From: Calothrix sp. FI2-JRJ7
GTDB taxonomy: Bacteria > Cyanobacteriota > Cyanobacteriia > Cyanobacteriales > Nostocaceae
Reading direction: 5' to 3'
DNA: 64,000 nucleotides
Assembly: GCA_019359675.1 (NCBI GenBank)
Contig: JAHHGX010000075.1
Coordinates: 1-64,000 of the forward strand
The notes under the pieces were generated by a model. It made no database searches, had not been told where the DNA came from, and saw only the letters and a list, made by a program, of their open reading frames with translations. The first letter of the stretch is position 1; each line of letters starts with the position of its first letter. A program made the translations under genes and the position numbers. This document shows positions 1 to 64,000 of this stretch, piece after piece.

Positions 1-85
1 TCAGTTGTGAAACGCCGCAGCGGCTACGATAGTTGGAGAGTTGTCTCCTGCAACAATTGCTCGGTGCCAGGGCAATTATACAACC
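1..85. other. Unresolved left edge
   Basis: One plus-strand frame is open from base 1 to a stop at 103-105, so this may be the tail of a gene cut by the window edge, but the translation is not recognisable. The DNA also contains short self-complementary segments (GTTG/CAAC around 41-55 and AATTGC/GCAATT around 55-77), so the end of a structured RNA is an alternative. The terminator immediately downstream supports a transcription unit entering from the left. Confidence 0.3.
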
Positions 86-126
86 AAAAGCCTTCTCTTC
101 CATATTAGAGAAGGCTTTTGTTTTTG
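86..126 (+). terminator. Rho-independent terminator
   Basis: A perfect 12-bp stem (AAAAGCCTTCTC at 86-97 with GAGAAGGCTTTT at 108-119) has a 10-base loop and is followed by a T-rich tract on the plus strand. It would end a unit that starts left of the window. Confidence 0.75.
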
Positions 127-130
127 GTAG

Positions 131-191
131 GGTGCGTCACTGCATCGACAAATAAACAACGAAGCGAAAAGTCCAATAGCAGTGACGCACC
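131..191. repeat. GGTGCGT-type hairpin repeat
   Basis: Perfect 13-nt inverted arms GGTGCGTCACTGC (131-143) and GCAGTGACGCACC (179-191) surround a 35-base AT-rich loop. It belongs to a dispersed family also found at 25839-25898, 25930-25989, 37267-37325 and 44916-44976. Confidence 0.8.
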
Positions 192-194
192 ATT

Positions 195-234
195 GACAAA
201 TTTTTAAATTGACCATCGACAAATTTTTAAATTG
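195..234. repeat. Two 17-bp direct repeats
   Basis: The 17-mer beginning GACAAATTTTTAAATT occurs at 195-211 and again at 218-234. It lies just after the hairpin repeat, and no function can be assigned. Confidence 0.7.
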
Positions 235-632
235 TATAAATGGACGGGGCACTCTTAAAGCCCATCCCACAAGAGTTTACTTTGTGGCGCCCGCCTAATT
301 ATTTACAGAATGTAAACAGCACAAGGCGCCCATGCCACGTGTTAATTTGATTCTAAGCTTGAATGATCAATAATTTTTACATTAAGAGCTTCGGCGCCCA
401 ATTACTTAATTATTTCGAGACAAATAAAAAATATACTGTTGCCATATAGCAAATATTAGGTTAATAACAGCTCTTTACTAGTCCTAAAGAGAGATGATTT
501 ATGTAAAATTTGGCAACATAATGTTTTTCCTCATACAATCAAGGAATAAGTTAATGTCACATAAAAGACTAGCTTAGGTATAATTGTCAATTTGTAAACA
601 AACCAGGGTTAAAGGGCTGTAAGTAAACGCTG
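235..632. other. AT-rich intergenic stretch
   Basis: No convincing gene is present. The stretch holds three GGCGCC palindromes (286, 325 and 393). A TATAAT at 579-584 could be the -10 element of the gene starting at 633, although no good -35 box is visible. Confidence 0.5.
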
Positions 633-1568
633 ATGGTGATGGTAGACAGGATTAACGATATTTTCTGGCAAGCACAGCAAGGTAGTGTTGCTGCGATAAT
701 TCAACTATTAAATCAGAAGTTGAGTTCTTCGGGTGTCAGGACTAGAGCAATGTTTGCTGATGGTGTGCTACAACTGCTTTGTGAAGCACGTAGCGAAGAC
801 AAACTTGAAAAATCAACGTTGGTTGGTACGATTCGCCAAATACTCGAATCGATTGCACCACGAAACATTTATAGAATTAACATTAACACTCGCATTGTTC
901 GTGAGCAGCAATTACTTTGGCTAGAAGAAGTAAGTCGCAAAGAAGGAGACAATGAATTACTATGGTCAGAGGAATTCACATTAGAAAAGCCTAATGCTTT
1001 TCAACAGTTTATTAAAGACTTACAAGAACGAAAACCAGAGCCAGTAAAAATCAGCCTGCCCAAAACCCCACAATCGAGTTCCATAGTAATTGTTAAAAAA
1101 ACTAAACATAAAAATTCAGCTTGGGGATGGTTCTTCTTAGGCATCAGTATATGTACGCTGTTTGGAATAGCTGGTCTAGCTCTTTCTAGTCTGCTAGGTG
1201 ATAAAGTCAAATTACCAATGCTAGCATCCGATTCAAAACCTGTATTGCCAATAACTAAGACCGTAGAATCGCCTTTAATCAACGAATCTAAAAAACAATC
1301 TCAAGAAGCTCTTAACGAAAGCAACACTAAATTAACTGAAGACTATTTTGTTTCAGCCGTTAGGATTGCGAATGAAGCAACAACAAATGGTAAAAAAGCT
1401 CGTAATTCGACTCAATGGCTTGAAATAGCAGCTAGTTGGCAGCGTGCGTCAGATTTAATGGCTAAAGTGGCGCCTAGCCATAGTCGTTATAAAGAAGCGC
1501 AAATTCGGACTAAACTGTATCATCAGTATAGTGAGGCAGCACAAAAGGAAGCAGAAAAGAATAACTAG
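633..1568 (+). CDS. Unknown cyanobacterial single-pass membrane protein
   Basis: This is a 311-residue protein with no family that I can name. Residues 1-100 form a compact, probably helical N-terminal region. Residues 125-165 are basic and Ser/Lys-rich, followed by one clear membrane segment at about 164-188. After a linker, the last 80 residues form helices with the spacing 'YxxAxxx' that resembles the C-terminal helical repeats of the caspase-like protein at 19715-21760. A cytosolic N-terminus and extracytoplasmic C-terminus are inferred only. The first ATG (633) and the third codon (ATG at 639) are both possible starts and no strong ribosome-binding site separates them. It lies alone, between a repeat-rich region and a decayed antitoxin. 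Confidence 0.7.
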   Translation: MVMVDRINDIFWQAQQGSVAAIIQLLNQKLSSSGVRTRAMFADGVLQLLCEARSEDKLEKSTLVGTIRQILESIAPRNIYRININTRIVREQQLLWLEEVSRKEGDNELLWSEEFTLEKPNAFQQFIKDLQERKPEPVKISLPKTPQSSSIVIVKKTKHKNSAWGWFFLGISICTLFGIAGLALSSLLGDKVKLPMLASDSKPVLPITKTVESPLINESKKQSQEALNESNTKLTEDYFVSAVRIANEATTNGKKARNSTQWLEIAASWQRASDLMAKVAPSHSRYKEAQIRTKLYHQYSEAAQKEAEKNN

Positions 1569-1687
1569 TAAATAGTAACTAAATACAAAAAACTCAAAAA
1601 TACAGCTTCATCATTTATGAACTTAAAATCCCAAGTTCGGATGATTCAATTTGAGTTCGGCAACGAATATATTTACATATATCTTAT

Positions 1688-1997
1688 TTATTTCTTTATT
1701 ATGGCGCCAACATTTTGGGGTTTTACTTGATTTAATATTGTTGATGAATCGACTGGCAGATTGTACTTACGACGTTGTTCTGTGGCAAAGTCATCAAAAG
1801 AACGATACCGTCCGTCCAGTCTCAAAATCATCTAACCCACGTTGAATACCTTCTATAGCTTCTTGCAAGTCTTCTTTGACTCCCAAAGCAACAGCTACCA
1901 GTTCAGCAGCAACTACATTTACATCTTGCCCACGTTGTGCAGCTTGTTCACGTAACCGTGCCTCGACTTCTAGACTCAGAGAAATAACAATTGTCAT
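1688..1997 (-). pseudogene. Frameshifted ribbon-helix-helix-type antitoxin
   Basis: Reading from the ATG at 1997 (good ribosome-binding site AAGGAAG) gives 67 residues starting MTIVISLSLEVEARLREQ, typical of small cyanobacterial antitoxins of the ParD/CopG type. It stops at 1794 in an unlike tail (TVSFF). Shifting frame at a tandem CCGT-CCGT (1808-1815) restores a family-like tail, YRSFDDFATEQRRKYNLPVD, running to a stop at 1688. A 4-base duplication therefore appears to have broken the gene. No partner toxin is visible downstream, so this is either a decayed orphan antitoxin or a sequencing error. The restored length is about 102 residues. Confidence 0.7.
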
Positions 1998-2356
1998 TTG
2001 CTTCCTTTAGCATCAGCCTTTACACAGGATTATAACAGTATTTTATGTTGTTTAATGGCGCCTTAAGTACTGAAATATGCTTATGGACAAACATTGTTAA
2101 ATCATTGATATTTGAAGTAATTTTAACCATTTGATTAGATATATGGCTCATATATTATGAAGATATTTTTTACTACTTCAAATAGTAAAGGGCAATTTTA
2201 GTGAGTAATATATAAATTTTTATCTGTTACTCCATTAATTTATTAGAGCAGTTAGGACTATAGCTAATAACCTTACGTACTTACCGAAAAAATATTCTTT
2301 AACTCAATTTATCAACGCTGTTTTTTAAGTACTAATACTTATAATTGATTTTTTTC

Positions 2357-2387
2357 TAGAGACGCGAGTTTATTTGTCGCGTCTCTA
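2357..2387. repeat. TAGAGACGCGA palindrome
   Basis: Arms TAGAGACGCGA (2357-2367) and TCGCGTCTCTA (2377-2387) flank a 9-base loop. It is a member of the GTAGAGACG palindrome family also seen at 19632, 22756, 24051 and 33623. Confidence 0.75.
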
Positions 2388-2407
2388 CAAACTTTACTAA
2401 TCTAACT

Positions 2408-2548
2408 TACAGCAGATTGCGAGTAAATGAGGTACACCAATATTTGTCGTATAAATAGGTAAAATAGAAACTCTACCTAATTTGATTAATTACTAACATT
2501 TTAGACATTTTTCAATTACTGTACCTCACCAACCTGCAATCTGCTGTA
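2408..2548. repeat. MITE-like element with about 30-bp inverted ends
   Basis: The two ends (2408-2437 and 2519-2548) are imperfect inverted repeats sharing TACAGCAGATTGC and GAGGTACA. They bound about 80 bp of AT-rich DNA without coding capacity. The element ends one base before the nadA stop codon. This architecture is expected of a non-autonomous miniature inverted-repeat element, but no target duplication was identified. Confidence 0.6.
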
Positions 2549-2549
2549 T

Positions 2550-3524
2550 CTAAGCACTCATTTCTAACATTCGTTGAATAGGGCGCCAAGCCTTAACCCG
2601 TATTTCCTCGTCCATAGTAATTTCCGGCGCCTGATTCTTCATCGCCAAATACAGTTTTTCCAGTGTATTTAACCGCATAAACGGACACTCATTGCAGTTA
2701 CAGTTATTCTCAGGTGGCGCCGGAATGAAAGCTTTGTGCGGTGCCGCTTTTTGCATTTGGTGGATAATACCTGGCTCGGTGGCAACAATAAATTCTTGTG
2801 AAGAACTTTCTTGACAATATTTAAGTAACGCCGCAGTTGAACCAATATAATTTGCGTGACGTAATACTGGTTCCTCACATTCGGGGTGAGCTATTATCTC
2901 ACTTTCTGGATGTGTAATTCTTAACTGTACTATTTTCTTCTCTGAGAAAGTTTCGTGTACAATACAACTTCCCTGCCACAGTACCATATCACGCCCTGTT
3001 TGCTGCATTACATAGCGCCCTAAGTTACGGTCGGGAGCAAATATTATTGGCTGGTCTGGCGGTATTTGCTGAACTATCTTGACAGCATTAGAACTAGTAC
3101 AAATGATGTCGCTCATTGCCTTAATTTCGGCAGAGCAGTTTATATAAGAAATTACTAAATGCCCTGGATGCGCTTGCTTGAATGCGGCAAACTCAGATGG
3201 TGGACATGTATCAGCAAGCGAACACCCAGCATCTAAATCTGGTAACAGTACTAATTTATTAGGATTCAGAATTTTTGCAGTCTCCGCCATAAAATGGACA
3301 CCAGCAAACACTATCACTGAAGCATCCGTTTGTGCAGCAGCAGAAGCTAGTTGCAGTGAGTCACCAATATAATCAGCAACATCCTGAATATCAGGCTCTT
3401 GATAATAATGCGCCAAAACCACAGCATTAAGTGATTTCTTCAAACTCTCAATTGCCGCAAATAAATCTAACGGTAATGCACCCGGTTGGGTTTTTTCAGA
3501 TACGCTTCGTACAGTTGTAAACAC
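2550..3524 (-). CDS. nadA: Quinolinate synthase NadA
   Basis: NadA condenses iminoaspartate with dihydroxyacetone phosphate to quinolinate in de novo NAD synthesis, using an oxygen-sensitive [4Fe-4S] cluster. The 324-residue length is normal for the long form. Family signatures are [10 protein letters not shown] near residue 33, GDSLQLA near 54, and the three cluster cysteines: C101 (AGCSLADTC), C187 (GSCIVHE) and C280 in the CNCNECPFM motif. No nadB or nadC is adjacent. A MITE-like repeat abuts the stop codon and probably forms the 3' end of the transcript. The start is the ATG at 3524. Identification is firm. Confidence 0.97.
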
Positions 3525-3771
3525 AGTATGGTGTTACCTAATTTTTCTTTTGGTCTGAATTCTTGCTTTGACACAAAAAATCTCTTCTTCCTGTGTTTAA
3601 CAAGAAAATTATAAGATTTATTAGTGTTGGCAAGATAGGTATTTGTTCTTTAATTAATTATAGTACTTTTTACCAAAAATACACATCGGGTAATCCACCT
3701 TCCTTAAGATTGTGTCAAAATAGAATTATGTTGCCTATGCTAAAGACATAAGGCAAGACATAAACTCGAAG

Positions 3772-4674
3772 ATGATAAAAATTGCTGTAGTTGGAGATGT
3801 CCACGACCAGTGGGAAGAGGAAGATAGAATAGCGCTTCATACGCTAGGAGTGGATTTAGTACTGTTTGTTGGGGATTTTGGCAACGAATCTGTGGATGTA
3901 GTCCGCTTGGTTGCATCTCTTGACATCCCCAAAGCTGTAGTAATGGGCAACCACGATGCCTGGTATTCTGCTACCGAATGGGGACGCAAAAAGTGCCCTT
4001 ATGACCGTACTCAAGAAGATTGGGTGCAGGAACAACTCGATTTATTAGGTGACACCCATGTTGGTTACGGAAAACTCGATTTTGATGATTTTAATTTTAC
4101 TGTAGTCGGTGGGCGCCCATTTAGTTGGGGTGGGCCTGATATGAAGTTCGCTGATATCTGCAAGCAGCGTTATAACGTTACAACTTTAGAAGAATCGGCA
4201 GCCCAAATTTTCGAGTCTGTCAAAAACGCAGCTTATGACACAATTCTTTTTCTTGGACATAACGGCCCATCAGGTTTAGGAGATAGACCAGAAGACCCAT
4301 GTGGCAAAGATTGGCACCCAATTGGTGGTGATTTTGGCGACCCAGATTTTGCTGAAGTCATATCCCAAGCAATTACAGCAGGTAAAAAAATACCTCTAGT
4401 TACTTTTGGGCACATGCACCACTCGTTACGACACACCAAAAGAGTAATTCGCAAGCGCGTTTTTAGAAGCCCAGAAGGGATAATTTATTTAAATGCGGCT
4501 GCTGTTCCCCGTATTATCAACACAAATACAGGAATACAGCGTAACTTCTCGATACTTCATATAAACGATGGGGTTGTTACTCAAACCTCATCCGTATGGG
4601 TTGGAGAAGACTTCAGCATTGCCTCTGAAGAAATTTTGTATGAACAAACCAATCAAGTAGTGCAAACTGTTTAA
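3772..4674 (+). CDS. Metallophosphoesterase, TIGR04168-like
   Basis: This 300-residue calcineurin-like phosphoesterase shows the full set of metal-binding motifs: GDVHD (8-12), GDFGNE (34-39), GNHDAW (59-64), GHNGPSG (162-168) and GHMHH (213-217). Such proteins bind two divalent metals and hydrolyse phosphomono- or diesters; the substrate is unknown. The length and motif wording match a family conserved in cyanobacteria and plastid-bearing plants (TIGR04168). It is monocistronic, between nadA (divergent) and a tRNA-Ser gene. The start ATG at 3772 has no strong Shine-Dalgarno sequence. Nothing suggests loss of activity. Confidence 0.9.
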   Translation: MIKIAVVGDVHDQWEEEDRIALHTLGVDLVLFVGDFGNESVDVVRLVASLDIPKAVVMGNHDAWYSATEWGRKKCPYDRTQEDWVQEQLDLLGDTHVGYGKLDFDDFNFTVVGGRPFSWGGPDMKFADICKQRYNVTTLEESAAQIFESVKNAAYDTILFLGHNGPSGLGDRPEDPCGKDWHPIGGDFGDPDFAEVISQAITAGKKIPLVTFGHMHHSLRHTKRVIRKRVFRSPEGIIYLNAAAVPRIINTNTGIQRNFSILHINDGVVTQTSSVWVGEDFSIASEEILYEQTNQVVQTV

Positions 4675-4748
4675 AGTTATGATATATTGTTTTCTTGGTC
4701 AGTGAATTAATCACTGGCGGCTGACAGCTTAGGGCTGACAGCTTTATT

Positions 4749-4834
4749 GGAGAGGTGGCAGAGTGGTCGATTGCGCTCGACTTGAAATCGAGTGATGCGA
4801 AAGTATCCGTGAGTTCGAATCTCACCCTCTCCGT
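4749..4834 (+). tRNA. tRNA-Ser (UGA)
   Basis: The acceptor stem GGAGAGG (4749-4755) pairs with CCTCTCC (4827-4833), with discriminator G at 4834 and no encoded CCA. The anticodon loop CTTGAAA sits between CTCGA and TCGAG, giving anticodon TGA. A long variable arm and the T-loop TTCGAAT are present, as expected for a class II serine tRNA. Confidence 0.97.
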
Positions 4835-5425
4835 ATTTTTGATGTGTACACAAATAAATGTATATTAAGCATTTCGGTAACATAGAATGCTTGATGACAT
4901 CTGTATCTAAAAAAACAAAATTAATATTTTCCGCAAAAAATAGCGACAGTTGGGAAGCAACTGAGTTAAGCTAGAAAAATCTTAATTTAGGACGGACTGC
5001 AACCGCCCTGGATAGCAAAGGAACGCTGCTGAGTGTAGGTTAGCATGATACTTTCAGAAGATGCCTCCGCATAATTTCTGAAGTATCTTGCCCAGATATG
5101 AAATTATTTTAAAATCCTAGAAACCCGGTTTTTTGTTGAAATATTGTAATAAAAATAATGATTTTGCGTAAAAACCGGGTTTCTTTGAGTCAGTCCATAA
5201 TTATTAAGTGATTATGTTTATATAATTAATAAGTATAAATTATACATTAGTAAAATATTCTCTAACCATAAGCAATTTCAAAAATGCTGAGTTAGACTAA
5301 GAAAAACTGCAAGGGGCGGATTTTAACAGCCTCGAAACGCAGAGGAACGCTAAAGGTGTAAAAATAATACATCAAAGTAATACACTCAAATTACGAGGGA
5401 TAGGCTTTTGCCTATCCTTTGCTGC
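4835..5425. other. Intergenic region with inverted repeats
   Basis: No gene is seen. An inverted repeat pairs AGAAACCCGGTTTTT (about 5119-5133) with AAAAACCGGGTTTCT (5170-5184), a type common in cyanobacterial intergenic DNA. A perfect 8-bp hairpin, GGATAGGC-TTTT-GCCTATCC (5398-5417), lies just after the S1-protein stop and may end that minus-strand transcript. Confidence 0.6.
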
Positions 5426-6325
5426 TTATTCGATGCCTTTGTTTTTCACTTTTTGTGCGCGCGCTTCAGCAGAAGCCATAACTTCCTCCATGTTTTCGAG
5501 GATTTCACCTGGTGAATTCTCTAAAACTCTTGTAGAAAGTGCGATACGACCTTTCGGTTCGTCAATGTCAATTATTACAGCTTTAATGTGCTGACCAATT
5601 TGAAAGACTTTTTCGAGGTTATCGATAAACTTTTGAGTGACTTGCTTGATGTGAAGTAAGGCGCCAACTCCATCTAACTCTACAAATACACCAAAGGGTT
5701 TTATACCAGTTATTTTCCCTTCAACAAGTTGACCTATTGAGAGTGTACTAAAGCTGGCAGAGCGAGTTACTAAGCGTTGCGATAGTATCAAGCGTTTATT
5801 GGCTTCTTCTACTTCTAAAAATCCTACAGTTAAAGTTCGCCCTTTGAGTGCCTCTAAATTATCGCGTTCAAGTAAGTGTGAACGTGGTATAAATCCCCGT
5901 ACACCTAGCACATCGATGTTAACACCACCTTTATTGATGCCAACAACTCGCGCTTCTACACTTTGGTTGTTTTCTTTCATTACCACAAGTCGTTCCCAAA
6001 TATGGCGAATTTCTAACTGGCGCCGAGAAAGAGTAACTTGTCCTTCTGCATCCTGTTCGCGAATAATAATGAAGTCTAATCTTTCATCTAGTGGTAACAC
6101 CTCTGACAAATTAGTAACAGTTCTCAAAGAAGCTTCATCGCGAGGCAAAAACGCACTTGCTTTTCCGCCAATATCTACATAGGCGCCATCATGGTCGATT
6201 TGGAAAACTTTACCATTTACCAGTTGCCCTTTTTGAAACTGGTAGTCGTGGCTTTCGAGTGCCTTCGCAAAATCATCCATTGTGAATGACGAATCAGCTT
6301 TTTGAGATTTAGTTTCAGAATTCAT
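5426..6325 (-). CDS. S1-domain RNA-binding protein (ribosomal S1-like)
   Basis: The 299-residue protein carries three S1 OB-fold repeats: about 31-100 (GQLVNGKVFQIDHDGAYVDI), 118-187 (VEARVVGINKGGVNIDV) and 198-268 (GQLVEGKITGIKPFGVFVEL). The last is the best-preserved RNA-binding copy. Cyanobacteria encode two short S1 proteins of this kind; this one resembles the second (Rps1b/Nbp1-type) more than the main Rps1A. It may assist mRNA binding on the small subunit or act as a free RNA-binding protein. It is monocistronic, about 50 bp from the upstream hydrolase gene on the same strand. Confidence 0.88.
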   Translation of the reverse strand: MNSETKSQKADSSFTMDDFAKALESHDYQFQKGQLVNGKVFQIDHDGAYVDIGGKASAFLPRDEASLRTVTNLSEVLPLDERLDFIIIREQDAEGQVTLSRRQLEIRHIWERLVVMKENNQSVEARVVGINKGGVNIDVLGVRGFIPRSHLLERDNLEALKGRTLTVGFLEVEEANKRLILSQRLVTRSASFSTLSIGQLVEGKITGIKPFGVFVELDGVGALLHIKQVTQKFIDNLEKVFQIGQHIKAVIIDIDEPKGRIALSTRVLENSPGEILENMEEVMASAEARAQKVKNKGIE

Positions 6326-6373
6326 GACTTTATCAAAAAATAAATATTTAGTTATTGAGAGTTAAGTTACCCA

Positions 6374-7150
6374 TTAACTAAGTTGTTGTGCAAACAATTG
6401 TTTGACTTTTTCCCAAGCATCGTTTGCTGCTACTGGATTATAGCTTTTGCGATGGTCGCAAAAAAATCCGTGGTCAGCTCCATCGTAGCGAAAGACACGT
6501 GATGGTATTCTATATTTTTCTAACGAAGCCTCTATAAGATCAACTTGGTCAGATGGAATACTCGCATCTTCGTTGCCAAAAAACGCATATAATGTACCTT
6601 TTATCTCACTAGTACGTGAGAGAGTAGTATCACCCCCACCGGGTGTGGTGGTAGTAATTCTTGCACCGTAAAATGAAGCAGTAGCTTTAATATCCGGTAG
6701 TGTTGCCGCCAAATATGCTACATGTCCACCAAAGCAAAATCCGATACAGCCGAAACCCTCCTTTTTAACATTGGGTAGCGTCTTTAGGTAGTTTATCGCC
6801 GCTTGGATATCACTCAAGAGTTCGCTCTTATCTGTTTGTCCCCAAGCATAATGACGACCAACTTCTACATCTTCGCTTGTGTAGCCAGATTCATATCCGG
6901 GTGCAAGACGTTCAAATAATGCGGGTGCAATAGCAATATAACCTTCGCGTGCGATTCTTTCAGTACAAGACCGGATGTGCGCGTTGACACCAAAGATTTC
7001 CTGTAGTACCACTATACCTGGGTAAATACCTGGTTTACTTGGGTATGCTAAGTAGGCTGATATTGGTAGTTCTGTGTCTGAGGTAATACCATTGATTTGT
7101 TTGCCTTGCGAAACTTTAATGCTTAAGGTATCGATTGCGCTCTCTGTCAT
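6374..7150 (-). CDS. Dienelactone hydrolase family protein
   Basis: This is a 258-residue alpha/beta hydrolase. The nucleophile motif GFCFGGH carries the characteristic cysteine, LQEIFGVN the early glutamate, and DGADHGFFCD the catalytic histidine. The Asp of the triad probably lies in GNEDASIP. Dienelactone hydrolases open lactone rings in aromatic degradation, but cyanobacterial members lack the rest of that pathway, so the real substrate is unknown. The start ATG at 7150 faces the GntR-type regulator gene across about 150 bp. That arrangement makes regulation by the neighbour possible but unproven. Confidence 0.9.
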   Translation of the reverse strand: MTESAIDTLSIKVSQGKQINGITSDTELPISAYLAYPSKPGIYPGIVVLQEIFGVNAHIRSCTERIAREGYIAIAPALFERLAPGYESGYTSEDVEVGRHYAWGQTDKSELLSDIQAAINYLKTLPNVKKEGFGCIGFCFGGHVAYLAATLPDIKATASFYGARITTTTPGGGDTTLSRTSEIKGTLYAFFGNEDASIPSDQVDLIEASLEKYRIPSRVFRYDGADHGFFCDHRKSYNPVAANDAWEKVKQLFAQQLS

Positions 7151-7304
7151 AATAGTTTTTACTAGTAGCGTGTGCTTATTACATGCATCTTTATGCTAGT
7201 AATCCGGGGTTATCTCCAATTAATGTATAAATCAATGTATAAATCAATTATTTAACAAGTAGTACATGCATCTGGTCGCATAGCGCTACCAGTCCCAGGA
7301 GCAT

Positions 7305-8297
7305 ATGGTAATGATTCAATTCCGCATTCAACCCGATAGTGATATTCCTGCTAGTAACCAGCTGTTTAATCAAATTCGATTTGCGATTGCTTCTCGACAG
7401 TATCCACCTGGTTACAAGTTGCCAAGCACCCGCGCTCTTGCTATGCAGACTGGTTTGCACCGCAATACAATTAGTAAAGTATACCGCCAGCTTGAAGAAG
7501 ACGGTTTTGTTGAGAGTCTTGCTGGTTCAGGAATTTATGTGCGCGCTCAAGGACACGAAGGAGGAAGCAGACTACGGTCTCCAATTCTTGAGCAGTACCC
7601 CCAAGCTTACAAAGTTGTTCAACAAGCACTTGATGATTTACTTACCCAAGGTTGTACTCTTTCTCAAGCACGTGAGATATTTTTAGCTGAAATCGATTGG
7701 AGGTTACGCTGTAGTGCCCGTGTATTGGTAGCAGTACCCAGGCAAGATATTGGCGCCGGTGAATTAATGGCAGGAGAATTAGAACAAGCGTTAAAGATTC
7801 CTGTACAGCTAGTAGCGACCGAAGAATTAGCATCGGTACTTGAACAAACTTCGAGTGCGACAGTCGTCACTAGTCGTTATTTTATTGCCGATGTTGAATC
7901 TATAGCTGCTCCTAAATCTGTACGTGTTATTCCACTTGATATTCATGACTATGCTAAGGAACTTAATATTGTCAGAAGTTTACCTACAGATAGCTGTATT
8001 GGTATTGTGAGTGTAAGTTCGGGAATTTTACGCGCTACCGAAGTAATTATTCACGGTATTCGAGGTGATGAACTTTTGGTAATGACCTCGCAGCCAAAAG
8101 ATACATATAAATTACACGCAATAGTCAAGCGCGCGCATTTAATTTTCTGTAGCGACGAGGCAAGTTCTACAGCAGTACAAGCTTCTGTACAAGTAGTTGT
8201 GGATGATATTATTCGTCCGCCTAAAATTGTTCGTAGCGATAATTACATAGGAGAAAAATCAATAAACTTACTGCGACGAGAACTAGGTTTAGGCTAA
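7305..8297 (+). CDS. GntR-type winged-helix regulator
   Basis: The N-terminal 75 residues are a GntR winged helix: a family-typical IPASNQLFNQIRFAIASRQ, then PGYKLPSTRALA, the recognition helix LHRNTISKVYRQLEEDGFVE and the wing GSGIYV. Residues 85-330 form a second domain specific to cyanobacterial homologues. It resembles neither the FadR/HutC effector domains nor an aminotransferase fold, so the ligand is unknown. It is divergent from the dienelactone hydrolase gene, a common layout for a regulator and its target. The start could be ATG 7305 or ATG 7311. Confidence 0.88.
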   Translation: MVMIQFRIQPDSDIPASNQLFNQIRFAIASRQYPPGYKLPSTRALAMQTGLHRNTISKVYRQLEEDGFVESLAGSGIYVRAQGHEGGSRLRSPILEQYPQAYKVVQQALDDLLTQGCTLSQAREIFLAEIDWRLRCSARVLVAVPRQDIGAGELMAGELEQALKIPVQLVATEELASVLEQTSSATVVTSRYFIADVESIAAPKSVRVIPLDIHDYAKELNIVRSLPTDSCIGIVSVSSGILRATEVIIHGIRGDELLVMTSQPKDTYKLHAIVKRAHLIFCSDEASSTAVQASVQVVVDDIIRPPKIVRSDNYIGEKSINLLRRELGLG

Positions 8298-8349
8298 GAC
8301 AAGCAGAATAAATTAATTAGGACAAGCAGTTAGCTATCCTACAAGAGAA

Positions 8350-9240
8350 TTAATTTAAGAATTCTTGCACTACTTTCAAATAAGTTTCTGCGTCTTCTAA
8401 CATTGGAAAGTGGGCTGTGTCTTTCATAACTACAACCTTAACTTTGTTAGAAAATGTTGCTGCTTTGCGTCCTAAATCAGCAGGTATAATCTGGTCATAT
8501 TCTCCTGAAATAAGTAACGTTGAAACAGTTAGTTTCTCAAATTCTCCTGGCATTACTTCGGCTTGATATTTACTTACAGAAGTAAATATTGTTCCGAGTG
8601 CTGCTTCATAATCTGCTACTAAAAAATCTTCTAAAAACGCTTGACGTTCGGATGCGGGAATTGGACGACGTAAAAAGCGTGCCATGAAAATTTGGTCAAC
8701 AAATGGTATTTTACTCAACCATTTGGGTCTAAATTTGACTACGTAGCCACCAAATTTATGAAATGCTGTAAAGGCTTTTTCGTCGTACTCGAATACACCA
8801 CTACATGTTAAAATAGCTTTTTCTACTCGTTGCGGGTAACGGTTGAGAAATAATGTCGCTATTGAGGCGCCCATTGAGTGAGCGTTAATGTAAACTTTTG
8901 GGAGTTGGAGTTTATCTAATAATCCTGCAAAATCCTCAGCGTATTCTTCAAGCTCATAATTTAATTCTTGAATTGCTTTCGTTTCTTCTTGTATCGATTG
9001 CGAGTCAGCTATAGCTTCACTAGCTTCTATGGTGCTGGGTTTACCCTTGGAACGTCCAAACCCACGCATATCATAAAGTAAGCAATCAAAATTAAGAGAC
9101 AAAGCTTGGGCAGTAGTTTGCCAATAACGAGCTGAACCTGCCCAACCATGAATAAACACCATCACAGGTTTTTGTGTCTCTGATGGTTGTTTTATCCATT
9201 CATAGTAATGTTCAACGCCACGTACATTAATGTAGGACAT
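8350..9240 (-). CDS. Alpha/beta hydrolase
   Basis: This 296-residue hydrolase has the oxyanion motif HGWAGSARYW near residue 31, the nucleophile elbow NAHSMGAS (Ser near 123), the acid in GEYDQIIP and the catalytic His in DTAHFPMLE near the end. The cap region spans about 150-220. An extra acidic segment at about 78-105 precedes the nucleophile domain. It is probably a soluble esterase or lipase of unknown substrate. Its 3' end lies about 50 bp from the convergent GntR-type gene. Confidence 0.88.
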   Translation of the reverse strand: MSYINVRGVEHYYEWIKQPSETQKPVMVFIHGWAGSARYWQTTAQALSLNFDCLLYDMRGFGRSKGKPSTIEASEAIADSQSIQEETKAIQELNYELEEYAEDFAGLLDKLQLPKVYINAHSMGASIATLFLNRYPQRVEKAILTCSGVFEYDEKAFTAFHKFGGYVVKFRPKWLSKIPFVDQIFMARFLRRPIPASERQAFLEDFLVADYEAALGTIFTSVSKYQAEVMPGEFEKLTVSTLLISGEYDQIIPADLGRKAATFSNKVKVVVMKDTAHFPMLEDAETYLKVVQEFLN

Positions 9241-9249
9241 GATAAAAGT

Positions 9250-9377
9250 GATGAGTTAGCAGTTAAGAGTTAGGAGTTAGGAATTGATAATAAATACTTT
9301 ATTTATTATTCTTCACGCCAAATCAAATTTCTAACTTAATAACTATTCTTAACTCATAACTCTTAACTCCTAACTTT
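9250..9377. repeat. TAACTCCTAACTCTTAAC repeat tract
   Basis: Short direct and inverted copies of the AGTTAGGAGTTA / TAACTCCTAAC type lie at 9251-9285 and 9341-9376, between the hydrolase gene and the clpX stop. A related tract lies at 22812-22885. Such heptameric tracts are frequent in Nostocales. Confidence 0.6.
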
Positions 9378-9378
9378 A

Positions 9379-10722
9379 TTAGGCTGATTCTGGTTTGGGT
9401 AGTGAAGACGGATGTATTATTAGTTCGGCGGTAGAACGTTTTTCTACCATTTCCTTTGTAACAGTACAACGACCTACGTCTTTACGTGAAGGTAATTCGT
9501 ACATTACATCGAGCATTAACTCTTCAACAATACCGCGTAATGCACGGGCGCCTGTTTTGCGACGATATGCTTCTTGCGCAATGGCTCGTAATGCATCAGA
9601 TTTAAACTCAAGCTGTACGTTGTCCATTTTGAGCAATTTCTGATACTGCTTGACTAATGCGCTTCTTGGCTGTGTCAAAATTGCCATCAAAGTTTCTTCG
9701 TCGAGTGGGTCTACTACTGCTACCATTGGCACCCGTCCAATAAATTCGGGTATCATCCCAAATTTTACTAAATCATCTGGTTCCAAATGGTGCAGTGTGT
9801 CGGCAATACGCTTGTCTTTCGATTGACCTTCACCTGGTTGAACAAAGCCTATTGACTTTTTACCAATTCTCTGCTCTACAACTTTTTCTAGACCAACGAA
9901 CGCGCCGCCACAAACAAATAAGATATTACTTGTATCAATTTGGATACAATCTTGATAAGGATGTTTACGTCCACCTTGTGGAGGTACATTGGCAACTGTA
10001 CCTTCAAGCATTTTTAATAACGCTTGCTGTACACCCTCACCAGATACATCGCGGGTAATCGATGGGTTTTCACTCTTACGAGCGATTTTGTCGATTTCAT
10101 CAATGTAAATAATACCGCGCTGCGCTTCTTCTACATCAAGGTCTGCTACCTGCAAAAGTCGCAGCAAAATGTTTTCTACGTCTTCACCTACATAACCTGC
10201 TTCGGTTAACGTGGTGGCATCAGCAACAGCGAAAGGAACATCGAGAATTTTCGCAAGCGTCTGAGCTAAAAGCGTTTTACCGCAACCTGTAGGACCTATC
10301 AATAAAATATTAGATTTTTGCAGTTCAACCGCGTCATCAGTCGAACCTTTAGCGGCTCCTTTAGCCTGGATAATCGACAGACGCTTATAGTGGTTGTAAA
10401 CTGCGACTGAGAGTACTTTTTTCGCTTCATCTTGACCGATAACATGCTCGTCAAGATATTTCTTAATCTCTCGTGGTTTGGGTATTTGATTAAACGAGAG
10501 ATTGCTGGAACGGGTGCGACGTTTTTGTGGCTGTTCTGCTGGACGTGCAGGTTGGGAAGCCGCAGCACCGTTTGTGTCGAGCAACTCCTCATCTAGTATT
10601 TCATTGCACAAGTCTACGCACTCATCGCAGATGTAGACTCCCGGTCCAGCGATTAACTTACGCACCTGCTCCTGAGACTTGCCACAAAACGAACATTTTA
10701 AATGGGAGTCGTACTTAGACAT
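9379..10722 (-). CDS. clpX: ClpX ATPase
   Basis: ClpX is the AAA+ unfoldase that feeds substrates to ClpP. The 447-residue protein has the zinc-binding domain with C10, C13, C32 and C35, Walker A GPTGCGKT (143-150), Walker B IIYIDEID (204-211), sensor and arginine-finger segments, and the ClpP-docking loop RIGKKSIGF (IGF tripeptide). A low-complexity Ala/Pro/Arg linker of about 20 residues separates the zinc domain from the AAA+ module. It follows clpP by 33 bp and tig further upstream, the classical tig-clpP-clpX order, so co-transcription with clpP is likely. Confidence 0.97.
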
Positions 10723-10755
10723 ACCAGCCTCATTATTTAGACAACAGTAACTTTT

Positions 10756-11433
10756 TCACGCCTTGGAAGGAAGATTTTGCCTTGAGATGACCTGATCAAT
10801 CAACCCATAATTTTGTGCCTCAAGAGCGGACATGAAAAAGTCACGTTCCGTATCGGCTTCGATTCTTTCGAGCGGTTGACCAGTGTGGTGTGCCAGCAAC
10901 TGATTCAACTTAGCTTTATGATAAAGAATTTCTTTGGCTTGGATTTCAATATCAACTGCTTGCCCCTGTGCCCCACCTAAAGGTTGGTGGATCATTATAC
11001 GAGAATCAGGTAGAGACATCCGTTTGCCAGCGGCGCCTGCTGCTAACAAAAATGCCCCCATACTCGCGGCTAATCCAAAACATATGGTAACAACATCAGG
11101 GCGAATTTGCTGGATTGTATCATAAATTGCCATTCCTGCTGTCACCGAACCACCCGGAGAATTTATATAAAGCTGAATATCTTTTTCTGAATCTTCAGCA
11201 TCAAGGAAAAGTAGTTGAGCAATGATAGAGTTAGCAACTGTATCATCTACAGGCGTTCCCAAAAATATAATACGCTCACGCAATAAACGTGAGTATATAT
11301 CGAAAGCTCTTTCTCCTACTCCAGATTGTTCTACCACCATCGGGACGATGTTGCTAGGACTACCAAGCGAGGAATTTATTTCTAATCGACCCAAACTATG
11401 AATAGGGTCGTTTCCTGATTGCGATACAAACAT
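10756..11433 (-). CDS. clpP: ClpP protease subunit (clpX-linked paralogue)
   Basis: The 225-residue serine protease subunit has its triad at S124 (GLAASMGA), H149 (IMIHQPLGG) and D198 (TERDFF). About 30 N-terminal residues precede the conserved core. Cyanobacteria have several ClpP paralogues; linkage to clpX points to the one usually called ClpP2, expected to form a homomeric ClpXP2 protease, although the number is inferred from synteny only. The MFVSQSGND start at 11433 gives a slightly long N-terminus; a downstream Met (VPMVVEQ) is an alternative. Confidence 0.96.
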
Positions 11434-11769
11434 AAAGATATAGAGGCTTTAACCAATGGAAGAATAAGTTATACGAATGTAAACCCAAAATGCTAGCTAG
11501 TCACCAGGTGGTTTGCGCCGGGTGCAAACTTTCATTAGTTTATAGGGTGTGTGTTTACCATTATGCCTCATCTGATTTTCTAACGTCTTAACACACTGAT
11601 CACTATAAGTAGTAATATCCGTTCCTAATTTTTCCTATTCTCTAATTTTATTCGAGTTTAGAGGGAATTGGTTGGATTTTAGAGGTGCCCTTGGAGGGGG
11701 GAGGTAAGAGAGGAGCGAAAATTAACTTTATATTTCCATATATTTCACACTCTCACGCTCCCACACTCA
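11434..11769. other. tig-clpP intergenic region
   Basis: There is no gene in this 336-bp gap. A small hairpin GTTTGC/GCAAAC lies at 11511-11529 and purine-rich runs occur near 11695. The gap suggests that clpP-clpX has its own promoter. Confidence 0.5.
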
Positions 11770-13209
11770 TTACTCTTCTACGGTTTCGCTCTGAACATCA
11801 ATAACATCAACAGTTGTTTCTGAGGATTCTTCAGATTGTGAAGATTCTAAAACTTCTTCTGATGCTTCTGGCTCTTCAGCTTTTAGTGAACCTTCGGGTA
11901 CCAGTTCGACGGTGGAGCGTTCGACTAACCAATCAAGAATTTTTTCGGTTAGCATTTCGTTCTCAATATACGAACGCAATTTATCCTCGTCTATATCTTG
12001 GTCTTTATACTCCTTCATCAATTCGCTGACACGCGCGTTTACCTCCTCGTCGGTGATTTTAAGCGATTCGCGATTGCCAATTTCACGCAGTGACAAAGAA
12101 CGCACAATTCTATCTGATGCTTCACCACGAGAGTTTTCCCGCAATTTTGGCATGATTTCTGGCGTAAACAGCTTACGAACATCCATACCCTGTTGCTGTA
12201 AACGCATGGCTGTTTGCGTCAGCATTGCGTCAACTTCTTGCTGAATCATTGTTTCAGGCAAGTCTATTTCGACGTGCTTGACTAATTCTTTAAGTAACGC
12301 TTCGTGCTGATTCGATTTTGTTTTATCGCTAGCTTCCTTTTGATAGCGTTCTTCGAGCGAAGCACGTAATTCTGCCAGTGTCTCGAAATCGCTAATTTCT
12401 TTGGCGAAGTCGTCATTTAACTCAGGAAGTTCTTTTTCTTTGATTTCCTTGAGCGTTACTGTAAAGCGAGCTGGTTTTCCTGCCAACTCTTCATTTGCAT
12501 AAGGGTCTGGGAACTGTGCTGAAATTTCTTTGGTTTCACCTGGGTTCATCCCCACAATGCCAGTAACAAATCCTGGTATAAAGCGATCTTCTTGCAACTC
12601 GACTTGAAAATCTTCTGCTTCTCCTCCAGGAATTGGTTCGTCTTCAGCATCCGAACCCGGTTCAGCTGGCACTATTCCTTTAAAGTCTACAACTGCTGTA
12701 TCTCCAATTTGTGCTGGGCGCCCTTCTATAGGAATTAATGTTCCCATTTGTTGACGTTCGCCATCTATAACAGTATCGACACGTGACGCATCGTATTTTA
12801 CTTCTTCAGCTTTGACTTCTAATCCCGTGTAGGTGCCAAGTTTGATTTCTGGTTCAACGTCAACAGCAGCCGAAAATGTTAAAGTCTTGCCAGGTTCGTA
12901 GCTGGTAATTAATTCATCAAACGTTGAGCGTAGTTCTGGCTGACCAATAGCTGGGATTTTTTCTTGGTCTAGGGCTTTTTTAATTCCATCTTGGATAAGT
13001 TCTTCTACCGCAGCGGCTTTGACACGAGCTGTGCCTAAGCGCTGTAGTAAAATTGAACGGGGTACTTTGCCTTTACGAAACCCAGGAATGTTAACAGTAC
13101 GAGAGAGGTTATTTACTACTTGCTCGTAGGTCTGCTTAGTGGTTTCTGGTGCGATTTCTATAGACAGTCCAATTTGGCTTTTAGGAAGTTTCTCCTGGGT
13201 AACTTTCAT
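11770..13209 (-). CDS. tig: Trigger factor
   Basis: Trigger factor is the ribosome-associated chaperone and prolyl isomerase. The ribosome-docking signature GFRKGKVP lies at residues 43-50. An FKBP-type domain occupies about 165-255 (GDTAVVDFKG to PARFTVTLKEI) and a helical C-terminal domain completes the chaperone cradle. At 479 residues it is longer than E. coli TF because of an acidic, Ser/Glu-rich tail after about residue 440, which is usual in cyanobacteria. It leads the tig-clpP-clpX block and is divergent from asd across an 840-bp AT-rich region. Confidence 0.97.
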   Translation of the reverse strand: MKVTQEKLPKSQIGLSIEIAPETTKQTYEQVVNNLSRTVNIPGFRKGKVPRSILLQRLGTARVKAAAVEELIQDGIKKALDQEKIPAIGQPELRSTFDELITSYEPGKTLTFSAAVDVEPEIKLGTYTGLEVKAEEVKYDASRVDTVIDGERQQMGTLIPIEGRPAQIGDTAVVDFKGIVPAEPGSDAEDEPIPGGEAEDFQVELQEDRFIPGFVTGIVGMNPGETKEISAQFPDPYANEELAGKPARFTVTLKEIKEKELPELNDDFAKEISDFETLAELRASLEERYQKEASDKTKSNQHEALLKELVKHVEIDLPETMIQQEVDAMLTQTAMRLQQQGMDVRKLFTPEIMPKLRENSRGEASDRIVRSLSLREIGNRESLKITDEEVNARVSELMKEYKDQDIDEDKLRSYIENEMLTEKILDWLVERSTVELVPEGSLKAEEPEASEEVLESSQSEESSETTVDVIDVQSETVEE

Positions 13210-14052
13210 GCTTTCTCTCGATTCTAAAAAGTGTTAGTATCCAACGAACGGTATCCATAGTCTTGAGCGCAGGTAATTGCGTAACTAACGACTCTTAACA
13301 CAAACGTCTTGTGAATGGATATGCTGCGGCAAAAATTAAGTTTACAGCGAGTGTCAAGCTTTCTGGCACTTTTAGACAAATAAGTTTATGTGAATCCTTA
13401 AGCGCTACTGTGTTGAACGTTCTCGCTCCGGGTGTCGCTTAGTTATGATATTCTGGTTTTCAACAACGTACCATTTTACCCATTTCCACGCTTATAACAG
13501 TAACGAAGGCCCATATACACTTGAATTACATTTGAATCTTAGTACATCTATTAGACATAACTGAGCCTAAAAGTCAAGCTAAGTAAGTGTATATTCCGTA
13601 AGTTAATGCACTAAGCAGGAATAATTTTAGACAAATAAACATACTTAAATACAAAAATATTATTTTAATTCCTTTTTCGTATGTTATCATTGCTGACTCA
13701 GCTAGCTATTATAACAAGATTATTTTTTCTTTCTCGCAGAAAAAATAAATATGTTGTATAATATTTAATTTAAATACTGATACATATCAGTTGTTTATTG
13801 TTTTGTATACTTTGGTTGTAAAATCAGAATATTATTAAAAAGGCTGGTATATTTAGTATCAAAAGTAAATGGTATATAGTAAGTGAGAGTGATAATTTAA
13901 GAAAGATTAATAGAAATACACATTATTTATTTCATTAGGTTTTACTGGTTAACTTTATTTATTTTTATTAGGCATAAGTTATATTGATGAATTAAATCTT
14001 AAACTAATGTTAAAAATCGTGCATAATTACTATTGAAAAGGAGGAAGCCAGT
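13210..14052. other. Long AT-rich divergent intergenic region
   Basis: This 843-bp gap separates the divergent tig and asd genes and should carry both promoters. No open frame, repeat element or RNA gene was recognised. An AAAAGGAGGAAG ribosome-binding site at 14036-14047 belongs to asd. Confidence 0.6.
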
Positions 14053-15096
14053 TTGTCTAGACCCTATCGTGTAGCTATTTTGGGAGCAACTGGAGCTGTC
14101 GGTCAGGAACTGTTGGAATTACTTGAAAGCCGTAATTTCCCGCTTGCTGATTTAAAACTGCTAGCGTCAGCACGTAGTGCAGGGCAAAAAATATCGTTCA
14201 AAGGAGAAACTCTGGCAGTTGAAGCTGTTGATGATAAATCTTTTGATGGTATAGATATAGTTTTAGCGAGTGCAGGTGGTTCTACATCTAAGGCAATGGT
14301 GCCAAAAGCAGTAGAAGCAGGTGCGGTGGTTATTGATAATTCCAGTGCTTTTCGGATGAACCCAGAAGTACCTTTGGTAGTGCCAGAAGTGAATCCAGAG
14401 GCAGCATCTGAACACAAGGGTATTATTGCGAACCCCAACTGTACGACAATTTTAATGGCAGTGGCGGTTTATCCGTTGCATAAGGTAAAAAAAATAAGAA
14501 GAATTATTGCAGCGACGTATCAATCTGCTAGTGGTGCGGGAGCCAAAGCAATGGCAGAGGTACAAACGCAAGCGAGTGCAATTTTATCGGGCCAGCAACC
14601 AGTCGCAGAAATATTTCCTTATCCGTTAGCGTTCAACTTATTTCCTCACAATACTCCTTTAAATGAGATGGGGTACTGCGAAGAGGAAATGAAGATGGTT
14701 AACGAAACTCGGAAGATTTTTGGTACTCAAGAAATTCGGGTTTCTGCAACTTGCATTCGAGTTCCTGTTCTACGCGCACACTCAGAAGCTATCAACTTAG
14801 AGTTTGATGAACCTTTTGATAAAGATGAAGCGCGAGAAATTCTCAAAACGGCGCCGGGTGTAAAATTGGTAGACGACTGGCAAGGTAATTATTTTCCAAT
14901 GCCAATAGATGCAACAGGCCGTGATGAAGTATTAGTAGGTAGAATCCGCCAAGATATTTCCCACAGATGTGGATTGGAATTATGGTTGTGTGGAGACCAA
15001 ATTCGCAAGGGTGCAGCATTGAACGCTGTTCAAATTGCCGAGTTGCTGGTGGGAAAAGATATAGTTAAGCCAAAGCTAGCAGTAGCATTAACATAA
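14053..15096 (+). CDS. asd: Aspartate-semialdehyde dehydrogenase
   Basis: Asd reduces aspartyl phosphate to aspartate semialdehyde, the branch-point precursor of lysine, threonine and methionine. The 347-residue protein has the NADP-binding GATGAVG loop at 11-17, the catalytic C130 in NPNCTT, and the later substrate-binding segment with RVPVLRAHSEA. The start is an unusual TTG at 14053; it is supported by an excellent AGGAGG 8 bases upstream and by the beginning of the conserved MSRPYRVAILGATG. asd and dapA catalyse consecutive steps and are 121 bp apart in the same direction, forming a cyanobacterially conserved asd-dapA-rnj cluster. Confidence 0.97.
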   Translation: MSRPYRVAILGATGAVGQELLELLESRNFPLADLKLLASARSAGQKISFKGETLAVEAVDDKSFDGIDIVLASAGGSTSKAMVPKAVEAGAVVIDNSSAFRMNPEVPLVVPEVNPEAASEHKGIIANPNCTTILMAVAVYPLHKVKKIRRIIAATYQSASGAGAKAMAEVQTQASAILSGQQPVAEIFPYPLAFNLFPHNTPLNEMGYCEEEMKMVNETRKIFGTQEIRVSATCIRVPVLRAHSEAINLEFDEPFDKDEAREILKTAPGVKLVDDWQGNYFPMPIDATGRDEVLVGRIRQDISHRCGLELWLCGDQIRKGAALNAVQIAELLVGKDIVKPKLAVALT

Positions 15097-15217
15097 ATTT
15101 TGGAATTAATAAATTTTCGTAGTCGCAAAGCAAGTCATTTGTCGAATATCTATGAATATCTATATATATACGAGATAAAAGACAAATGACGTGCAGATTT
15201 TTCAGGAGTAAAAAAGG

Positions 15218-16102
15218 GTGGTAGATTTTGGCAGAGTATTAACCGCGATGATTACGCCGTTTAAAGACGACGGCAGTTTAGATTACGATTTGGCGGCCAC
15301 AGTTGCAGCGCACCTTACTTCTAGTGGTAGCGATACACTCGTAGTTTGCGGTACAACAGGCGAATCACCAACGCTTTCATGGGATGAACAATATAAATTA
15401 TTCAGCGTAGTCCTAGAAGCAGTGGCAGGTAAAGCCAAGGTAATGGCAGGTTGTGGGTCAAATTCTACAGAAGAAGCTATCGCAGCAACTCAAAAAGCCG
15501 CTAAAATAGGAGTACACGGTTGTTTACAAGTAGTTCCTTATTACAATAAACCGCCGCAAGCAGGACTATATCAACACTTTCGCGCAATAGCTAAAGCCGA
15601 ACCTTCTTTACCAGTGTTGTTATATAACGTTCCAGGTCGCACGGGTCAAAACCTGCAACCAGAGACAGTGGCTCGACTAGCCGAAGTAAATAATATAATT
15701 GGTATAAAAGAAGCAAGTGGGAATCTAGACCAAGCCAGCGAAATACGTCGTCTGACACCACCTGAATTTGAAATATATTCTGGTGATGACTCTTTAACCT
15801 TACCCTTATTATCTGTTGGGGCTAAAGGTGTAGTCAGCGTCGCTTCCCACTTAGTTGGGAAAGAATTGCAACAAATGATTCAAGCTTATGATTCGGGGCA
15901 AGTACAGCAAGCTACCTCCATTCACCTAAAGCTTTTTCCCTTATTTAAGGCATTATTTGTTACAACCAATCCAATCCCCGTAAAAGCTGCTCTCAGGCTA
16001 GCTGGCTATGCAGTCGGTTCATGTCGTCTACCAATTGGAGATGCTTCACCCGAAGTTATCCAACACTTAAAGGTTGTGTTGCAAGACCTAGATTTGATCT
16101 AA
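15218..16102 (+). CDS. dapA: 4-hydroxy-tetrahydrodipicolinate synthase
   Basis: DapA condenses pyruvate with aspartate semialdehyde, the first committed step of lysine and diaminopimelate synthesis. The 294-residue TIM barrel has the Schiff-base K164 (GIKEASG), the proton-relay Y136 ([10 protein letters not shown]) and T47-T48 in CGTTGES. The start is GTG at 15218 with CAGGAG 9-10 bases upstream. It takes the product of the gene just before it. Feedback inhibition by lysine is usual for the family but cannot be seen here. Confidence 0.97.
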
Positions 16103-16410
16103 ACAGGGCTTTTTCTACTGTTCCGAGTTAAAGTAGTAGAAGATACATATAAATATATTGCGTAAATCTCACCAGGTGACAGGTGATATCGTTGTGTTAC
16201 CAATGAATGTATATAGTTCGTTAATATGACTGATTGAAGTAAAAACAAATTTTATTTAAGCAATTGATTGACCTCAAATCGAGCATCTATATATCAAGCA
16301 AAGCTTCTATCAGACCTGACTTATAAATATTTGGTTACAGTTTTGGGACGTGTATCAAATTTTGCAGTTAACAAACTAACAATTAACACTCGTTAAAATC
16401 TAAGGAGAAA
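16103..16410. other. dapA-rnj spacer
   Basis: This 308-bp AT-rich gap has no gene or clear repeat. TAAGGAGAAA at 16401-16410 is the ribosome-binding site for rnj. An internal promoter is plausible given the size. Confidence 0.5.
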
Positions 16411-18225
16411 ATGGCTAGAAACGAAAATTCAGCCGCCCTCAAAATCATTCCTTTGGGCGGTTTGCATGAAATTGGTAAAAATACCTGTGTTTTTGAGTAC
16501 GACGATGAAATAATTCTTCTCGATGCAGGTTTGGCTTTCCCTACTGATGGGATGCATGGTGTAAATATTGTCCTACCAGACATGACTTACGTCCGTGAAA
16601 ATCGCCATAAAATCAAGGGGATGATTGTTACACACGGACATGAAGACCATATTGGTGGCATTGCATTCCACCTCAAGCAGTTTGAAATTCCTGTGATGTA
16701 TGGGCCACGTTTAGCATTGGCAATGCTTGAAGGGAAATTGGAAGAAGCAGGAGTCCGTGACCGTACTGAATTACGTTCAGTTATGCCACGTGACGTTGTG
16801 CGAATTGGTAAGAACTTTTTAGTGGAATATATTCGCAACACTCATTCCATTGCTGATAGTTTTACAGTTGCCATTCATACCCCAATTGGTGTAGTTATCC
16901 ACACAGGTGACTTTAAGTTCGACCATACACCCGTTGACGGTGAGCGCTTTGATATACAGCGATTAGCTGAACATGGGGAGAAAGGTGTACTTTGTCTTCT
17001 CAGTGATTCTACTAACTCAGAAGTACCAGGATTTACACCATCAGAACGTTCGGTGTATCCAAATCTTGATCGGGTTTTCAGTCAAACAGAAGGCAGGTTG
17101 TTTATAACCACTTTTGCTTCGAGTGTTCACCGCATCAACATGATTTTGGAATTAGCGCAGAAGCACAGTCGCGTCGTTAGCGTTGTTGGACGTTCGATGC
17201 TCAACTTGATTGCTCACGCGCGCAACCTTGGTTATATCAAGTGTCCAGATAATTTGTTGCAACCGCTGAATACCATTCGTAATTTACCGGACGAAAGAGT
17301 ATTAATTTTAACAACAGGCTCTCAAGGTGAGCCAATGTCAGCAATGACGCGCATTGCTAACAAAGAACACCCTCATATCAAGATTCGTGAAGGTGATACG
17401 GTAGTATTCTCAGCCAATCCAATTCCTGGTAACACCATAGCTGTTGTTAATACCATCGATAAATTGATGATGCAAGGCGCCAACGTAGTTTACGGACGTG
17501 ACAAAGGAATTCACGTATCTGGACACGGTTGTCAAGAAGACCAAAAATTAATGCTGGCACTAACTCGACCCAAGTTTTTCGTACCAGTACACGGTGAACA
17601 CCGGATGTTAATAAAGCATTCGCAAACAGCGCAAAGCATGGGTGTTCCAAAAGAGAACATGGTGCTTATTGATAACGGAGATGTTATCGAACTGACGCAA
17701 GAATCAATTCGTGTAGGTGGTAAAGTGCCTGCGGGTCTAGAGTTAGTTGACACTTCAGGTTCAGGCATGGTTAGTGCCAGAGTCTTGCAAGAACGTCAAA
17801 AAATGGCGGAAGAAGGTCTAGTAACAATTGCCGCCGCAATAGATTGGAGTGGTAAATTACTAGCAAGACCCGAAATTCATATGCGCGGGGTAGTAACAAG
17901 TATTGAAAAACCTTTGTTACTAAATTGGGTACAGCAGCGAATAGAAGAAATTCTCAGTGTACGTTGGGGCGAATTTGCTCAAACTTACGAAGGTAAAACC
18001 GATGTAAACTGGGGTGGTTTACAAGGGTTAATTGAACGTGATTTAGCGCGTTCGCTACGTAAAGAATTGCATTGTCAACCAACCGTGACATTATTGATGC
18101 AAATTCCTGATGAACCAACTGAACCAACTGTAAAGGTTACAGCGACAACCGCAACCACAACGACAACCGTCGCTACTGATGGTAGAAGGCGCCGCACCAG
18201 AACAGCTGCACAAGTTGCTTCTTAG
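16411..18225 (+). CDS. rnj: Ribonuclease J
   Basis: RNase J is a metallo-beta-lactamase/beta-CASP nuclease with 5'-exo- and endonuclease activity in mRNA decay and rRNA maturation. The 604-residue protein has the zinc motif HGHEDH at 75-80, further metal ligands in HTGDFKFDH, the beta-CASP motifs including SGHG, and the PVHGE segment. After about residue 560 there is a Thr-rich then Arg-rich low-complexity tail (TATTATTTTTVA, GRRRRTR), a hallmark of cyanobacterial RNase J and a possible protein- or RNA-binding extension. It is third in the asd-dapA-rnj block, preceded by a good AAGGAGA. Confidence 0.96.
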   Translation: MARNENSAALKIIPLGGLHEIGKNTCVFEYDDEIILLDAGLAFPTDGMHGVNIVLPDMTYVRENRHKIKGMIVTHGHEDHIGGIAFHLKQFEIPVMYGPRLALAMLEGKLEEAGVRDRTELRSVMPRDVVRIGKNFLVEYIRNTHSIADSFTVAIHTPIGVVIHTGDFKFDHTPVDGERFDIQRLAEHGEKGVLCLLSDSTNSEVPGFTPSERSVYPNLDRVFSQTEGRLFITTFASSVHRINMILELAQKHSRVVSVVGRSMLNLIAHARNLGYIKCPDNLLQPLNTIRNLPDERVLILTTGSQGEPMSAMTRIANKEHPHIKIREGDTVVFSANPIPGNTIAVVNTIDKLMMQGANVVYGRDKGIHVSGHGCQEDQKLMLALTRPKFFVPVHGEHRMLIKHSQTAQSMGVPKENMVLIDNGDVIELTQESIRVGGKVPAGLELVDTSGSGMVSARVLQERQKMAEEGLVTIAAAIDWSGKLLARPEIHMRGVVTSIEKPLLLNWVQQRIEEILSVRWGEFAQTYEGKTDVNWGGLQGLIERDLARSLRKELHCQPTVTLLMQIPDEPTEPTVKVTATTATTTTTVATDGRRRRTRTAAQVAS

Positions 18226-18283
18226 ACTTTGGATTTGATCCCCCCCCAACCCCCCTTAATAAGAGGGGCTTAAATCCTCTTTT

Positions 18284-18302
18284 CCCCCCTTAATAAGGGG
18301 GG
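18284..18302 (+). terminator. Terminator-like C/G hairpin
   Basis: A perfect 8-bp stem, CCCCCCTT-AAT-AAGGGGGG, is followed by CTATTTTG, 59 bp after the rnj stop. It is part of a larger CCCCCCTTAATAAG-type repeat; a related copy lies at 27984-28056. Confidence 0.55.
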
Positions 18303-18321
18303 CTATTTTGATTAAACTTTT

Positions 18322-18726
18322 TTACCTTACCCACCAATAAACAAACCCCAACGTCAACACTGTTAGCGGCGCCCCAAATCGCAAGTGTTCCCAAAAAGTT
18401 AATCTATATCCTAAACTTGCGGCAGCTTCGACACCAGTCCCCACAGTCAAAGCTATTAATAGTCCCAACGGACTTCGCGTCAGACGCAGCAGCAAATATA
18501 AAGCGCGCTGCTTCGTCGCGCGTTGATGGCGCCCTTGAGAAATGAGAAAACTAGAACCAACAACGGCTATCGTGGGACGGTTCATCCGCAAACCAGGTAC
18601 GTATCCAACCGCTAAACCCAAATAAGTTAGCCCTAATACACCATAAACAACAATTTGGTAGAAACTCACAATAATTTGTGTAATATTTTTTACGTTATAA
18701 ACCCTGAAACTAGTATCCAAGCTCAC
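18322..18726 (-). pseudogene. Collapsed anion transporter remnant
   Basis: The 134-residue open frame is a patchwork of three pieces of a roughly 400-residue cyanobacterial anion permease (DASS/ArsB-like). They are an N-terminal piece (YLGLAVGYVPGLRMNRPTIA), a short internal piece (LLRLTRSPLGLLIALTVGTG) and the extreme C-terminus (YRLTFWEHLRFGAPLTVLTL). The intervening roughly 270 residues, including most transmembrane helices and the transport core, are missing, yet the frame is maintained. The first junction coincides with a GCGCGC-rich inverted sequence (18500-18530) and a GGCGCC. It is almost certainly not a functional transporter. The assignment rests on remembered family wording. Confidence 0.65.
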
Positions 18727-19242
18727 TTTCTCAAACTAAAAGCCCCTATAGAATTTACTTAGGTAAATTAAATTTAAATCTTGGGGAACTAATGTATGCC
18801 AGCCTGCTTCTGGTGTTAACGGGTGGTTTTTTCGATAAGTCACTTATGCCAGAATACAACATATAGAGTTTTGCCTATGATAATACCGATAATATCTTGT
18901 AAATAAAATTGAATAAACTGAGCTATATATCTGTCCAAAGGCAGATGTCTTTATTAAAATTTAAAGTGTGTCAAGTTATCAACAAGATAGTAGCATCGCA
19001 CTACCGATTATAAGGAATTTGCTGTTAACTAGACGTAGATAATAAGTGAACTCTGATTTAAGTCGCGATCGCAAAAACACTTAGACTGTGCAGCACAACA
19101 AAAAAAACCGAAATTGTGTTGTCACCAGTACATTAGATTGCATCAAGGCGTAAAGCCAATTTCTTCCGGGAGAGATAATTAGTTTTTGATATTAAACGTT
19201 CGTTTACAGTTAAATAGCCTCAAATACACAGAGGAGCGAACC
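18727..19242. other. Intergenic region with the only HIP1 site seen
   Basis: There is no gene in this roughly 516-bp gap. It carries GCGATCGC at 19065-19072, the only copy of the classical cyanobacterial HIP1 octamer noticed in the window. CAGAGGAGCG at 19229-19238 is the ribosome-binding site of the next gene. Confidence 0.6.
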
Positions 19243-19620
19243 ATGAAGGTATTTGGTAATACCACACAAAAGATTTTTTTAGCAAGCTGGGTATCTCTCA
19301 ACCACGCGCAAACTGAAGACAAAAATATTATTCATCAGAACCATCTTCCCAAAAAGCCAGGTTTTGATTTTTTGAAGCCGTTGCGTTCGTTTGTAGATAG
19401 CATTGAAGTTAGCGACAGCAAAATCGCGCATCGTCTTTGTAAATTTATTCCATCCCAATGTCCGTTTGAGCGCGATGTAAAGTTATTCGGCAAAACCTTA
19501 TTCCACATTCCGCCAATGTGTAAGCTCAATCCTTTATATGACGAGGTAGTTGGCTTACGCTTTCGGGCAGTGTGTTACCTTGCTGATAAATGTGGCGAAG
19601 ACGTTTCGCAATACTGTTAA
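19243..19620 (+). CDS. Mo-dependent nitrogenase C-terminal family protein
   Basis: The product is 125 residues from the ATG at 19243, chosen because GAGGAGCG lies at the right distance; an upstream in-frame ATG at 19186 has no such site. The C-terminal half matches the cyanobacterial Mo-nitro_C family: CKFIPSQCPFERDVKLFG, HIPPMCKLNPLYDEVVGLRF and CYLADKCGEDV, with six conserved-looking cysteines. The family name comes from similarity to a nitrogenase-associated region, and the function is unknown; no nif genes are nearby. The pattern of cysteines could bind metal, but that is inference. Confidence 0.85.
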   Translation: MKVFGNTTQKIFLASWVSLNHAQTEDKNIIHQNHLPKKPGFDFLKPLRSFVDSIEVSDSKIAHRLCKFIPSQCPFERDVKLFGKTLFHIPPMCKLNPLYDEVVGLRFRAVCYLADKCGEDVSQYC

Positions 19621-19631
19621 TACACAACCTT

Positions 19632-19702
19632 GTAGAGACACGCAAGCGAAGCTTCTCCGAAGGAAAATTTTCCTGCGGAACACTCCGTGAACGCGTCTCT
19701 AC
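19632..19702. repeat. GTAGAGAC palindrome, long form
   Basis: GTAGAGAC (19632-19639) and GTCTCTAC (19695-19702) flank a region with additional nested hairpins (GCGAAGCTTC, GGAAAATTTTCC). It lies between two convergent genes and may act as a bidirectional 3' structure. Confidence 0.65.
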
Positions 19703-19714
19703 ATTTGTGAACAA

Positions 19715-21760
19715 TTATTTTTTCCACTGTTGAATGGCTCTTTGTGCTGCGCTGTAAGCGGGTGTTCCTTGTGGAACTAGAGTGGCTGTACTAACTGCCG
19801 CTTGTCTGTCACCTTTTGCCGCGCGCTTTCTCGCTAGATTTAATATTTCCTTACTCCATTTATCGATAGATTTTTGCGCTGTGTCGAAACCTGGCTCACC
19901 TTTTGGTACTTTTTTAGCAACTTCTATAGCACGGTTATAGCTTGATGCTTGTCCTGGTTTAACCAAACCTGTAGCTGCTTCAACAACTGTTTTATTACTT
20001 ACATATTGTTTGGCCTGCTGGCGCCATTGCATAACTGCTGAATCTGCTTTTGGGTATAACGCTTCATTTTCACCAATTAGTTGAGCAGCAGCAACAGCCG
20101 AAGAGTACTGGCGTTTTTTAGCACGTTCCTGTGCTAAATCAAATATCATACTGTTCCAAACTTGAATATTAGCCTGCGCTTGAGAGTATTGCTGGTCGTC
20201 TGGTTTGATTTTACGTGCGGCAGCGATGGCTATCTTCAAATCATTTGCTTGTGTAGGGGTAAGCGATAATCTATCTAACTCGGCAAGTGCTTGTTTACGA
20301 ATTTGTGGGCTTATTACTATTGGTGCTGCTACTTGAGGTTTTGGTGTGGTCTCAGGTATTGCACTTGCAGTGGGTGATGCGGTAGGTTGTATAGTTGGGC
20401 GTGTAGTTGGTTGTGTAGTTAGTTGTGTAACAGGCGCCGTTTGCTCAGATGCACGAGGGGGTCTAGCGACTGAATTTTCTGGAGCAGTTCTAACGAGTGA
20501 TGTTTCATCTGGGGTGACATTAGATGATGTTGAATTATTTTGCTCTACTCCAGATTGATTACGGAATAATAAAAGTACTATCATCCCTAGCAGTAACGTC
20601 ATGCTACCACCCCACAATAATACTTGTAGCCAAAATGGAACACCTGCACTATTTTCGTGTTCTTGTTCCTGATGTTCGTCTCGATGTTCGTTTGGAAGGG
20701 GAATGCTGCTAACTGGTTGTTGAGTTTCAATCCTAGGTCTAGCTGGAGGAAGCGAAGGGGGTAAGCTTCGTTGACTACCTTGTGGAATTGCTGACTGTAC
20801 ACCAGAATTTATATATCCTTGCCCATATTCACCAAAATTAGTTGTGGCAACTTGATTTTTGATGTTAGTCGCATTTTGAGGATTTTGAAGCTGCGAATAG
20901 TAATTTGGTGGAGACTGTGCTGGATGTGAGTTTTTGTTTGTAGCGCTTTCTAATAGGGGAGCTGATAGTGCCGAAGCGAAGATTTCTTCAGATACTACTA
21001 TCGCTGGTGCGTCGTCGTTTTCTAATTCAAAGTTTCCCAAAATAACCTGCTTGCTTGAAGTAATAACTGTGACAGGGTTTTGTGTCGGGCGCCAGAAATG
21101 CTGACAGAGTTCTGGTGTCCGAATGCTTAAATAGGCTTCTAATTCGCCTAATGTGTTGCCATTACCTGAACGTAAAGCCTCTAAAAGTGCTGCTGTAAAG
21201 AAACCGTGTCCGAGTTCGTTGCTTTCGTAGGAAAATTGTTCGGGTTGGCACGACAAAATCAAGGGGAGTTGTAACTCCTGCGCGAGGTCAATGATTTCTT
21301 GCCCAACATATATCTCGTTCAATGTTCCAAACGCACGGTTAATATCAAGCAACATTAGTAAGTTAACGCCTGATACCTGTAGACTTTGCATCAGGACTGC
21401 AACTTCAATGCCCGTTTCTTCAATACGTTCAGGAGTTCCATCAATGGGCATTAAATAATCTCTACCGTTGTGGTTTACTCCGTATCCACTGAAAAAAAAC
21501 CACACTCGGTCTTGGGGGTGCCAACAAGCGGCGGCTAAATCCTCAAGTAGTAATAATATATTTTCCTTAGTTGGAGTAGTCGGTCGGTCACCAATTGGCG
21601 GCGAAGTATCGCTCATCAACAAGCATTGCTGCTCTTTGAAGGCGCCATCTTCAATCAAAAAAGCCCTGAGCGCCATAGCATCAGCTTCGGCACAAGCTAG
21701 AGGTTGAAGGAACTGATATTGATTGATACCGATGGCTATCGCCCAGTTATTTGCCATCAC
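19715..21760 (-). CDS. Caspase-homologue (orthocaspase-like), catalytic dyad replaced by Tyr-Asn
   Basis: This is a 681-residue C14-like protein. The p20 fold is clear (WAIAIGINQY, FFFSGYG, MLLDINRAFG). The catalytic His of the usual SGHG is Y93 (SGYGVNHNG), and the catalytic Cys of the usual D-x-C is N141 (DINRAFG). Proteolysis is therefore not expected; such YN variants are known among cyanobacterial caspase homologues and may act as scaffolds or regulators. After a Pro/Gln/Ser-rich linker there is one membrane helix (about 374-396), another Thr/Pro-rich linker, and at least three helical repeats of the form 'VPxGxPxYxxAQxxIxxW' to the C-terminus. The domain order is thus cytosolic pseudo-caspase, membrane anchor, extracytoplasmic repeats (topology inferred). 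Confidence 0.9.
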   Translation of the reverse strand: MMANNWAIAIGINQYQFLQPLACAEADAMALRAFLIEDGAFKEQQCLLMSDTSPPIGDRPTTPTKENILLLLEDLAAACWHPQDRVWFFFSGYGVNHNGRDYLMPIDGTPERIEETGIEVAVLMQSLQVSGVNLLMLLDINRAFGTLNEIYVGQEIIDLAQELQLPLILSCQPEQFSYESNELGHGFFTAALLEALRSGNGNTLGELEAYLSIRTPELCQHFWRPTQNPVTVITSSKQVILGNFELENDDAPAIVVSEEIFASALSAPLLESATNKNSHPAQSPPNYYSQLQNPQNATNIKNQVATTNFGEYGQGYINSGVQSAIPQGSQRSLPPSLPPARPRIETQQPVSSIPLPNEHRDEHQEQEHENSAGVPFWLQVLLWGGSMTLLLGMIVLLLFRNQSGVEQNNSTSSNVTPDETSLVRTAPENSVARPPRASEQTAPVTQLTTQPTTRPTIQPTASPTASAIPETTPKPQVAAPIVISPQIRKQALAELDRLSLTPTQANDLKIAIAAARKIKPDDQQYSQAQANIQVWNSMIFDLAQERAKKRQYSSAVAAAQLIGENEALYPKADSAVMQWRQQAKQYVSNKTVVEAATGLVKPGQASSYNRAIEVAKKVPKGEPGFDTAQKSIDKWSKEILNLARKRAAKGDRQAAVSTATLVPQGTPAYSAAQRAIQQWKK

Positions 21761-21936
21761 TGTGATTGCACTTGGTTTACATTATCGAAGAATTGCGGTT
21801 TGCTTCTGCTAAAAAACAAGGCTAACCTATGTCTAATAGTCTAAGTGATTATTTCGACCAGCCAGATTTAAGGTTAAATTTATTACTTGCTTTTTAATGC
21901 AATCTCAATTAGGAGTTTCTCAGGAGCGAAAAACAT

Positions 21937-22485
21937 ATGAAAAATAGTGTTCATAAACCTTTAAGCATAAATACACTACAGTTTCAGAATATTTTAAAGT
22001 TATTTAATTCCTCTTTGCCTAAGTTGGAAGCAAAAATCCGGATAGTTAAAGCCATATTAATGTTAGGTATAGCCGTACCTGTATGGGTTGCTACGGAAGG
22101 AATAGCACCACAATTAGTGCGAGCTTATACTGCAACAGGTGATATTGTCATTGACCGCTTGTCTGAAGAAACTTACCAAAACATGCTAACTAGAGCAGAA
22201 GCAGCAGCACGCGCGGCCGCACAGCGAACTTTTGATCAAGATATTTTAATTACAGAAGTATCGGTTATAGTATCTGGGCAAAATTATGGAGCAATTGCAC
22301 CAATACTAGAATTACGAGTTAGTCGTCAACAATGGCGTAACCGTCCTGACCCAAAAGTTTGGGCAAAGTATTTTAAAACCGCACGCAGTTTATTACAATT
22401 TGACTCCTCAGTAAGTCAACAACAACCAGTTCCTCAGCCAGAAACAGCACCAGCACCAGCAAGTCCAAGAAATCCGAACCAGTGA
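21937..22485 (+). CDS. Unknown membrane-anchored or exported protein
   Basis: The 182-residue protein has an unusually long N-terminal lead before a hydrophobic stretch at about 39-57 (VKAILMLGIAVPVWVATEG). It then has a conserved-looking domain with the alanine-rich helix ARAAAQRTFDQDILITEVSV and a strand region GAIAPILELRVSRQQW. The tail is Pro/Ala/Gln-rich (QQQPVPQPETAPAPASP). I do not recognise a functional family; similar small exported proteins occur across cyanobacteria. The ATG at 21937 follows CAGGAGCG with good spacing. It is divergent from the pseudo-caspase and 88 bp ahead of rpmF. Confidence 0.75.
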   Translation: MKNSVHKPLSINTLQFQNILKLFNSSLPKLEAKIRIVKAILMLGIAVPVWVATEGIAPQLVRAYTATGDIVIDRLSEETYQNMLTRAEAAARAAAQRTFDQDILITEVSVIVSGQNYGAIAPILELRVSRQQWRNRPDPKVWAKYFKTARSLLQFDSSVSQQQPVPQPETAPAPASPRNPNQ

Positions 22486-22573
22486 ACAATGCACTCTTCT
22501 GAATTGGTTTATTCCCAATTCTCGTAAATGGCATAGAATTAAAAGGTTGTCAAAAATTGCGATATCCTAACAC

Positions 22574-22750
22574 ATGGCTGTTCCAAAGAAGAAAACCTCA
22601 AAATCTAAGCGTGACTCACGACGTGCAACCTGGAGACGCAAAGCTGAAGTCCAAGCACAAAAAGCAATTTCCCTCGGTAAATCAATATTGAGTGGACGTT
22701 CAACCTTCGTCTATCCAACAGATGAAGAAGAAAGCGAAGACGAAGAGTAA
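22574..22750 (+). CDS. rpmF: 50S ribosomal protein L32
   Basis: A short 58-residue gene. It begins [17 protein letters not shown] and has the cyanobacterial [14 protein letters not shown] core and an acidic DEEESEDEE tail, all typical of bL32. The bacterial zinc cysteines are absent, consistent with the C-minus cyanobacterial form. It is transcribed alone; a palindrome at 22756-22806 begins six bases after the stop. Confidence 0.97.
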
Positions 22751-22755
22751 TAATA

Positions 22756-22806
22756 GTAGAGACGTGATTAATCCCTTCGGGAAATCCTGCGGATTACACG
22801 TCTGTA
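22756..22806. repeat. GTAGAGACGTG palindrome after rpmF
   Basis: Arms AGACGTGATTAATCC and GGATTACACGTCT are imperfectly complementary (one to two mismatches). A CTTCGGG tetraloop-like hairpin is nested inside. It probably serves as the rpmF 3' structure and belongs to the GTAGAGACG family. Confidence 0.6.
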
Positions 22807-22894
22807 CGAGTTATGAGTGATGAGTTATGAGTTATTAATACTCTAAACTTTCAACTCCTAACTCTTAACTGTTAACTGCTAACTCTTGTTGCTG

Positions 22895-23485
22895 ATGCCA
22901 GGGAAATTTTTTCAAAAACCAACCGAACCAAACGACCGAGTACCCCCAGGTCAATATTTAACGAACGGTTTCCCCGTATTAACTTATGGTTCGACTCCTA
23001 GTGTCGATATGAATACTTGGGAATTTTGTATATCGGGTGCTGTGGCGCCTAAAATTTTGACTTGGGATGACTTTATGCAGTTACCTCAAAGTGAATTTAC
23101 TGCTGATTTTCACTGTGTTACTCGTTGGTCGAAACTAGATGTGAAATGGACTGGTATTAAAGTCACTGACTTTATGAAGGTCATCGAAGTAGAGCCAAAA
23201 GCCAAGCATATAATGGAACATTGTTATGGTGGTTATACAACCAACATTTCAATGGAAGACTTTGTGCGCGAAGAAAACTTCTTTGCGTTTAAATTATTCG
23301 GTGAACCGTTACCAGCAGAACATGGTGGACCCATGAGGTTAGTTGTACCTCACCTTTATGCCTGGAAAAGCGCTAAGTGGATAAACGGTTTAGAATTTCT
23401 TGAAAAGGAAGACTTGGGTTTTTGGGAACGCAATGGTTATCACCAACGTGGCGAACCCTTTGCTGAAGAACGTTATAGTTATTAA
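22895..23485 (+). CDS. Sulfite oxidase-like molybdopterin enzyme (YuiH-type)
   Basis: This is about 196 residues from ATG 22895; a TTG nine bases upstream is also possible and neither has a good ribosome-binding site. It is a compact molybdopterin-binding domain of the sulfite oxidase superfamily without a heme or dimerisation domain. The Mo-ligand Cys lies in DFHCVTRWS (C74), with family segments RVPPGQYLTNGFPVLTYG, YGGYTTNISMED and GGPMRLVVPHLYAWKSAKW. There is no signal peptide, so unlike MsrP it should be cytosolic; the substrate is unknown. moeA, needed for its cofactor, lies elsewhere in the window (37850-39097). Confidence 0.9.
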   Translation: MPGKFFQKPTEPNDRVPPGQYLTNGFPVLTYGSTPSVDMNTWEFCISGAVAPKILTWDDFMQLPQSEFTADFHCVTRWSKLDVKWTGIKVTDFMKVIEVEPKAKHIMEHCYGGYTTNISMEDFVREENFFAFKLFGEPLPAEHGGPMRLVVPHLYAWKSAKWINGLEFLEKEDLGFWERNGYHQRGEPFAEERYSY

Positions 23486-23498
23486 TACTCGTATTACT

Positions 23499-23571
23499 GT
23501 AGGTTGGGTGGAGTTTACGTTTACGTAGTATGCCGTTAACGAAGTTTTCCCGAAGGGTAGGCACAACCCAA
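23499..23571. repeat. GTAGGTTGGGTGG repeat
   Basis: AGGTTGGGTGGAG at the left and GCACAACCCAAC at the right form an interrupted inverted repeat. Related copies lie at 25732-25763 and 32090-32217. This is a common Nostocales intergenic repeat type. Confidence 0.6.
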
Positions 23572-23672
23572 CATAAACCATGAATTTTGACGGTAAATAT
23601 TATTACCGCAGAGGCGCAGAGGGCACAGAGAAGAGGTTAATTGGCGCCTGCCCCTGTAATTGACGCAATTTG

Positions 23673-23701
23673 GTACTACTGGTTAAGTTAACCAGTAGTA
23701 C
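23673..23701. repeat. GTACTACTGGTTAA palindrome, copy 1
   Basis: Perfect 14-nt arms GTACTACTGGTTAA / TTAACCAGTAGTAC flank a single central G. The flank CGCAATTTG is shared with copy 2 at 23890-23918. Confidence 0.8.
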
Positions 23702-23889
23702 TGTTAGATATTATTTTAGTTTAAATATATACTCTCAGTAAAAATAAAAAGCCGAATTTCAGTCAATATAAATACTGAATTTTAAGTCTTTACTCATTAA
23801 ATAATACCAGTATAGATGAAATTACTTGCCACAAAATGTCTACAATTGTGGACGTTTTTATGATGTATTTGTGCAAGTGGCGCAATTTG

Positions 23890-23918
23890 GTACTACTGGT
23901 TAACTTAACCAGTAGTAA
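23890..23918. repeat. GTACTACTGGTTAA palindrome, copy 2
   Basis: Same palindrome as copy 1, with central C and one mismatch at the outer right base. It is preceded by the same CGCAATTTG flank. It abuts the 3' break of the aldehyde dehydrogenase fragment. Confidence 0.8.
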
Positions 23919-24054
23919 GGTTAATTTCTTGGATGATAATGGCAAATTCCGAAGTATAAGCTTCAACTATAGGTTTGCTTAAATCTGCTTTTAATGCCTC
24001 ATAAATAGCAGATTCACTTTCAATTATTGCTTGCTTTAGTTTTTGAAGTCGTAG
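23919..24054 (-). pseudogene. Aldehyde dehydrogenase N-terminal fragment
   Basis: About 45 codons on the minus strand (LRLQKLKQAIIESESAIYEA followed by LKADLSKPIVEAYTSEFAII) match the N-terminal helices of NAD-dependent aldehyde dehydrogenases of the ALDH3 kind. The remaining roughly 400 residues, including the catalytic Cys, are absent. The fragment is bounded exactly by two unrelated palindromes: the perfect 28-bp one at 24051-24078 and the GTACTACTGGTTAA one at 23890-23918. Confidence 0.75.
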
Positions 24055-24078
24055 AGACGTTACATGTAACGTCTCTAC
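24051..24078. repeat. Perfect 28-bp GTAGAGACGTTACA palindrome
   Basis: Arms GTAGAGACGTTACA / TGTAACGTCTCTAC have no loop. It supplies the TAG stop codon (24075-24077) of the sensor kinase gene and borders the aldehyde dehydrogenase remnant. Confidence 0.85.
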
Positions 24079-25169
24079 TGTTTCATTGGTAAACAAACGG
24101 TAAATACACTGCCATTACCAATAAGAGAACTAACCTGAATAGTTCCTTGATGTGCCTCAACAATGCGACGTGAAAGATATAAACCCAAACCGCTACCCGA
24201 ACGCTTGTGACTACCTTGGCGAAACCTTTCAAATAAAGTTGCTTGTTCTTCTGATGGAATACCCATGCCACTATCAACAACTTCCACCATAATGCCTTCA
24301 TCCATATCGTTTGCTTTTGTCAAACGAATAGTGACTCCACCTTTATCAGTAAACTTAATCGCGTTACCTACTAAATTGGTAAAAAGTCGATGAAGTTCCA
24401 AGCGGTCACCCATAACGGTAACTTGATTTAATTTGGTCTCGAAATTTATAGTTAGTCCTTTCGGTTGTGCAATAGGCGCCAACTCACCGACTATTTCTTC
24501 AAGTAACTTATTTATATCTACCGGAAAAAAAGCCAGCGCTTTACGTCCTGCTTCAAACCGATAAACTTCAAGTAAAGTATTCACCATCTCCAGTAAGTTA
24601 GTATTACTGCGTCCCATAATGGTGATAATTTCATTCATTTGTGGTGATAATTCACCTACGGCGCCCTGCAACAATAATTCAAGCATCCGTTCAGCAGCAA
24701 CCAACGGTGTCCGTAAGTCATGGGTGAGACGTGAGACAAAATCTTCTCTTTGCCGCGCAATTTCATCACGTTCATCTATACTGTGTTTCAAACGTAATAA
24801 AGAGCGCACACGTGCAAGAAGTTCATCAACCGTTACAGGCTTACGGATAAAATCATCGGCGCCTAAATCTAAACCCTGAGCCACATTCGGTGAATCATGT
24901 GCCGTAATTAACAGAATCGGCATAAACCGTAGTTCCTTATTTGCACGGATACGGCGTGTAACTTCGTAACCATCCATTCCTGGCATCATCAAATCAAGTA
25001 ACACCAAATCGAAACTAGATTCCTCGATTTTTGCCAGTGCAGTAGAACCATTTTCAGCCGTACTAACGATATAACCATCTTCCTCCAAAATGGTTCCAAT
25101 CAGAAATACATTATCAGGAGAATCATCAACAATAAGGATTTTGTCTGAACGAACAGCAGAATAAGTCAT
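24075..25169 (-). CDS. Response regulator-histidine kinase hybrid
   Basis: The 364-residue soluble protein has an N-terminal receiver domain (acidic pocket VDDS at 14-17, phospho-acceptor D59 in LLDLMMPGMDG, K110 in IRKP). A short coiled linker leads to a HisKA domain with H150 (LTHDLRTP) and a HATPase_c domain with N box (NLVGNAIKF), G1 (VVDSGMGIP), F (FERFRQG) and G2 (GSGLGLYLSRR). With the receiver first and no sensor domain, it probably receives phosphate or signal from a partner kinase. No output regulator is adjacent. The stop codon lies inside a palindromic repeat, so the C-terminus may have been trimmed or altered by that insertion. Confidence 0.93.
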   Translation of the reverse strand: MTYSAVRSDKILIVDDSPDNVFLIGTILEEDGYIVSTAENGSTALAKIEESSFDLVLLDLMMPGMDGYEVTRRIRANKELRFMPILLITAHDSPNVAQGLDLGADDFIRKPVTVDELLARVRSLLRLKHSIDERDEIARQREDFVSRLTHDLRTPLVAAERMLELLLQGAVGELSPQMNEIITIMGRSNTNLLEMVNTLLEVYRFEAGRKALAFFPVDINKLLEEIVGELAPIAQPKGLTINFETKLNQVTVMGDRLELHRLFTNLVGNAIKFTDKGGVTIRLTKANDMDEGIMVEVVDSGMGIPSEEQATLFERFRQGSHKRSGSGLGLYLSRRIVEAHQGTIQVSSLIGNGSVFTVCLPMKQ

Positions 25170-25358
25170 ATATTAAGGAATTATAAAATTAACAACCAAA
25201 AGATAGAAATAAGTTTTATTTATATCCCTATTCTGGTATAGTTCCTGGATTTTGCCTCATGCCTAAGAATGATTCTTTGTCAGAAAGCAATTATCAAGTT
25301 AATATATATACTATTTGGTGCCTAGTTAACTCAACATAATTACTTATTCAACAAAATC

Positions 25359-25733
25359 ATGGCACGTAAAATCATCGAACTCGATACAGGCAATGGTGAA
25401 ACTATCCTAGTAGCAGTAGAAGTACCAGAAGTGTCAGTAGGACGTGTAGCTGCACCAAGCGATGTAGCTATAGAAAAAGTAGACCGGAGTTTTGATACCG
25501 TTCGAGACTTGATTATACGTGGTTGCCGTCCAATTACGCAGGCATTTAAAGTCTTACAAAAAGAATCACAACCTGCATTTGCCGAAGTTGAGTTTGGTAT
25601 AAACTTTACAGCTAAGGGTTCTGTCTACGTCGTCGAATCTACTGGACAAGCATCACTAAAAGTAAAAATAACCTGGAACTTGGCGCCAGACACAAACAAA
25701 TTACCACCCCCACCACCCGAAGAACAAGCGTAG
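25359..25733 (+). CDS. Trypco1 (CU044_2847-like) domain protein
   Basis: The 124-residue protein has the layout of the trypsin-co-occurring domain 1 family. It starts with a strand-rich region (IIELDTGNGETILVAVEV), followed by FDTVRDLIIRGCRPITQAF and the conserved end FAEVEFGINFTAKGSVYVVE with a Val/Lys strand, then a Pro-rich tail. These domains are described from NTP-dependent conflict systems, where they sit beside trypsin-like proteases and effector modules; the molecular role is not known. About 366 bp downstream on the same strand lies a broken trypsin-like gene, which agrees with the family's usual context. Confidence 0.8.
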   Translation: MARKIIELDTGNGETILVAVEVPEVSVGRVAAPSDVAIEKVDRSFDTVRDLIIRGCRPITQAFKVLQKESQPAFAEVEFGINFTAKGSVYVVESTGQASLKVKITWNLAPDTNKLPPPPPEEQA

Positions 25734-25763
25734 GTTGGGTGGAGCGTAAGCGGAACCCAACGT
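25732..25763. repeat. GTAGGTTGGGTGG hairpin
   Basis: GGTTGGGT (25734-25741) and ACCCAAC (about 25756-25762) flank GGAGCGTAAGCGGA, immediately after the Trypco1 stop. It belongs to the same family as 23499-23571. Confidence 0.6.
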
Positions 25764-25838
25764 TTCTATAAAGATGTTTTTAAAGTTCATTTCATGTCAT
25801 GCTGAACGTAGTGTCATTAATTTTGATATGTTGGGTAG

Positions 25839-25898
25839 GGTGCGTGAAAGCCATTACAGCCTTCATGTTTAAGAAAAATTAAAATGCTTTCACGCACC
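25839..25898. repeat. GGTGCGT-type hairpin repeat
   Basis: Arms GGTGCGTGAAAGC (25839-25851) and GCTTTCACGCACC (25886-25898) are perfectly complementary. The outer GGTGCGT is shared with the other family members, while the inner part of both arms differs from them. Confidence 0.8.
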
Positions 25899-25929
25899 AC
25901 CCTTGAATGCCGGTGCTACAAGATTAGTC

Positions 25930-25989
25930 GGTGCGTGACGCTACAAGTCTTTTCATAAGAAGTGCAATTTTTCCGTAGCGTCACACACC
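25930..25989. repeat. GGTGCGT-type hairpin repeat
   Basis: Arms GGTGCGTGACGCTAC (25930-25944) and GTAGCGTCACACACC (25975-25989) have one mismatch. It is a second copy only 31 bp after the previous one, but closest in arm sequence to the copy at 37267. Confidence 0.8.
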
Positions 25990-26099
25990 CTACCATGCCG
26001 TAACGACAGGTGCCAACCTCCCTAATTTAATGACACAGACCAGTAGTGAAGCATCTTGACCCAAAATAAAAAATCTAGATTTTACCTTTGGAAAATACT

Positions 26100-26543
26100 A
26101 TGAGTTGGGATTTAGTAAAAGCTTGTACTGTACCTATTTCTAATATTGATGGTGACATCAAAGGTACAGGCTTTCTAATCTCACCCGAAGGATATTTACT
26201 AACCTGCGCGCATGTGATAGAAGAAACAGGTGGATGGGAAAGAGTGCGAGTAAATGGGCAAAAAATAAAGTTAATTTATCAAGGTAGTAGTAACTGCAAT
26301 GATTTCGCAGTATTAAAATTATCAGCTTACCAAGGTGCTACGGCGCCTTTGTCTTTAGAATTTCAGCCAATGGACAGGTTTTTGTCAATTGGTTACGGGC
26401 GCCCAGATTTTCCTCAAGGCGCCTCAATTGATGGTACTATCGAAGAGAGGTAAGAATTTTTGGAGTTAGCTAATCAAATTTTTAACGATGAATCAATAGC
26501 TAATTTCTTGAAAAAAAAGGCACATGGCTTCTTCGGTAACAAG
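26100..26543 (+). pseudogene. Truncated trypsin-like serine protease
   Basis: From ATG 26100 the frame runs to a stop at 26451-26453 (117 residues). It is the first half of a trypsin fold: GTGFLISPEGYLLTCAHVIE carries the catalytic His (H38) and CNDFAVLKL the catalytic Asp (D68). The frame ends before any GxSGGP, so the nucleophile Ser is missing. After the stop the same frame stays open for about 30 more codons (ELANQIFNDESIANFLKKKA) to about 26547, unlike protease sequence. The partner Trypco1 gene upstream is intact. Broken protease plus intact Trypco1 indicates a decayed conflict-type locus. Confidence 0.75.
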
Positions 26544-26583
26544 CAATGAAAAAAATTTTATCTTAGCTTGACTTGACACCCAG

Positions 26584-26961
26584 CTATGTAATTTCTACTG
26601 AGTGAGTATTAATTTCTGTTAGATTTGTTAGCTTAACATCATTTGTATACAAAATTGCATTTAAGGATTGCGCTGTTGCAACAACGATTGCATCAGGAAG
26701 CTTTAGCCTGTATCGTTTGCGAAGTATAATAGTTGAACTTTTAATATTATTATCAATGCCAACTACTGTCACGTTTTCTAAAAAATTAATAATTCGTGCT
26801 TCTTCATCAGAAGTGAGACTAGGATAAGATAATAATTCCATTTCTGTAATAACTGATATTAAATATTGTGCTGGCGGTAAAGGATGTATGAGTCTACCGC
26901 CTAGAAAATAAAGCACTATATTTGTATCTAATAAAATTAAATCCTGCTTAACTCCATTCAT
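26584..26961 (-). CDS. PIN-domain toxin (VapC-like)
   Basis: The 125-residue PIN nuclease has all four acidic metal ligands: D12 (LLDTNIV), E40 (ITEMELL), D90 (KLPDAIV) and D108 (YTNDVKL). PIN toxins cleave tRNA or rRNA. Its start overlaps the upstream antitoxin gene by 14 bp, the classical translational coupling of a type II toxin-antitoxin pair, so the two are surely co-transcribed. Length and motifs are complete and nothing suggests inactivation. Confidence 0.93.
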   Translation of the reverse strand: MNGVKQDLILLDTNIVLYFLGGRLIHPLPPAQYLISVITEMELLSYPSLTSDEEARIINFLENVTVVGIDNNIKSSTIILRKRYRLKLPDAIVVATAQSLNAILYTNDVKLTNLTEINTHSVEIT

Positions 26962-27184
26962 CTCTACTTTGCTGTTGATACTCTAAAGGGTCTTGAGAAA
27001 GTTTAATTATGCCTGCATATCTATTTAAATCAACATTTGATTGCTTTTCTGATTGATAAGCATTTAATATTTGCTCTATCTTTTGCCAATCTTGATAATC
27101 AATCATTACTGCGATTGGGCGCATTGCTTCATCTGTAACAATTTTCTTCTGAACGGGTATCATAGCTGCTTTCTCATTATGCAA
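26948..27184 (-). CDS. Antitoxin partner of the PIN toxin
   Basis: The 78-residue protein starts MIPVQKKIVTDEAMRPIAVM after a seven-residue lead (an internal ATG at 27163 is an equally good start). The N-terminal half resembles Phd/YefM-like or similar small DNA-binding antitoxins (KPIAVMIDYQDWQKIEQIL pattern). The C-terminal tail rich in Tyr/Gln/Ser and ending DEWS is expected to wrap the toxin. It precedes and overlaps the toxin gene, as usual for the antitoxin. Confidence 0.85.
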   Translation of the reverse strand: MHNEKAAMIPVQKKIVTDEAMRPIAVMIDYQDWQKIEQILNAYQSEKQSNVDLNRYAGIIKLSQDPLEYQQQSRDEWS

Positions 27185-27310
27185 TATTTATATACTATCA
27201 TTGTTACCAGACTTTGCAACTAAACTTAATATAGTTATTTTACTTTCAAATAGTTTTTTGATGCTGGTAAAATATAATTAAATCAAGTAAATACGTGCAT
27301 TAAATAAAAA

Positions 27311-27985
27311 ATGCGTTTAGTAATTAGCTATCAATTTGAACTAAAATCAGCAACTGTTGAGCAAGCACGTTCCAAAATAGTTGCTTTACGTAACTTAGCA
27401 TCAAAATTACCTTTTGCGACGATTGATGAACTGGTAGAACTTGAAGGTAAAGATTGTAAATTTGATGAAGAGGATATTTATGACCCAAATATTTTTCTGA
27501 AACTTCGCGCACTGAAACCAATTCAAATAGCTGATGATGGGTTTTCGGCAATTAGCTCTAAATATATGATTGCTTTTGATACGCTGCCTGGAGAAGGCGC
27601 TGAAACAGCAGCATTTGGATTAGCAACGCATTCCGAAATTACAGAAATCACACAAGAAGAGGATTGGATATGGCAGGGTTTTTGTAAGACTCAATATGCA
27701 AGTAATCCAGAATATGGAGGTATTAATAATTTTCTCAAGTGTCATTTAATGCTTGTGAAAATGCTTGACGAAGCACAAAAATTAGGAATTGTGCATAAAG
27801 TTTCTGATGATAGCGGTTATTGGGAAAAACGCGATGTCAGGGAATTGGCATATACGATTCATCATAATAATGTTTTGATGGCTGCTTTAACTGGTCAGCT
27901 TCGAGATGGGTTAAATGCGGGAGAAGTTAAAGCTCCTATTTTTGAATATCCGAACTTTGAATATTTAGAAACAGAAGGAAGTTGA
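27311..27985 (+). CDS. Unknown soluble protein
   Basis: The 224-residue protein has no recognised family. It starts MRLVISYQFELKSATVEQAR (beta strand then helix), contains an Asp/Glu-rich middle (GKDCKFDEEDIYDP), and has a conserved-looking segment IAFDTLPGEGAETAAFGLAT followed by WIWQGFCKTQYA and a helix-rich end with YWEKRDVRELA. No signal peptide or membrane segment is seen. Trp and Tyr content and the regular alternation suggest a real, folded protein. It may start a transcript alone; a CCCCCC/GGGGGG terminator-like repeat follows (27984-28056). Confidence 0.75.
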   Translation: MRLVISYQFELKSATVEQARSKIVALRNLASKLPFATIDELVELEGKDCKFDEEDIYDPNIFLKLRALKPIQIADDGFSAISSKYMIAFDTLPGEGAETAAFGLATHSEITEITQEEDWIWQGFCKTQYASNPEYGGINNFLKCHLMLVKMLDEAQKLGIVHKVSDDSGYWEKRDVRELAYTIHHNNVLMAALTGQLRDGLNAGEVKAPIFEYPNFEYLETEGS

Positions 27986-28056
27986 TCCCCCCAACCCCCC
28001 TTGGTAAGGGGGGCTTTGGTCTCTCTTTTCTCCCCTTATTAAGGGGGCTAGGGGGG
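27984..28056. repeat. CCCCCCTTGGTAAGG / AAGGGGGCTAGGGGGG repeat
   Basis: Related C-rich and G-rich segments form hairpins (CCCCCCTT/AAGGGGGG and CCCCTT/AAGGGG) between convergent genes. It may act as a bidirectional terminator and is similar to the tract after rnj. Confidence 0.55.
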
Positions 28057-28069
28057 ATTATACAGTGTT

Positions 28070-29785
28070 CTAAAACAAGAAATATCGTTGTGCCATTGGT
28101 AAAATTGTAGCGGGTTCACATGTAAGTAACTCACCATCCGCACGGACTTCGTATGTTTCTGCGTCAACTTCGATATGTGGCATTGCGTCGTTTAATTTCA
28201 TATCTCGCTTGCTTAAATTGCGAATACCTGAAACTGCAACGACATTTTTTCGTAGTTTTAATTGATTGGGTATATCCCGTTTTAACGCTTCTTGCGAAAC
28301 AAAAGTTAATGAAGTTGCATGACAGGCGCCGCCAAAACTACCAAACATCGGACGCATATGCACAGGTTGAGGTGTAGGAATACTAGCATTAGCATCACCC
28401 ATTTGCGCCCAAGCAATCATTCCCCCTTTAATTACCATTTCTGGCTTCACACCAAAAAAGGCAGGGCGCCACAAACACAAATCAGCAATTTTACCTTCTT
28501 CCACAGAACCCACATACTGCGCTATCCCATGTGTAATTGCCGGATTAATCGTATACTTAGCCACATACCGCTTCGCCCGAAAATTATCATTATCCGCTAC
28601 ATCCGTTGGTAATCCGTTGCCACCACGCTGCACTTTCATTTTATGTCCCGTTTGCCAAGTACGAATTATTACCTCACCCACTCGTCCCATCGCCTGCGAG
28701 TCGGAGGAAATCATACTAAAGGCGCCTAAATCGTGCAAAATATCCTCAGCAGCAATAGTTTCGCGACGAATACGCGACTCAGCAAAAGCCACATCTTCGG
28801 GAATATCCGCATCAAGGTGGTGACACACCATTAACATATCAAGGTGTTCATCAAGAGTATTTACAGTATAAGGACGAGTTGGGTTAGTAGACGATGGCAG
28901 AACATTCGCTTCACCACACACTTTAATAATGTCGGGTGCATGTCCTCCTCCGGCGCCTTCAGTATGGTAAGTATGAATAACACGGTTCTTGAAAGCGGCA
29001 ATAGTATCTTCAACAAAACCAGCTTCGTTGAGAGTATCAGTATGTATTGCCACCTGCACATCATATTCATTAGCAACGCTTAAACAAGTATCGATAGCAG
29101 CAGGTGTAGTACCCCAATCTTCGTGTAACTTCAACCCCATAGCACCCGCTTCAATTTGTTCAACAAGCCCTTGAGGTTGACTAGCATTGCCCTTCCCCAT
29201 AAATCCTAAATTCATTGGAAACGCATCAGCAGCTTGTAGCATCCGGTAAATATTCCAAGGCCCCGGCGTACAAGTAGTAGCATTTGTACCCGTAGCTGGT
29301 CCAGTTCCACCACCTATCATCGTCGTAATACCCGATGCTATAGCGACTTCTATCTGCTGCGGACAAATAAAATGTATGTGAGTATCAATACCACCAGCAG
29401 TGAGAATCATTCCCTCTCCTGCTATCGCTTCGGTTCCCGGCCCAATAATAATATCTACATTGTCTTGAATATAAGGATTTCCAGCTTTACCTATTTTGTA
29501 TATCTTCCCGTCTTTAATTCCAATATCAGCTTTGACAATACCCCACCAATCAAGAATTAAAGCATTGGTAATTACAGCATCTACGGCGCCGTCTTGGTTC
29601 GAGATAGGCGCCTGTCCCATGCCATCGCGAATAACTTTACCACCGCCAAACTTAACTTCATCGCCATATATAGTTAAATCGCGTTCAACTTCGATAAATA
29701 ACTCTGTGTCAGCAAGACGAACTTTATCGCCAACTGTAGGGCCAAAAGTTTCTGCATACGCGCGGCGCGACATTCGATAGCTCAT
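28070..29785 (-). CDS. ureC: Urease alpha subunit
   Basis: UreC is the nickel-containing catalytic subunit that hydrolyses urea to ammonia and carbamate. The start ATG at 29785 ([15 protein letters not shown]) has CAGGAG six bases upstream; a further 15 upstream codons are open but not conserved. About 571 residues, full length. Nickel ligands are H136/H138 (THIHF), the carbamylated K219 (GLKLHEDW) and the [19 protein letters not shown] region, with the active-site flap MVCHHLD. ureD-ureA-ureB lie about 3 kb upstream on the same strand, with unrelated genes between; ureEFG are outside the window. Confidence 0.98.
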
Positions 29786-29957
29786 TAGCACTCCTGGATA
29801 TGGAACCCCTCTCCAAACCTCTCCCCTCAAAGGGGAGAGGCTTAAGATAAGCTTAAAAAGTTAATTGTACAGGTTTAAATATTTATGAATTCTGTAATTT
29901 GAGCCAAGTAAGCTGAAAGAATTTTATTGCATGTCTAAAAATTATCAAAGTCTTGTA

Positions 29958-29989
29958 TCTTGTGGAACGGGCATCCTTGCCCGTCCTTA
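29958..29989. repeat. GGGCATCCTTGCCCG hairpin
   Basis: CGGGCATCCTTGCCCGTCC is a short hairpin repeat. Similar copies lie at 32740-32761, 63814-63838 and, in the reverse sense, 63871-63897. It belongs to a widespread Nostocales intergenic repeat type. Confidence 0.6.
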
Positions 29990-30055
29990 CATGCGAACTA
30001 TAATCACAAAAGCTTAATAAAAATTAACTCTTTCTTATAAATCGAGCAAATTTAG

Positions 30056-30652
30056 GCATGTAAAGAGATAAATTTTGCATTACTTACCAACGCATTATTA
30101 GATTATACTTACATTATTAGGCTTGATAACAATAATACTCAAGCTTATTTTACAAGAGGTTGTTTGTGTTTAGATTTGCAAGATTATAGAGCAGCAATAT
30201 ATGATTTTACTATCGTTATAGGTAATTCTGCCACTTTTATCGACGCATATAAAAATCGTGCTATCGCTCATGTCGCAATGGAAGATTATAAAAGCGCAAT
30301 AGAAGACTATACCGAAATTATCAATATTTGCCCTAATAATGTTGAACGTTTATTAAATCGTGCAAATGCTTACAATGCTTTAAAAAATTATGACGAAGCT
30401 ATTGCTGATTGTACATTAGCTATTGGTAAAAAAAAAGATTTTAGTGATGCATTTTATACAAGAGGATGTATCAAATATAGTAAAGGGAACTTACGAGGAG
30501 CATTAGCGGATTATAATGAAGTTTTAAAGATTGATACACAAAATGCATATGCTTATATCCAAATAGCTAAAATAAACAAACAAAAAGGTAAAATAAAAGA
30601 GGCTATTTTAAATTTTAAAAAGGCAATTAGCATTTTTCCAACAAGTCAATGA
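30056..30652 (+). pseudogene. TPR protein, N-terminus probably lost
   Basis: At least four tetratricopeptide units can be read (YRAAIYDFTIVI, YKSAIEDYTEIINICPNN, YDEAIADCTLAIGKKKD, LRGALADYNEVLKIDTQN, IKEAILNFKKAISIFPTS). The frame is open back to a stop at 30053-30055 and TPR-like sequence (NTQAYFTRGCLCLDLQDY) begins before the first usable start, a TTG at 30164. No ATG or ribosome-binding site precedes it, so this is probably the C-terminal part of a larger gene. TTG 30164 would give 162 residues if expressed. It lies on the opposite strand inside the urease locus. Confidence 0.65.
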
Positions 30653-30757
30653 TAAGCGAAACTCAAGTGTGCCAACAAGAAGTTAACAAGTTAGAAGATG
30701 AAATCAAAAATATTCCTTGGTGGAACAGGAAATTAATTTTAGAAAAAATGTACTAAA
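30650..30757 (+). CDS. Very small unknown ORF
   Basis: A 35-codon frame overlaps the TPR stop by a few bases (ATG at 30650). It encodes MISETQVCQQEVNKLEDEIK and then a NIPWWNRKLILEKMY end. It could be a tiny coupled gene or more decay of the same locus. Low confidence. Confidence 0.3.
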
Positions 30758-30767
30758 CAAGTTTTAA

Positions 30768-30890
30768 TCAGCAGGTGGGATGACAAAAGAAGAAATTTTA
30801 GAAGATTTTTCTGAATTGACCTCTGAAGATATCAAAGCTTGTCTTGCTTTTGTAATTAAATATAATACATCCTCCTTAGCCTCTTTGTGA
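30768..30890 (+). pseudogene. DUF433 antitoxin C-terminal fragment
   Basis: About 40 codons, SAGGMTKEEILEDFSELTSE and then DIKACLAFVIK, match the C-terminal half of DUF433 proteins (the GMSPEEILxDYPxLTxEDIxAALAY motif), which serve as antitoxins to DUF5615/PIN-like toxins. The N-terminal HTH-like half and any toxin are missing. The frame then runs into a CCTCCTTAGCC repeat that supplies the end of the ORF. Confidence 0.65.
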
Positions 30891-30951
30891 AAGGGGGATT
30901 GTGGGGAGCAAAGTGATTATTGTAATATTAAAAGCAGGCGCCGTCTTTCAG

Positions 30952-31968
30952 CTATACAGTAATTCTCTTAGCTGCATGTAATTTAGTTATAAAATTACTC
31001 ACCTCTGATTCTGATTTGAAAAAGCCTTGTACAATTAAGCCTGACCATACGTCATTTTTATACTCTTCACAAGGGGGAAGGAATGTGTATAGCGTTTCTT
31101 CACTAGTATCAGTATATTTTGCTAAACGGTTAATATAAATATTAAATTTCAAGCCGTCTATTTCATTACTTTCAGATGGGATTAAGTTTATTAATGCCGT
31201 TTTATTTCCACCTTTGCTATTAAAAGTAAGGGTACTCCTACTAGTTGTCGTCGATAAAGGATATTTAATTAGTTCATCTAGAAGCTGAGTGTATAAGCTG
31301 CCAACACCATTTTCATTAGCTATAGTTTGTAATTCTTCAAAGCTTAATTTTGGCTTTCTCTTAGATATTCTTGGGTCAAGAATAATTTTTTCTGGTTCTA
31401 TAACAAACTTTCTTGCCAAAAATTCTTTAGTGTTGTCTTCATCTTTAAAATAGTAGAATGTCGCAGCGTTGATAGGGACACCGTAAGTTTCTGCTAAATA
31501 ATTAATAATGCGTTCTGTGCTACTGTCGATTGCTGAAGCAACTATGATAATTTGATGTTGACTATTAATTGTTTCTGGAATTTCGGCGCCAAACTTTTCT
31601 CTAAATGCTGTTTCTAGTTCATTATTCCCAGCAAAATACTTTTTTGCGGTAGTGCTTATACTCTCATACGATAAATCTTTAACCCAGGATGCATAATCAA
31701 GCGCTTGCGCTGTTACTTCTCTGGGAGTTTTATCGCGTTTTAGTTCCAGAATAACCACATCACCTTTGCTGTTTAAGCACAGTAAGTCAATTACACCACC
31801 ATATTTAGTTGGTACTTGCCTGCCAATTAGCAAAAGGTCTGTTGACAAAATAGAAATATCGTTTTCTAGCCATTTTTCTAGGCGTTCTTCTAGATTCACT
31901 TTGGCTTTGCTTATATCTTTTAGCTTATCTTCTGATGTTACTTCCCAAATTTTTAAGTCTTCTGGCAT
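30952..31968 (-). CDS. NucS/DUF91-like PD-(D/E)XK nuclease family protein
   Basis: The 338-residue protein has a restriction-endonuclease-like core at about 45-85: GGVIDLLCLNSKGDVVILEL followed by KRDKTPREV, giving the D...ExK triad. This is preceded by LEKWLENDISIL, as in endonuclease NucS-like (DUF91) proteins. The C-terminal half (about 200-338) is an additional domain of unknown type with a KxxGNKTALINLIP segment and many aromatic residues. It probably cleaves or binds branched or mismatched DNA, but a defence role is equally possible. It stands between ureC and ureB on the same strand without being part of urease. The GGCGCC at about 31584 shows that it shares the genome's signature. Confidence 0.8.
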   Translation of the reverse strand: MPEDLKIWEVTSEDKLKDISKAKVNLEERLEKWLENDISILSTDLLLIGRQVPTKYGGVIDLLCLNSKGDVVILELKRDKTPREVTAQALDYASWVKDLSYESISTTAKKYFAGNNELETAFREKFGAEIPETINSQHQIIIVASAIDSSTERIINYLAETYGVPINAATFYYFKDEDNTKEFLARKFVIEPEKIILDPRISKRKPKLSFEELQTIANENGVGSLYTQLLDELIKYPLSTTTSRSTLTFNSKGGNKTALINLIPSESNEIDGLKFNIYINRLAKYTDTSEETLYTFLPPCEEYKNDVWSGLIVQGFFKSESEVSNFITKLHAAKRITV

Positions 31969-32089
31969 GGTTATGTTTCACTGTACCTACCAGCTTATTA
32001 TTCCCAAGTTAAACTCTGAAATGGCTAAGGAATTGGTGCGTGACTACGACCGAATGTCACTTACAAAGAGCGCGCCAAAACTTGATCCT

Positions 32090-32217
32090 AGGTTGGGTGG
32101 AAGTCATTAACTCTCTTTGTAGGTGCTTCCAAGCGACCCTCTCTGTGTCCTAATAGTCTTTGTGGTAAAAACCTGCTGTTGATGTTGGGTTCCGCAAAGC
32201 CTTCACCCAACCTACAG
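32090..32217. repeat. TAGGTTGGGTGGA ... ACCCAACCTAC inverted repeat
   Basis: TAGGTTGGGTGGAAG at the left and CTTCACCCAACCTACA at the right are near-perfect inverted ends about 95 bp apart, with an inner GTTGGGTTCCGC. It is the longest member of the GTAGGTTGGGTGG family in the window. Confidence 0.65.
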
Positions 32218-32231
32218 TTGTTAAGTAAGTG

Positions 32232-32711
32232 TTATTCCATTGGTTTGAGATTGTTCCAGTCTGCAATTTGTACTTCGACTCCGTTACGGAACATTCGTTT
32301 TTGCAAGCGAGGAAAATCAGCAATGTCAAAAAGGCGCCTTTCTCCACCAACTATATATACTAGGTTTTCATTAAATGGGTTGCGAAGATGGTGTGCTACT
32401 GAGGGTGTGGGAAAACCCATGAAGTCGCCGACGCCTACTTCAAATTGTTCTTCGTTAATTTCTGCTATTCCTCGTCCTGAAAGTATATATATAAATTCTT
32501 CTTCCAATTGATGCGAGTGGTATATAAAGGATTCTTTGCCAGGTGGTATATGTACTAGGTTTATTCCTATTCTTTGTAAACCTACGGCTTGGCCAAGGAA
32601 GGCGCCTTTTATTTCGGAGTTACTGTTCCAAGGGTGGGAAAAGCTGTGTTGTTGTAGCTGTTTTATTGCTTCTGCGCGGATTAATGGGTGTGGGTTTTGG
32701 TTTTCGCTCAT
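32232..32711 (-). CDS. Cupin-domain protein in the urease locus
   Basis: About 159 residues from ATG 32711 (an upstream TTG at 32717 is in frame). It has a double-stranded beta-helix with metal-binding motif 1 around YHSHQLEEEFIYILSGRG (H, H, E) and motif 2 VGVGDFMGFPTPSVAHHLRN (H). The beginning is Ser/Gln-rich. Cupins of this type often bind a small ligand or metal. Its position between ureB and ureC suggests a link to nickel or urea handling, but this is context only. The gap before ureB contains only a repeat, so co-transcription is plausible. Confidence 0.85.
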   Translation of the reverse strand: MSENQNPHPLIRAEAIKQLQQHSFSHPWNSNSEIKGAFLGQAVGLQRIGINLVHIPPGKESFIYHSHQLEEEFIYILSGRGIAEINEEQFEVGVGDFMGFPTPSVAHHLRNPFNENLVYIVGGERRLFDIADFPRLQKRMFRNGVEVQIADWNNLKPME

Positions 32712-32739
32712 TTTCAATCGGTTTTGCTAAACTTCTTGT

Positions 32740-32761
32740 GGGATGGGCATCCTTGCCCGTC
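32740..32761. repeat. GGGCATCCTTGCCCG hairpin
   Basis: TGGGCATCCTTGCCCGTC is another copy of the short hairpin repeat, in the space between the cupin gene and ureB. Confidence 0.55.
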
Positions 32762-32829
32762 GCATTGATTTGGGGGGCAGGTTTAGTTGATTTTGCGTGA
32801 ATGATTAAGATTGTCAGTCAGGGGTGCCC

Positions 32830-33135
32830 CTACAGGGCGCCGTTTATCAATCCGTTGAAACCGTATACCTGGCGCCTTCCTGTTAACGGGACTAAAACAA
32901 TCTCTTTTTCATCTCCGGGTTCAAAACGTACAGCAGTACCAGCAGGAATATCGAGACGCATTCCGCGCGCTTGTTCTCTATTAAAGTGTAATGCTGTATT
33001 AACTTCAAAAAAATGAAAATGTGAACCTACTTGAATTGGTCTATCTCCTGTATTTGCTACTTGTAGTCTTACAGTTTCGCGTCCTGCGTTCAGTTCGATT
33101 TCGCCATCTGGTGTGATAATTTCCCCTGGAATCAT
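32830..33135 (-). CDS. ureB: Urease beta subunit
   Basis: The 101-residue beta subunit starts [20 protein letters not shown] and has the conserved [13 protein letters not shown] and [17 protein letters not shown]. It packs around UreC and contributes to the trimeric urease shell. It lies 12 bp after ureA and is cotranscribed with it. In many cyanobacteria ureC follows directly; here ureC is about 3 kb further on. Confidence 0.97.
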
Positions 33136-33147
33136 AAAATCTAAAGT

Positions 33148-33450
33148 CTATTGAATAGGATTATGTACAGTGACAAGCTTAGTACCGTCTGGAAAAGTTG
33201 CTTCTACTTGTACTTCATGTACCATTTCTGGTACACCTTCCATCACGTCGTCACGTTTTAATAAAGTTGTACCAAAACTCATTAACTCAGCTACAGTGCG
33301 TCCATCCCTGGCGCCTTCTAATATTGCTGCGGAAATATAAGCGACTGCTTCTGGGTAATTTAACTTCAAACCTCTGTTTTTACGTCTTTCTGCCAATAAA
33401 GCAGCAGTAAAAATTAGTAATTTGTCTTTTTCCTGCGGCGTTAGCTGCAT
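33148..33450 (-). CDS. ureA: Urease gamma subunit
   Basis: The 100-residue protein starts [20 protein letters not shown] and has the [20 protein letters not shown] core and the [27 protein letters not shown] end that are typical of UreA. Full length. It sits 11 bp after ureD and 12 bp before ureB, so ureD-A-B form one unit. Confidence 0.97.
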
Positions 33451-33461
33451 TTACTACCCCT

Positions 33462-34325
33462 TTATATTTGCCAAACACGCGGTATGCAGTTGGAACGTTC
33501 TAATAATGATTGCCGTAATAAGTGCCACACTGCCGTAAACCAGTTTCTCACCTCTGAGGTAGAACTACCACGATATCTACACAAAAATCCATGTTCCAAC
33601 CGAGTAACCCCATAACAATGTAGAGACGCGATATATCGCGTCTCCATTAAAGAACGGGCTTTTTCGATGAATTCTGATGATACTGGTTGACCTATATATA
33701 TAAAAGTACCTACAACGGGTTGTCCGTTTAATGCATGGGGACTATAAAATATTTCTTCACTACCGGGCAACCATTGTCTATCTACCCATAACGGTTTGGC
33801 TTGCTGCCAAACTTCTGTGTAACTTTTCCAATTACCCTGTAAAAACTTCTCTCCGCGCGCGCTGCGTCCAAATCGCGTAATTTCCCAGCCTATAAATGTC
33901 GCGTTTTCAGCTAAATCTATACGTGTGTCTTGGCGATATATGGCGCCGTCAAAGACAATCGTTTCTTGAGGTAGCCATTCTAAAGTGGCGCCTGTGCTAA
34001 CTTCAATATTTATGTTTTGTGTGGCTTGGCGCCCGTTACTGCGATAAATTTTGCCTGCTGCAGCTGTTGTAATTAATACTTGTGATTCTGGCTGAAGTTG
34101 GAAATTACAAGATAATTTATCACCTCCAACAATACCCCCAGCAGTATGTAAAATCACGCTATGGCACACCGCTTTTCCTTCCGGGTAAAACGGACGCTGC
34201 ACTTTTAAGGGTGCTTGATGATGAGCGTGAATTAATTGAGTTGTATCTTGGCGATGTGCATACACTAAATCTAGTTTGCCATGCCAACTATTTAATGTAG
34301 AATTTTCTGTAAAATTTGATGTCAT
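33462..34325 (-). CDS. ureD: Urease accessory protein UreD with an embedded palindrome
   Basis: UreD (287 residues) is the scaffold on which nickel is inserted into urease with UreF and UreG. Family segments are LNSWHGKLDLVYAHR, VCHSVILHTAGGIVGGDKLS, TTAAAGKIYRS, LEWLPQETIVFDGA and GVTRLEHGFLCRYRGSSTSE. At 33623-33644 the coding sequence contains a perfect 22-bp palindrome of the dispersed GAGACGCG family, encoding part of LMETRYIASLHCYGVT. This apparently inserted segment leaves the frame intact, and it lies in a surface-exposed, length-variable region just before GVTRLEHG. UreD therefore probably works, but with altered residues. Confidence 0.95.
   Translation of the reverse strand: MTSNFTENSTLNSWHGKLDLVYAHRQDTTQLIHAHHQAPLKVQRPFYPEGKAVCHSVILHTAGGIVGGDKLSCNFQLQPESQVLITTAAAGKIYRSNGRQATQNINIEVSTGATLEWLPQETIVFDGAIYRQDTRIDLAENATFIGWEITRFGRSARGEKFLQGNWKSYTEVWQQAKPLWVDRQWLPGSEEIFYSPHALNGQPVVGTFIYIGQPVSSEFIEKARSLMETRYIASLHCYGVTRLEHGFLCRYRGSSTSEVRNWFTAVWHLLRQSLLERSNCIPRVWQI
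33623..33644. repeat. Perfect 22-bp palindrome inside ureD
   Basis: GAGACGCGATA / TATCGCGTCTC has no loop and lies inside the ureD reading frame. It is the same family as the copies at 2357, 19632, 22756 and 24051. Confidence 0.85.
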
Positions 34326-34392
34326 TAATATTGTATTTGACCTTTTATCAAATCAAATTAATGTTACAGCAAGTGTACGTTGAGTAAAAATA

Positions 34393-34436
34393 AACCCGCC
34401 CCCACTTTTCGTTTTTTTGATGTTGTGGGGGCGGGT
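34393..34436 (-). terminator. Terminator of the PEP-CTERM gene
   Basis: AACCCGCCCCCAC (34393-34405) pairs with GTGGGGGCGGGT (34425-34436). On the minus strand it is followed by TTATTTTTA, just downstream of the gene ending at 34457. Confidence 0.8.
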
Positions 34437-34456
34437 GCCTGTTCTTACTATTCGTC

Positions 34457-35359
34457 TTACTTACTGACCGACTTCAGGCGACGACGGCAGCGATGTAATA
34501 CAGCAACGATACTACCACCGACTAAGCCAAGGGCAAGACTAGGTTCGGGGACACGCTGAGAGACAGCTGTCAAACCTACTATTTTCTTAGTTCCATCACC
34601 GATGCTACCTACTAACGTAGCGGCGCCTGTACTCAAGTTTATCTTGTATAAATTGGAGCCAGATGCCGAGGTTGGAGTCAATGCCGCGATGGCATCATTT
34701 ACGCCATTCTGTGTGAAAATGTCGAACCCTCCTCTTGAGTCAACGTCGATACCGAGGGCGCCTACCTTTACCAAGGTTCCATTATTAGGCGGGTTCTGTA
34801 TGAACAATGTATCGCTGATGTAGTCAATATCGTACAGCGTGGTTAGAGTGTTTGGGTCAGTATCCGCATTGGTGTAAGCTGCACCAGTAATGTTCGGGTC
34901 TCCTGGGTTTAATGTCCCATCAAGCATCACCTCACCAGTATCCACATTGATGCGGAAGTTTTGGTCATTGCCACCGACAACCCGCAAGCGGTCGGGTACT
35001 GGGTTAAAGTCCACTCCGGAAACAAATCCTCCAGTGAAGGCACTGGTAAGGTTACTTACAAAAGTAGCAGCACCAGTAAACGGGTTAATGGTGTAGATGT
35101 TGTTGGTATCCGTTAGACCGTAGATCAGCTCGTTAGCTGGACGACGGTCAATGCCCAACAAACGACCAGTGACCCCAGTAACTGAAACATTGGTAGTACT
35201 GGTGGGATCGTTAGAGTCGAAGAGAACTAGATTGTTAGTGTCAGTTAGACCAACCAGACCAAGAGCAGTCGCTGGTTTGGTATTGTTGAGCAGATCGAAG
35301 ATCGTTACAACAGCCAGTGCAAATATGACAGTACTGAGCCGATTGAGTTTCATTGTCAA
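34457..35359 (-). CDS. DUF4394 PEP-CTERM exported protein
   Basis: The 300-residue protein starts with a signal peptide (KLNRLSTVIFALAVVTIFDL). It then has a DUF4394-type beta-repeat domain (GLTDTNNLVLFDS, LLGIDRRPANELIYGLTDTN, GVDFNPVPDRLRVVGGNDQN, SGSNLYKINLSTGAATLVG). The end VPEPSLALGLVGGSIVAVLH followed by RCRRRLK is a PEP-CTERM sorting tail. The protein is expected to be processed by exosortase and displayed or secreted with extracellular matrix. It has its own terminator. The start is probably the third codon, ATG 35353, or ATG 35359; both are near and neither has a strong ribosome-binding site. Confidence 0.9.
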   Translation of the reverse strand: MTMKLNRLSTVIFALAVVTIFDLLNNTKPATALGLVGLTDTNNLVLFDSNDPTSTTNVSVTGVTGRLLGIDRRPANELIYGLTDTNNIYTINPFTGAATFVSNLTSAFTGGFVSGVDFNPVPDRLRVVGGNDQNFRINVDTGEVMLDGTLNPGDPNITGAAYTNADTDPNTLTTLYDIDYISDTLFIQNPPNNGTLVKVGALGIDVDSRGGFDIFTQNGVNDAIAALTPTSASGSNLYKINLSTGAATLVGSIGDGTKKIVGLTAVSQRVPEPSLALGLVGGSIVAVLHRCRRRLKSVSK

Positions 35360-35815
35360 GCCTTAATTAATAACTTTTATTAGTTCTGTAAAGAAAATTC
35401 AGACAATTACGAATAGCCAAGTATATTCACGCAGTTAAAGCGATTTTTTTAGCAATGCGCCATGTAACAAGTATTACATTACTCCCTAGAGTAAATTCAA
35501 TGATAAAGACATATTTCATAGAATCTTTAAATATATAAAATTTAGGTCATTCTCCCGACGGGCGAACCACAAGGGCTATATGTACAAAGCCCGACGAAAG
35601 CGGGCTATTTTGAGCGCATACGCCAAAACATCTAACCAGGGTTAGGTGGACTTAACCTCAATCACATTCAAAATTAGCGTATTCAAGCTTTTTGTCAGTT
35701 GAAAACATAACCCAATGTGGCTCTTAAGAGTGAACAACACTTGGTCAGCGCGCGGGAGTTGCCTCTACGGTAAAGAGCGTATGAACCAGATTATTTTTAT
35801 AGAGGAGAACTAAAC
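35360..35815. other. Divergent intergenic region before the hemerythrin gene
   Basis: This 456-bp gap separates the PEP-CTERM gene from the divergent hemerythrin-domain gene. It has a small AGCCCGACGAAAGCGGGCT hairpin at 35594-35612 and a GCGCGCG at about 35748. GAGGAGAAC at 35801-35810 is the ribosome-binding site for the next gene. It contains no GGCGCC. Confidence 0.55.
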
Positions 35816-36850
35816 GTGGTTACAATGCCTTTGGATACAAAGCGGCTTGCTATCGGCGAAAGATTGGCAGACCTTCTCGCATTTCAAAAATTAATCATCT
35901 CGAACGAGCAAAAATTAATAGATGCTTGCCCTTATGAAGATATTCGCGAACGTCTCCAAAATATGCTGTCGGATGACCAGAAGAACCTGGGCATAATAGA
36001 GACTGTAATCGTTCAATACGGCATTCAAGTAGAACCTAGTGCTGCAACCAAAATATTTATTCCGCAGTTTGAGCAAATGATGTCAGGTTCGGAGTTTACG
36101 TTCTACCAAAAACTCATTCACCATGAACTGATGAAGCATGGTCAAGCCATGAGCGGACTCATGATCCACAAAGCGGCTCAGAAGGTAGGGGCAGATATTG
36201 AAGTGGCAATTACGCCTTTGAATACCCTCAGCTTTGAGGGGCGCGCTCACCAAGAACAACTCAAGGGGATGCTTGAACAGGCAGGTGTTCGCGAAATGAC
36301 GGGCGAGGATGCAGATCAGGGTCTCTGGGCACGGGTGCAAGATGGGATTGCAGCCTTATCGGGTGTCGCTGGCAGCGTAATCACCCAAAATACTGACAAG
36401 CAGGATATGAACATCCAGCACCTCATCTGGCTAGATCATGCCAAAGTGAATACCATCTTCACCGAAATTGGAGCTACCAAAGAACCTCAAAAGCTCCAAG
36501 AATATTTTGGGCAACTCTACAACGATTTATTAGCCCATGCTCAAGCTGAAGAAGAAGTCGTCTACCCTCAAATTCGCTCGTTTTACGGCGATGACAAAAC
36601 TCAAGAGTTGTACAGCGAGCAAGCCGAATGGAGGCAGATGCTCGATGAAATTAAGTCTATTGGCCCTGAGAATACCGACGAGTTCAAATCAAAAATTAAA
36701 CAGTTGATGGACTCGATTGGAGATCACATTCGTCAAGAAGAATTTACGATGTTCCCAGCGATTGACAAAAATTGTAGCGACCAGCAAAAAGAGCAAATGG
36801 CTACTCAATTCAAAGCTGCCAAGAGCAAAATTCAGCAACAAATGGGTTAA
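35816..36850 (+). CDS. Hemerythrin-domain protein with a ferritin-like N-terminal part
   Basis: The 344-residue protein has two parts. The N-terminal 180 residues are a four-helix ferritin-like domain (LLAFQKLIISNEQKLID, HELMKHGQAMSGLMIHKAA). The C-terminal part from about 200 is a hemerythrin HHE domain with the diiron ligands in LIWLDHAKVNTIF, LLAHAQAEEEVVYPQI and DHIRQEEFTMFPAI. Hemerythrin domains bind oxygen or sense or handle oxidative stress. The start is GTG at 35816 with AGGAGA about 9 bases upstream. The codon mix (more C-ending codons) and absence of GGCGCC from 34763 to 38347 differ from the neighbourhood, a weak hint of separate origin. Confidence 0.88.
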   Translation: MVTMPLDTKRLAIGERLADLLAFQKLIISNEQKLIDACPYEDIRERLQNMLSDDQKNLGIIETVIVQYGIQVEPSAATKIFIPQFEQMMSGSEFTFYQKLIHHELMKHGQAMSGLMIHKAAQKVGADIEVAITPLNTLSFEGRAHQEQLKGMLEQAGVREMTGEDADQGLWARVQDGIAALSGVAGSVITQNTDKQDMNIQHLIWLDHAKVNTIFTEIGATKEPQKLQEYFGQLYNDLLAHAQAEEEVVYPQIRSFYGDDKTQELYSEQAEWRQMLDEIKSIGPENTDEFKSKIKQLMDSIGDHIRQEEFTMFPAIDKNCSDQQKEQMATQFKAAKSKIQQQMG

Positions 36851-37049
36851 GGTCGATTTGGTTTCATAGGTTCATAGCACGCATGTGGGACAATGCCTGT
36901 ATTTTCTGTTTTTGCTACAAAACTTTACAGCATGTCCCATCTAATTGAGCATATCGTTCCAAAAGCTTTGCGAGGGAGCGTATACCGGAGAGACTGCTGA
37001 AATTTAAAATCACTAAATACTTTGTTACTGGCGGCACTCCGCAGTTAGG

Positions 37050-37265
37050 ACGTTCCAAGCGTGCCAAATGGTCAACCCAGGATTCATCCTGTTTTGGTTG
37101 TAGTTCGGGGTGGGCAAGCTGCAACGTAATATACTCAAAATAATTGATAAAATTTTGACGCAGCAACCCCCGTACATTTTCAATCAGGAAGGCTTTAGGA
37201 CGTAACTCGCGTACAGCTTCAAAAAACCGGGGAAACATATCTTGTTCATCGCTTCGGGGCAAGTT
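37050..37265 (-). pseudogene. DNA cytosine methyltransferase fragment
   Basis: About 72 codons match a central part of C5-cytosine methyltransferases: DMFPRFFEAVRELRPKAFLI then ENVRGLL (catalytic-loop ENV motif IV), then NYFEYITLQLAHPEL and WVDHLARLER. Upstream (motifs I-III) and downstream (motifs VI-X, including the target recognition domain) are absent. At the upstream (5') edge the frame runs directly into a GGTGGGTGACGC hairpin repeat (37267-37325), which therefore marks the breakpoint; the downstream side becomes unrelated sequence. It is not functional. Confidence 0.8.
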
Positions 37266-37266
37266 G

Positions 37267-37325
37267 GTGGGTGACGCTACAAGTCTTATAACTACGTTGA
37301 AGTTTTTTCGTAGCGTCACCCACCC
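37267..37325. repeat. GGTGGGTGACGCTAC hairpin repeat
   Basis: Arms GTGGGTGACGCTAC and GTAGCGTCACCCAC are perfectly complementary. It is a member of the family at 131, 25839, 25930 and 44916. It abuts the methyltransferase fragment. Confidence 0.8.
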
Positions 37326-37332
37326 TACGTTT

Positions 37333-37602
37333 TTATATGCCTATTTGATTTTTAAGTTTATGTAAGGTATACCTTGCTCTAGTTTTTATAATGTTAAGTT
37401 GGTCAATCTGTATTAGTAAATTGTCCAAAGTTGTGGTTTCTTGGAGAGATAGCTGGTTTTCTTTGTTTCGTGCCAGTAAATCATTTAATTTGATTTGTGC
37501 TTTTAGTGATAGCTCACTTTTTGATAATGCTTGTAGTTCTTCAATGCTCAAACATCTTAATATTTCATCATCAGGCGATATAGCGCTTCTGTCACTCTCC
37601 GG
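37333..37602 (-). CDS. Small unknown protein
   Basis: A TTG at 37551 would give a 72-residue helical protein, LSIEELQALSKSELSLKAQI then KLNDLLARNKENQLSLQET and LDNLLIQIDQLNIIKTRARY. This kind of small protein is recurrent in cyanobacteria, but I cannot name it. The same frame is open further upstream (EKPESDRSAISPDDEILRC) to a stop near 37611, without ATG or GTG. Its upstream part is encoded by the left terminal repeat of the element at 37586-37783. It may thus be a 5'-disrupted gene whose N-terminus was replaced. Confidence 0.4.
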   Translation of the reverse strand, partial: PESDRSAISPDDEILRCLSIEELQALSKSELSLKAQIKLNDLLARNKENQLSLQETTTLDNLLIQIDQLNIIKTRARYTLHKLKNQIGI

Positions 37603-37783
37603 TTTTTCCTATTATTAATACTTTCTGGACACAATGTATACCAAGCAATACAGCATTTGCTCATCTAATTTTGGCAAGTTTCAGACTTTCAGGAATTTCG
37701 ATGAAGTAAAAAGGCTGCTATCGCCTACTGTATAATGACTCTAGAATTCAGAAATGATAAAACTTTTCGGAGAGTGACAGAAG
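37586..37783. mobile_element. 198-bp element with inverted ends (MITE-like)
   Basis: CTTCTGTCACTCTCCGG (37586-37602) and CGGAGAGTGACAGAAG (37768-37783) are inverted copies differing at one base in 17. The interior is AT-rich with no transposase. No clean target-site duplication was recognised. This is the structure of a non-autonomous insertion element or a deleted IS. Confidence 0.55.
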
Positions 37784-37849
37784 AGGGATAAGTTTTTAGT
37801 GTTAGTTTAATAATGAGATAATAACAAAAGCAATATCTTTGATGATTGG

Positions 37850-39097
37850 TTAACTTGCCCCTACGATTAACACGTTTATTTGTTGTCCGGGCAAAATTGA
37901 TTTTGTTGCTTCTGGTAAAATCGCTAGGGCGTTGGTTTGTGCTAGGTTAATTAAGTTTCCTGAGACTTGATTGCCTCCTGCTATTTCAAATTCGTATTCT
38001 CCATTTATAAGTTTTAATTTTCCCCAAATATATGTTTCGCGTTTGCCGTCGGAACGTAGTTCAGTTGATGCTTTTGCTTTTATGATTGTGGGTTGCCAAC
38101 CGGATGCGAGTCCAGATAGTTTTTTTATTACTGGTTGGACAAATCGCCAAAATGTTACTAATGCTGATGCTGGGTTTCCTGGTAAACCGAAGTATATTTT
38201 ATGGTCAGGAAATGCTGCGACTGTTAGGGGTTTACCTGGTTTCATTGCGACGCTGCGAATGTGAAGTTTTCCACCTAGTGATTCTAAAATTTTTTCTACA
38301 TAGTCGTATTCGCCTACTGATACTCCGCCAGATGAAATTATAATATCGGCGCCCCCAGAACTCTTGCTAACAGCTTTTTCGATAGTCGCTTTTAATATTT
38401 CTTCATCATCGGGCACGATGCCATATGATATTGGTTCGGCGCCTAGTTGTTGTACGTTAGCTATTAATGCGTAGTTGTTGGAATCAACTATTTGACCTGG
38501 TTGTAAAGTTTTATCTACTGTGACTAATTCATCTCCTGTTGATAATATTGCTACTTTTACTTTACGGTAAACAGATAGCTGGTTGCATTGCGCGGCAGCT
38601 AATACAGCTATTTCTGGGGCATTGAGTATAATTCCTGCGGGTAATAATTCATTCCCAGCTTGATAATATGATGCTTTTTTTCTAATGAATTCTTGAGGTT
38701 TAGGCGCCGCTTTGATAAAAACTTGGTTGTCTTGACGCTGTGTGACTTCCTGCATGACTATTGTATCGGCACCTGCTGGAATGACGGCGCCTGTAAAGAT
38801 ACGTGCGGCTTGTCCTGGCTGTAGTGTTAATTTGGGTTGATAGCCAGCAGGTATTTCTTCGATAATGGAAAGTACAGCAGGATTTTCAGCATTACAGTCA
38901 GAAACATCCTCGTAGCGTACTGCGTAACCGTCCATCGCCGAATTATCCCAGTGGGGAAAGTCGAGATGACTGGTGATGGGTTTTGCTAGAATGCGTCCAG
39001 TTGCTCCAAGTAAGTCAACAGTTTCTGTATCGAATTGACTATCGAGAGGTTGCACTAAGCTGTATATAATTGCTTCGGCTTCGTTGACTGACAGCAT
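37850..39097 (-). CDS. moeA: Molybdopterin molybdenumtransferase
   Basis: MoeA inserts molybdate into adenylylated molybdopterin. From ATG 39097 (MLSVNEAEAIIYSLVQPL) it has 415 residues, the usual length; ten upstream codons (to 39127) are open but are not part of the family. Signatures are HLDFPHWDNSAMDGYAVR, RIFTGAVIPAGADTIVMQE, LSTGDELV, IISSGGVSVGEYDYVEKIL, RSVAMKPGKPLTVA and FGLPGNPASALVTFW. It supplies cofactor for enzymes such as the YuiH-like protein at 22.9 kb. No strong ribosome-binding site is visible. Confidence 0.96.
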   Translation of the reverse strand: MLSVNEAEAIIYSLVQPLDSQFDTETVDLLGATGRILAKPITSHLDFPHWDNSAMDGYAVRYEDVSDCNAENPAVLSIIEEIPAGYQPKLTLQPGQAARIFTGAVIPAGADTIVMQEVTQRQDNQVFIKAAPKPQEFIRKKASYYQAGNELLPAGIILNAPEIAVLAAAQCNQLSVYRKVKVAILSTGDELVTVDKTLQPGQIVDSNNYALIANVQQLGAEPISYGIVPDDEEILKATIEKAVSKSSGGADIIISSGGVSVGEYDYVEKILESLGGKLHIRSVAMKPGKPLTVAAFPDHKIYFGLPGNPASALVTFWRFVQPVIKKLSGLASGWQPTIIKAKASTELRSDGKRETYIWGKLKLINGEYEFEIAGGNQVSGNLINLAQTNALAILPEATKSILPGQQINVLIVGAS

Positions 39098-39169
39098 GGC
39101 GATTAATTTAATCAAAAAAATAAACAAGCTAACTATAACTATTTCACTATTTTTACCTTTCCCTTTATT

Positions 39170-39730
39170 ATGGCCATTACAAAGTATTCCAAGCCTAACG
39201 ACGACGAGCCATATTTCCCTAAAGCTGGTTATGCTAGACGCGCAATGGCTTTAAGCGTTGACTTTCTGGGTGCTTGGCTGGTTAGTTCGGTGTTTGGTAG
39301 TGGTGATGTTGGTGTTCAAGTTGTTCAAATATTGGTTTTTGTTCTCGCTTGGTTGATTTTACGGGTCGTTGTAGTTTACAACAATAAAGGTCAAAGTTTA
39401 GGGCGCTTTTGCTTTGACTTGAAGGTACTCGAATTGGGAAAACCCATTATTCCTGATTTATTATCTTTGTTTAAACGCGAAGCTATTATTGGCTTGGGCG
39501 CCCTTTTAGTGTCGATTGCTTTGGGTAATATTATTCGGAATCCGACTGCTATACTGCTAGTAATTCCTCTGGCTATTGATTGCTGTACGGCGTTTTCGGA
39601 TACTCAATGGCAACAAGCACTGCATGACCGCTATGCTAGTACTATGGTTGTCTCGTCGCGTCGCGGCTATTCGCTTGACTTAAAATTAAAGCGATTAGTT
39701 GAAAAAACGCGGCGCAATGTGCGATTATAG
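39170..39730 (+). CDS. RDD-family membrane protein
   Basis: The 186-residue protein has the RDD layout: an N-terminal Arg (ARRAMALSVDFLGAW, membrane helix 1 with Asp), helix 2 (VVQILVFVLAWLILRVV), a loop GQSLGRFCFDLKVLEL and the final hydrophobic part with ALHDRYASTMVV (Asp near the end of the RDD pattern). Two to three membrane helices are expected. The function of cyanobacterial RDD proteins is not defined; some are linked to ion transport. It lies divergent from moeA and 48 bp upstream of rpmG. Confidence 0.88.
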   Translation: MAITKYSKPNDDEPYFPKAGYARRAMALSVDFLGAWLVSSVFGSGDVGVQVVQILVFVLAWLILRVVVVYNNKGQSLGRFCFDLKVLELGKPIIPDLLSLFKREAIIGLGALLVSIALGNIIRNPTAILLVIPLAIDCCTAFSDTQWQQALHDRYASTMVVSSRRGYSLDLKLKRLVEKTRRNVRL

Positions 39731-39778
39731 GAGTTTGTGTTAAATTCTCTTCAAGCTTTACCGTTGGTTTGAACAATT

Positions 39779-39973
39779 ATGGCTAAGAGCAAAGGTGTCC
39801 GTATTGTAGTGACACTCGAATGTACTGAATGTAGGTCAAATCCTGACAAACGTTCCCCTGGTGTATCGCGTTATACTACGACTAAAAATCGTCGCAATAC
39901 AACCAACCGTCTAGAACTAAGTAAGTTCTGTACGCACTGTAACAAGCACACGACTCACAAAGAGATTAAGTAG
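39779..39973 (+). CDS. rpmG: 50S ribosomal protein L33
   Basis: The 64-residue bL33 has [20 protein letters not shown] then a C-terminal [16 protein letters not shown]. The two CxxC pairs make this the zinc-binding (C-plus) form. It is immediately followed by rpsR, the conserved cyanobacterial rpmG-rpsR pair. Confidence 0.97.
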
Positions 39974-39989
39974 AGGACATTTTGTAGGA

Positions 39990-40205
39990 ATGAGTTACTA
40001 TCGTCGCCGTCTGTCACCGATTAAACCCGGTGAACCAATCGATTATAAAGATGTTGATTTGCTACGTAAGTTTGTTACCGAGCGTGGCAAAATCCTTCCA
40101 CGTCGTATAACTGGACTCACTGCAAAACAGCAGCGTGATTTGACGTTATCTATCAAACGCGCGCGAATTATGGCTTTATTGCCGTTCATTAACGCAGAAG
40201 GCTAA
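39990..40205 (+). CDS. rpsR: 30S ribosomal protein S18
   Basis: The 71-residue bS18 has [20 protein letters not shown], the [20 protein letters not shown] core and [20 protein letters not shown]. Full length. It is separated from rpmG by 16 bp. Confidence 0.97.
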
Positions 40206-40429
40206 ACTGATTTTGGATTTTGGATTTTGGATTTGTCTTTGACAATGAATGGATTTGCCAAAGTATCCAATTTTCCCAAAATCTAGAATCTTATTTGTTT
40301 AACAATCTACAATCTAAAAGATATAGGATTTTGTATTACATACTAGTTATATAATTCAGAAATCCAAGCTAAAATCTAAAATCTTAAAATCCATTCATTA
40401 TCGAAGATAAATCTATAATTTAAAGGCTT
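40206..40429. repeat. GATTTTG-type heptameric tract
   Basis: Tandem GGATTTTGGATTTTGGATTT (about 40213-40233) is followed by AATCTAAAA-rich copies of the complementary type to 40393. Such 7-bp tracts are common between Nostocales genes. A promoter for the next gene is not obvious. Confidence 0.5.
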
Positions 40430-42484
40430 GTGGAGAAGGGGACGCTAGTAGAATTTCGGGTTGGAGCAGAACGACGTCTGGGAGTAGTTGACCGACCAGA
40501 TGGTAAAACCCGTGTTTTTGTAATCGACGAACGAGGTCAACCCCACAGCCTTGCCCCTCGGCAAATTACTTATACAGTGACTGGGGAAAGTTTTCAACCG
40601 TCACAGATACCAAAGTTTCTACAAGAAGTTAATGGTTACTTAGACCCATCAAGTCTTGAGGTCGCTTGGGAACTACTCGTTGAAGATAGCGAAGTTGTTA
40701 CCCCGAAGCAAATGGCGGAACTGCTGTTTTCAGAATCTTTACCTTCTCAATGTTATGCTGCTTATTGGTTATTGTCTGACGACAAAACTTACTTTAAGCA
40801 GAAAGGAGATGCATACGAACCTCGAACTACCACACAGGTCGCAGAGCGTAAGCATCAATTGGAAGTAGAAGCTCTTAAAGTTAGAGGACAGCAAGAATTT
40901 TTAGACCGAGTTGATAAAGCACTTAACGGTACACCTGTTGAGTGGCAGCGACATGACCGTCACCGTATTGAAGCTTTGGAAAAATACGCAGCCCTACTTG
41001 CTGACACTACTAAAGCAGGCGTAACTTATGAAACTGTCGCGCGCGCTTATCCTCCAAGTGCGCCCGTACTAGAGACAATGAACTTATTGGGGCGCCCTGC
41101 TACACCCCAAGCAGCTTTTCAACTTCTTATCGACCTAGGTTTATGGAGTCCCCATGAGAACCTATTTTTGCGTCGTTCGTCAATTCCAATCCAGTTCCCT
41201 ACAAAGGTAATAGAAGTGGCGCAGCAGCGTTTGGATTTTATCCCACCAGATAAAGATATCGACCGTTTGAATTTAACGCATCTCAAGGTGTACACTATCG
41301 ATGATGAAAGTACCACCGAGATTGATGACGGTTTGAGTTGGGAACGATTACCAGACGGACGTGAACGTGTTTGGGTTCATATTGCTGACCCAACGCGCTG
41401 GCTAATGCCAGAAGATGAGTTAGATTTAGAGGCACGTAGGCGTGGCAGTACCGTATATTTACCTACGGGAATGGTGCCAATGTTCCCTGAATTATTAGCT
41501 ACTGGACCAATGAGTTTGGTTCAAGGTAGAGAATGTTGCGCTTTGAGCTTTGGGATTATTTTGGATGAAGCAGGCGCCGTTGTAGATTACTGTATTCACG
41601 CTAGCTTGATTAAACCTACATATCGTCTCACCTACGAAGATGTTGACGAAATGTTACAATTAGGCGTTCAAGCAGAACCGGAAATTAAAGACATAGCTGA
41701 TGCGGCAGAGAAACGCAAAGCATGGCGTTATGCTCAAGGGGCAATTAGTATTAATATGCCCGAAGCGATGATTAAAGTGAAAGGGGATGAAGTTAGCATC
41801 GATTTATTAGACGATTCTCCCTCGCGTCGCCTTGTTGCTGAAATGATGATTGTTGCTGGGGAAGTAGCCGCTCGATATGGAAAAGAAAATAATATACCTT
41901 TACCTTTCCGTGGTCAGCCTCAGCCAGAATTACCACCAGAAGAAGAATTAATATTGTTGCCTGCGGGTTTTGTGCGAGCTTGTGCAATGCGACGGTGTAT
42001 GCCTAAAAGTGAAATGAGTATTACCCCAGTTCGTCACGCTGGTCTAGGTTTAGATACTTACACACAAGCAACTTCTCCAATTCGCCGTTATAGTGATTTA
42101 CTTACCCACTTCCAATTAAAAGCGCATTTACGCGGGGAAGTATTGCCTTTCACCGCAGACCAGCTTAGAGAAGTAATGATAATGGTGACTACAATTACTC
42201 AAGAAGTCACAATGGTAGAGCGGCAAACCAATCGCTACTGGGCACTTGAGTATTTACGCCGTAACCCCGATGAAATTTGGGAAGTTACTGTATTAATGTG
42301 GTTACGCGAAGATAGCGGTTTAGCACTGATTTTAATTGAAGATTTAGGTCTACAGTTACCAATGTTCTTCAAGCGTCCAGTGACGTTGGGAGAAGAGTTA
42401 CTTGTCAAGGTTAGCTTATCTGACCCACAAAAAGACGTAATTCAATTCCAAGAAATTATCTATCAAGAAGCAGCAGCAAATTAA
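40430..42484 (+). CDS. RNase II/RNase R-family exoribonuclease
   Basis: The 684-residue protein starts at GTG 40430 (MEKGTLVEFRVGAERRLGVV). It has an N-terminal wing/OB region and the RNB catalytic domain: YTIDDESTTEIDDGLSWERL with the catalytic acidic residues, HIADPTRWLM, GSTVYLPTGMVPMFPE, and LDTYTQATSPIRRYSDLLTH near the end. The S1-type C-terminus is short. It degrades RNA 3' to 5'; cyanobacteria have one or two such enzymes. It follows rpmG-rpsR, a common cyanobacterial order. The symbol rnr/rnb is not assigned because the two subtypes cannot be separated here. Confidence 0.93.
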   Translation: MEKGTLVEFRVGAERRLGVVDRPDGKTRVFVIDERGQPHSLAPRQITYTVTGESFQPSQIPKFLQEVNGYLDPSSLEVAWELLVEDSEVVTPKQMAELLFSESLPSQCYAAYWLLSDDKTYFKQKGDAYEPRTTTQVAERKHQLEVEALKVRGQQEFLDRVDKALNGTPVEWQRHDRHRIEALEKYAALLADTTKAGVTYETVARAYPPSAPVLETMNLLGRPATPQAAFQLLIDLGLWSPHENLFLRRSSIPIQFPTKVIEVAQQRLDFIPPDKDIDRLNLTHLKVYTIDDESTTEIDDGLSWERLPDGRERVWVHIADPTRWLMPEDELDLEARRRGSTVYLPTGMVPMFPELLATGPMSLVQGRECCALSFGIILDEAGAVVDYCIHASLIKPTYRLTYEDVDEMLQLGVQAEPEIKDIADAAEKRKAWRYAQGAISINMPEAMIKVKGDEVSIDLLDDSPSRRLVAEMMIVAGEVAARYGKENNIPLPFRGQPQPELPPEEELILLPAGFVRACAMRRCMPKSEMSITPVRHAGLGLDTYTQATSPIRRYSDLLTHFQLKAHLRGEVLPFTADQLREVMIMVTTITQEVTMVERQTNRYWALEYLRRNPDEIWEVTVLMWLREDSGLALILIEDLGLQLPMFFKRPVTLGEELLVKVSLSDPQKDVIQFQEIIYQEAAAN

Positions 42485-42614
42485 TTTAAAGTTAGTTTAG
42501 AAATTCAACTAACCATTTAAACTGTCACATTGCTGCTTGGTTAAAAATCTAGCAGGCTTCATACTGTGAAATATAAGCTGTTAAATTTTTCAACAGCGTT
42601 GGAGTGAAGCTAGC

Positions 42615-44027
42615 ATGAGTGATAACTTTAAGCGTAAGTTGTGTACTGAAGCGCAACTTTGGCGTGATGAAGGCTTGATTGACGAGCATTTATACGAACA
42701 ACTTGCTACTAGGTATGAATTTAATAATCTCGAAGCTGAGGGACGTGACAGTTTCGTTTTTATACTAATTGGTTTAGGCGCCGTATTACTGGCTTTGGGT
42801 GTAATTACGTTTGTAGCTGCCAATTGGCAAGCTTTATCACGTGAAATTAAGTTAGTACTATTACTAAGTTTATTTTTAGTTACTAATATTTCTGGTTTCT
42901 ACTTGTGGCGCCAACCGTTGCCCACTTCTATTTCAGCAAGAAGAACCCAACGACGCAAGCGTACATTCGGGACAAGTTTGATACTTTTGGGTAACTTGCT
43001 GATAGGCGCCAATATGGGACTATTAGCGCAAATGTTCCACATTGGTGGTTCTCCGTATCAGCTTTATTTAGCTTGGGGTTTAGCAGTTGTACTGATGGCG
43101 TGTAGCTTACATATTACAACGCTTGCCGTACTTGCCCTAACACTGTTACAAATTGGTTACTGGACAGGACTTTCTGAAGTCTACTATTGGGAGAAGTATC
43201 AAAGTTGGGGACATGTAATGATACGACACATGCCCCTGATTTTAGCTATGGTATTTGTACCTTTGGCTTATTTATGCCGTTCACGATGGATTTTTCGATT
43301 AAGTGCAATCGCGTTAGTTATAAACTTACAATTTAATCTACGTTCTTTTGACCTAATCTATTCAAATACACCGTTTTGGGCTGGATTAGCTGCACTTGCC
43401 ATACCACCTGCATTATTGTGGAGCTATAACGACTCTCCATTTTCTTTCTTAAATTCAAACTCTCCACGATTTCAACCAACCGCACGCACGTTAACTTTTG
43501 TATTTTTTGCTATCAATTTCTATATCTACTCCTTCCGTTGGCAATGGGAGTCCAATTATCAAGCTAATGCCTCGAACTCTATGCAAGCTTGGTTCCCTGT
43601 AATCGATGTAGTTATTTTTACGCTCATCGCAATCTGGCAGTGGTGGAACTTATTACGTCCTAGACAAAATACTCGAATTGAAGCTACTAACATTTTTGTT
43701 GGGTGCTTTATTCTTTTAAGTAGTGCAGTTATTGTTTTACATCACTTCCGGGCTATAGCTCCTACAATTTCTATTTTTACTTTCAATCTACTTTTAGCTG
43801 TATTAGCTTGTTGTTTAATCAAGGAAGCACTGGAATTAGGAAAAAGAGGCGCCTATTGGGGTGGAATTATATTACTAACATTGCAAATTATTAGCCGCAT
43901 GTTAGAGTATGATACTCAATTACTATTTAAATCATTTGTATTTATTTTATGTGGTGTCGCAGTAATTGGCGCCGGAATTTGGTTTGAACGTCGCACAGGC
44001 AACATTACACAAAACCCCAATCCGTAG
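42615..44027 (+). CDS. DUF2157 membrane protein
   Basis: The 470-residue protein has a 55-residue soluble N-terminal part (LWRDEGLIDEHLYEQLATRY) characteristic of DUF2157. About 11-12 membrane helices follow, starting FVFILIGLGAVLLALGVITF. The function is unknown. Such proteins are usually followed by a GDYXXLXY-domain protein, as here (next gene, 72 bp away), so the two probably act together at the membrane. The start ATG at 42615 follows GGAGTGAAGC with good spacing. Confidence 0.9.
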   Translation: MSDNFKRKLCTEAQLWRDEGLIDEHLYEQLATRYEFNNLEAEGRDSFVFILIGLGAVLLALGVITFVAANWQALSREIKLVLLLSLFLVTNISGFYLWRQPLPTSISARRTQRRKRTFGTSLILLGNLLIGANMGLLAQMFHIGGSPYQLYLAWGLAVVLMACSLHITTLAVLALTLLQIGYWTGLSEVYYWEKYQSWGHVMIRHMPLILAMVFVPLAYLCRSRWIFRLSAIALVINLQFNLRSFDLIYSNTPFWAGLAALAIPPALLWSYNDSPFSFLNSNSPRFQPTARTLTFVFFAINFYIYSFRWQWESNYQANASNSMQAWFPVIDVVIFTLIAIWQWWNLLRPRQNTRIEATNIFVGCFILLSSAVIVLHHFRAIAPTISIFTFNLLLAVLACCLIKEALELGKRGAYWGGIILLTLQIISRMLEYDTQLLFKSFVFILCGVAVIGAGIWFERRTGNITQNPNP

Positions 44028-44099
44028 CACAGGCCGGAAAGCCTGTGCAGTCAAGTTATTATTTTTACCACAAAGACACAAAGTACACAAAGAAACATT

Positions 44100-44705
44100 A
44101 TGAAAACTTGGCGATTTGCAGTACCCCTTCTTATCCAAACAGCCTTTATCCTCTCCATCCCAGCACAAGCAGTATATACCCACATAACAGGTAAAACAGT
44201 CGTATTACAAACCTTACCAGTAGACCCCTACGACTTACTACGCGGTTATTCACAAACCCTTAGTTACGATATTTCCCGTCAAGACAATTTAAAGAAACTT
44301 CCAGGTTGGGATGAAGTAGTTAAAAAAGCACCTGGTCAAGACAAAAAATATGCTCCAATTGCCCAAAACACAACTATTTACGTAACATTACAAGAGCAAA
44401 AATCATCACAACAAACGGCGCCTTCACCTTGGAAACCTGTACGTATTAGTATAGAAAAACCTACATCATTGGCGCCGAACCAAGTAGCCATCAAAGGCAT
44501 TTCTCAATACAACTCAGTCAACTACAACCTAGAAACCTACTACCTACCCGAAGACCAACGAGACAAAATCAACAAAGACATATCTCAAGCGCAACAAGTA
44601 AAACCAGGACAACCACAACCTTTTGTAGTAGAAGCAAAAGTTGATGCCCAAGGTAACGCAATTCCACTTAGCTTATGGGTAAAAAATCGTAATTACCGCT
44701 TTTAA
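44100..44705 (+). CDS. GDYXXLXY-domain protein
   Basis: The 201-residue protein has a hydrophobic N-terminal signal or anchor (FAVPLLIQTAFILSIPAQAV) followed by TVVLQTLPVDPYDLLRGYSQ. That segment contains the PYDLLRGY version of the family motif. The rest (ITVTLQE-like strands and YLPEDQRDKINKDI) is an extracytoplasmic beta-rich domain. It pairs with the DUF2157 gene upstream and is presumably cotranscribed. Function unknown. Confidence 0.9.
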   Translation: MKTWRFAVPLLIQTAFILSIPAQAVYTHITGKTVVLQTLPVDPYDLLRGYSQTLSYDISRQDNLKKLPGWDEVVKKAPGQDKKYAPIAQNTTIYVTLQEQKSSQQTAPSPWKPVRISIEKPTSLAPNQVAIKGISQYNSVNYNLETYYLPEDQRDKINKDISQAQQVKPGQPQPFVVEAKVDAQGNAIPLSLWVKNRNYRF

Positions 44706-45037
44706 CTTGCTTTTCTACACATGATTGTAAGATTTAATCCCAAAGAAGAATAATTATTTAATCTTTCTTGAAGGTGTATTAGAGCATACTTAGAATCAAT
44801 TTCGTCAAATTGAGCTTGTTGATAAAAATTTACTAGATGTTTATATGGTAAACAATAACAAGCTGTATTTTGAATAATTTCATTACTTGTTTTATTACAC
44901 CCAGTGGGTTATTGTGGTGCGTTACTGCTATTTTATTTTTTCTTTTTAGTCTAATTAGTTCAAGCAGTAACACACCCTACGTCACGTTGAATGACGAAAT
45001 ATTTTGTAACAATAAATTAACCATCCGTTACATCCGT
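44706..45037. other. Repeat-bearing intergenic region
   Basis: This 332-bp gap has no gene. It holds the GGTGCGT-type hairpin (44916-44976) and one copy of the ATCCGTTACATCCG direct repeat (45023-45053), which overlaps the end of the next gene on the minus strand. Confidence 0.6.
44916..44976. repeat. GGTGCGT-type hairpin repeat
   Basis: Arms GGTGCGTTACTGCT (44916-44929) and AGCAGTAACACACC (44963-44976) have one mismatch. It is a member of the dispersed family. Confidence 0.75.
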
Positions 45038-45053
45038 TCATAATCCGTTGCCA
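45023..45053. repeat. 31-bp direct repeat, copy 1
   Basis: Identical to 46725-46755. Each copy contains three CCGTT-type units (ATCCGTT, ATCCGTT, ATCCGTT with spacers). It overlaps the last codons of the DUF2079 gene, and the similarity extends about 20 bp further left with some mismatches. Confidence 0.8.
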
Positions 45054-46657
45054 CTCCCCAGTTCTGACTTATTACGAAAATTTAACCAAGCGCTAGTTGC
45101 TTGGGGATTGGAGATAGTGGATTTTTTAAGTAGAATCACTCCGTCAGCAAAACCAATTATTCCATATTGTTGATTATTAGTAACCTCGTCGATGAATTGG
45201 AAAAAATCTTCTAATAATTGGCGTTTTTTGGCTATTTGATATTTTTGGCGCCTCCAAATGTCAGCAATGATGTACTCTACTGTAATGGTTTGTCGTGCGT
45301 CGTTGATTAATCGTAATTCTGATAAACGGACTATTTCTCGACGGTTGGATAGTTTGGGGATAAGTTCAGTAGTCGCTGATACACTTGCATTTGCGGGTAT
45401 TTGCTTAAGTAAAGCTTGGAACTGATGAATGTGATTCCATTGTTCTGGGATTGATATGTATACTAATGGGTTGATTGAGTCTGGGATTATAAAATAAAAA
45501 ACGCTGTTCTGATTGCCAAGTATTGATACTACTAATGATAAAATAATGCAAGTTTTCCAAAAACGACGAATTTTAGCTTGTTTATATAAATTTTGCCTTG
45601 TTGACCACCAAATAATTGCTCCGTAGAATATGCCTGGTACAACAGGCATGGCGTAGCGAATCGAAATTTTTAAAGCGTTACTCGCTCGTTGCAAAAATAA
45701 GTAAAGTAAAGGAAAACCTGCACTTGTCCAGGTTGCATTTGATAAAACTGGTATTATGCCTAAAGCTAAACTATGAACAACTATATAGCCCAATTTACTT
45801 GGAAAACCACGAAAAAGTTCTCCTAATAATCGCATTGGGTTAGTTAAAATAGCCAAAATTATATCTAATGTAGATGCTTCTCGATTTGTGGTAAACTGCC
45901 CAAATCTTTCTATTGTCATTCTTCGAGCAACATCAGCAGAAAATTGTGGCATGATATATTGGGTTACTAGCAATATATAACCAAGACTAAGAAAACATAC
46001 TACTAAACCCATACGGGGAAAGCGTCTGCTCACAAGCATATAAAAGCCAATACTTAATAAAGATATCCCTACATCTTGGCGAACTGCGAGTAGTAAAATT
46101 GCACATAGAAAAAATAACCACCATTTCTGCTTTTCCATTGCCAATAAGACAGCAAATAGTAATAACGGCGCCGCGCTGATATCATGAAAGTTGGCTAAGG
46201 TGGGAGCGTTTACAGTGGTTGTACAATAAAAGCTGACTGTTATCATTGCTGCGAGCATTGGTTGTAAGTAATGTCGCGCTAATGCGTATAATACTAAGCC
46301 CGCAAATGTTACAAATAAAACTTGTAAAATAATTAATGTTTCATTGCAAGGGAATACTGCATAAATTGGCATCCATAGTACAAAAATCGGATTAAAATGT
46401 TGTCCTAAATGACTGTAAAATACTTCAGGCGCCTGTTTTGCATGAACGACGTTAGTTGAAAGTGTTGATGATAGTGAACTTTCAAAGAAATTCCCGTGAA
46501 CGCTGTTCCAAAATAATTGATTAAATAATCCTTGGTCAAATGAAGCGTAATAACTCCAGTAACGGTGTAAGTTTAATATTGAACAAATTATGAAAAATGT
46601 GAGTGCTGCACCACTGGCTAAACGTAAACCAGGATTATTATGTAATTTTGGTAACAT
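45038..46657 (-). CDS. DUF2079 multi-pass membrane protein
   Basis: About 539 residues from ATG 46657 (a GTG at 46666 is in frame). DUF2079 signatures are RYWSYYASFDQGLFNQLFWN then GQHFNPIFVLWMPIYAVFP and later LLAVRQDVGISLLSIGFYM. Roughly 10-12 membrane helices are followed by a C-terminal soluble domain (ATTELIPKLSNRREIVRLSE). These proteins resemble glycosyltransferase-C-like membrane enzymes, but the reaction is unknown. The last codons (SGNGL) come from a 31-bp direct repeat also present after aroA, so the natural C-terminus may have been altered. Confidence 0.9.
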   Translation of the reverse strand: MLPKLHNNPGLRLASGAALTFFIICSILNLHRYWSYYASFDQGLFNQLFWNSVHGNFFESSLSSTLSTNVVHAKQAPEVFYSHLGQHFNPIFVLWMPIYAVFPCNETLIILQVLFVTFAGLVLYALARHYLQPMLAAMITVSFYCTTTVNAPTLANFHDISAAPLLLFAVLLAMEKQKWWLFFLCAILLLAVRQDVGISLLSIGFYMLVSRRFPRMGLVVCFLSLGYILLVTQYIMPQFSADVARRMTIERFGQFTTNREASTLDIILAILTNPMRLLGELFRGFPSKLGYIVVHSLALGIIPVLSNATWTSAGFPLLYLFLQRASNALKISIRYAMPVVPGIFYGAIIWWSTRQNLYKQAKIRRFWKTCIILSLVVSILGNQNSVFYFIIPDSINPLVYISIPEQWNHIHQFQALLKQIPANASVSATTELIPKLSNRREIVRLSELRLINDARQTITVEYIIADIWRRQKYQIAKKRQLLEDFFQFIDEVTNNQQYGIIGFADGVILLKKSTISNPQATSAWLNFRNKSELGSGNGL

Positions 46658-46724
46658 TTTTATCACTGTATTTGTGACGTTATACTCAAAACGGGTTAGA
46701 ACGTTTTGTAATGATAAGTTAATT

Positions 46725-46755
46725 ATCCGTTACATCCGTTCATAATCCGTTGCCA
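46725..46755. repeat. 31-bp direct repeat, copy 2
   Basis: Identical to copy 1. It lies immediately downstream of the aroA stop on the minus strand and upstream of the DUF2079 start. Confidence 0.8.
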
Positions 46756-46756
46756 G

Positions 46757-48139
46757 TTAACTGACTATTATTTTTTGCAGAGTATTCGTAAAGTCAGGGT
46801 ACGAAATACTTGCAGCTTCCGCACGGTTTACTGTTGTAGTTCCTTTAGCGTTGAGTGCAGCTATTGCTAAACTCATGGCGATGCGGTGGTCTGTATGACT
46901 ATCCACATCTGACCCTGTTAATGGTGTTCCACCAGTTATTTCCATTCCGTCGGGAAGTTCTGTAACTTTGGCGCCCATTTTAGTTAATTGCTGTGCCATT
47001 ACAGCGATACGGTCGCTTTCTTTGACTCGCAATTCTTCAGCATCTTTTATTATTGTTGTACCTTCAGCAAATACGGCTGCTACTGCTAAAATTGGAATTT
47101 CGTCAATCAACCGAGGAATTATATCTCCTGAGATAGTACAACTCTTTAATTTACTAGTACGCACGCGCAAATCGGCTACTGGTTCCCCCGCTACTTCGCG
47201 TTGGTTTTGTAACTCAATGTCGGCACCCATCATTTCTAGTGCTTCTAATACTCCTGTACGAGTTGGATTCACACCGACGTTTTCAATTACCAATTCGGAA
47301 TTAGGAACAATAGCCCCAGCGACGAGCCAAAAAGCTGCTGAACTAATATCACCTGGTACAATTACGTTTTGACCATGTAGCGATTTTCCGCCTGTGACAG
47401 TTACACTTTTAGAATCAGGGTCAACTTCTAAGTCGGCGCCGAAGGCACGTAACATCCGTTCGCTGTGGTCACGCGAGATTGCGGGTTCAGTAACGGTTGT
47501 TTTGCCATCTGTCATTAATCCAGCTAATAAAATGCAGGATTTGACTTGCGCTGATGCAATTGGTGAATGATAGTGAATTGGTTTGAGTACCTTTCCTTGT
47601 ATAGCTAAGGGAGCAAGCGAATTATCTTTTCGTCCCCAAATTTGCGCCTCCATTTGTTGCAAAGGTTTAACAACGCGCGACATGGGACGTGAACGTAGTG
47701 AGCTATCGCCAGTAACAGTAAAAAACCTATCTGGGTGCGAAGCTAGAATGCCCAGCATCAATCGTAACGTCGTACCTGAGTTGCCAGCATTGAGAATATC
47801 AATGGGTTCAAGCAAGTTACCAAGCCCAATACCTGTTACTGTTACCATCTCACTATTCAGTGGAGAAATTTTTGCCCCCATCGCTTGAAAGCAACTCGCA
47901 GTGCTGCGAGGGTCTTCTCCGAGAAGTAAACCTTGAATTTTCGTTTCTCCTTGTGCCAAAGCACCCAACATTAGGGCACGATGAGATATAGACTTATCAC
48001 CTGGTACGAGTATGCGACCCTGTAAGGAGATACCAGAACTTATCTGGTTAATAACTAAAGAAAGCGAAACGTCTTCTTTTGTTTCTACGGTTATAACAGA
48101 AGGCGACATTAGGATAAACTGGCGTGTGACTGCGAACAT
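46757..48139 (-). CDS. aroA: EPSP synthase
   Basis: AroA makes 5-enolpyruvylshikimate-3-phosphate in the shikimate pathway. The 460-residue protein has [51 protein letters not shown] and the end with [20 protein letters not shown]. The sequence GNSGTT is the class I pattern. The start at 48139 ([10 protein letters not shown]) gives about 30 residues before the conserved core; a Met ten residues on (48109) is an alternative. It is monocistronic with a repeat at its 3' end. Confidence 0.96.
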
Positions 48140-48317
48140 TATCCTACCGCTTTCTATGGTCGGGCTGCTCTATCTCACTTGAATTTATTTTTGCTTTAGT
48201 TTTACGGTTGTTTTGCATTGCCCATTTTATCAGGATGCTCGCTCTTATCAGGAATTGACCACTAGTCCGTGTTTTGTTTTTTTTCTTAATTGGAACTTAA
48301 TTGCCGGTATCGCTCCC

Positions 48318-48821
48318 ATGCTGACACACCAACGCAAGCCCGTATGCCTGTCGCTCATTTCTACAGACCTTCCCGTGTGGTCTGTCGTCGAAACTGCGGC
48401 AACATTGTATCAAAAAGACAGCGATAGATTCCATCTACTCTTGACGGCGCCGCACCAAAAAAATAGTGAATCTGTTCGCCGAACGCACGAGGAGATGTAT
48501 CCAAGCTGTAACATTCCTACCCCTGGTAGTCCTAGAATTATATGGCTGGAAATATCGCCTTATCGCGTCACTATGACAATGCAAGGAAATGCACAGCTGA
48601 GTTACCGCCACTTCTGGGAACAGGGTGTGTGTGGTGTAAGTAGGTATTGGCTACCCAGCGAATCATTTCAACCCCATGAACCAATTCGTCTCCGTAATTA
48701 CACTCGTAGTCTTATTCTTAACGGACACCCGTTACCCGAACATTTACGAGTTGAGTACGAATTATGGTCGGGGAAAGTTCAATTAGGGACTTATATTTTA
48801 AATTTGGAGATTAAGCACTAA
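48318..48821 (+). CDS. Unknown cyanobacterial protein
   Basis: The 167-residue protein starts at ATG 48318 (MLTHQRKPVCLSLISTDLPV); a longer in-frame lead from 48213 is less likely. It has a middle segment RIIWLEISPYRVTMTMQGNA and a conserved-looking C-terminal half YRHFWEQGVCGVSRYWLPSE, LNGHPLPEHLRVEYELWSGK and VQLGTYILNLEI. No membrane segment is present. I do not recognise its family; strong Trp/Tyr conservation suggests a structured, perhaps ligand-binding protein. It is divergent from aroA, whose start is 178 bp away. Confidence 0.75.
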   Translation: MLTHQRKPVCLSLISTDLPVWSVVETAATLYQKDSDRFHLLLTAPHQKNSESVRRTHEEMYPSCNIPTPGSPRIIWLEISPYRVTMTMQGNAQLSYRHFWEQGVCGVSRYWLPSESFQPHEPIRLRNYTRSLILNGHPLPEHLRVEYELWSGKVQLGTYILNLEIKH

Positions 48822-48946
48822 TGTCAAGCGTTTAATTACGCTTGTACTAATAGATAAGGTCTTCAGCGTAATGGTTAGTAGTTTTTTTGTGAGTGAGGAA
48901 TTATTTAAGTTAAATGTCTGTACTACTAACTATTCCGTTCTTCCCA

Positions 48947-49525
48947 TTAACCAACGTAATTTGGCTCATTACCTGGTTTCCATTTTATATTGCATCCTAT
49001 GCTTGGTTTTTGATCCCCGATGATTTCTTTGCCTGTTAAGACTGATTCTATTGCCGCGCGCAAGTCTTTTCCTGTTACTGGTTCACTATTACTTGGACGA
49101 CTACTATCTAATTGTCCACGATAAATTAATTTATGTTCTGCGTCAAATAAAAAGAAATCTGGTGTACACGCAGCCGTATAAGCTTTTGCCACTTCTTGAT
49201 TTTCATCGTAACAAACAGAATATTTTAAATCTAGTTCTATTGCCATTGCTTTTAAAGATTCAGGCGCATCAGCAGGATATTTTTCTGCATCATTAGCGCT
49301 AATCGCTACAATACCCAAGTCAGTATTTAAATAATCTTTGCCTAAAAGAGCCAGTTCGCCTTTGATATGCTTCACAAATGGGCAATGTTGACATATAAAC
49401 ATTACCAGCAACGGCTTCCCTTCATAATCAGATAGTGAGATAGTTTTTCCTGATACCACATCTGGGAGTGAAAATTCAGGCGCCTGTGTACCAAGATTTA
49501 CCATTGTAGATGCTGTCAAAGCCAT
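48947..49525 (-). CDS. Thioredoxin-fold peroxiredoxin-like protein (AhpC/TSA)
   Basis: 192 residues from ATG 49525 (MALTASTMVNLGTQAPEFSL; AAGGGG upstream). It has the AhpC/TSA-redoxin pattern PDVVSGKTISLSDYEGKPLL then VMFICQHCPFVKHIKGELAL (QHCPFV redox motif), ISANDAEKYPAD, AYTAACTPDFFLFDAEHKLI and the terminal GCNIKWKPGNEPNY. The single resolving-type Cys (ACTPDF) in addition to the active-site Cys suggests a thioredoxin-like peroxidase or electron-transfer protein of unknown specificity. It is convergent with the unknown protein gene at 48318 and adjacent to a Hli gene on the same strand. Confidence 0.9.
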   Translation of the reverse strand: MALTASTMVNLGTQAPEFSLPDVVSGKTISLSDYEGKPLLVMFICQHCPFVKHIKGELALLGKDYLNTDLGIVAISANDAEKYPADAPESLKAMAIELDLKYSVCYDENQEVAKAYTAACTPDFFLFDAEHKLIYRGQLDSSRPSNSEPVTGKDLRAAIESVLTGKEIIGDQKPSIGCNIKWKPGNEPNYVG

Positions 49526-49558
49526 ATATACCCCTTTTTGTGTAGTGCCTAAAACCAT

Positions 49559-49602
49559 AATAAACCCGCCCCAACACATCAACATGTAGGAGCGGGTTTA
49601 TT
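49559..49602. terminator. Bidirectional terminator-type hairpin
   Basis: Perfect arms AATAAACCCGC (49559-49569) and GCGGGTTTATT (49592-49602). On the minus strand it terminates the Hli gene; the A/T-rich outer ends work in either orientation. Confidence 0.75.
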
Positions 49603-49660
49603 AAATATCGTCGAATCACAATTACTACAACTATTTTTAGTTAGTTAAATACTAAAACAT

Positions 49661-49876
49661 TTAGAGATTTTGCAAGAAACCGAAAATACCGTGTCCAGTA
49701 AATACTTCCAACGCAATCAACGAAATAAAACCAATCATCGCTAAACGACCATTGAGTAACTCAGCATAAGGAGTGAAACCAGTACGGTCGCCTTGTTCAT
49801 CTACATATACCTTTGGCTCAAGAGCAAAATTATTCATTTTACCCTGGTCGTCTACGATAGCACCTTTGTATGTCAT
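49661..49876 (-). CDS. High-light-inducible (one-helix) chlorophyll-binding protein
   Basis: The 71-residue Hli/Scp protein has a single transmembrane helix with the chlorophyll-binding motif E39-x-x-N42-x-R44 in AELLNGRLAMIGF and a hydrophobic ISLIALEVFTGHGIFGF. The N-terminal 35 residues are soluble. These proteins bind chlorophyll under stress and protect photosystem II and chlorophyll synthesis. It is monocistronic with its own terminator. The paralogue number (hliA/B/C or scp) cannot be assigned. Confidence 0.95.
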   Translation of the reverse strand: MTYKGAIVDDQGKMNNFALEPKVYVDEQGDRTGFTPYAELLNGRLAMIGFISLIALEVFTGHGIFGFLQNL

Positions 49877-50086
49877 GGGATTTTCCTAAAAATTTATTGC
49901 TGGATTTGTAAACAATTGTAAACTAGGCGTTAACTTTTGTAAAGAGAAATCAGTTTCTTTGAGTTTAGAGTATGGAGCGAAGAGCAGAATAGCCCATAAA
50001 TAAACTTTCGTTTAGAGCTTATGTCATTGAGAGTAGGCGTAATGGTATGTTATTAAACGCGAGTGTCGAGGGCGAGGTTACGAGGT

Positions 50087-51580
50087 ATGGCAGCAATTAG
50101 TCAGATAGCCCAATTTGAGTACAAAGCATTACATAAGCCCAACCAGCTTATTTACGGTCAGGGACAAACAGCAGTAATCACAGGGTGGACTGTTAGGCAG
50201 GTGATTGCAAAACAGTTACAACCTCATGAGTATGCTGTTATAGGGCAACTTTATTCCGCAACAAGAGGTATAAACTTACTAATACGTAATTTGCTTTATA
50301 ATCCTCATGTTCGTTATTTGGTTCTTCTTAACGCTACAAAAGAGGATAATAATGCAGGCGCCTGTCAGTGCTTACAAGACTTTTTCAGCAATGGTTTTGA
50401 ATCCGGATTGAGCGACGCAGGACAGCATTGCTGGGTAGTTCGCTCTAAGATACCTGGATATATAGATATAGATGTAGAAGTTAAGGCTTTAGAAAAACTA
50501 CGCCATTTTATAGAGTGTAAGACCGCGCGAACAATAAGCGAAGCTTGTGTCCTTATTAAATCCTTTTCACAGCAGCAAAGCTTAGAACCTTGGGGTTTTC
50601 CCCTAGAGTTCCCAATGTCCAGTACTTTGCCAACGGTATTACCAGGTGTGCGGTATGGACACAGAATCGAAGGCAAAACAGTAGCCGAAGCATGGGTTAA
50701 AATTATTCATCGCATCAAGACAACAGGTACAATTCGACCAACTGGTTATGATGGACAATGGCAAGAGTTAATTGATTTAATCGCAGTTGTCACTGATGAA
50801 CCTGACGATTTTTATTTTCCCGAACCAAATTTTTTACCAGTTGACCGTGCTTTCGTCAAAGAGTACATTTCTCAAATTTTAGATGACGCGCCATACCAGG
50901 AGGGCGTTAAATATACTTATGGTCAACGTTTACGCTCTTGGTTTGGACGCGACCAGATCGAGCAGGTTATCCATAAGCTAATTGGAGAAATTGATGCGGC
51001 TAGTGGAGTAATGAATCTATGGGATGTCAAAGATCACGACCAAGGTGGTAGTCCGTGTCTAAATCACATTTGGCTACGAGTCGTAGGCAATGAGTTATCA
51101 CTGACAGCTACTTTTAGAAGTAACGATATGTTTGCTGCGTGGCCAGCAAATGCAATGGGGTTGAGAGCTTTGCAACAACATATTCGCTCAGAAATATCAA
51201 AACGGTCTAATTACGACTTGAAAATGGGACCATTGATAACTATTAGTCAATCGGCTCATATTTATGATGACACTTGGGAAAATGCAGACAGATTAATTGC
51301 CAACCAATATGCAGCGATTGTTAACCGACGTAACTTTGATGATCCCTCTGGCAATTTTCTCATCGAAGTGGATGGACAACAAATTATTGTGAGCCACACA
51401 ACTCCTGGCAGCGGTGAAGTGATTGGGTATCATCGTGGAAAAAATCCTCTCAAGCTGATTCGCTCTATTTGTGCTTCCTCTCCAGGTATTTTACCTGAAC
51501 ACATTGGTTACTTAGGGATAGAACTTCAAAAAGCAGCTGAATGTATAAAGGATAACATTAGGTATACCCAAGATAGATAG
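50087..51580 (+). CDS. Thymidylate synthase-like protein with an MtrA/DUF4346-type N-terminal domain
   Basis: About 497 residues from ATG 50087, which has GAGG nine bases upstream; GTG 50063 is also in frame. Residues 50-130 (numbered from 50063) resemble DUF4346/tetrahydromethanopterin methyltransferase A-like domains (AVIGQLYSATRGINLLIRN, YLVLLNATKEDNNAG). The C-terminal 250 residues fit thymidylate synthase: C332 in GGSPCLNHIWLRV aligns with the catalytic Cys (PC motif), followed by LTATFRSNDMFAAWPANAMG like the RSxDxxxGxPxN segment. Thymidylate synthase methylates dUMP to dTMP. It resembles the archaeal-type synthases more than bacterial ThyA. It has its own terminator (51614-51645), so it is not in the operon that follows although the pathway is related. 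Confidence 0.8.
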   Translation: MAAISQIAQFEYKALHKPNQLIYGQGQTAVITGWTVRQVIAKQLQPHEYAVIGQLYSATRGINLLIRNLLYNPHVRYLVLLNATKEDNNAGACQCLQDFFSNGFESGLSDAGQHCWVVRSKIPGYIDIDVEVKALEKLRHFIECKTARTISEACVLIKSFSQQQSLEPWGFPLEFPMSSTLPTVLPGVRYGHRIEGKTVAEAWVKIIHRIKTTGTIRPTGYDGQWQELIDLIAVVTDEPDDFYFPEPNFLPVDRAFVKEYISQILDDAPYQEGVKYTYGQRLRSWFGRDQIEQVIHKLIGEIDAASGVMNLWDVKDHDQGGSPCLNHIWLRVVGNELSLTATFRSNDMFAAWPANAMGLRALQQHIRSEISKRSNYDLKMGPLITISQSAHIYDDTWENADRLIANQYAAIVNRRNFDDPSGNFLIEVDGQQIIVSHTTPGSGEVIGYHRGKNPLKLIRSICASSPGILPEHIGYLGIELQKAAECIKDNIRYTQDR

Positions 51581-51952
51581 TATTTAAAACTCTGATGTTT
51601 AACTGAGAAGTATAAAAAGCTTCAGTTTGGTCGCTGAAGCTTTTTGTCGCGGTATTTGCATGACTACAACATCTTCTATCTTGATGTAAGTAGATGGGCG
51701 TAAATAAACATAACTATATTGCAATGGGTAAAGCCGCAGGGAAAAAGGGGAAAACCTTTACCCTTTACCCTTACAAAACGTTACATAGTTCGATTTAATT
51801 GTGCCAACCTACTTAGATATACAAGAATTAGTGCGTACAAGCTCGCTCTTTAGCAACTAAAAAGCTTTACACTTGTTTGATTAGACTTGTATAATATTAA
51901 TTTATTGATATTTTTTATACATATTTATTTGTTATACTTAAGGAAGTGGTAA
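51581..51952. other. Gap between the thymidylate synthase-like gene and the nucleotide operon
   Basis: After the terminator there is no further gene. A TATACT at about 51933-51938 and AAGGAAGTGG at 51940-51949 give a plausible promoter end and ribosome-binding site for the operon starting at 51953. Confidence 0.5.
51614..51645 (+). terminator. Rho-independent terminator
   Basis: A perfect 12-bp stem AAAAAGCTTCAG / CTGAAGCTTTTT has an 8-base loop, 34 bp after the stop of the thymidylate synthase-like gene. It separates that gene from the downstream operon. Confidence 0.85.
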
Positions 51953-52762
51953 ATGTCAGTTTTAGGAGAACGTGACCTTATTAAAGAACTGGGTAAAGGT
52001 ATATTATTTCATCCTTTAAAGCCAGGTAGTATTAAGGGTTGTAATTTATGCTTAACTGCTAGTAAATTTGCTTACACAATTGGTAAAAAAGAAAAGTTAG
52101 CTATCCAAAAAAAAGTAGATATAAATAATCCCCATAGGGAAATAGAATATTTTGAGATACCACCCCAAGATACTACTTTAGTTTGGACTGATGAATCCAT
52201 ATGGCTCGACGGCTATTTTTTTAGTCCGGTTTATGCAACAGTATCTTTGGTTTCTAAAGGTATAGGGCATATTGGTACTCGACTAAACCCTTGTTGGTCA
52301 GGCGCCCTTTGTATTGCATTGCATAATTTATCAAAAGAATCTGTTCACATTCATATTCAAGATACTAATGAACCAATTGCTTATTTAATATTAGAAAGAC
52401 TAAGTTCTAAATCAGTAATGAAAACTAATATTGATGTTGCTGCAAGGCTCGATGTACTTCGAGGACTTCCTAACACAAATAAAATCTATGATTTTTTTAA
52501 CGATAGAAATAATTTATGGATGCAAGGTAATACAGATGCTTTAAGAAAGCTATGTATAAATTCAAGCGAGTATAAAAAACTGAAAGCAGGTTTTCGTCAA
52601 ATGCTATTATTACCTTTAGGAACTGATACTATCACTAGATGGACAGCAATCGCAGCAATAGCCGCGCTATTAACCGCATTTATTACTGCTATTCAACTTT
52701 TTAAACCTGCCTCAAATTCTTCTCCAGATTCAACACCAACTCCAAAAAAGAAGTCACAATAG
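51953..52762 (+). CDS. Membrane-anchored dCTP deaminase/dUTPase-fold protein, probably non-catalytic
   Basis: The 269-residue protein has a dUTPase/dCTP-deaminase fold at about 13-150: GILFHPLKPGSIKGCNLCLT, WTDESIWLDGYFFSPVYATV, SLVSKGIGHIGTRLNPCWSG and ALCIALHNLS with PIAYLILERL. NPCWSGALCIAL aligns with the enzyme's DPGWSGCIVLEF, but the catalytic Glu of dCTP deaminase is A122, and the usual SSLAR motif is replaced by VSKGIG. Catalysis is therefore doubtful; nucleotide binding or sensing is a reasonable guess. A second helical region follows, then one membrane helix at about 230-250 (TAIAAIAALLTAFITAIQLF) and a Lys-rich tail. First gene of a three-gene operon; the next start is 41 bp on. 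Confidence 0.75.
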   Translation: MSVLGERDLIKELGKGILFHPLKPGSIKGCNLCLTASKFAYTIGKKEKLAIQKKVDINNPHREIEYFEIPPQDTTLVWTDESIWLDGYFFSPVYATVSLVSKGIGHIGTRLNPCWSGALCIALHNLSKESVHIHIQDTNEPIAYLILERLSSKSVMKTNIDVAARLDVLRGLPNTNKIYDFFNDRNNLWMQGNTDALRKLCINSSEYKKLKAGFRQMLLLPLGTDTITRWTAIAAIAALLTAFITAIQLFKPASNSSPDSTPTPKKKSQ

Positions 52763-52802
52763 TTGTGATAAGTAAATTTTTATCTAAATAGAGTTATTAC
52801 AA

Positions 52803-53243
52803 ATGTGTAAAGCATATATTTCTGGTGCTTTGACTGATATAAAAAATCCTGAAGAATATAAACAATTTTATGAAAGTATAGCCTTACTATGTGAAGAAAT
52901 AAGTATAGAAGCTTATGTTCCTCATCTTTATACAGACCCAGTAAATAATCCTGAATTTACTCCTCAAGAAGTATTTAAAAATGATAAACATCAGGTTAGT
53001 AGCAGTGATTTAGTGATAGCTTACCTCGGTTATCCTTCGTTCGGTGTGGGTATGGAGCTAGCTTATGCTGAAGCCAGAAAAATTCCAATCATTATTTTAT
53101 ATGAAGTTGGTAAAAGAATATCTCGGTTTCCAAGAGGTATTCCCACATTAGTCGCAGAAATTAGATTTCATAATTATGAAGATGCTTTAAGTCAACTAAA
53201 GCAATCTTTGATAAATTGGAAAATTAGTCAACAAGTTCATTAG
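52803..53243 (+). CDS. Nucleoside 2-deoxyribosyltransferase-like protein
   Basis: The 146-residue Rossmann-like protein has the order KAYISGALTDIKNPEEYKQF, APVYPH-like segment VPHLYTDPVNNP, and the catalytic-region pattern SSDLVIAYLGYPSFGVGMEL (D69 and E85, the usual Asp and Glu of nucleoside deoxyribosyltransferases). Members cleave N-glycosidic bonds of deoxynucleosides or nucleotides or bind them. It stands between the dUTPase-fold protein and dCMP deaminase, with gaps of about 41 and 30 bp, so it is very probably cotranscribed. Exact substrate unknown. Confidence 0.8.
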   Translation: MCKAYISGALTDIKNPEEYKQFYESIALLCEEISIEAYVPHLYTDPVNNPEFTPQEVFKNDKHQVSSSDLVIAYLGYPSFGVGMELAYAEARKIPIIILYEVGKRISRFPRGIPTLVAEIRFHNYEDALSQLKQSLINWKISQQVH

Positions 53244-53273
53244 TCAGATAAATCTTTAATTCAATAAAAATTT

Positions 53274-53840
53274 ATGGATGATATTTTGCAATCCTACCAA
53301 GCAACTCACAGACCAACATGGGATGAATACTTTATGATGTTGGCGAAACTAGCAGCTACTCGTTCAACTTGCCTTGCATTTCCTGTAGGCGCCATCATCG
53401 TTAAAAACAAACAAGTTCTAGCAACAGGTTATAATGGCTCACCCTCTGGCTCTCCTCATTGTACAGTACAAGGATATTGTTATCCTGGATTAATGAGTTG
53501 TGATACAAGTAAAACTTTACCATCAAGGGCTGTACACGCGGAAGCAAACGCAATTGCCCAAGCCGCCAAACATGGTATACCAACTGACGGAGCCAGCATT
53601 TATGTGACTTTAGAGCCTTGTTTATCTTGTTTAAAGTTAATTATTTCTGGAGGAATTAAAGAAGTTTTTTACGAAACTTCCTTCAATAGTGGAGATAAAG
53701 CTTCGGTAAGAGATTCCTTTGTTAACGAAGGGCTAGTTACTCTGAAGCAAATTGTGCTATCAGAGGTAACTTTGAAAAAAGCTGCTTCGTTCTTAATGCA
53801 TCCCACTTCTGTAGCAAGAAGCTTAGTTACAGAAGTATAA
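53274..53840 (+). CDS. dCMP deaminase family protein
   Basis: The 188-residue cytidine/deoxycytidylate deaminase has H88-A-E90 (VHAEANAI) and C116-x-x-C119 (LEPCLSCLK), the complete zinc site and catalytic Glu. A dCMP-deaminase-like insertion with PHCTVQGYCYPGLMSC and N-terminal RPTWDEYFMMLAKLAATRST are present. The C-terminal 50 residues (SEVTLKKAASFLMHPTSVAR) are extra compared with short family members. It converts dCMP to dUMP, the substrate of thymidylate synthase. Last gene of the operon 51953-53840. Confidence 0.92.
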   Translation: MDDILQSYQATHRPTWDEYFMMLAKLAATRSTCLAFPVGAIIVKNKQVLATGYNGSPSGSPHCTVQGYCYPGLMSCDTSKTLPSRAVHAEANAIAQAAKHGIPTDGASIYVTLEPCLSCLKLIISGGIKEVFYETSFNSGDKASVRDSFVNEGLVTLKQIVLSEVTLKKAASFLMHPTSVARSLVTEV

Positions 53841-53844
53841 AGTT

Positions 53845-54103
53845 TTAAGATTTATGACAGACAGCTTCAAGTTTATAGTCATCTAGGCCAAAAACATAGG
53901 CAGCGTAATAGTTGGGATGGTACTAGATACGTAGACTGGGTTTTCCTTCATCTTTACCAGACGCCACCGAGGCCACTGTAACCAACAATTCCAGCATCAG
54001 GCGAAGCGAATATACGATTAATACCCAATGATTTTAATGCGGCATCGTAAAACACGATGCTTTTTTCCAGGTTGGTGATGCCTAATGAAATATGGTCAAA
54101 CAT
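53845..54103 (-). pseudogene. VOC/glyoxalase-family pseudogene
   Basis: On the minus strand from ATG 54103, MFDHISLGITNLEKSIVFYD then AALKSLGINRIFASPDAGIV matches the N-terminus of a VOC/glyoxalase family protein and runs to a stop after GLGGVW. A few bases on, in other frames, SGKDEGKPSLRI and then YHPNYYAAYVFGLDDYKLEA with VCHKS (the typical C-terminal HPNYYAAFVxDPDGHxxEAVCH) follow to a stop at 53845-53847. The central third is missing and the frame is broken at least twice. The remnant lies between the dCMP deaminase gene and the CobO-like gene. Confidence 0.8.
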
Positions 54104-54176
54104 TTTTGTGTGGGCGGGTTTTGTGGGCGGGTTTAGGAGATATTAATACTGTTTTAAGATATTGGTTAACCCGCCC

Positions 54177-54713
54177 CTACGGTCTTTGACTACGGCGAAT
54201 TTCTGTGATTTGGTCTGCTATGTCCAAAATGGATTTGGGCATTTCTGGACCTGTGAGAATGATGTCTATGTTGGGAGGGCGCCTTGCTAAAAAGCTTAAT
54301 ACATCAGCTTCGGGTATTAAGCCAAGATTTATTGCCAAGCTTAACTCATCTAGTACAACGAGAGAATACTTAAGAGAAGATACTACTTTTTGTGTATGTT
54401 GCCACAATTTTTGTAGCGATTCGTTTTCGCTGTCTTCAAGATGGGGTGTATCAATACATCGCGGTAAATCACAGCGAATCCAATCTAGTTTTTGCCCTAG
54501 CTTCACTGGTTTTTCGCACCCTTGATGAATACCACCTTTAAGAAATTGCACTACTAGTACAGGAGTTCCTTGACCTGCTAGTCTAAGTGCTTCTGCCATA
54601 ACTGTGGTAAAAAAGTTACGATGCGATGTAGTAAAAACTTGTATTAAACCCTCAACTGTATATGGTAATCTTAGAGTCTGATTTGTGCTTGGGGTTTCTA
54701 ACTGAACAGCCAT
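54177..54713 (-). CDS. CobO/BtuR-like P-loop protein with a degenerate P-loop
   Basis: This 178-residue protein follows the cob(I)alamin adenosyltransferase CobO/BtuR pattern: LVVQFLKGG near residue 53, LVVLDELSLAINLGLIPEAD near 118 and a terminal DIILTGPEMPKSILDIADQI segment. The usual P-loop GxGKTT, however, is replaced by TTSHRNFFTT near residue 28. Cyanobacterial homologues of this type are often named only 'P-loop NTPase family protein'. Adenosyltransferase activity is uncertain. Just downstream on the minus strand there is a hairpin of the AACCCGCCCC type (54105-54175). Confidence 0.85.
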   Translation of the reverse strand: MAVQLETPSTNQTLRLPYTVEGLIQVFTTSHRNFFTTVMAEALRLAGQGTPVLVVQFLKGGIHQGCEKPVKLGQKLDWIRCDLPRCIDTPHLEDSENESLQKLWQHTQKVVSSLKYSLVVLDELSLAINLGLIPEADVLSFLARRPPNIDIILTGPEMPKSILDIADQITEIRRSQRP

Positions 54714-55058
54714 AATTTAATGTTTAAAAATACACAATGAGTTTGAGAGAATTTGCGGATGTCGAATTTGAAATTTTTTTTCTCTATAGCCAGAATTTTT
54801 TTTAATTTAGTGTGGGCGAGTAAGTGGCATTCCTAGTCAATCATTTGCTTTGCCTTTAAGTCAAGTGGAATTAAAATTTATATTTACACGCTTACTCACA
54901 CGTACTATGTCGTAAAAATGAGAACCAGCATTCACGATACAGAAATTGATTCAAAAATCAAAGCCTTGAGAGCAGTCTATCTATGTTACATTTGCCGTTT
55001 ATTTGGGCACAACAAATTTACATAGTTTCATTTTTGACTACATTAGGAGTGTTTTGTC
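54714..55058. other. Divergent intergenic region
   Basis: This 345-bp AT-rich gap lies between the divergent CobO-like and adenylate kinase-like genes. No gene or repeat was recognised. AGGAG at 55045-55049 is the ribosome-binding site for the GTG at 55059. Confidence 0.5.
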
Positions 55059-55607
55059 GTGAGATTAGTGATTTTAGGAGGTTCAGGTTCAGGGAAGAGT
55101 ACGCAAGCTCAAAGTCTTTGTACGCACTTTGATATTTCTCTGATTTCTTATTGTGAGGTTTTACGTGAAGCTGTAGCAAGTTCATCAAAATTAGGTTGTC
55201 TTGCAATGCCTTATGTAAAACTTGGTGAACTTGTCCCTAACGAATTGATGATTGAGCTTGTTCGTGTACGTCTTAAAAGTCTGGATGTCGAACGTGGTTG
55301 GATATTAGAAGGTTATCCTCGTACTGCTTTCCAAGCTGAGGAGTTAGATTTTTTACTCGATGAATTAGGACAAAAACTGTCGTTTGCTGTATACTTACAA
55401 GTTTCTGAAGCTGTAATGGTAAGTCGTTCTCTGGGACGTTCTTTACCCGATGACCATCCAGAGATTGTTCAGCGTCGCGTTGAGTTGTTCTATGACCAGA
55501 CTATTCCAATTTTGGAGTACTATGACCGCAGGCGCCGTTTAATTACGGTTAATGGCGACCAGCCACCCAATAAAGTCCTTGAAGATATAATTTCACTTAT
55601 CGGTTGA
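55059..55607 (+). CDS. Adenylate kinase-like nucleoside monophosphate kinase
   Basis: The 182-residue kinase has the P-loop GGSGSGKST at about 7-15, the NMP-binding helices, the GYPRTAFQAEELDFLLDEL segment and a short LID region (DDHPEIVQRRVELFYDQT). It has no long zinc LID, as in the short-type adenylate kinases. It starts at GTG 55059 with AGGAG 9 bases upstream. A related kinase beside secY is usual in cyanobacteria; this second, stand-alone copy may act on another nucleotide. Confidence 0.88.
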   Translation: MRLVILGGSGSGKSTQAQSLCTHFDISLISYCEVLREAVASSSKLGCLAMPYVKLGELVPNELMIELVRVRLKSLDVERGWILEGYPRTAFQAEELDFLLDELGQKLSFAVYLQVSEAVMVSRSLGRSLPDDHPEIVQRRVELFYDQTIPILEYYDRRRRLITVNGDQPPNKVLEDIISLIG

Positions 55608-55708
55608 TGTGGTGTTACCTCAGTTATATAAAATCAATTAGATTAATTTAACAGTATTGCATAAAGGGAATGTATCGTCTTTTATTATAAATTTGAGGCA
55701 ATTTACAT

Positions 55709-56428
55709 ATGTGGCAGCGTCCCGATGGTCGGCAACCCTATGAACTGCGGAAAGTCAGCTTTCAGCAAAACTTTACTCGCTATGCTGCTGGTTCTGTACT
55801 TGCATCTTGCGGCGAAACGAAGGTTCTATGCACGGCAAGTATAAGTAATGGTGTTCCTAGGTTTCTTGAAGGAACGGGTAAAGGTTGGCTGACTGCTGAG
55901 TACCGAATGCTACCATCGGCTACGCAACAGCGGCATGAACGCGAATTTTTAAAGTTATCGGGACGGACACAAGAGATTCAAAGATTGATTGGTCGTTCGC
56001 TACGTGCGACAATTGATTTTGAGGCTTTGGGTGAACGGACGATAACTGTTGATGCTGATGTTTTACAAGCTGATGCAGGAACGCGAACAACAGCCATAAC
56101 TGGTGGTTTTATAGCTGTCGCTGGCGCCTTAAATAAATTACTTCAACAAGGTGTGTTAGAACGCTCTGCGTTAGTAGGACAAGTCGCGGCAGTATCAGTG
56201 GGATTGTTAGAAGGCGAACCTTTTTTAGATTTGAACTACGTTGAAGATGTAGCGGCAACAGTAGACTTTAATGTGGTGATGAATCAAAATCTTGGAATTA
56301 TCGAAGTTCAGGGAACTGCTGAAGAAGGAAGTTTTAGCCGAACTCAGTTAAATCAGTTAATGGATTTTGCCGAAAAGGGCATTACACAGCTATTAACAGC
56401 ACAGCGGGATACAATTCTCGTTAATTAA
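55709..56428 (+). CDS. rph: Ribonuclease PH
   Basis: RNase PH is a phosphorolytic 3'-5' exoribonuclease that trims tRNA and other RNA ends. The 239-residue protein has [75 protein letters not shown] and [20 protein letters not shown], all family hallmarks. Full length. It stands 101 bp after the kinase gene. Confidence 0.97.
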
Positions 56429-56502
56429 ATATAAGTGATCACAAAGGAAAGCGAATATTTTCGCTATTGTAATTGCTGATAAGTCAGCAACGTGGTGATG
56501 AC

Positions 56503-57234
56503 ATGAATCGAAAAGTAGAAGTTTTGCCTGATTTGCCTGCACTAATTGAACGCTCGCTCTCTATTATTTTGGCGAAGCTCTCTCTCGCTATTGAAGCGCG
56601 CGGTCAGTTTACAATTGCTTTATCAGGAGGTAGTACGCCTAAACCATTGTATGAGGCGATTGCCGCCCAAAATCTACCTTGGGAGAAAATACACGTGTTT
56701 TGGGGTGATGAACGTTACGTTCCACCTGACCATCCAGATAGTAATGAACTGATGGCACGTCAAGCGTGGTTGAACAAAGTTAATATTCCCCCACAAAATA
56801 TTCACGCGATACCAACTCTTGATGGCAACCCAGCAGTATCAGCAGCCAAACACGAAAAAGAACTCCAAGAATTCTTTAAAGTTAACAGTGGTGAATTCCC
56901 AGCATTGGATGTGATTTTACTTGGTATGGGTGACGATGCTCATACGGCTTCATTGTTCCCTCATACCGATGCTTTAAAAGTCACTGATAAGCTTGTTACC
57001 GTTGGTAATAAAGGAGATAGTCAGCGCATAACTTTCACATACCCATTTATTAACGCGGCTCGGTGCGTTATGTTTGTAGTGGCTGGTGCTAATAAAAAAC
57101 CATCTTTAGCGCAAGTGTTTGCACCTGCTGCTGACAACTTTACTTACCCATCTCGCTTGATTAAACCGCAAGGAGAGCTTTTGTGGCTGTTAGATGCGGC
57201 TGCGGGTGACGAGTTAGCAGCTGCGTCTGTATAA
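56503..57234 (+). CDS. pgl: 6-phosphogluconolactonase
   Basis: Pgl hydrolyses 6-phosphogluconolactone in the oxidative pentose phosphate pathway. From ATG 56503 (MNRKVEVLPDLPALIERSLS) it has 243 residues. Signatures are FTIALSGGSTPKPLYEAI, IHVFWGDERYVPPDHPDSNE and LDVILLGMGDDAHTASLFPH (catalytic His). A TTG 30 bases upstream is in frame, but the DNA there forms a hairpin TTGCTGA-TAAG-TCAGCAA (56473-56490), which could influence initiation. Confidence 0.95.
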   Translation: MNRKVEVLPDLPALIERSLSIILAKLSLAIEARGQFTIALSGGSTPKPLYEAIAAQNLPWEKIHVFWGDERYVPPDHPDSNELMARQAWLNKVNIPPQNIHAIPTLDGNPAVSAAKHEKELQEFFKVNSGEFPALDVILLGMGDDAHTASLFPHTDALKVTDKLVTVGNKGDSQRITFTYPFINAARCVMFVVAGANKKPSLAQVFAPAADNFTYPSRLIKPQGELLWLLDAAAGDELAAASV

Positions 57235-57412
57235 CAGATAAAGGTATGGGTATACTTTCAGTATATCTAAAAACCCAAAACTGAAACACGCTTATTCTTT
57301 TGTGCTGCTAGCAACTAACTTGTCTTGCGCCAAAGTAAATAATTAAAAGTGAGAGCAAATTCTTTGCTTTTTACAATAACCATTAGATGACCTAGAACAA
57401 AGGCTTATCTCC

Positions 57413-58348
57413 ATGATCGTCTGCCCTAACTGTAATCACCCCAACCCAGACGGTGCCGTTCAGTGTGAAGCTTGCTACACCCCATTACCAGCTACAGTTA
57501 GCTGTCCAAGCTGTGGGGCAACCGTGCAGGCAGATGCATCGTTCTGCGGTCAGTGCGGCTTTAATTTGCGGGCTGCTGCTGTTGGTACTCCTTATCCCAC
57601 GGTAGCACCACCTACAGTTGCCTCTGAAACACCTGTAGAAGTGCCGCCTCTAGTTCCACCACCTGAAACAGTAGTACCACAACCAATTGTGGTGACGGCG
57701 CCTCCTGCTCCGCTTTTAGTTCCAGACCCAGAACCTCTTCCACCGACAGCTGTGGTTGTGAATGAAAGGCCACAATACACACCCGCTCCTGCAAATTTTC
57801 CTGCACCTACCGTTACAGCTCCGCCAATTGCAACTTCGCCACCAATTGTTGTACCACCCCCAACTATAGTGCCGGAACCAGAGCCTGTTGCACCACCGGA
57901 ACCAGAGCCTGTTGCATCCATTCCAGAGCCTGTTGCATTTATTCCTGAACCTGTTACGCAAGCGGAACCAGTATCGGCGCCTGCACCATCGCCAGCTAGA
58001 ACCCAGCTACAGCAAATAACCTCACGGCTTGTTCACGTGCAGTCGGAACAAACCATAGAACTACCGCAAAATATTCCGGTAATTCATATTGGTAAACCGA
58101 ATGACCGTATTCCGCCAGATATCGATGTATCGGGTTTCTCGAACTCGGAAATTGTCTCGCGGATTCACGCCGATATTCGCGTCGAAGCTGACGCATACTA
58201 TATAGAAGATGTAGGTAGTTCAAACGGCACTTACATTAACAACTTACCATTGCTACCCGGCAACAGACATAGGCTTCGACCAGGCGACCGCATTGGTTTA
58301 GGCAAGGGTGATTTGGTAACATTTCTGTTTCAAACAGTAGAAATTTAA
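57413..58348 (+). CDS. Zinc-ribbon and FHA-domain protein
   Basis: The 311-residue protein has two N-terminal CxxC zinc-ribbon pairs (IVCPNCNHPNPDGAVQCEAC and VSCPSCGATVQADASFCGQC). A long low-complexity Pro/Val/Glu linker (about 60-195) contains near-tandem PEPEPVAPPEPEP units, and a C-terminal FHA domain (residues 215-308) carries GKPNDRIPPDIDVSG..SRIHADI and GSSNGTYIN. FHA domains bind phosphothreonine. It is followed 14 bp later by a second FHA gene and then an M50 peptidase, a probable operon for phospho-dependent signalling at a membrane. Confidence 0.9.
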   Translation: MIVCPNCNHPNPDGAVQCEACYTPLPATVSCPSCGATVQADASFCGQCGFNLRAAAVGTPYPTVAPPTVASETPVEVPPLVPPPETVVPQPIVVTAPPAPLLVPDPEPLPPTAVVVNERPQYTPAPANFPAPTVTAPPIATSPPIVVPPPTIVPEPEPVAPPEPEPVASIPEPVAFIPEPVTQAEPVSAPAPSPARTQLQQITSRLVHVQSEQTIELPQNIPVIHIGKPNDRIPPDIDVSGFSNSEIVSRIHADIRVEADAYYIEDVGSSNGTYINNLPLLPGNRHRLRPGDRIGLGKGDLVTFLFQTVEI

Positions 58349-58362
58349 TACAGCTTCGGCGC

Positions 58363-58749
58363 GTGATAACACTTACCCTCATACACCCACTAGAATTTCT
58401 TCCACCTCAAAGTTGGACTTTTGAGGGCGAATCTATAATCCGTATCGGACGAGCGAGCGATAATGATGTTGTTCTTTATAGTGCCGTGGTTTCTCGCCAC
58501 CACGTAGAAGTACGACGTGTAACTCCCGGTTGGGAAATCGTAAGTCTGGGAGCAAATGGAACATATATAAATGGCGAGAAAATTTTGCAATCCGGAGTCA
58601 GCGATGGAATTATTTTTCGTCTAGCACGTTCTGGTCCGCAAATTCAGATTCATTTGGAAACAAATACATTGGCCCCGTCGTGTACTAGATATTTGGGCAA
58701 CATCCCACAAACCCAGTTCAGTCTAGTTACGATAGAGTCAAGTGTATAA
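58363..58749 (+). CDS. Short FHA-domain protein
   Basis: The 128-residue protein is a single FHA domain: ESIIRIGRASDNDVVLYSAV then VSRHHVEVRR and LGANGTYINGEKI. The start is GTG 58363 (ITLTLIHPLEFL); no strong ribosome-binding site is seen but there are only 14 bases from the preceding stop, so translation may be coupled. It probably works with the first FHA protein. Confidence 0.9.
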   Translation: MITLTLIHPLEFLPPQSWTFEGESIIRIGRASDNDVVLYSAVVSRHHVEVRRVTPGWEIVSLGANGTYINGEKILQSGVSDGIIFRLARSGPQIQIHLETNTLAPSCTRYLGNIPQTQFSLVTIESSV

Positions 58750-58760
58750 GTGGATGTAGT

Positions 58761-59501
58761 ATGAGCGAACAGTGGAAATATAACGAACCTTTGCTCGCAA
58801 AAGAGGCCCCAGCGGTTATAGACCGCATGGGGCTTAAATGGTTGGTAGCAGCAGCCATTGCAACTGCGGTGCTATGGCAAATTCCTGGTGGTGACTATAT
58901 TCTTTATCCGTTTACAATTTTGGCAACTTGGTTTCACGAAATGGCGCATGGTTTAACAGCAGCGCTACTCGGAGGAAATTTTGAACAGTTACAAATTTTT
59001 TCAGATGGTTCTGGGGTTGCTACATTTGCATTTCCTTCATCTTGGGACCCTATACGTCGCTCGTTAGTTGCTGCCGCAGGACCTATGGGACCACCAATTG
59101 CAGGCGCCGCTTTAATTATCGCATCACGCAGCTTTAAAACAGCATCATTAAGTTTAAAAATATTAGGAATAAGTTTATTAATATCAACCTTAATATGGGT
59201 ACGTTCACCCTTTGGATTTGTATTAATACCCTTACTTGGTGTAACAATTCTGGCAGTTGGACTCAAAGCTAGTCGTTGGGTACAAGGTTTTGCCGTGCAA
59301 TTTCTTGGAGTCCAAGCCTGTATAAGTACTTATCACCAATTAGATTATTTATTTAGTTATACAGCCGGACCATTAGGACTTTCTGATACCGCCCAAATTC
59401 AACAGCAATTACTGTTACCATACTGGGTTTGGGGCGCCGGAATGGCAGTTGCATCATTAATTATTTTGATACAAAGCCTGCGCGTTGCCTACCGCACATG
59501 A
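58761..59501 (+). CDS. M50-family membrane metallopeptidase
   Basis: The 246-residue protein has the zinc motif H59-E60-M-A-H63 (WFHEMAHGLTAALLGG) inside the membrane-embedded region, and about five to six hydrophobic segments (LVAAAIATAVLWQI, VAAAGPMGPPIAGAALIIAS, ILGISLLISTLIWV, GFVLIPLLGVTILAVGL). It resembles the M50B/site-2 protease type. The N-terminus carries about 22 soluble residues. The substrate is unknown; clustering with FHA genes suggests regulated intramembrane proteolysis. Confidence 0.9.
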   Translation: MSEQWKYNEPLLAKEAPAVIDRMGLKWLVAAAIATAVLWQIPGGDYILYPFTILATWFHEMAHGLTAALLGGNFEQLQIFSDGSGVATFAFPSSWDPIRRSLVAAAGPMGPPIAGAALIIASRSFKTASLSLKILGISLLISTLIWVRSPFGFVLIPLLGVTILAVGLKASRWVQGFAVQFLGVQACISTYHQLDYLFSYTAGPLGLSDTAQIQQQLLLPYWVWGAGMAVASLIILIQSLRVAYRT

Positions 59502-59519
59502 TGCCCAACCGCTCGTAAT

Positions 59520-59556
59520 AATCACTTCAGTGATTACCATAATCACTTTAGTGATT
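59520..59556. repeat. Two tandem AATCACT..AGTGATT hairpins
   Basis: AATCACTTCAGTGATT (59520-59535) and AATCACTTTAGTGATT (59541-59556) lie between convergent genes. They could serve as a bidirectional terminator structure. Confidence 0.65.
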
Positions 59557-59564
59557 AGTACGAA

Positions 59565-60239
59565 TTAATCAAAAAACACAATCATTTGTCTAACATTAAC
59601 ACCCAAACGCTTCAAACTAGGATTACTCGAAGACAATGTAACACCGTCACCTGAAATTGCTAAAGACTCCTTCTCATACTTCTGAGCAAGTTTTTCATCT
59701 ACACTCATCCGCAAAACAAGTTGGCCCTTATAATTCGCTATTTTAGTTCCCTCAAGCTGTGGAATACCACCGTAGTCCCAACCCAAGCCACTCATCTTAA
59801 ATTTGCCTATCTTTTGCTGCAATTGACTCACAGTTGTTCCAACTCCAATACCTTCAGGAGTTTTCCATTGCGAGTCGTATACCATTACACCTGTAACTTG
59901 GGTGCGAGTTTTATCTTTCCAAAGAACAGTCAACCCTCTATCTTTACCCAAATTTATTACCGTACCGGGAAACTCTGCTTCTCCACCAAAAAATCTTGTT
60001 GTCTCATCCTTGAGTTTAGAGGCGCCGAACAACTTTACCAAATCCGCACGCTTCGTTTTTCTAGTAATGGCACCTACCTGCTTACCAGGAATAATAGTAT
60101 TATTTTTTACTTCATTAACTTGAGCAGTAACAACAGGCTGTTTTTGCTGAGGTAGTGTCGCATTGGCTGAAAACCCTGAAATGGTTGACCCAACAAGTAA
60201 ACTTAATGTAGCGATAGCAATTTTAGAATTGAGACACAT
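59565..60239 (-). CDS. Exported protein of unknown function
   Basis: The 224-residue protein has a signal peptide (SKIAIATLSLLVGSTISGFS with an ANA-type cleavage) and then two related motifs with 'GxxVGxxTxxxxLxxxxG' spacing, one starting PGKQVGAITRKTKRADLVKL and one GIGVGTTVSQLQQKIGKFKM. Each resembles small periplasmic binding modules. The C-terminal half includes GDGVTLSSSNPSLKRLGVN. No family can be named. It lies divergent from chlB, whose start is about 180 bp away. Confidence 0.8.
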   Translation of the reverse strand: MCLNSKIAIATLSLLVGSTISGFSANATLPQQKQPVVTAQVNEVKNNTIIPGKQVGAITRKTKRADLVKLFGASKLKDETTRFFGGEAEFPGTVINLGKDRGLTVLWKDKTRTQVTGVMVYDSQWKTPEGIGVGTTVSQLQQKIGKFKMSGLGWDYGGIPQLEGTKIANYKGQLVLRMSVDEKLAQKYEKESLAISGDGVTLSSSNPSLKRLGVNVRQMIVFFD

Positions 60240-60418
60240 AATTTATATACGTATTTATAAGGCGTGTTAACTCTAAAAACAGCTACACATAGGGGAAAAA
60301 ACATTTCGGACATTTGTTGCAAATAATAACTTTCATTTCTCTAAGGCATAAAGGCGCCAAAAGTTTTGCGACAATCAAAAACGTTAATAAAAAAGAAACG
60401 CTAAGGGAGAACATATAT

Positions 60419-61945
60419 ATGAAGTTGGCTTATTGGATGTACGCAGGTCCTGCTCATATTGGTACGCTACGAATAGCCAGTTCTTTTAAAAACGTTCATG
60501 CCATAATGCACGCTCCTTTAGGGGATGATTATTTTAACGTAATGCGCTCGATGTTAGAGAGAGAGCGAAATTTTACCCCAGTCACAACGAGTGTTGTAGA
60601 CCGTCATGTACTAGCTCGCGGTTCACAAGAAAAGGTGGTAGATAACATTACCCGTAAAGACCAAGAAGAACACCCCGACTTAATTATTTTGACTCCTACC
60701 TGCACTTCGAGCATTTTGCAAGAAGATTTACAAAACTTTGTAGAACGCGCGCAACTCGATGCAAAAGGTGACGTGATGCTAGCGGACGTTAACCACTACC
60801 GCGTCAACGAGTTACAAGCAGCAGACCGAACATTACAACAAATCGTCCAGTTCTACATTGAGAAAGCGCGCAAAAAAGGTGAGTTACCTGAAGGTAAAAG
60901 TGAAAAAGCCTCAGTTAACATCATTGGTATTTCCACTTTAGGCTTCCATAACCAGCACGACTGCACTGAGTTAAAGCGGTTAATGGCTGACTTGGGTATC
61001 GAAGTTAATACTGTAATACCAGAAGGCGCCTCAGTTCACGAGTTAAAAAATTTACCCCGTGCATGGTTTAACTTGTGTCCCTACCGCGAACTCGGTTTAG
61101 CAACAGCGAAGTACCTCGAAGAACAATTTGGAACACCATGTGTAGACATTACGCCGATGGGTGTAGTAGAAACAGCGCGTTGTATCCGAAAAATTCAGCA
61201 GGTTATCAACGCTCAAGGCGCCAATGTTGATTATGAAGAGTTTATTAATAATCAAACATTGTATGTATCGCAAGCTGCATGGTTCTCACGTTCCATCGAC
61301 TGTCAAAACTTAACTGGTAAAAAAGCTGTAGTGTTTGGTGACTCTACCCACGCAGCAGCAATGACCAAGATTTTATCGCGCGAAATGGGAATTCACGTTG
61401 TTTGGGCAGGCACTTATTGTAAATATGATGCTGACTGGTTCCGTGAACAAGTTAGTGAATACTGCGATGAAGTAATAATAACCGAAGACCACGGCGCCAT
61501 TGGAGATGCGATAGCGCGCGTTGAACCCTCAGCTATATTCGGTACACAAATGGAACGTCACGTTGGTAAACGGTTAGATATTCCTTGCGGTGTAATAGCG
61601 GCGCCTATCCATATTCAAAATTTCCCTATTGGTTACAAACCATTTATGGGATACGAAGGAACAAACCAAGTAGCCGACTTAGTATATAACTCGTTTACCT
61701 TGGGAATGGAAGACCACTTATTAGAAATATTTGGTGGACACGATACTAAAGAAGTTATTACCAAAGGTATTTCCGCAGAATCTGATTTAAGCTGGACAAA
61801 AGACGGTTTAGCAGAACTAAACAAAATACCTGGTTTTGTACGCGGCAAAGTCAAACGTAACACTGAAAAGTTTGCGCGCGAACGCGGTATAGGAAACATT
61901 AACGCAGAAGTTCTATACGCAGCGAAAGAAGCAGTAGGCGCGTAG
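60419..61945 (+). CDS. chlB: Light-independent protochlorophyllide reductase subunit ChlB
   Basis: The 508-residue protein from ATG 60419 ([28 protein letters not shown] 9 bases upstream) is the beta subunit of dark-operative protochlorophyllide oxidoreductase, which is nitrogenase-like. ChlB and ChlN form the catalytic component that receives electrons from ChlL. Family segments are [44 protein letters not shown] and [20 protein letters not shown]. chlN and chlL are not in the window, which is usual as chlB is often unlinked. It is highly conserved. Confidence 0.97.
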
Positions 61946-62037
61946 CTCCCGTCAGGAGCGCGCCTGTGCAGTTACTTAAATTTGAGGGCATCTAATAATG
62001 ATGCCCTTGCTACAATTGGAGAAAATAACTTGAATTT

Positions 62038-62436
62038 GTGACGACTCAACCAGATTACGAAGCGAATAAAGCTGTTTTAATTGCCGAACTAGCCCAACTA
62101 GGTATCAAACATACACCTCAAAAGATTGTAAGAATAACCAAGCTATCTGAAGGCAAAATAATTTTTCTGGAAGAAGGAGATGACGAGCGAGGCTTACAAC
62201 ATATATTGGCAAAGGCCAAGCAGTTTGCCAATATAGGAATTAACGAAGATGAAATCTTGGATGCTGTAATGGCGGCAGTAACTACAGGTAAAATTGTAGG
62301 ATACCAAGGAAAGAGTCATAATAAACCTAGGGCTATTTATGAATTTACATTTAAGGGAGATACAAAGTTTATTTCCTTGAGTGTCGCTAATAACGGATAT
62401 ATTGTTGGTGCAAATCCAAGAACAAAACCTAAATAA
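62038..62436 (+). CDS. Polymorphic-toxin C-terminal domain-like protein
   Basis: The 132-residue protein starts at GTG 62038 after an in-frame stop, so it has no N-terminal delivery region. Residues 12-40 (AVLIAELAQLGIKHTPQKIV) and the core (RITKLSEGKIIFLEEGDDER, GLQHILAKAKQFANIGINED, TTGKIVGYQGKSHN, RAIYEFTFKGDTKF and NGYIVGANPRTK) resemble C-terminal toxin domains of RHS/CdiA-type proteins, as I remember their GLxHIxxRHxxxFA...VGANP pattern. The second His of that pattern is absent here (HILAKAKQFA), so activity is uncertain. Two intact immunity-like paralogues follow directly, 22 bp away. Confidence 0.6.
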   Translation: MTTQPDYEANKAVLIAELAQLGIKHTPQKIVRITKLSEGKIIFLEEGDDERGLQHILAKAKQFANIGINEDEILDAVMAAVTTGKIVGYQGKSHNKPRAIYEFTFKGDTKFISLSVANNGYIVGANPRTKPK

Positions 62437-62457
62437 TTGTTGTTGAGGTTAAATTTT

Positions 62458-62802
62458 ATGCCTAGAAAAATTCAGCTAATGGCTGATTATGGATGTGACC
62501 CATTATGGTGGAACGATGAAGAAGTAGGGGATATAGACCCTGAAGACCTACCCTTGAGTAATGATACAATTGAACGCTTACATAGATGGGCATACGCCTA
62601 TGATGCAACCTTAAATTGGGAAGACCCTGCTGACTCCCCAGGTTTTCCTAGTTTAGAAGCTAAAGCTGCTTTTGAAGAAGAAGGAATTAGTTTATGGAAG
62701 CAGCTACAAAAAGAACTGGCGCCTGATTATGAGGTCGTGTATTTTAGCAACAGACTACGTAAAACCGTAGTGAATTTAACTGATTTAGAAGCCTTACGAT
62801 AA
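62458..62802 (+). CDS. Immunity-like protein, copy 1
   Basis: 114 residues from ATG 62458 (MPRKIQLMADYGCDPLWWND, GAGG 11 bases upstream). It has an aromatic, acidic sequence with LPLSNDTIERLHRWAYAYDA, TLNWEDPADSPGFPSLEAKA and QKELAPDYEVVYFSN, clearly homologous to the next gene. High acidity and small size are typical of immunity proteins of toxins. The family name is not recognised. It follows the toxin-like gene in the same direction. Confidence 0.65.
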   Translation: MPRKIQLMADYGCDPLWWNDEEVGDIDPEDLPLSNDTIERLHRWAYAYDATLNWEDPADSPGFPSLEAKAAFEEEGISLWKQLQKELAPDYEVVYFSNRLRKTVVNLTDLEALR

Positions 62803-62858
62803 TAGCTCTTGTTCGGTTATGTAGTTGGAAAAATTCATAATTCTCCACCATAAAATTA

Positions 62859-63248
62859 ATGAGAACAACTATAGGAACCAAGATTAAATTAATGGCAGAC
62901 TATGGATGTTACCCTTTATGGTGGGCATCGGGAGGCCTAATTGGTAACATCGACCCTGCAAAACTGCCTTTGAGTCAAGAAACTATAAATAGATTATATA
63001 AATGGGCAGCAGTTTACAACACAACATTAAATTGGGATGACCCCGCTTTCCTCACCTGGTTCTCTAGCCCATCCGTAGAAGCAGATTTTGATGAAGAGGC
63101 AATCAAACTCTGGAAGCAACTAAAGAAAGAACTGGCGCCTAATTACGAAGTCGTTTATTTTAGCGATATATTGGGGAAAGTTGTAACACATGAAAGTGAA
63201 GAGCGAAGTTTTACGTACACCAGAAGCAGAGTCTTCCGGTTTAACTAG
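62859..63248 (+). CDS. Immunity-like protein, copy 2
   Basis: 129 residues from ATG 62859. It is paralogous to the preceding gene (KIKLMADYGCYPLWWA, LPLSQETINRLYKWAAVYNT, TLNWDDPAF, KKELAPNYEVVYFSD). It diverges in the last 20 residues, which read ERSFTYTRSRVFRFN. The duplication suggests cover against related toxins. It probably belongs to the same transcript as copy 1. Confidence 0.65.
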   Translation: MRTTIGTKIKLMADYGCYPLWWASGGLIGNIDPAKLPLSQETINRLYKWAAVYNTTLNWDDPAFLTWFSSPSVEADFDEEAIKLWKQLKKELAPNYEVVYFSDILGKVVTHESEERSFTYTRSRVFRFN

Positions 63249-63281
63249 TCAAGGTGTAGCGTAAATTTTAAGAAAGTGAGT

Positions 63282-63329
63282 ATGGCAAAAAAAATTAAGC
63301 TAATGGCTGACTACGGATGCTATCCACTA
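63282..63329 (+). pseudogene. Immunity-like protein, copy 3, broken
   Basis: ATG 63282 begins MAKKIKLMADYGCYPL, the same N-terminus as copies 1 and 2 after a ribosome-binding-like AAGTGAG. The similarity stops after about 16 codons (near 63329) and unrelated sequence follows (SKLLISRNQRRWLILAY...). This is a third, truncated tandem copy. Confidence 0.7.
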
Positions 63330-63509
63330 AGTAAGCTTCTTATTTCCCGTAATCAGAGAAGATGGTTAATATTGGCTTATATTAAAGTTGTATGTGATTG
63401 TTGTCACAAGATGATAGTGATGTTATAACGGCGCCAACTGTAGTAAATTATTGCACTAAGTTTGTGAATTTTTTGTTACCACAAGGGAACAATATAAATA
63501 GAAGTAAGG

Positions 63510-63683
63510 ACAGGTACACCGCATCAACTAGTATTTACTATAGAAGCTACTTGTCGGTTTAGAGGAAGATGTTTGGTTGCAGAAGGAACAGGAAATAATC
63601 TAAGAGAAGCAAGACAAAATGCGGCACATAACTTACTAACTAAGGTTATTGAAATGTATAGAAATAGTTGGTCTACATTATAA
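63510..63683 (+). pseudogene. dsRNA-binding-domain fragment
   Basis: A 57-residue open frame from a stop codon upstream (no ATG/GTG/TTG start) to the TAA at 63681-63683 reads TGTPHQLVFTIEATCRFRGR, CLVAEGTGNNLREARQNAAH and NLLTKVIEMYRNSWSTL. The F-x-V/I-E ... G-x-x-L-x-x-A...G-x-G-x-x-x-x-x-A-x-x-x-A-A-x-x-x-L pattern is that of the dsRNA-binding motif (as at the C-terminus of RNase III). Its N-terminal half and any partner domain are missing, so it is a remnant or part of an alternatively started small protein. Confidence 0.6.
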
Positions 63684-64000
63684 AAAAGGTAAATATAAAG
63701 ATTTGTGTAACAATTTTTACTCGCCTAGTCAAGTTGTTTGTCTAAGTGTAAAATTGCAGGCGCCTTGCAAAAAGTTACAAGAGACTTTCAAATAAAATTA
63801 AAATTTCCTTGTGGGGTGGGCATCCTTGCCCCGCCCTGAATATTTATAGTACACAAACACCCACTTGTATTAAACAGGCAGGGATGCCTGTTCCACAATT
63901 TTAAACTTTTAAAATATTCTCTTAGATAATAGTTAACCTATCAGATTTAGCTTCTAAAAAGGAAGCATTATGTAATAATTTTAACTCGGCTAGCGGGGTG
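63684..64000. other. Repeat-rich right edge
   Basis: No gene was seen. It holds the GGGCATCCTTGCCCCG hairpin (63814-63838) and a reverse copy GGCAGGGATGCCTGTTCCAC (63871-63897), plus a GGCGCC at 63761. The window ends in AT-rich DNA with no recognisable end of a gene. Confidence 0.5.

Follow-up and report, generated by a model that had tools for sequence, protein, structure and literature searches.

The stretch of DNA analysed here (64,000 nucleotides of Calothrix sp. FI2-JRJ7, referred to as the window) contains an open reading frame on the reverse strand at 19715-21760, which encodes a YN-type transmembrane pseudo-orthocaspase. A GTG start codon immediately precedes the ATG at 21757, and the latter is the likely start, judging from aligned relatives that begin at this point with MANNWAI or a similar sequence. 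From this ATG the gene (19718..21757, with its stop codon at 19715-19717) encodes 680 amino acids. Residues are numbered from its Met, such that Y93 and N141 of a preliminary description of the locus correspond to Y92 and N140 in the following. The product comprises, in order, a pseudo-p20 caspase domain (residues 1-242; 21032..21757), a variable linker that is weakly conserved in the alignment (residues 243-374; 20636..21031), a single membrane helix recognized by hydropathy (residues 375-398; 20564..20635), a Pro/Thr/Ser-rich linker (residues 399-478; 20324..20563) and a predicted TPR-like helical-repeat domain at the C-terminus (residues 479-680; 19718..20323), all encoded on the reverse strand. 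A 12-base tandem repeat (20385-20429, 3.8 copies) lies inside the coding stretch of the Pro/Thr-rich linker.

The adjacent gene on the other side of the start codon (21937..22485, forward strand) is transcribed away from the pseudo-caspase and encodes a small exported-type protein of 182 amino acids with a signal-peptide-like N-terminus, as judged by eye. No Pfam or NCBIfam family was found above cut-off for this protein. The two divergent ATG codons are separated by an intergenic stretch (21758..21936), in which one sigma-70-like promoter match was detected versus 1.1 expected, i.e., chance level. The next gene downstream of the pseudo-caspase (19186-19620, forward strand) encodes a Mo-nitro_C protein (Mo-dependent nitrogenase C-terminus) and was found in 10 of 22 stretches compared, namely the window, L006-L013 and 13 wider ones. 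A protein with Trypsin-co-occurring domain 1 (Trypco1) is encoded at 25359-25733 on the forward strand.

The N-terminal domain matched Pfam Peptidase_C14 with 57.2 bits (cut-off 21.4; residues 5-206, with the GTG-encoded residue counted), and its AlphaFold model reached a pLDDT of 93.8 and a pTM of 0.92. The best VIA match of the model was Arabidopsis metacaspase 4 (Z 24.6, rmsd 2.1 over 211 residues), and the predicted fold is shared over the whole p20 model with type II metacaspases and the MALT1 paracaspase (VIA Z 24.6 to 6w8r_B and 22.1 to 3uo8_C, with 21% and 16% identity in those alignments). Unlike the window protein, which lacks the dyad, these two are Cys proteases. A phmmer search of the PDB with the single protein returned no caspase; the profile of 102 orthologues did match caspases, the best being metacaspase-1 at 6.3e-10. 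In the profile alignment, Y92 (codon 21482..21484) and N140 (codon 21338..21340) occupy the His and Cys columns of the HC relatives (FFFSGHG...LILDACRSQG versus FFFSGYG...LLDINRAFG). The catalytic His-Cys dyad is absent, and by its sequence the window protein is not an active orthocaspase. The earlier reading of this gene as a caspase homologue with both catalytic residues replaced (Tyr-Asn), in which the fold is retained, was thus confirmed, both by the alignment and by structure prediction. Among the 102 aligned orthologues, no alternative His/Cys pair was present at the catalytic columns; the Cys columns conserved in more than half of the rows were C45 and C170, and the corresponding His columns were H177, H184, H220 and H221. 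Assignment to a defence system was considered and rejected: PADLOC reported only a generic caspase model, and NCBIfam caspase_w_EACC1 scored 37.3 bits, far below its cut-off of 140.

The pseudo-active site is conserved beyond chance, with Y92 retained in 95 and N140 in 87 of the 102 orthologues, yet other parts of the p20 domain are more constrained, since Y92 ranked 31st and N140 59th among the 242 columns. W86, the Trp shortly before Y92, is kept in 97 of 102. The residue preceding N140 is Ile in 53 and Met in 35 of the 102, at a position where the HC relatives carry a small residue (the Ala of DAC). Two acidic residues of the aligned p20 domains, D26 (98 of 102) and D138 (101 of 102), appear by motif, rather than by superposition, to be the equivalents of Asp95 and Asp211 of TbMC2, the two Asp residues given in PMC6426788 for the basic substrate.

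A match was found in all 118 genomes of the same family, in 117 cases with a best E value of 1.1e-87 or lower and in the remaining one (G024) with 8.2e-35. The proteins that combine a p20 with the repeat domain were collected from fetched loci, which represent a part of the genomes counted and include near-identical congeners. Among the 117 proteins thus obtained, the dyad was YN in 92, YS in eight, CN and YR in three each, and YH, HN and YK in two each; LN, HS, YQ, YI and a Tyr with an unreadable second site were each seen once. None of the 117 carried HC, and Cys was absent from the second site of all 116 proteins in which this site could be read. Conversely, 26 of the 31 p20 rows without a repeat domain were HC, the other five being one YN protein cut by a contig end, one HN and three incomplete sequences.

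In a p20 tree for which the two dyad columns were blanked, the proteins with repeats lay on one side of a single branch that separates them from the HC relatives (support 87, unstarred). The lone repeat-less row among them was the YN protein truncated by its contig end (L088). On this tree the first site changed 6 times and the second site 14 times, and the clade therefore has no strict requirement for Asn at the second site. From these sequences, we read the pattern as one old loss of the Cys, followed by drift of the residue that replaced it. In the CN, HN or LN orthologues (L061, L068, L092, L101, L104 and L109) the first site has changed and the second-site Cys has not been regained.

The hydropathy of the membrane helix was at least 1.6 in 116 of the 117 relatives and 1.51 in the remaining one. 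In the structure model the C-terminal 203 residues form nine helices with a mean pLDDT of 96.1. These data support the preliminary description, in which a caspase domain without activity is joined to a membrane helix and to helical repeats. The repeats were less readily classified. PknG_TPR, the only TPR model listed by Pfam, scored 18.6 bits versus a cut-off of 27, and the sequence profile of the repeat domain matched designed helical repeats (best 1.4e-6). The best VIA match of the model was likewise a designed repeat protein (Z 8.7), and Foldseek returned nothing from the PDB at E≤0.001. The helical hairpins are predicted with high confidence, but no Pfam TPR model exceeds its cut-off in the window protein, and the fold class is best given as TPR-like, with no closer assignment.

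The same genome encodes a second protein with these repeats, a 705-residue membrane protein (L050:2044-4158 on the reverse strand, contig C67; 33% identity, E 9.3e-16) whose gene adjoins that of Hsp33; neither Pfam nor NCBIfam gave a family for it. Its helix lies near the N-terminus, preceded by several Lys/Arg and followed by two Cys. This arrangement points to a location of its repeats outside the cytoplasm. In the pseudo-caspase family itself, positive residues flanking the helix are nearly equal in number (205 before and 193 after, summed over 117 proteins; more before in 42 proteins, more after in 37 and tied in 38), and the positive-inside rule therefore gives no topology for the window protein. 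No N-terminal signal was seen by eye on the p20 domain. Together with the helix flanks of the paralogue, this would place the p20 inside and the repeats outside the cell.

The divergent arrangement with the small exported-type gene is recurrent. Members of the neighbour family were missing from 5 of the 22 stretches. In the other 17, namely the window, L006-L013 and 8 of the 13 wider stretches (7 of the 12 from outside the family), they were always located head-to-head with the pseudo-caspase. The profile used to trace the neighbour more broadly was built from neighbours of the pseudo-caspase and is biased towards them, which applies to the following counts. At E≤0.001 the family was detected in 38 of 80 genomes, comprising 23 of the 38 genomes that carry the ortholog and 15 genomes that do not; at E≤1e-40, it was detected in 18 of 38 ortholog-positive versus 1 of 42 ortholog-negative genomes. 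The coordinates placed it next to the ortholog in 14 of the 80. In the single ortholog-negative exception (G134, a hetR-positive genome) the neighbour is head-to-head with a p20-less protein of 419 amino acids (L139:862-2118, forward strand), which consists of a membrane helix, a long Ala/Ser/Pro linker and repeats. Another protein that bears the repeats but gave no p20 match is encoded in a hetR-negative genome (G298). The p20-less form in G134 suggests that the helix, the repeats and the neighbour may constitute the core of the system, and that the p20 may be an input that can be lost.

The occurrence of the ortholog was scored in 388 genomes of the class, together with that of nifH (threshold E≤1e-100) and of hetR (Pfam Peptidase_S48). 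The ortholog was scored with profile A2, built from 42 diverse orthologues that were partly drawn from the same 388 genomes; its threshold (E≤1e-80) was chosen after the scores had been seen, and the category includes non-YN dyads. HC proteins lie just under this threshold (best 7.4e-76 in G302; HC in L134). A further eight genomes below it, with ambiguous or fragmentary sequences (G408, G324, G298, G134, G283, G332, G366 and G258), were counted as negative. In total, 183 genomes carried the ortholog, 185 hetR and 116 nifH. The ortholog and hetR occurred together in 175 genomes, the ortholog alone in 8, hetR alone in 10 and neither in 195 (phi 0.907, or 0.908 with the eight ambiguous genomes counted as positive). 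For the ortholog and nifH, the corresponding numbers were 87, 96, 29 and 176 (phi 0.364). Within the hetR-positive genomes, the ortholog was accompanied by nifH in 83 and unaccompanied in 92, 10 had neither gene, and nifH never occurred in the absence of the ortholog. The ortholog was thus present in 83 of 83 nifH-positive versus 92 of 102 nifH-negative genomes of this stratum (p 0.002), and in 4 of 33 versus 4 of 170 genomes of the hetR-negative stratum (p 0.025), both values being uncorrected for kinship. The distribution of the ortholog is mostly accounted for by hetR, and a weaker association with nifH remains within the hetR strata. In the genome of the window strain, both nifH and hetR are present.

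Three of the genomes with the ortholog and no hetR match (G334, G376 and G422) have assemblies fragmented into 440 to 660 contigs, and the missing hetR is likely to reflect assembly gaps. Genome size alone was rejected as a cause of the distribution, as only 7 of the 63 listed hetR-negative genomes of at least 4 Mb have the ortholog (74 unlisted genomes without matches lie outside this count). Among the ortholog-positive, hetR-negative genomes whose dyads were read, G369 had YQ, G411 YR and G123 LN, and G455, G137, G334 and G376 had YN. Two hetR-negative genomes with YQ and YR orthologues (L133, L150) are accompanied in their family by two more with YI and incomplete copies (L165, L166). A relaxed constraint on the dyad in the absence of hetR is nevertheless poorly supported, given that four hetR-negative genomes retain YN and two hetR-positive genomes (G138 and G285) also carry YR.

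The use of hetR as a marker of filaments was taken from the literature, in which exceptions are recorded, rather than from the morphology of the strains. Peptidase_S48 appears as HetR in a table of ten filament-core genes in PMC2821919, which also cites other work for the widespread presence of hetR in filamentous species without heterocysts. The same paper reports a hetR orthologue in Synechococcus PCC 7335, such that hetR is not strictly filamentous.

Kinship was addressed with an rpoB tree of 80 chosen genomes, rich in discordant ones, of which 77 entered (G405 gave no match, and G120 and G126 gave partial matches); G383 was kept despite an absurd, suspect branch of 8.26. On this tree the ortholog changed 13 times, hetR 12 times and nifH 24 times. 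In five pairs that differ in the ortholog across starred branches, hetR differed in the same way in 2.2, in the opposite way in 0.0 and not at all in 2.8 on average; the averages for nifH in the same pairs were 1.2, 0.4 and 3.4. With only five supported pairs, p cannot reach 0.05 for either gene, and this phylogenetic control is underpowered. Among 15 independent pairs that differ in nifH, the ortholog did not differ in 13.6 on average, which indicates that nifH comes and goes mostly without the ortholog.

The class to which the window protein belongs is already published (2010, 2019 and 2021), and the protein is a further member of it. The YN pseudo-orthocaspases were named and mapped by Klemencic et al. 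(2019; PMC6426788), who treated YS and YN as two distinct clades; with that survey and PMC8283722 (2021), the window protein shares the Y-N dyad, the caspase fold, the acidic pocket, the Trp before the Tyr, and hosts in Calothrix and other filamentous genera. As described in PMC6426788, YN proteins have no identifiable C-terminal domain, and the class analysed here adds to that account a conserved repeat domain, a conserved gene in divergent orientation and a distribution closer to that of hetR than to that of nifH. According to both surveys, the YN clade occurs in multicellular nitrogen fixers ‘only’, in contrast to the 96 of 183 ortholog-positive genomes that gave no nifH match. The earlier ‘cbMCalpha-TM’ type of Jiang et al. 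(2010; PMC2853523) also has an N-terminal p20, a single transmembrane helix and, in one table row, the H-Y and C-N changes; it differs in comprising only five proteins, in having the unicellular Acaryochloris among its hosts and in the lack of repeats in the section describing it. The YN protein of Nostoc PCC 7120 is WP_010997820.1 according to PMC8283722, the sole paper of the open-licence literature in which this accession is mentioned. No experimental study of a YN protein was evident from the titles and abstract openings among the listed matches in that literature, in keeping with the preliminary statement that YN variants are known but their function is not. Relative to the published YN descriptions, what is apparently new is the distribution with hetR, the domain of C-terminal repeats, the neighbour paired with the gene and the form that lacks the p20.

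The membrane-anchored dead caspase probably functions in multicellular life as a scaffold or receptor and not as a protease, and this view has to be weighed against several others. The p20 domain could regulate active orthocaspases in the manner of c-FLIP on caspase-8, by pairing with HC paralogues and inhibiting or activating them at the membrane. The retained fold and pocket would suit such a role, and HC-type paralogues are indeed encoded in the same genome: a PF00656 search gave five other C14 places, of which L004 and L005 show clear HC motifs, L001 contains a DCCHSG and L002 a GHG site. The search missed the window gene itself, and its list is therefore incomplete and no census. The fifth place, L003 (FSGYS...LDSGYS), is probably of the YS/YG pseudo-orthocaspase type. 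Pairing through the p20 is not the sole role, however, if a p20-less derivative keeps the helix, the repeats and the neighbour, and small cyanobacteria are argued in the discussion of PMC6426788 to hold only pseudo-variants; regulation of orthocaspases is thus considered unlikely. A stress or photosynthesis factor resembling SyOC (sll0148) of Synechocystis PCC 6803, acting as a pro-death or oxidative-stress component, is a further candidate. SyOC and the YS/YG proteins are likewise cyanobacterial pseudo-orthocaspases, with a YG or YS dyad (PMC7889975, PMC6426788); deletion of SyOC raised H2O2 tolerance (PMC7889975), and pseudo-orthocaspases have been proposed to act in photosynthesis (PMC6426788). 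SyOC itself is YG, however, and the YS clade carries a TAT-like N-terminal extension (PMC6426788), whereas the window protein lacks one and begins at the first p20 strand. The window clade moreover follows hetR, in contrast to the YS type, which is reported in unicellular forms too (PMC6426788, PMC8283722), and a SyOC-like function appears improbable.

A specific role in nitrogen fixation by multicellular cyanobacteria would agree with the strain sets of the 2019 and 2021 surveys, with the residual nifH association in both hetR strata (again uncorrected for kinship) and with the Mo-nitro_C gene next downstream in the window. It is weakened by the genome counts and by the rpoB pairs: 92 of the 175 genomes with both the ortholog and hetR lack nifH, 29 nifH-positive genomes lack the ortholog, and the ortholog was constant in most of the nifH-differing pairs. 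We regard this role as very unlikely. Still less credible, to the point of being scarcely worth entertaining, is another enzymatic activity of the Tyr/Asn site. The conservation of Y92 and N140 might be taken in its favour, but no support was found for Asn as a catalyst, and the replacement of the second site by S, R, K, H, Q or I and of the first by C, H or L within the clade is unlike the behaviour of a catalytic pair.

A signalling or scaffolding role, as already suggested in the preliminary description, is plausible. Consistent with it are the conservation of the non-catalytic site, the lack of HC in all 117 proteins, the conserved exported-type neighbour and the p20-less derivative. The p20 domain in the cytosol would bind an Arg/Lys-bearing protein segment through the retained acidic pocket without cutting it. 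The membrane helix and the Pro/Thr-rich linker would carry the TPR-like repeats outside the cytoplasm, where these may bind a partner in the envelope, the best candidate being the small exported-type protein encoded head-to-head. The whole protein would in this way connect a state inside the cell with the filament's envelope or septum. Taken as a whole, the account of a non-cleaving transmembrane receptor or scaffold of hetR-bearing, mostly filamentous cyanobacteria, in which the caspase domain serves as a binding module at the membrane, has in our estimate about an even chance of being correct. A more far-reaching version is advanced only tentatively, and we would sooner doubt than expect it: that the filamentous cyanobacteria sharing hetR possess a dedicated transmembrane pseudo-caspase, whose outer repeats are paired with the head-to-head exported protein as an envelope or septum signalling unit of multicellularity, and that a protease was converted once into a cell-cell or envelope receptor with a function independent of nitrogen fixation and cell death.

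If the gene forms part of the filament core of hetR-bearing species, as opposed to serving nitrogen fixation or cell death, the function of the YN class would become directly testable in Anabaena, with the pseudo-caspase and its exported-type neighbour as a two-gene target. The gene would in that case also exemplify how a multicellular bacterium has put the caspase fold to a new use, as a receptor that does not cleave.
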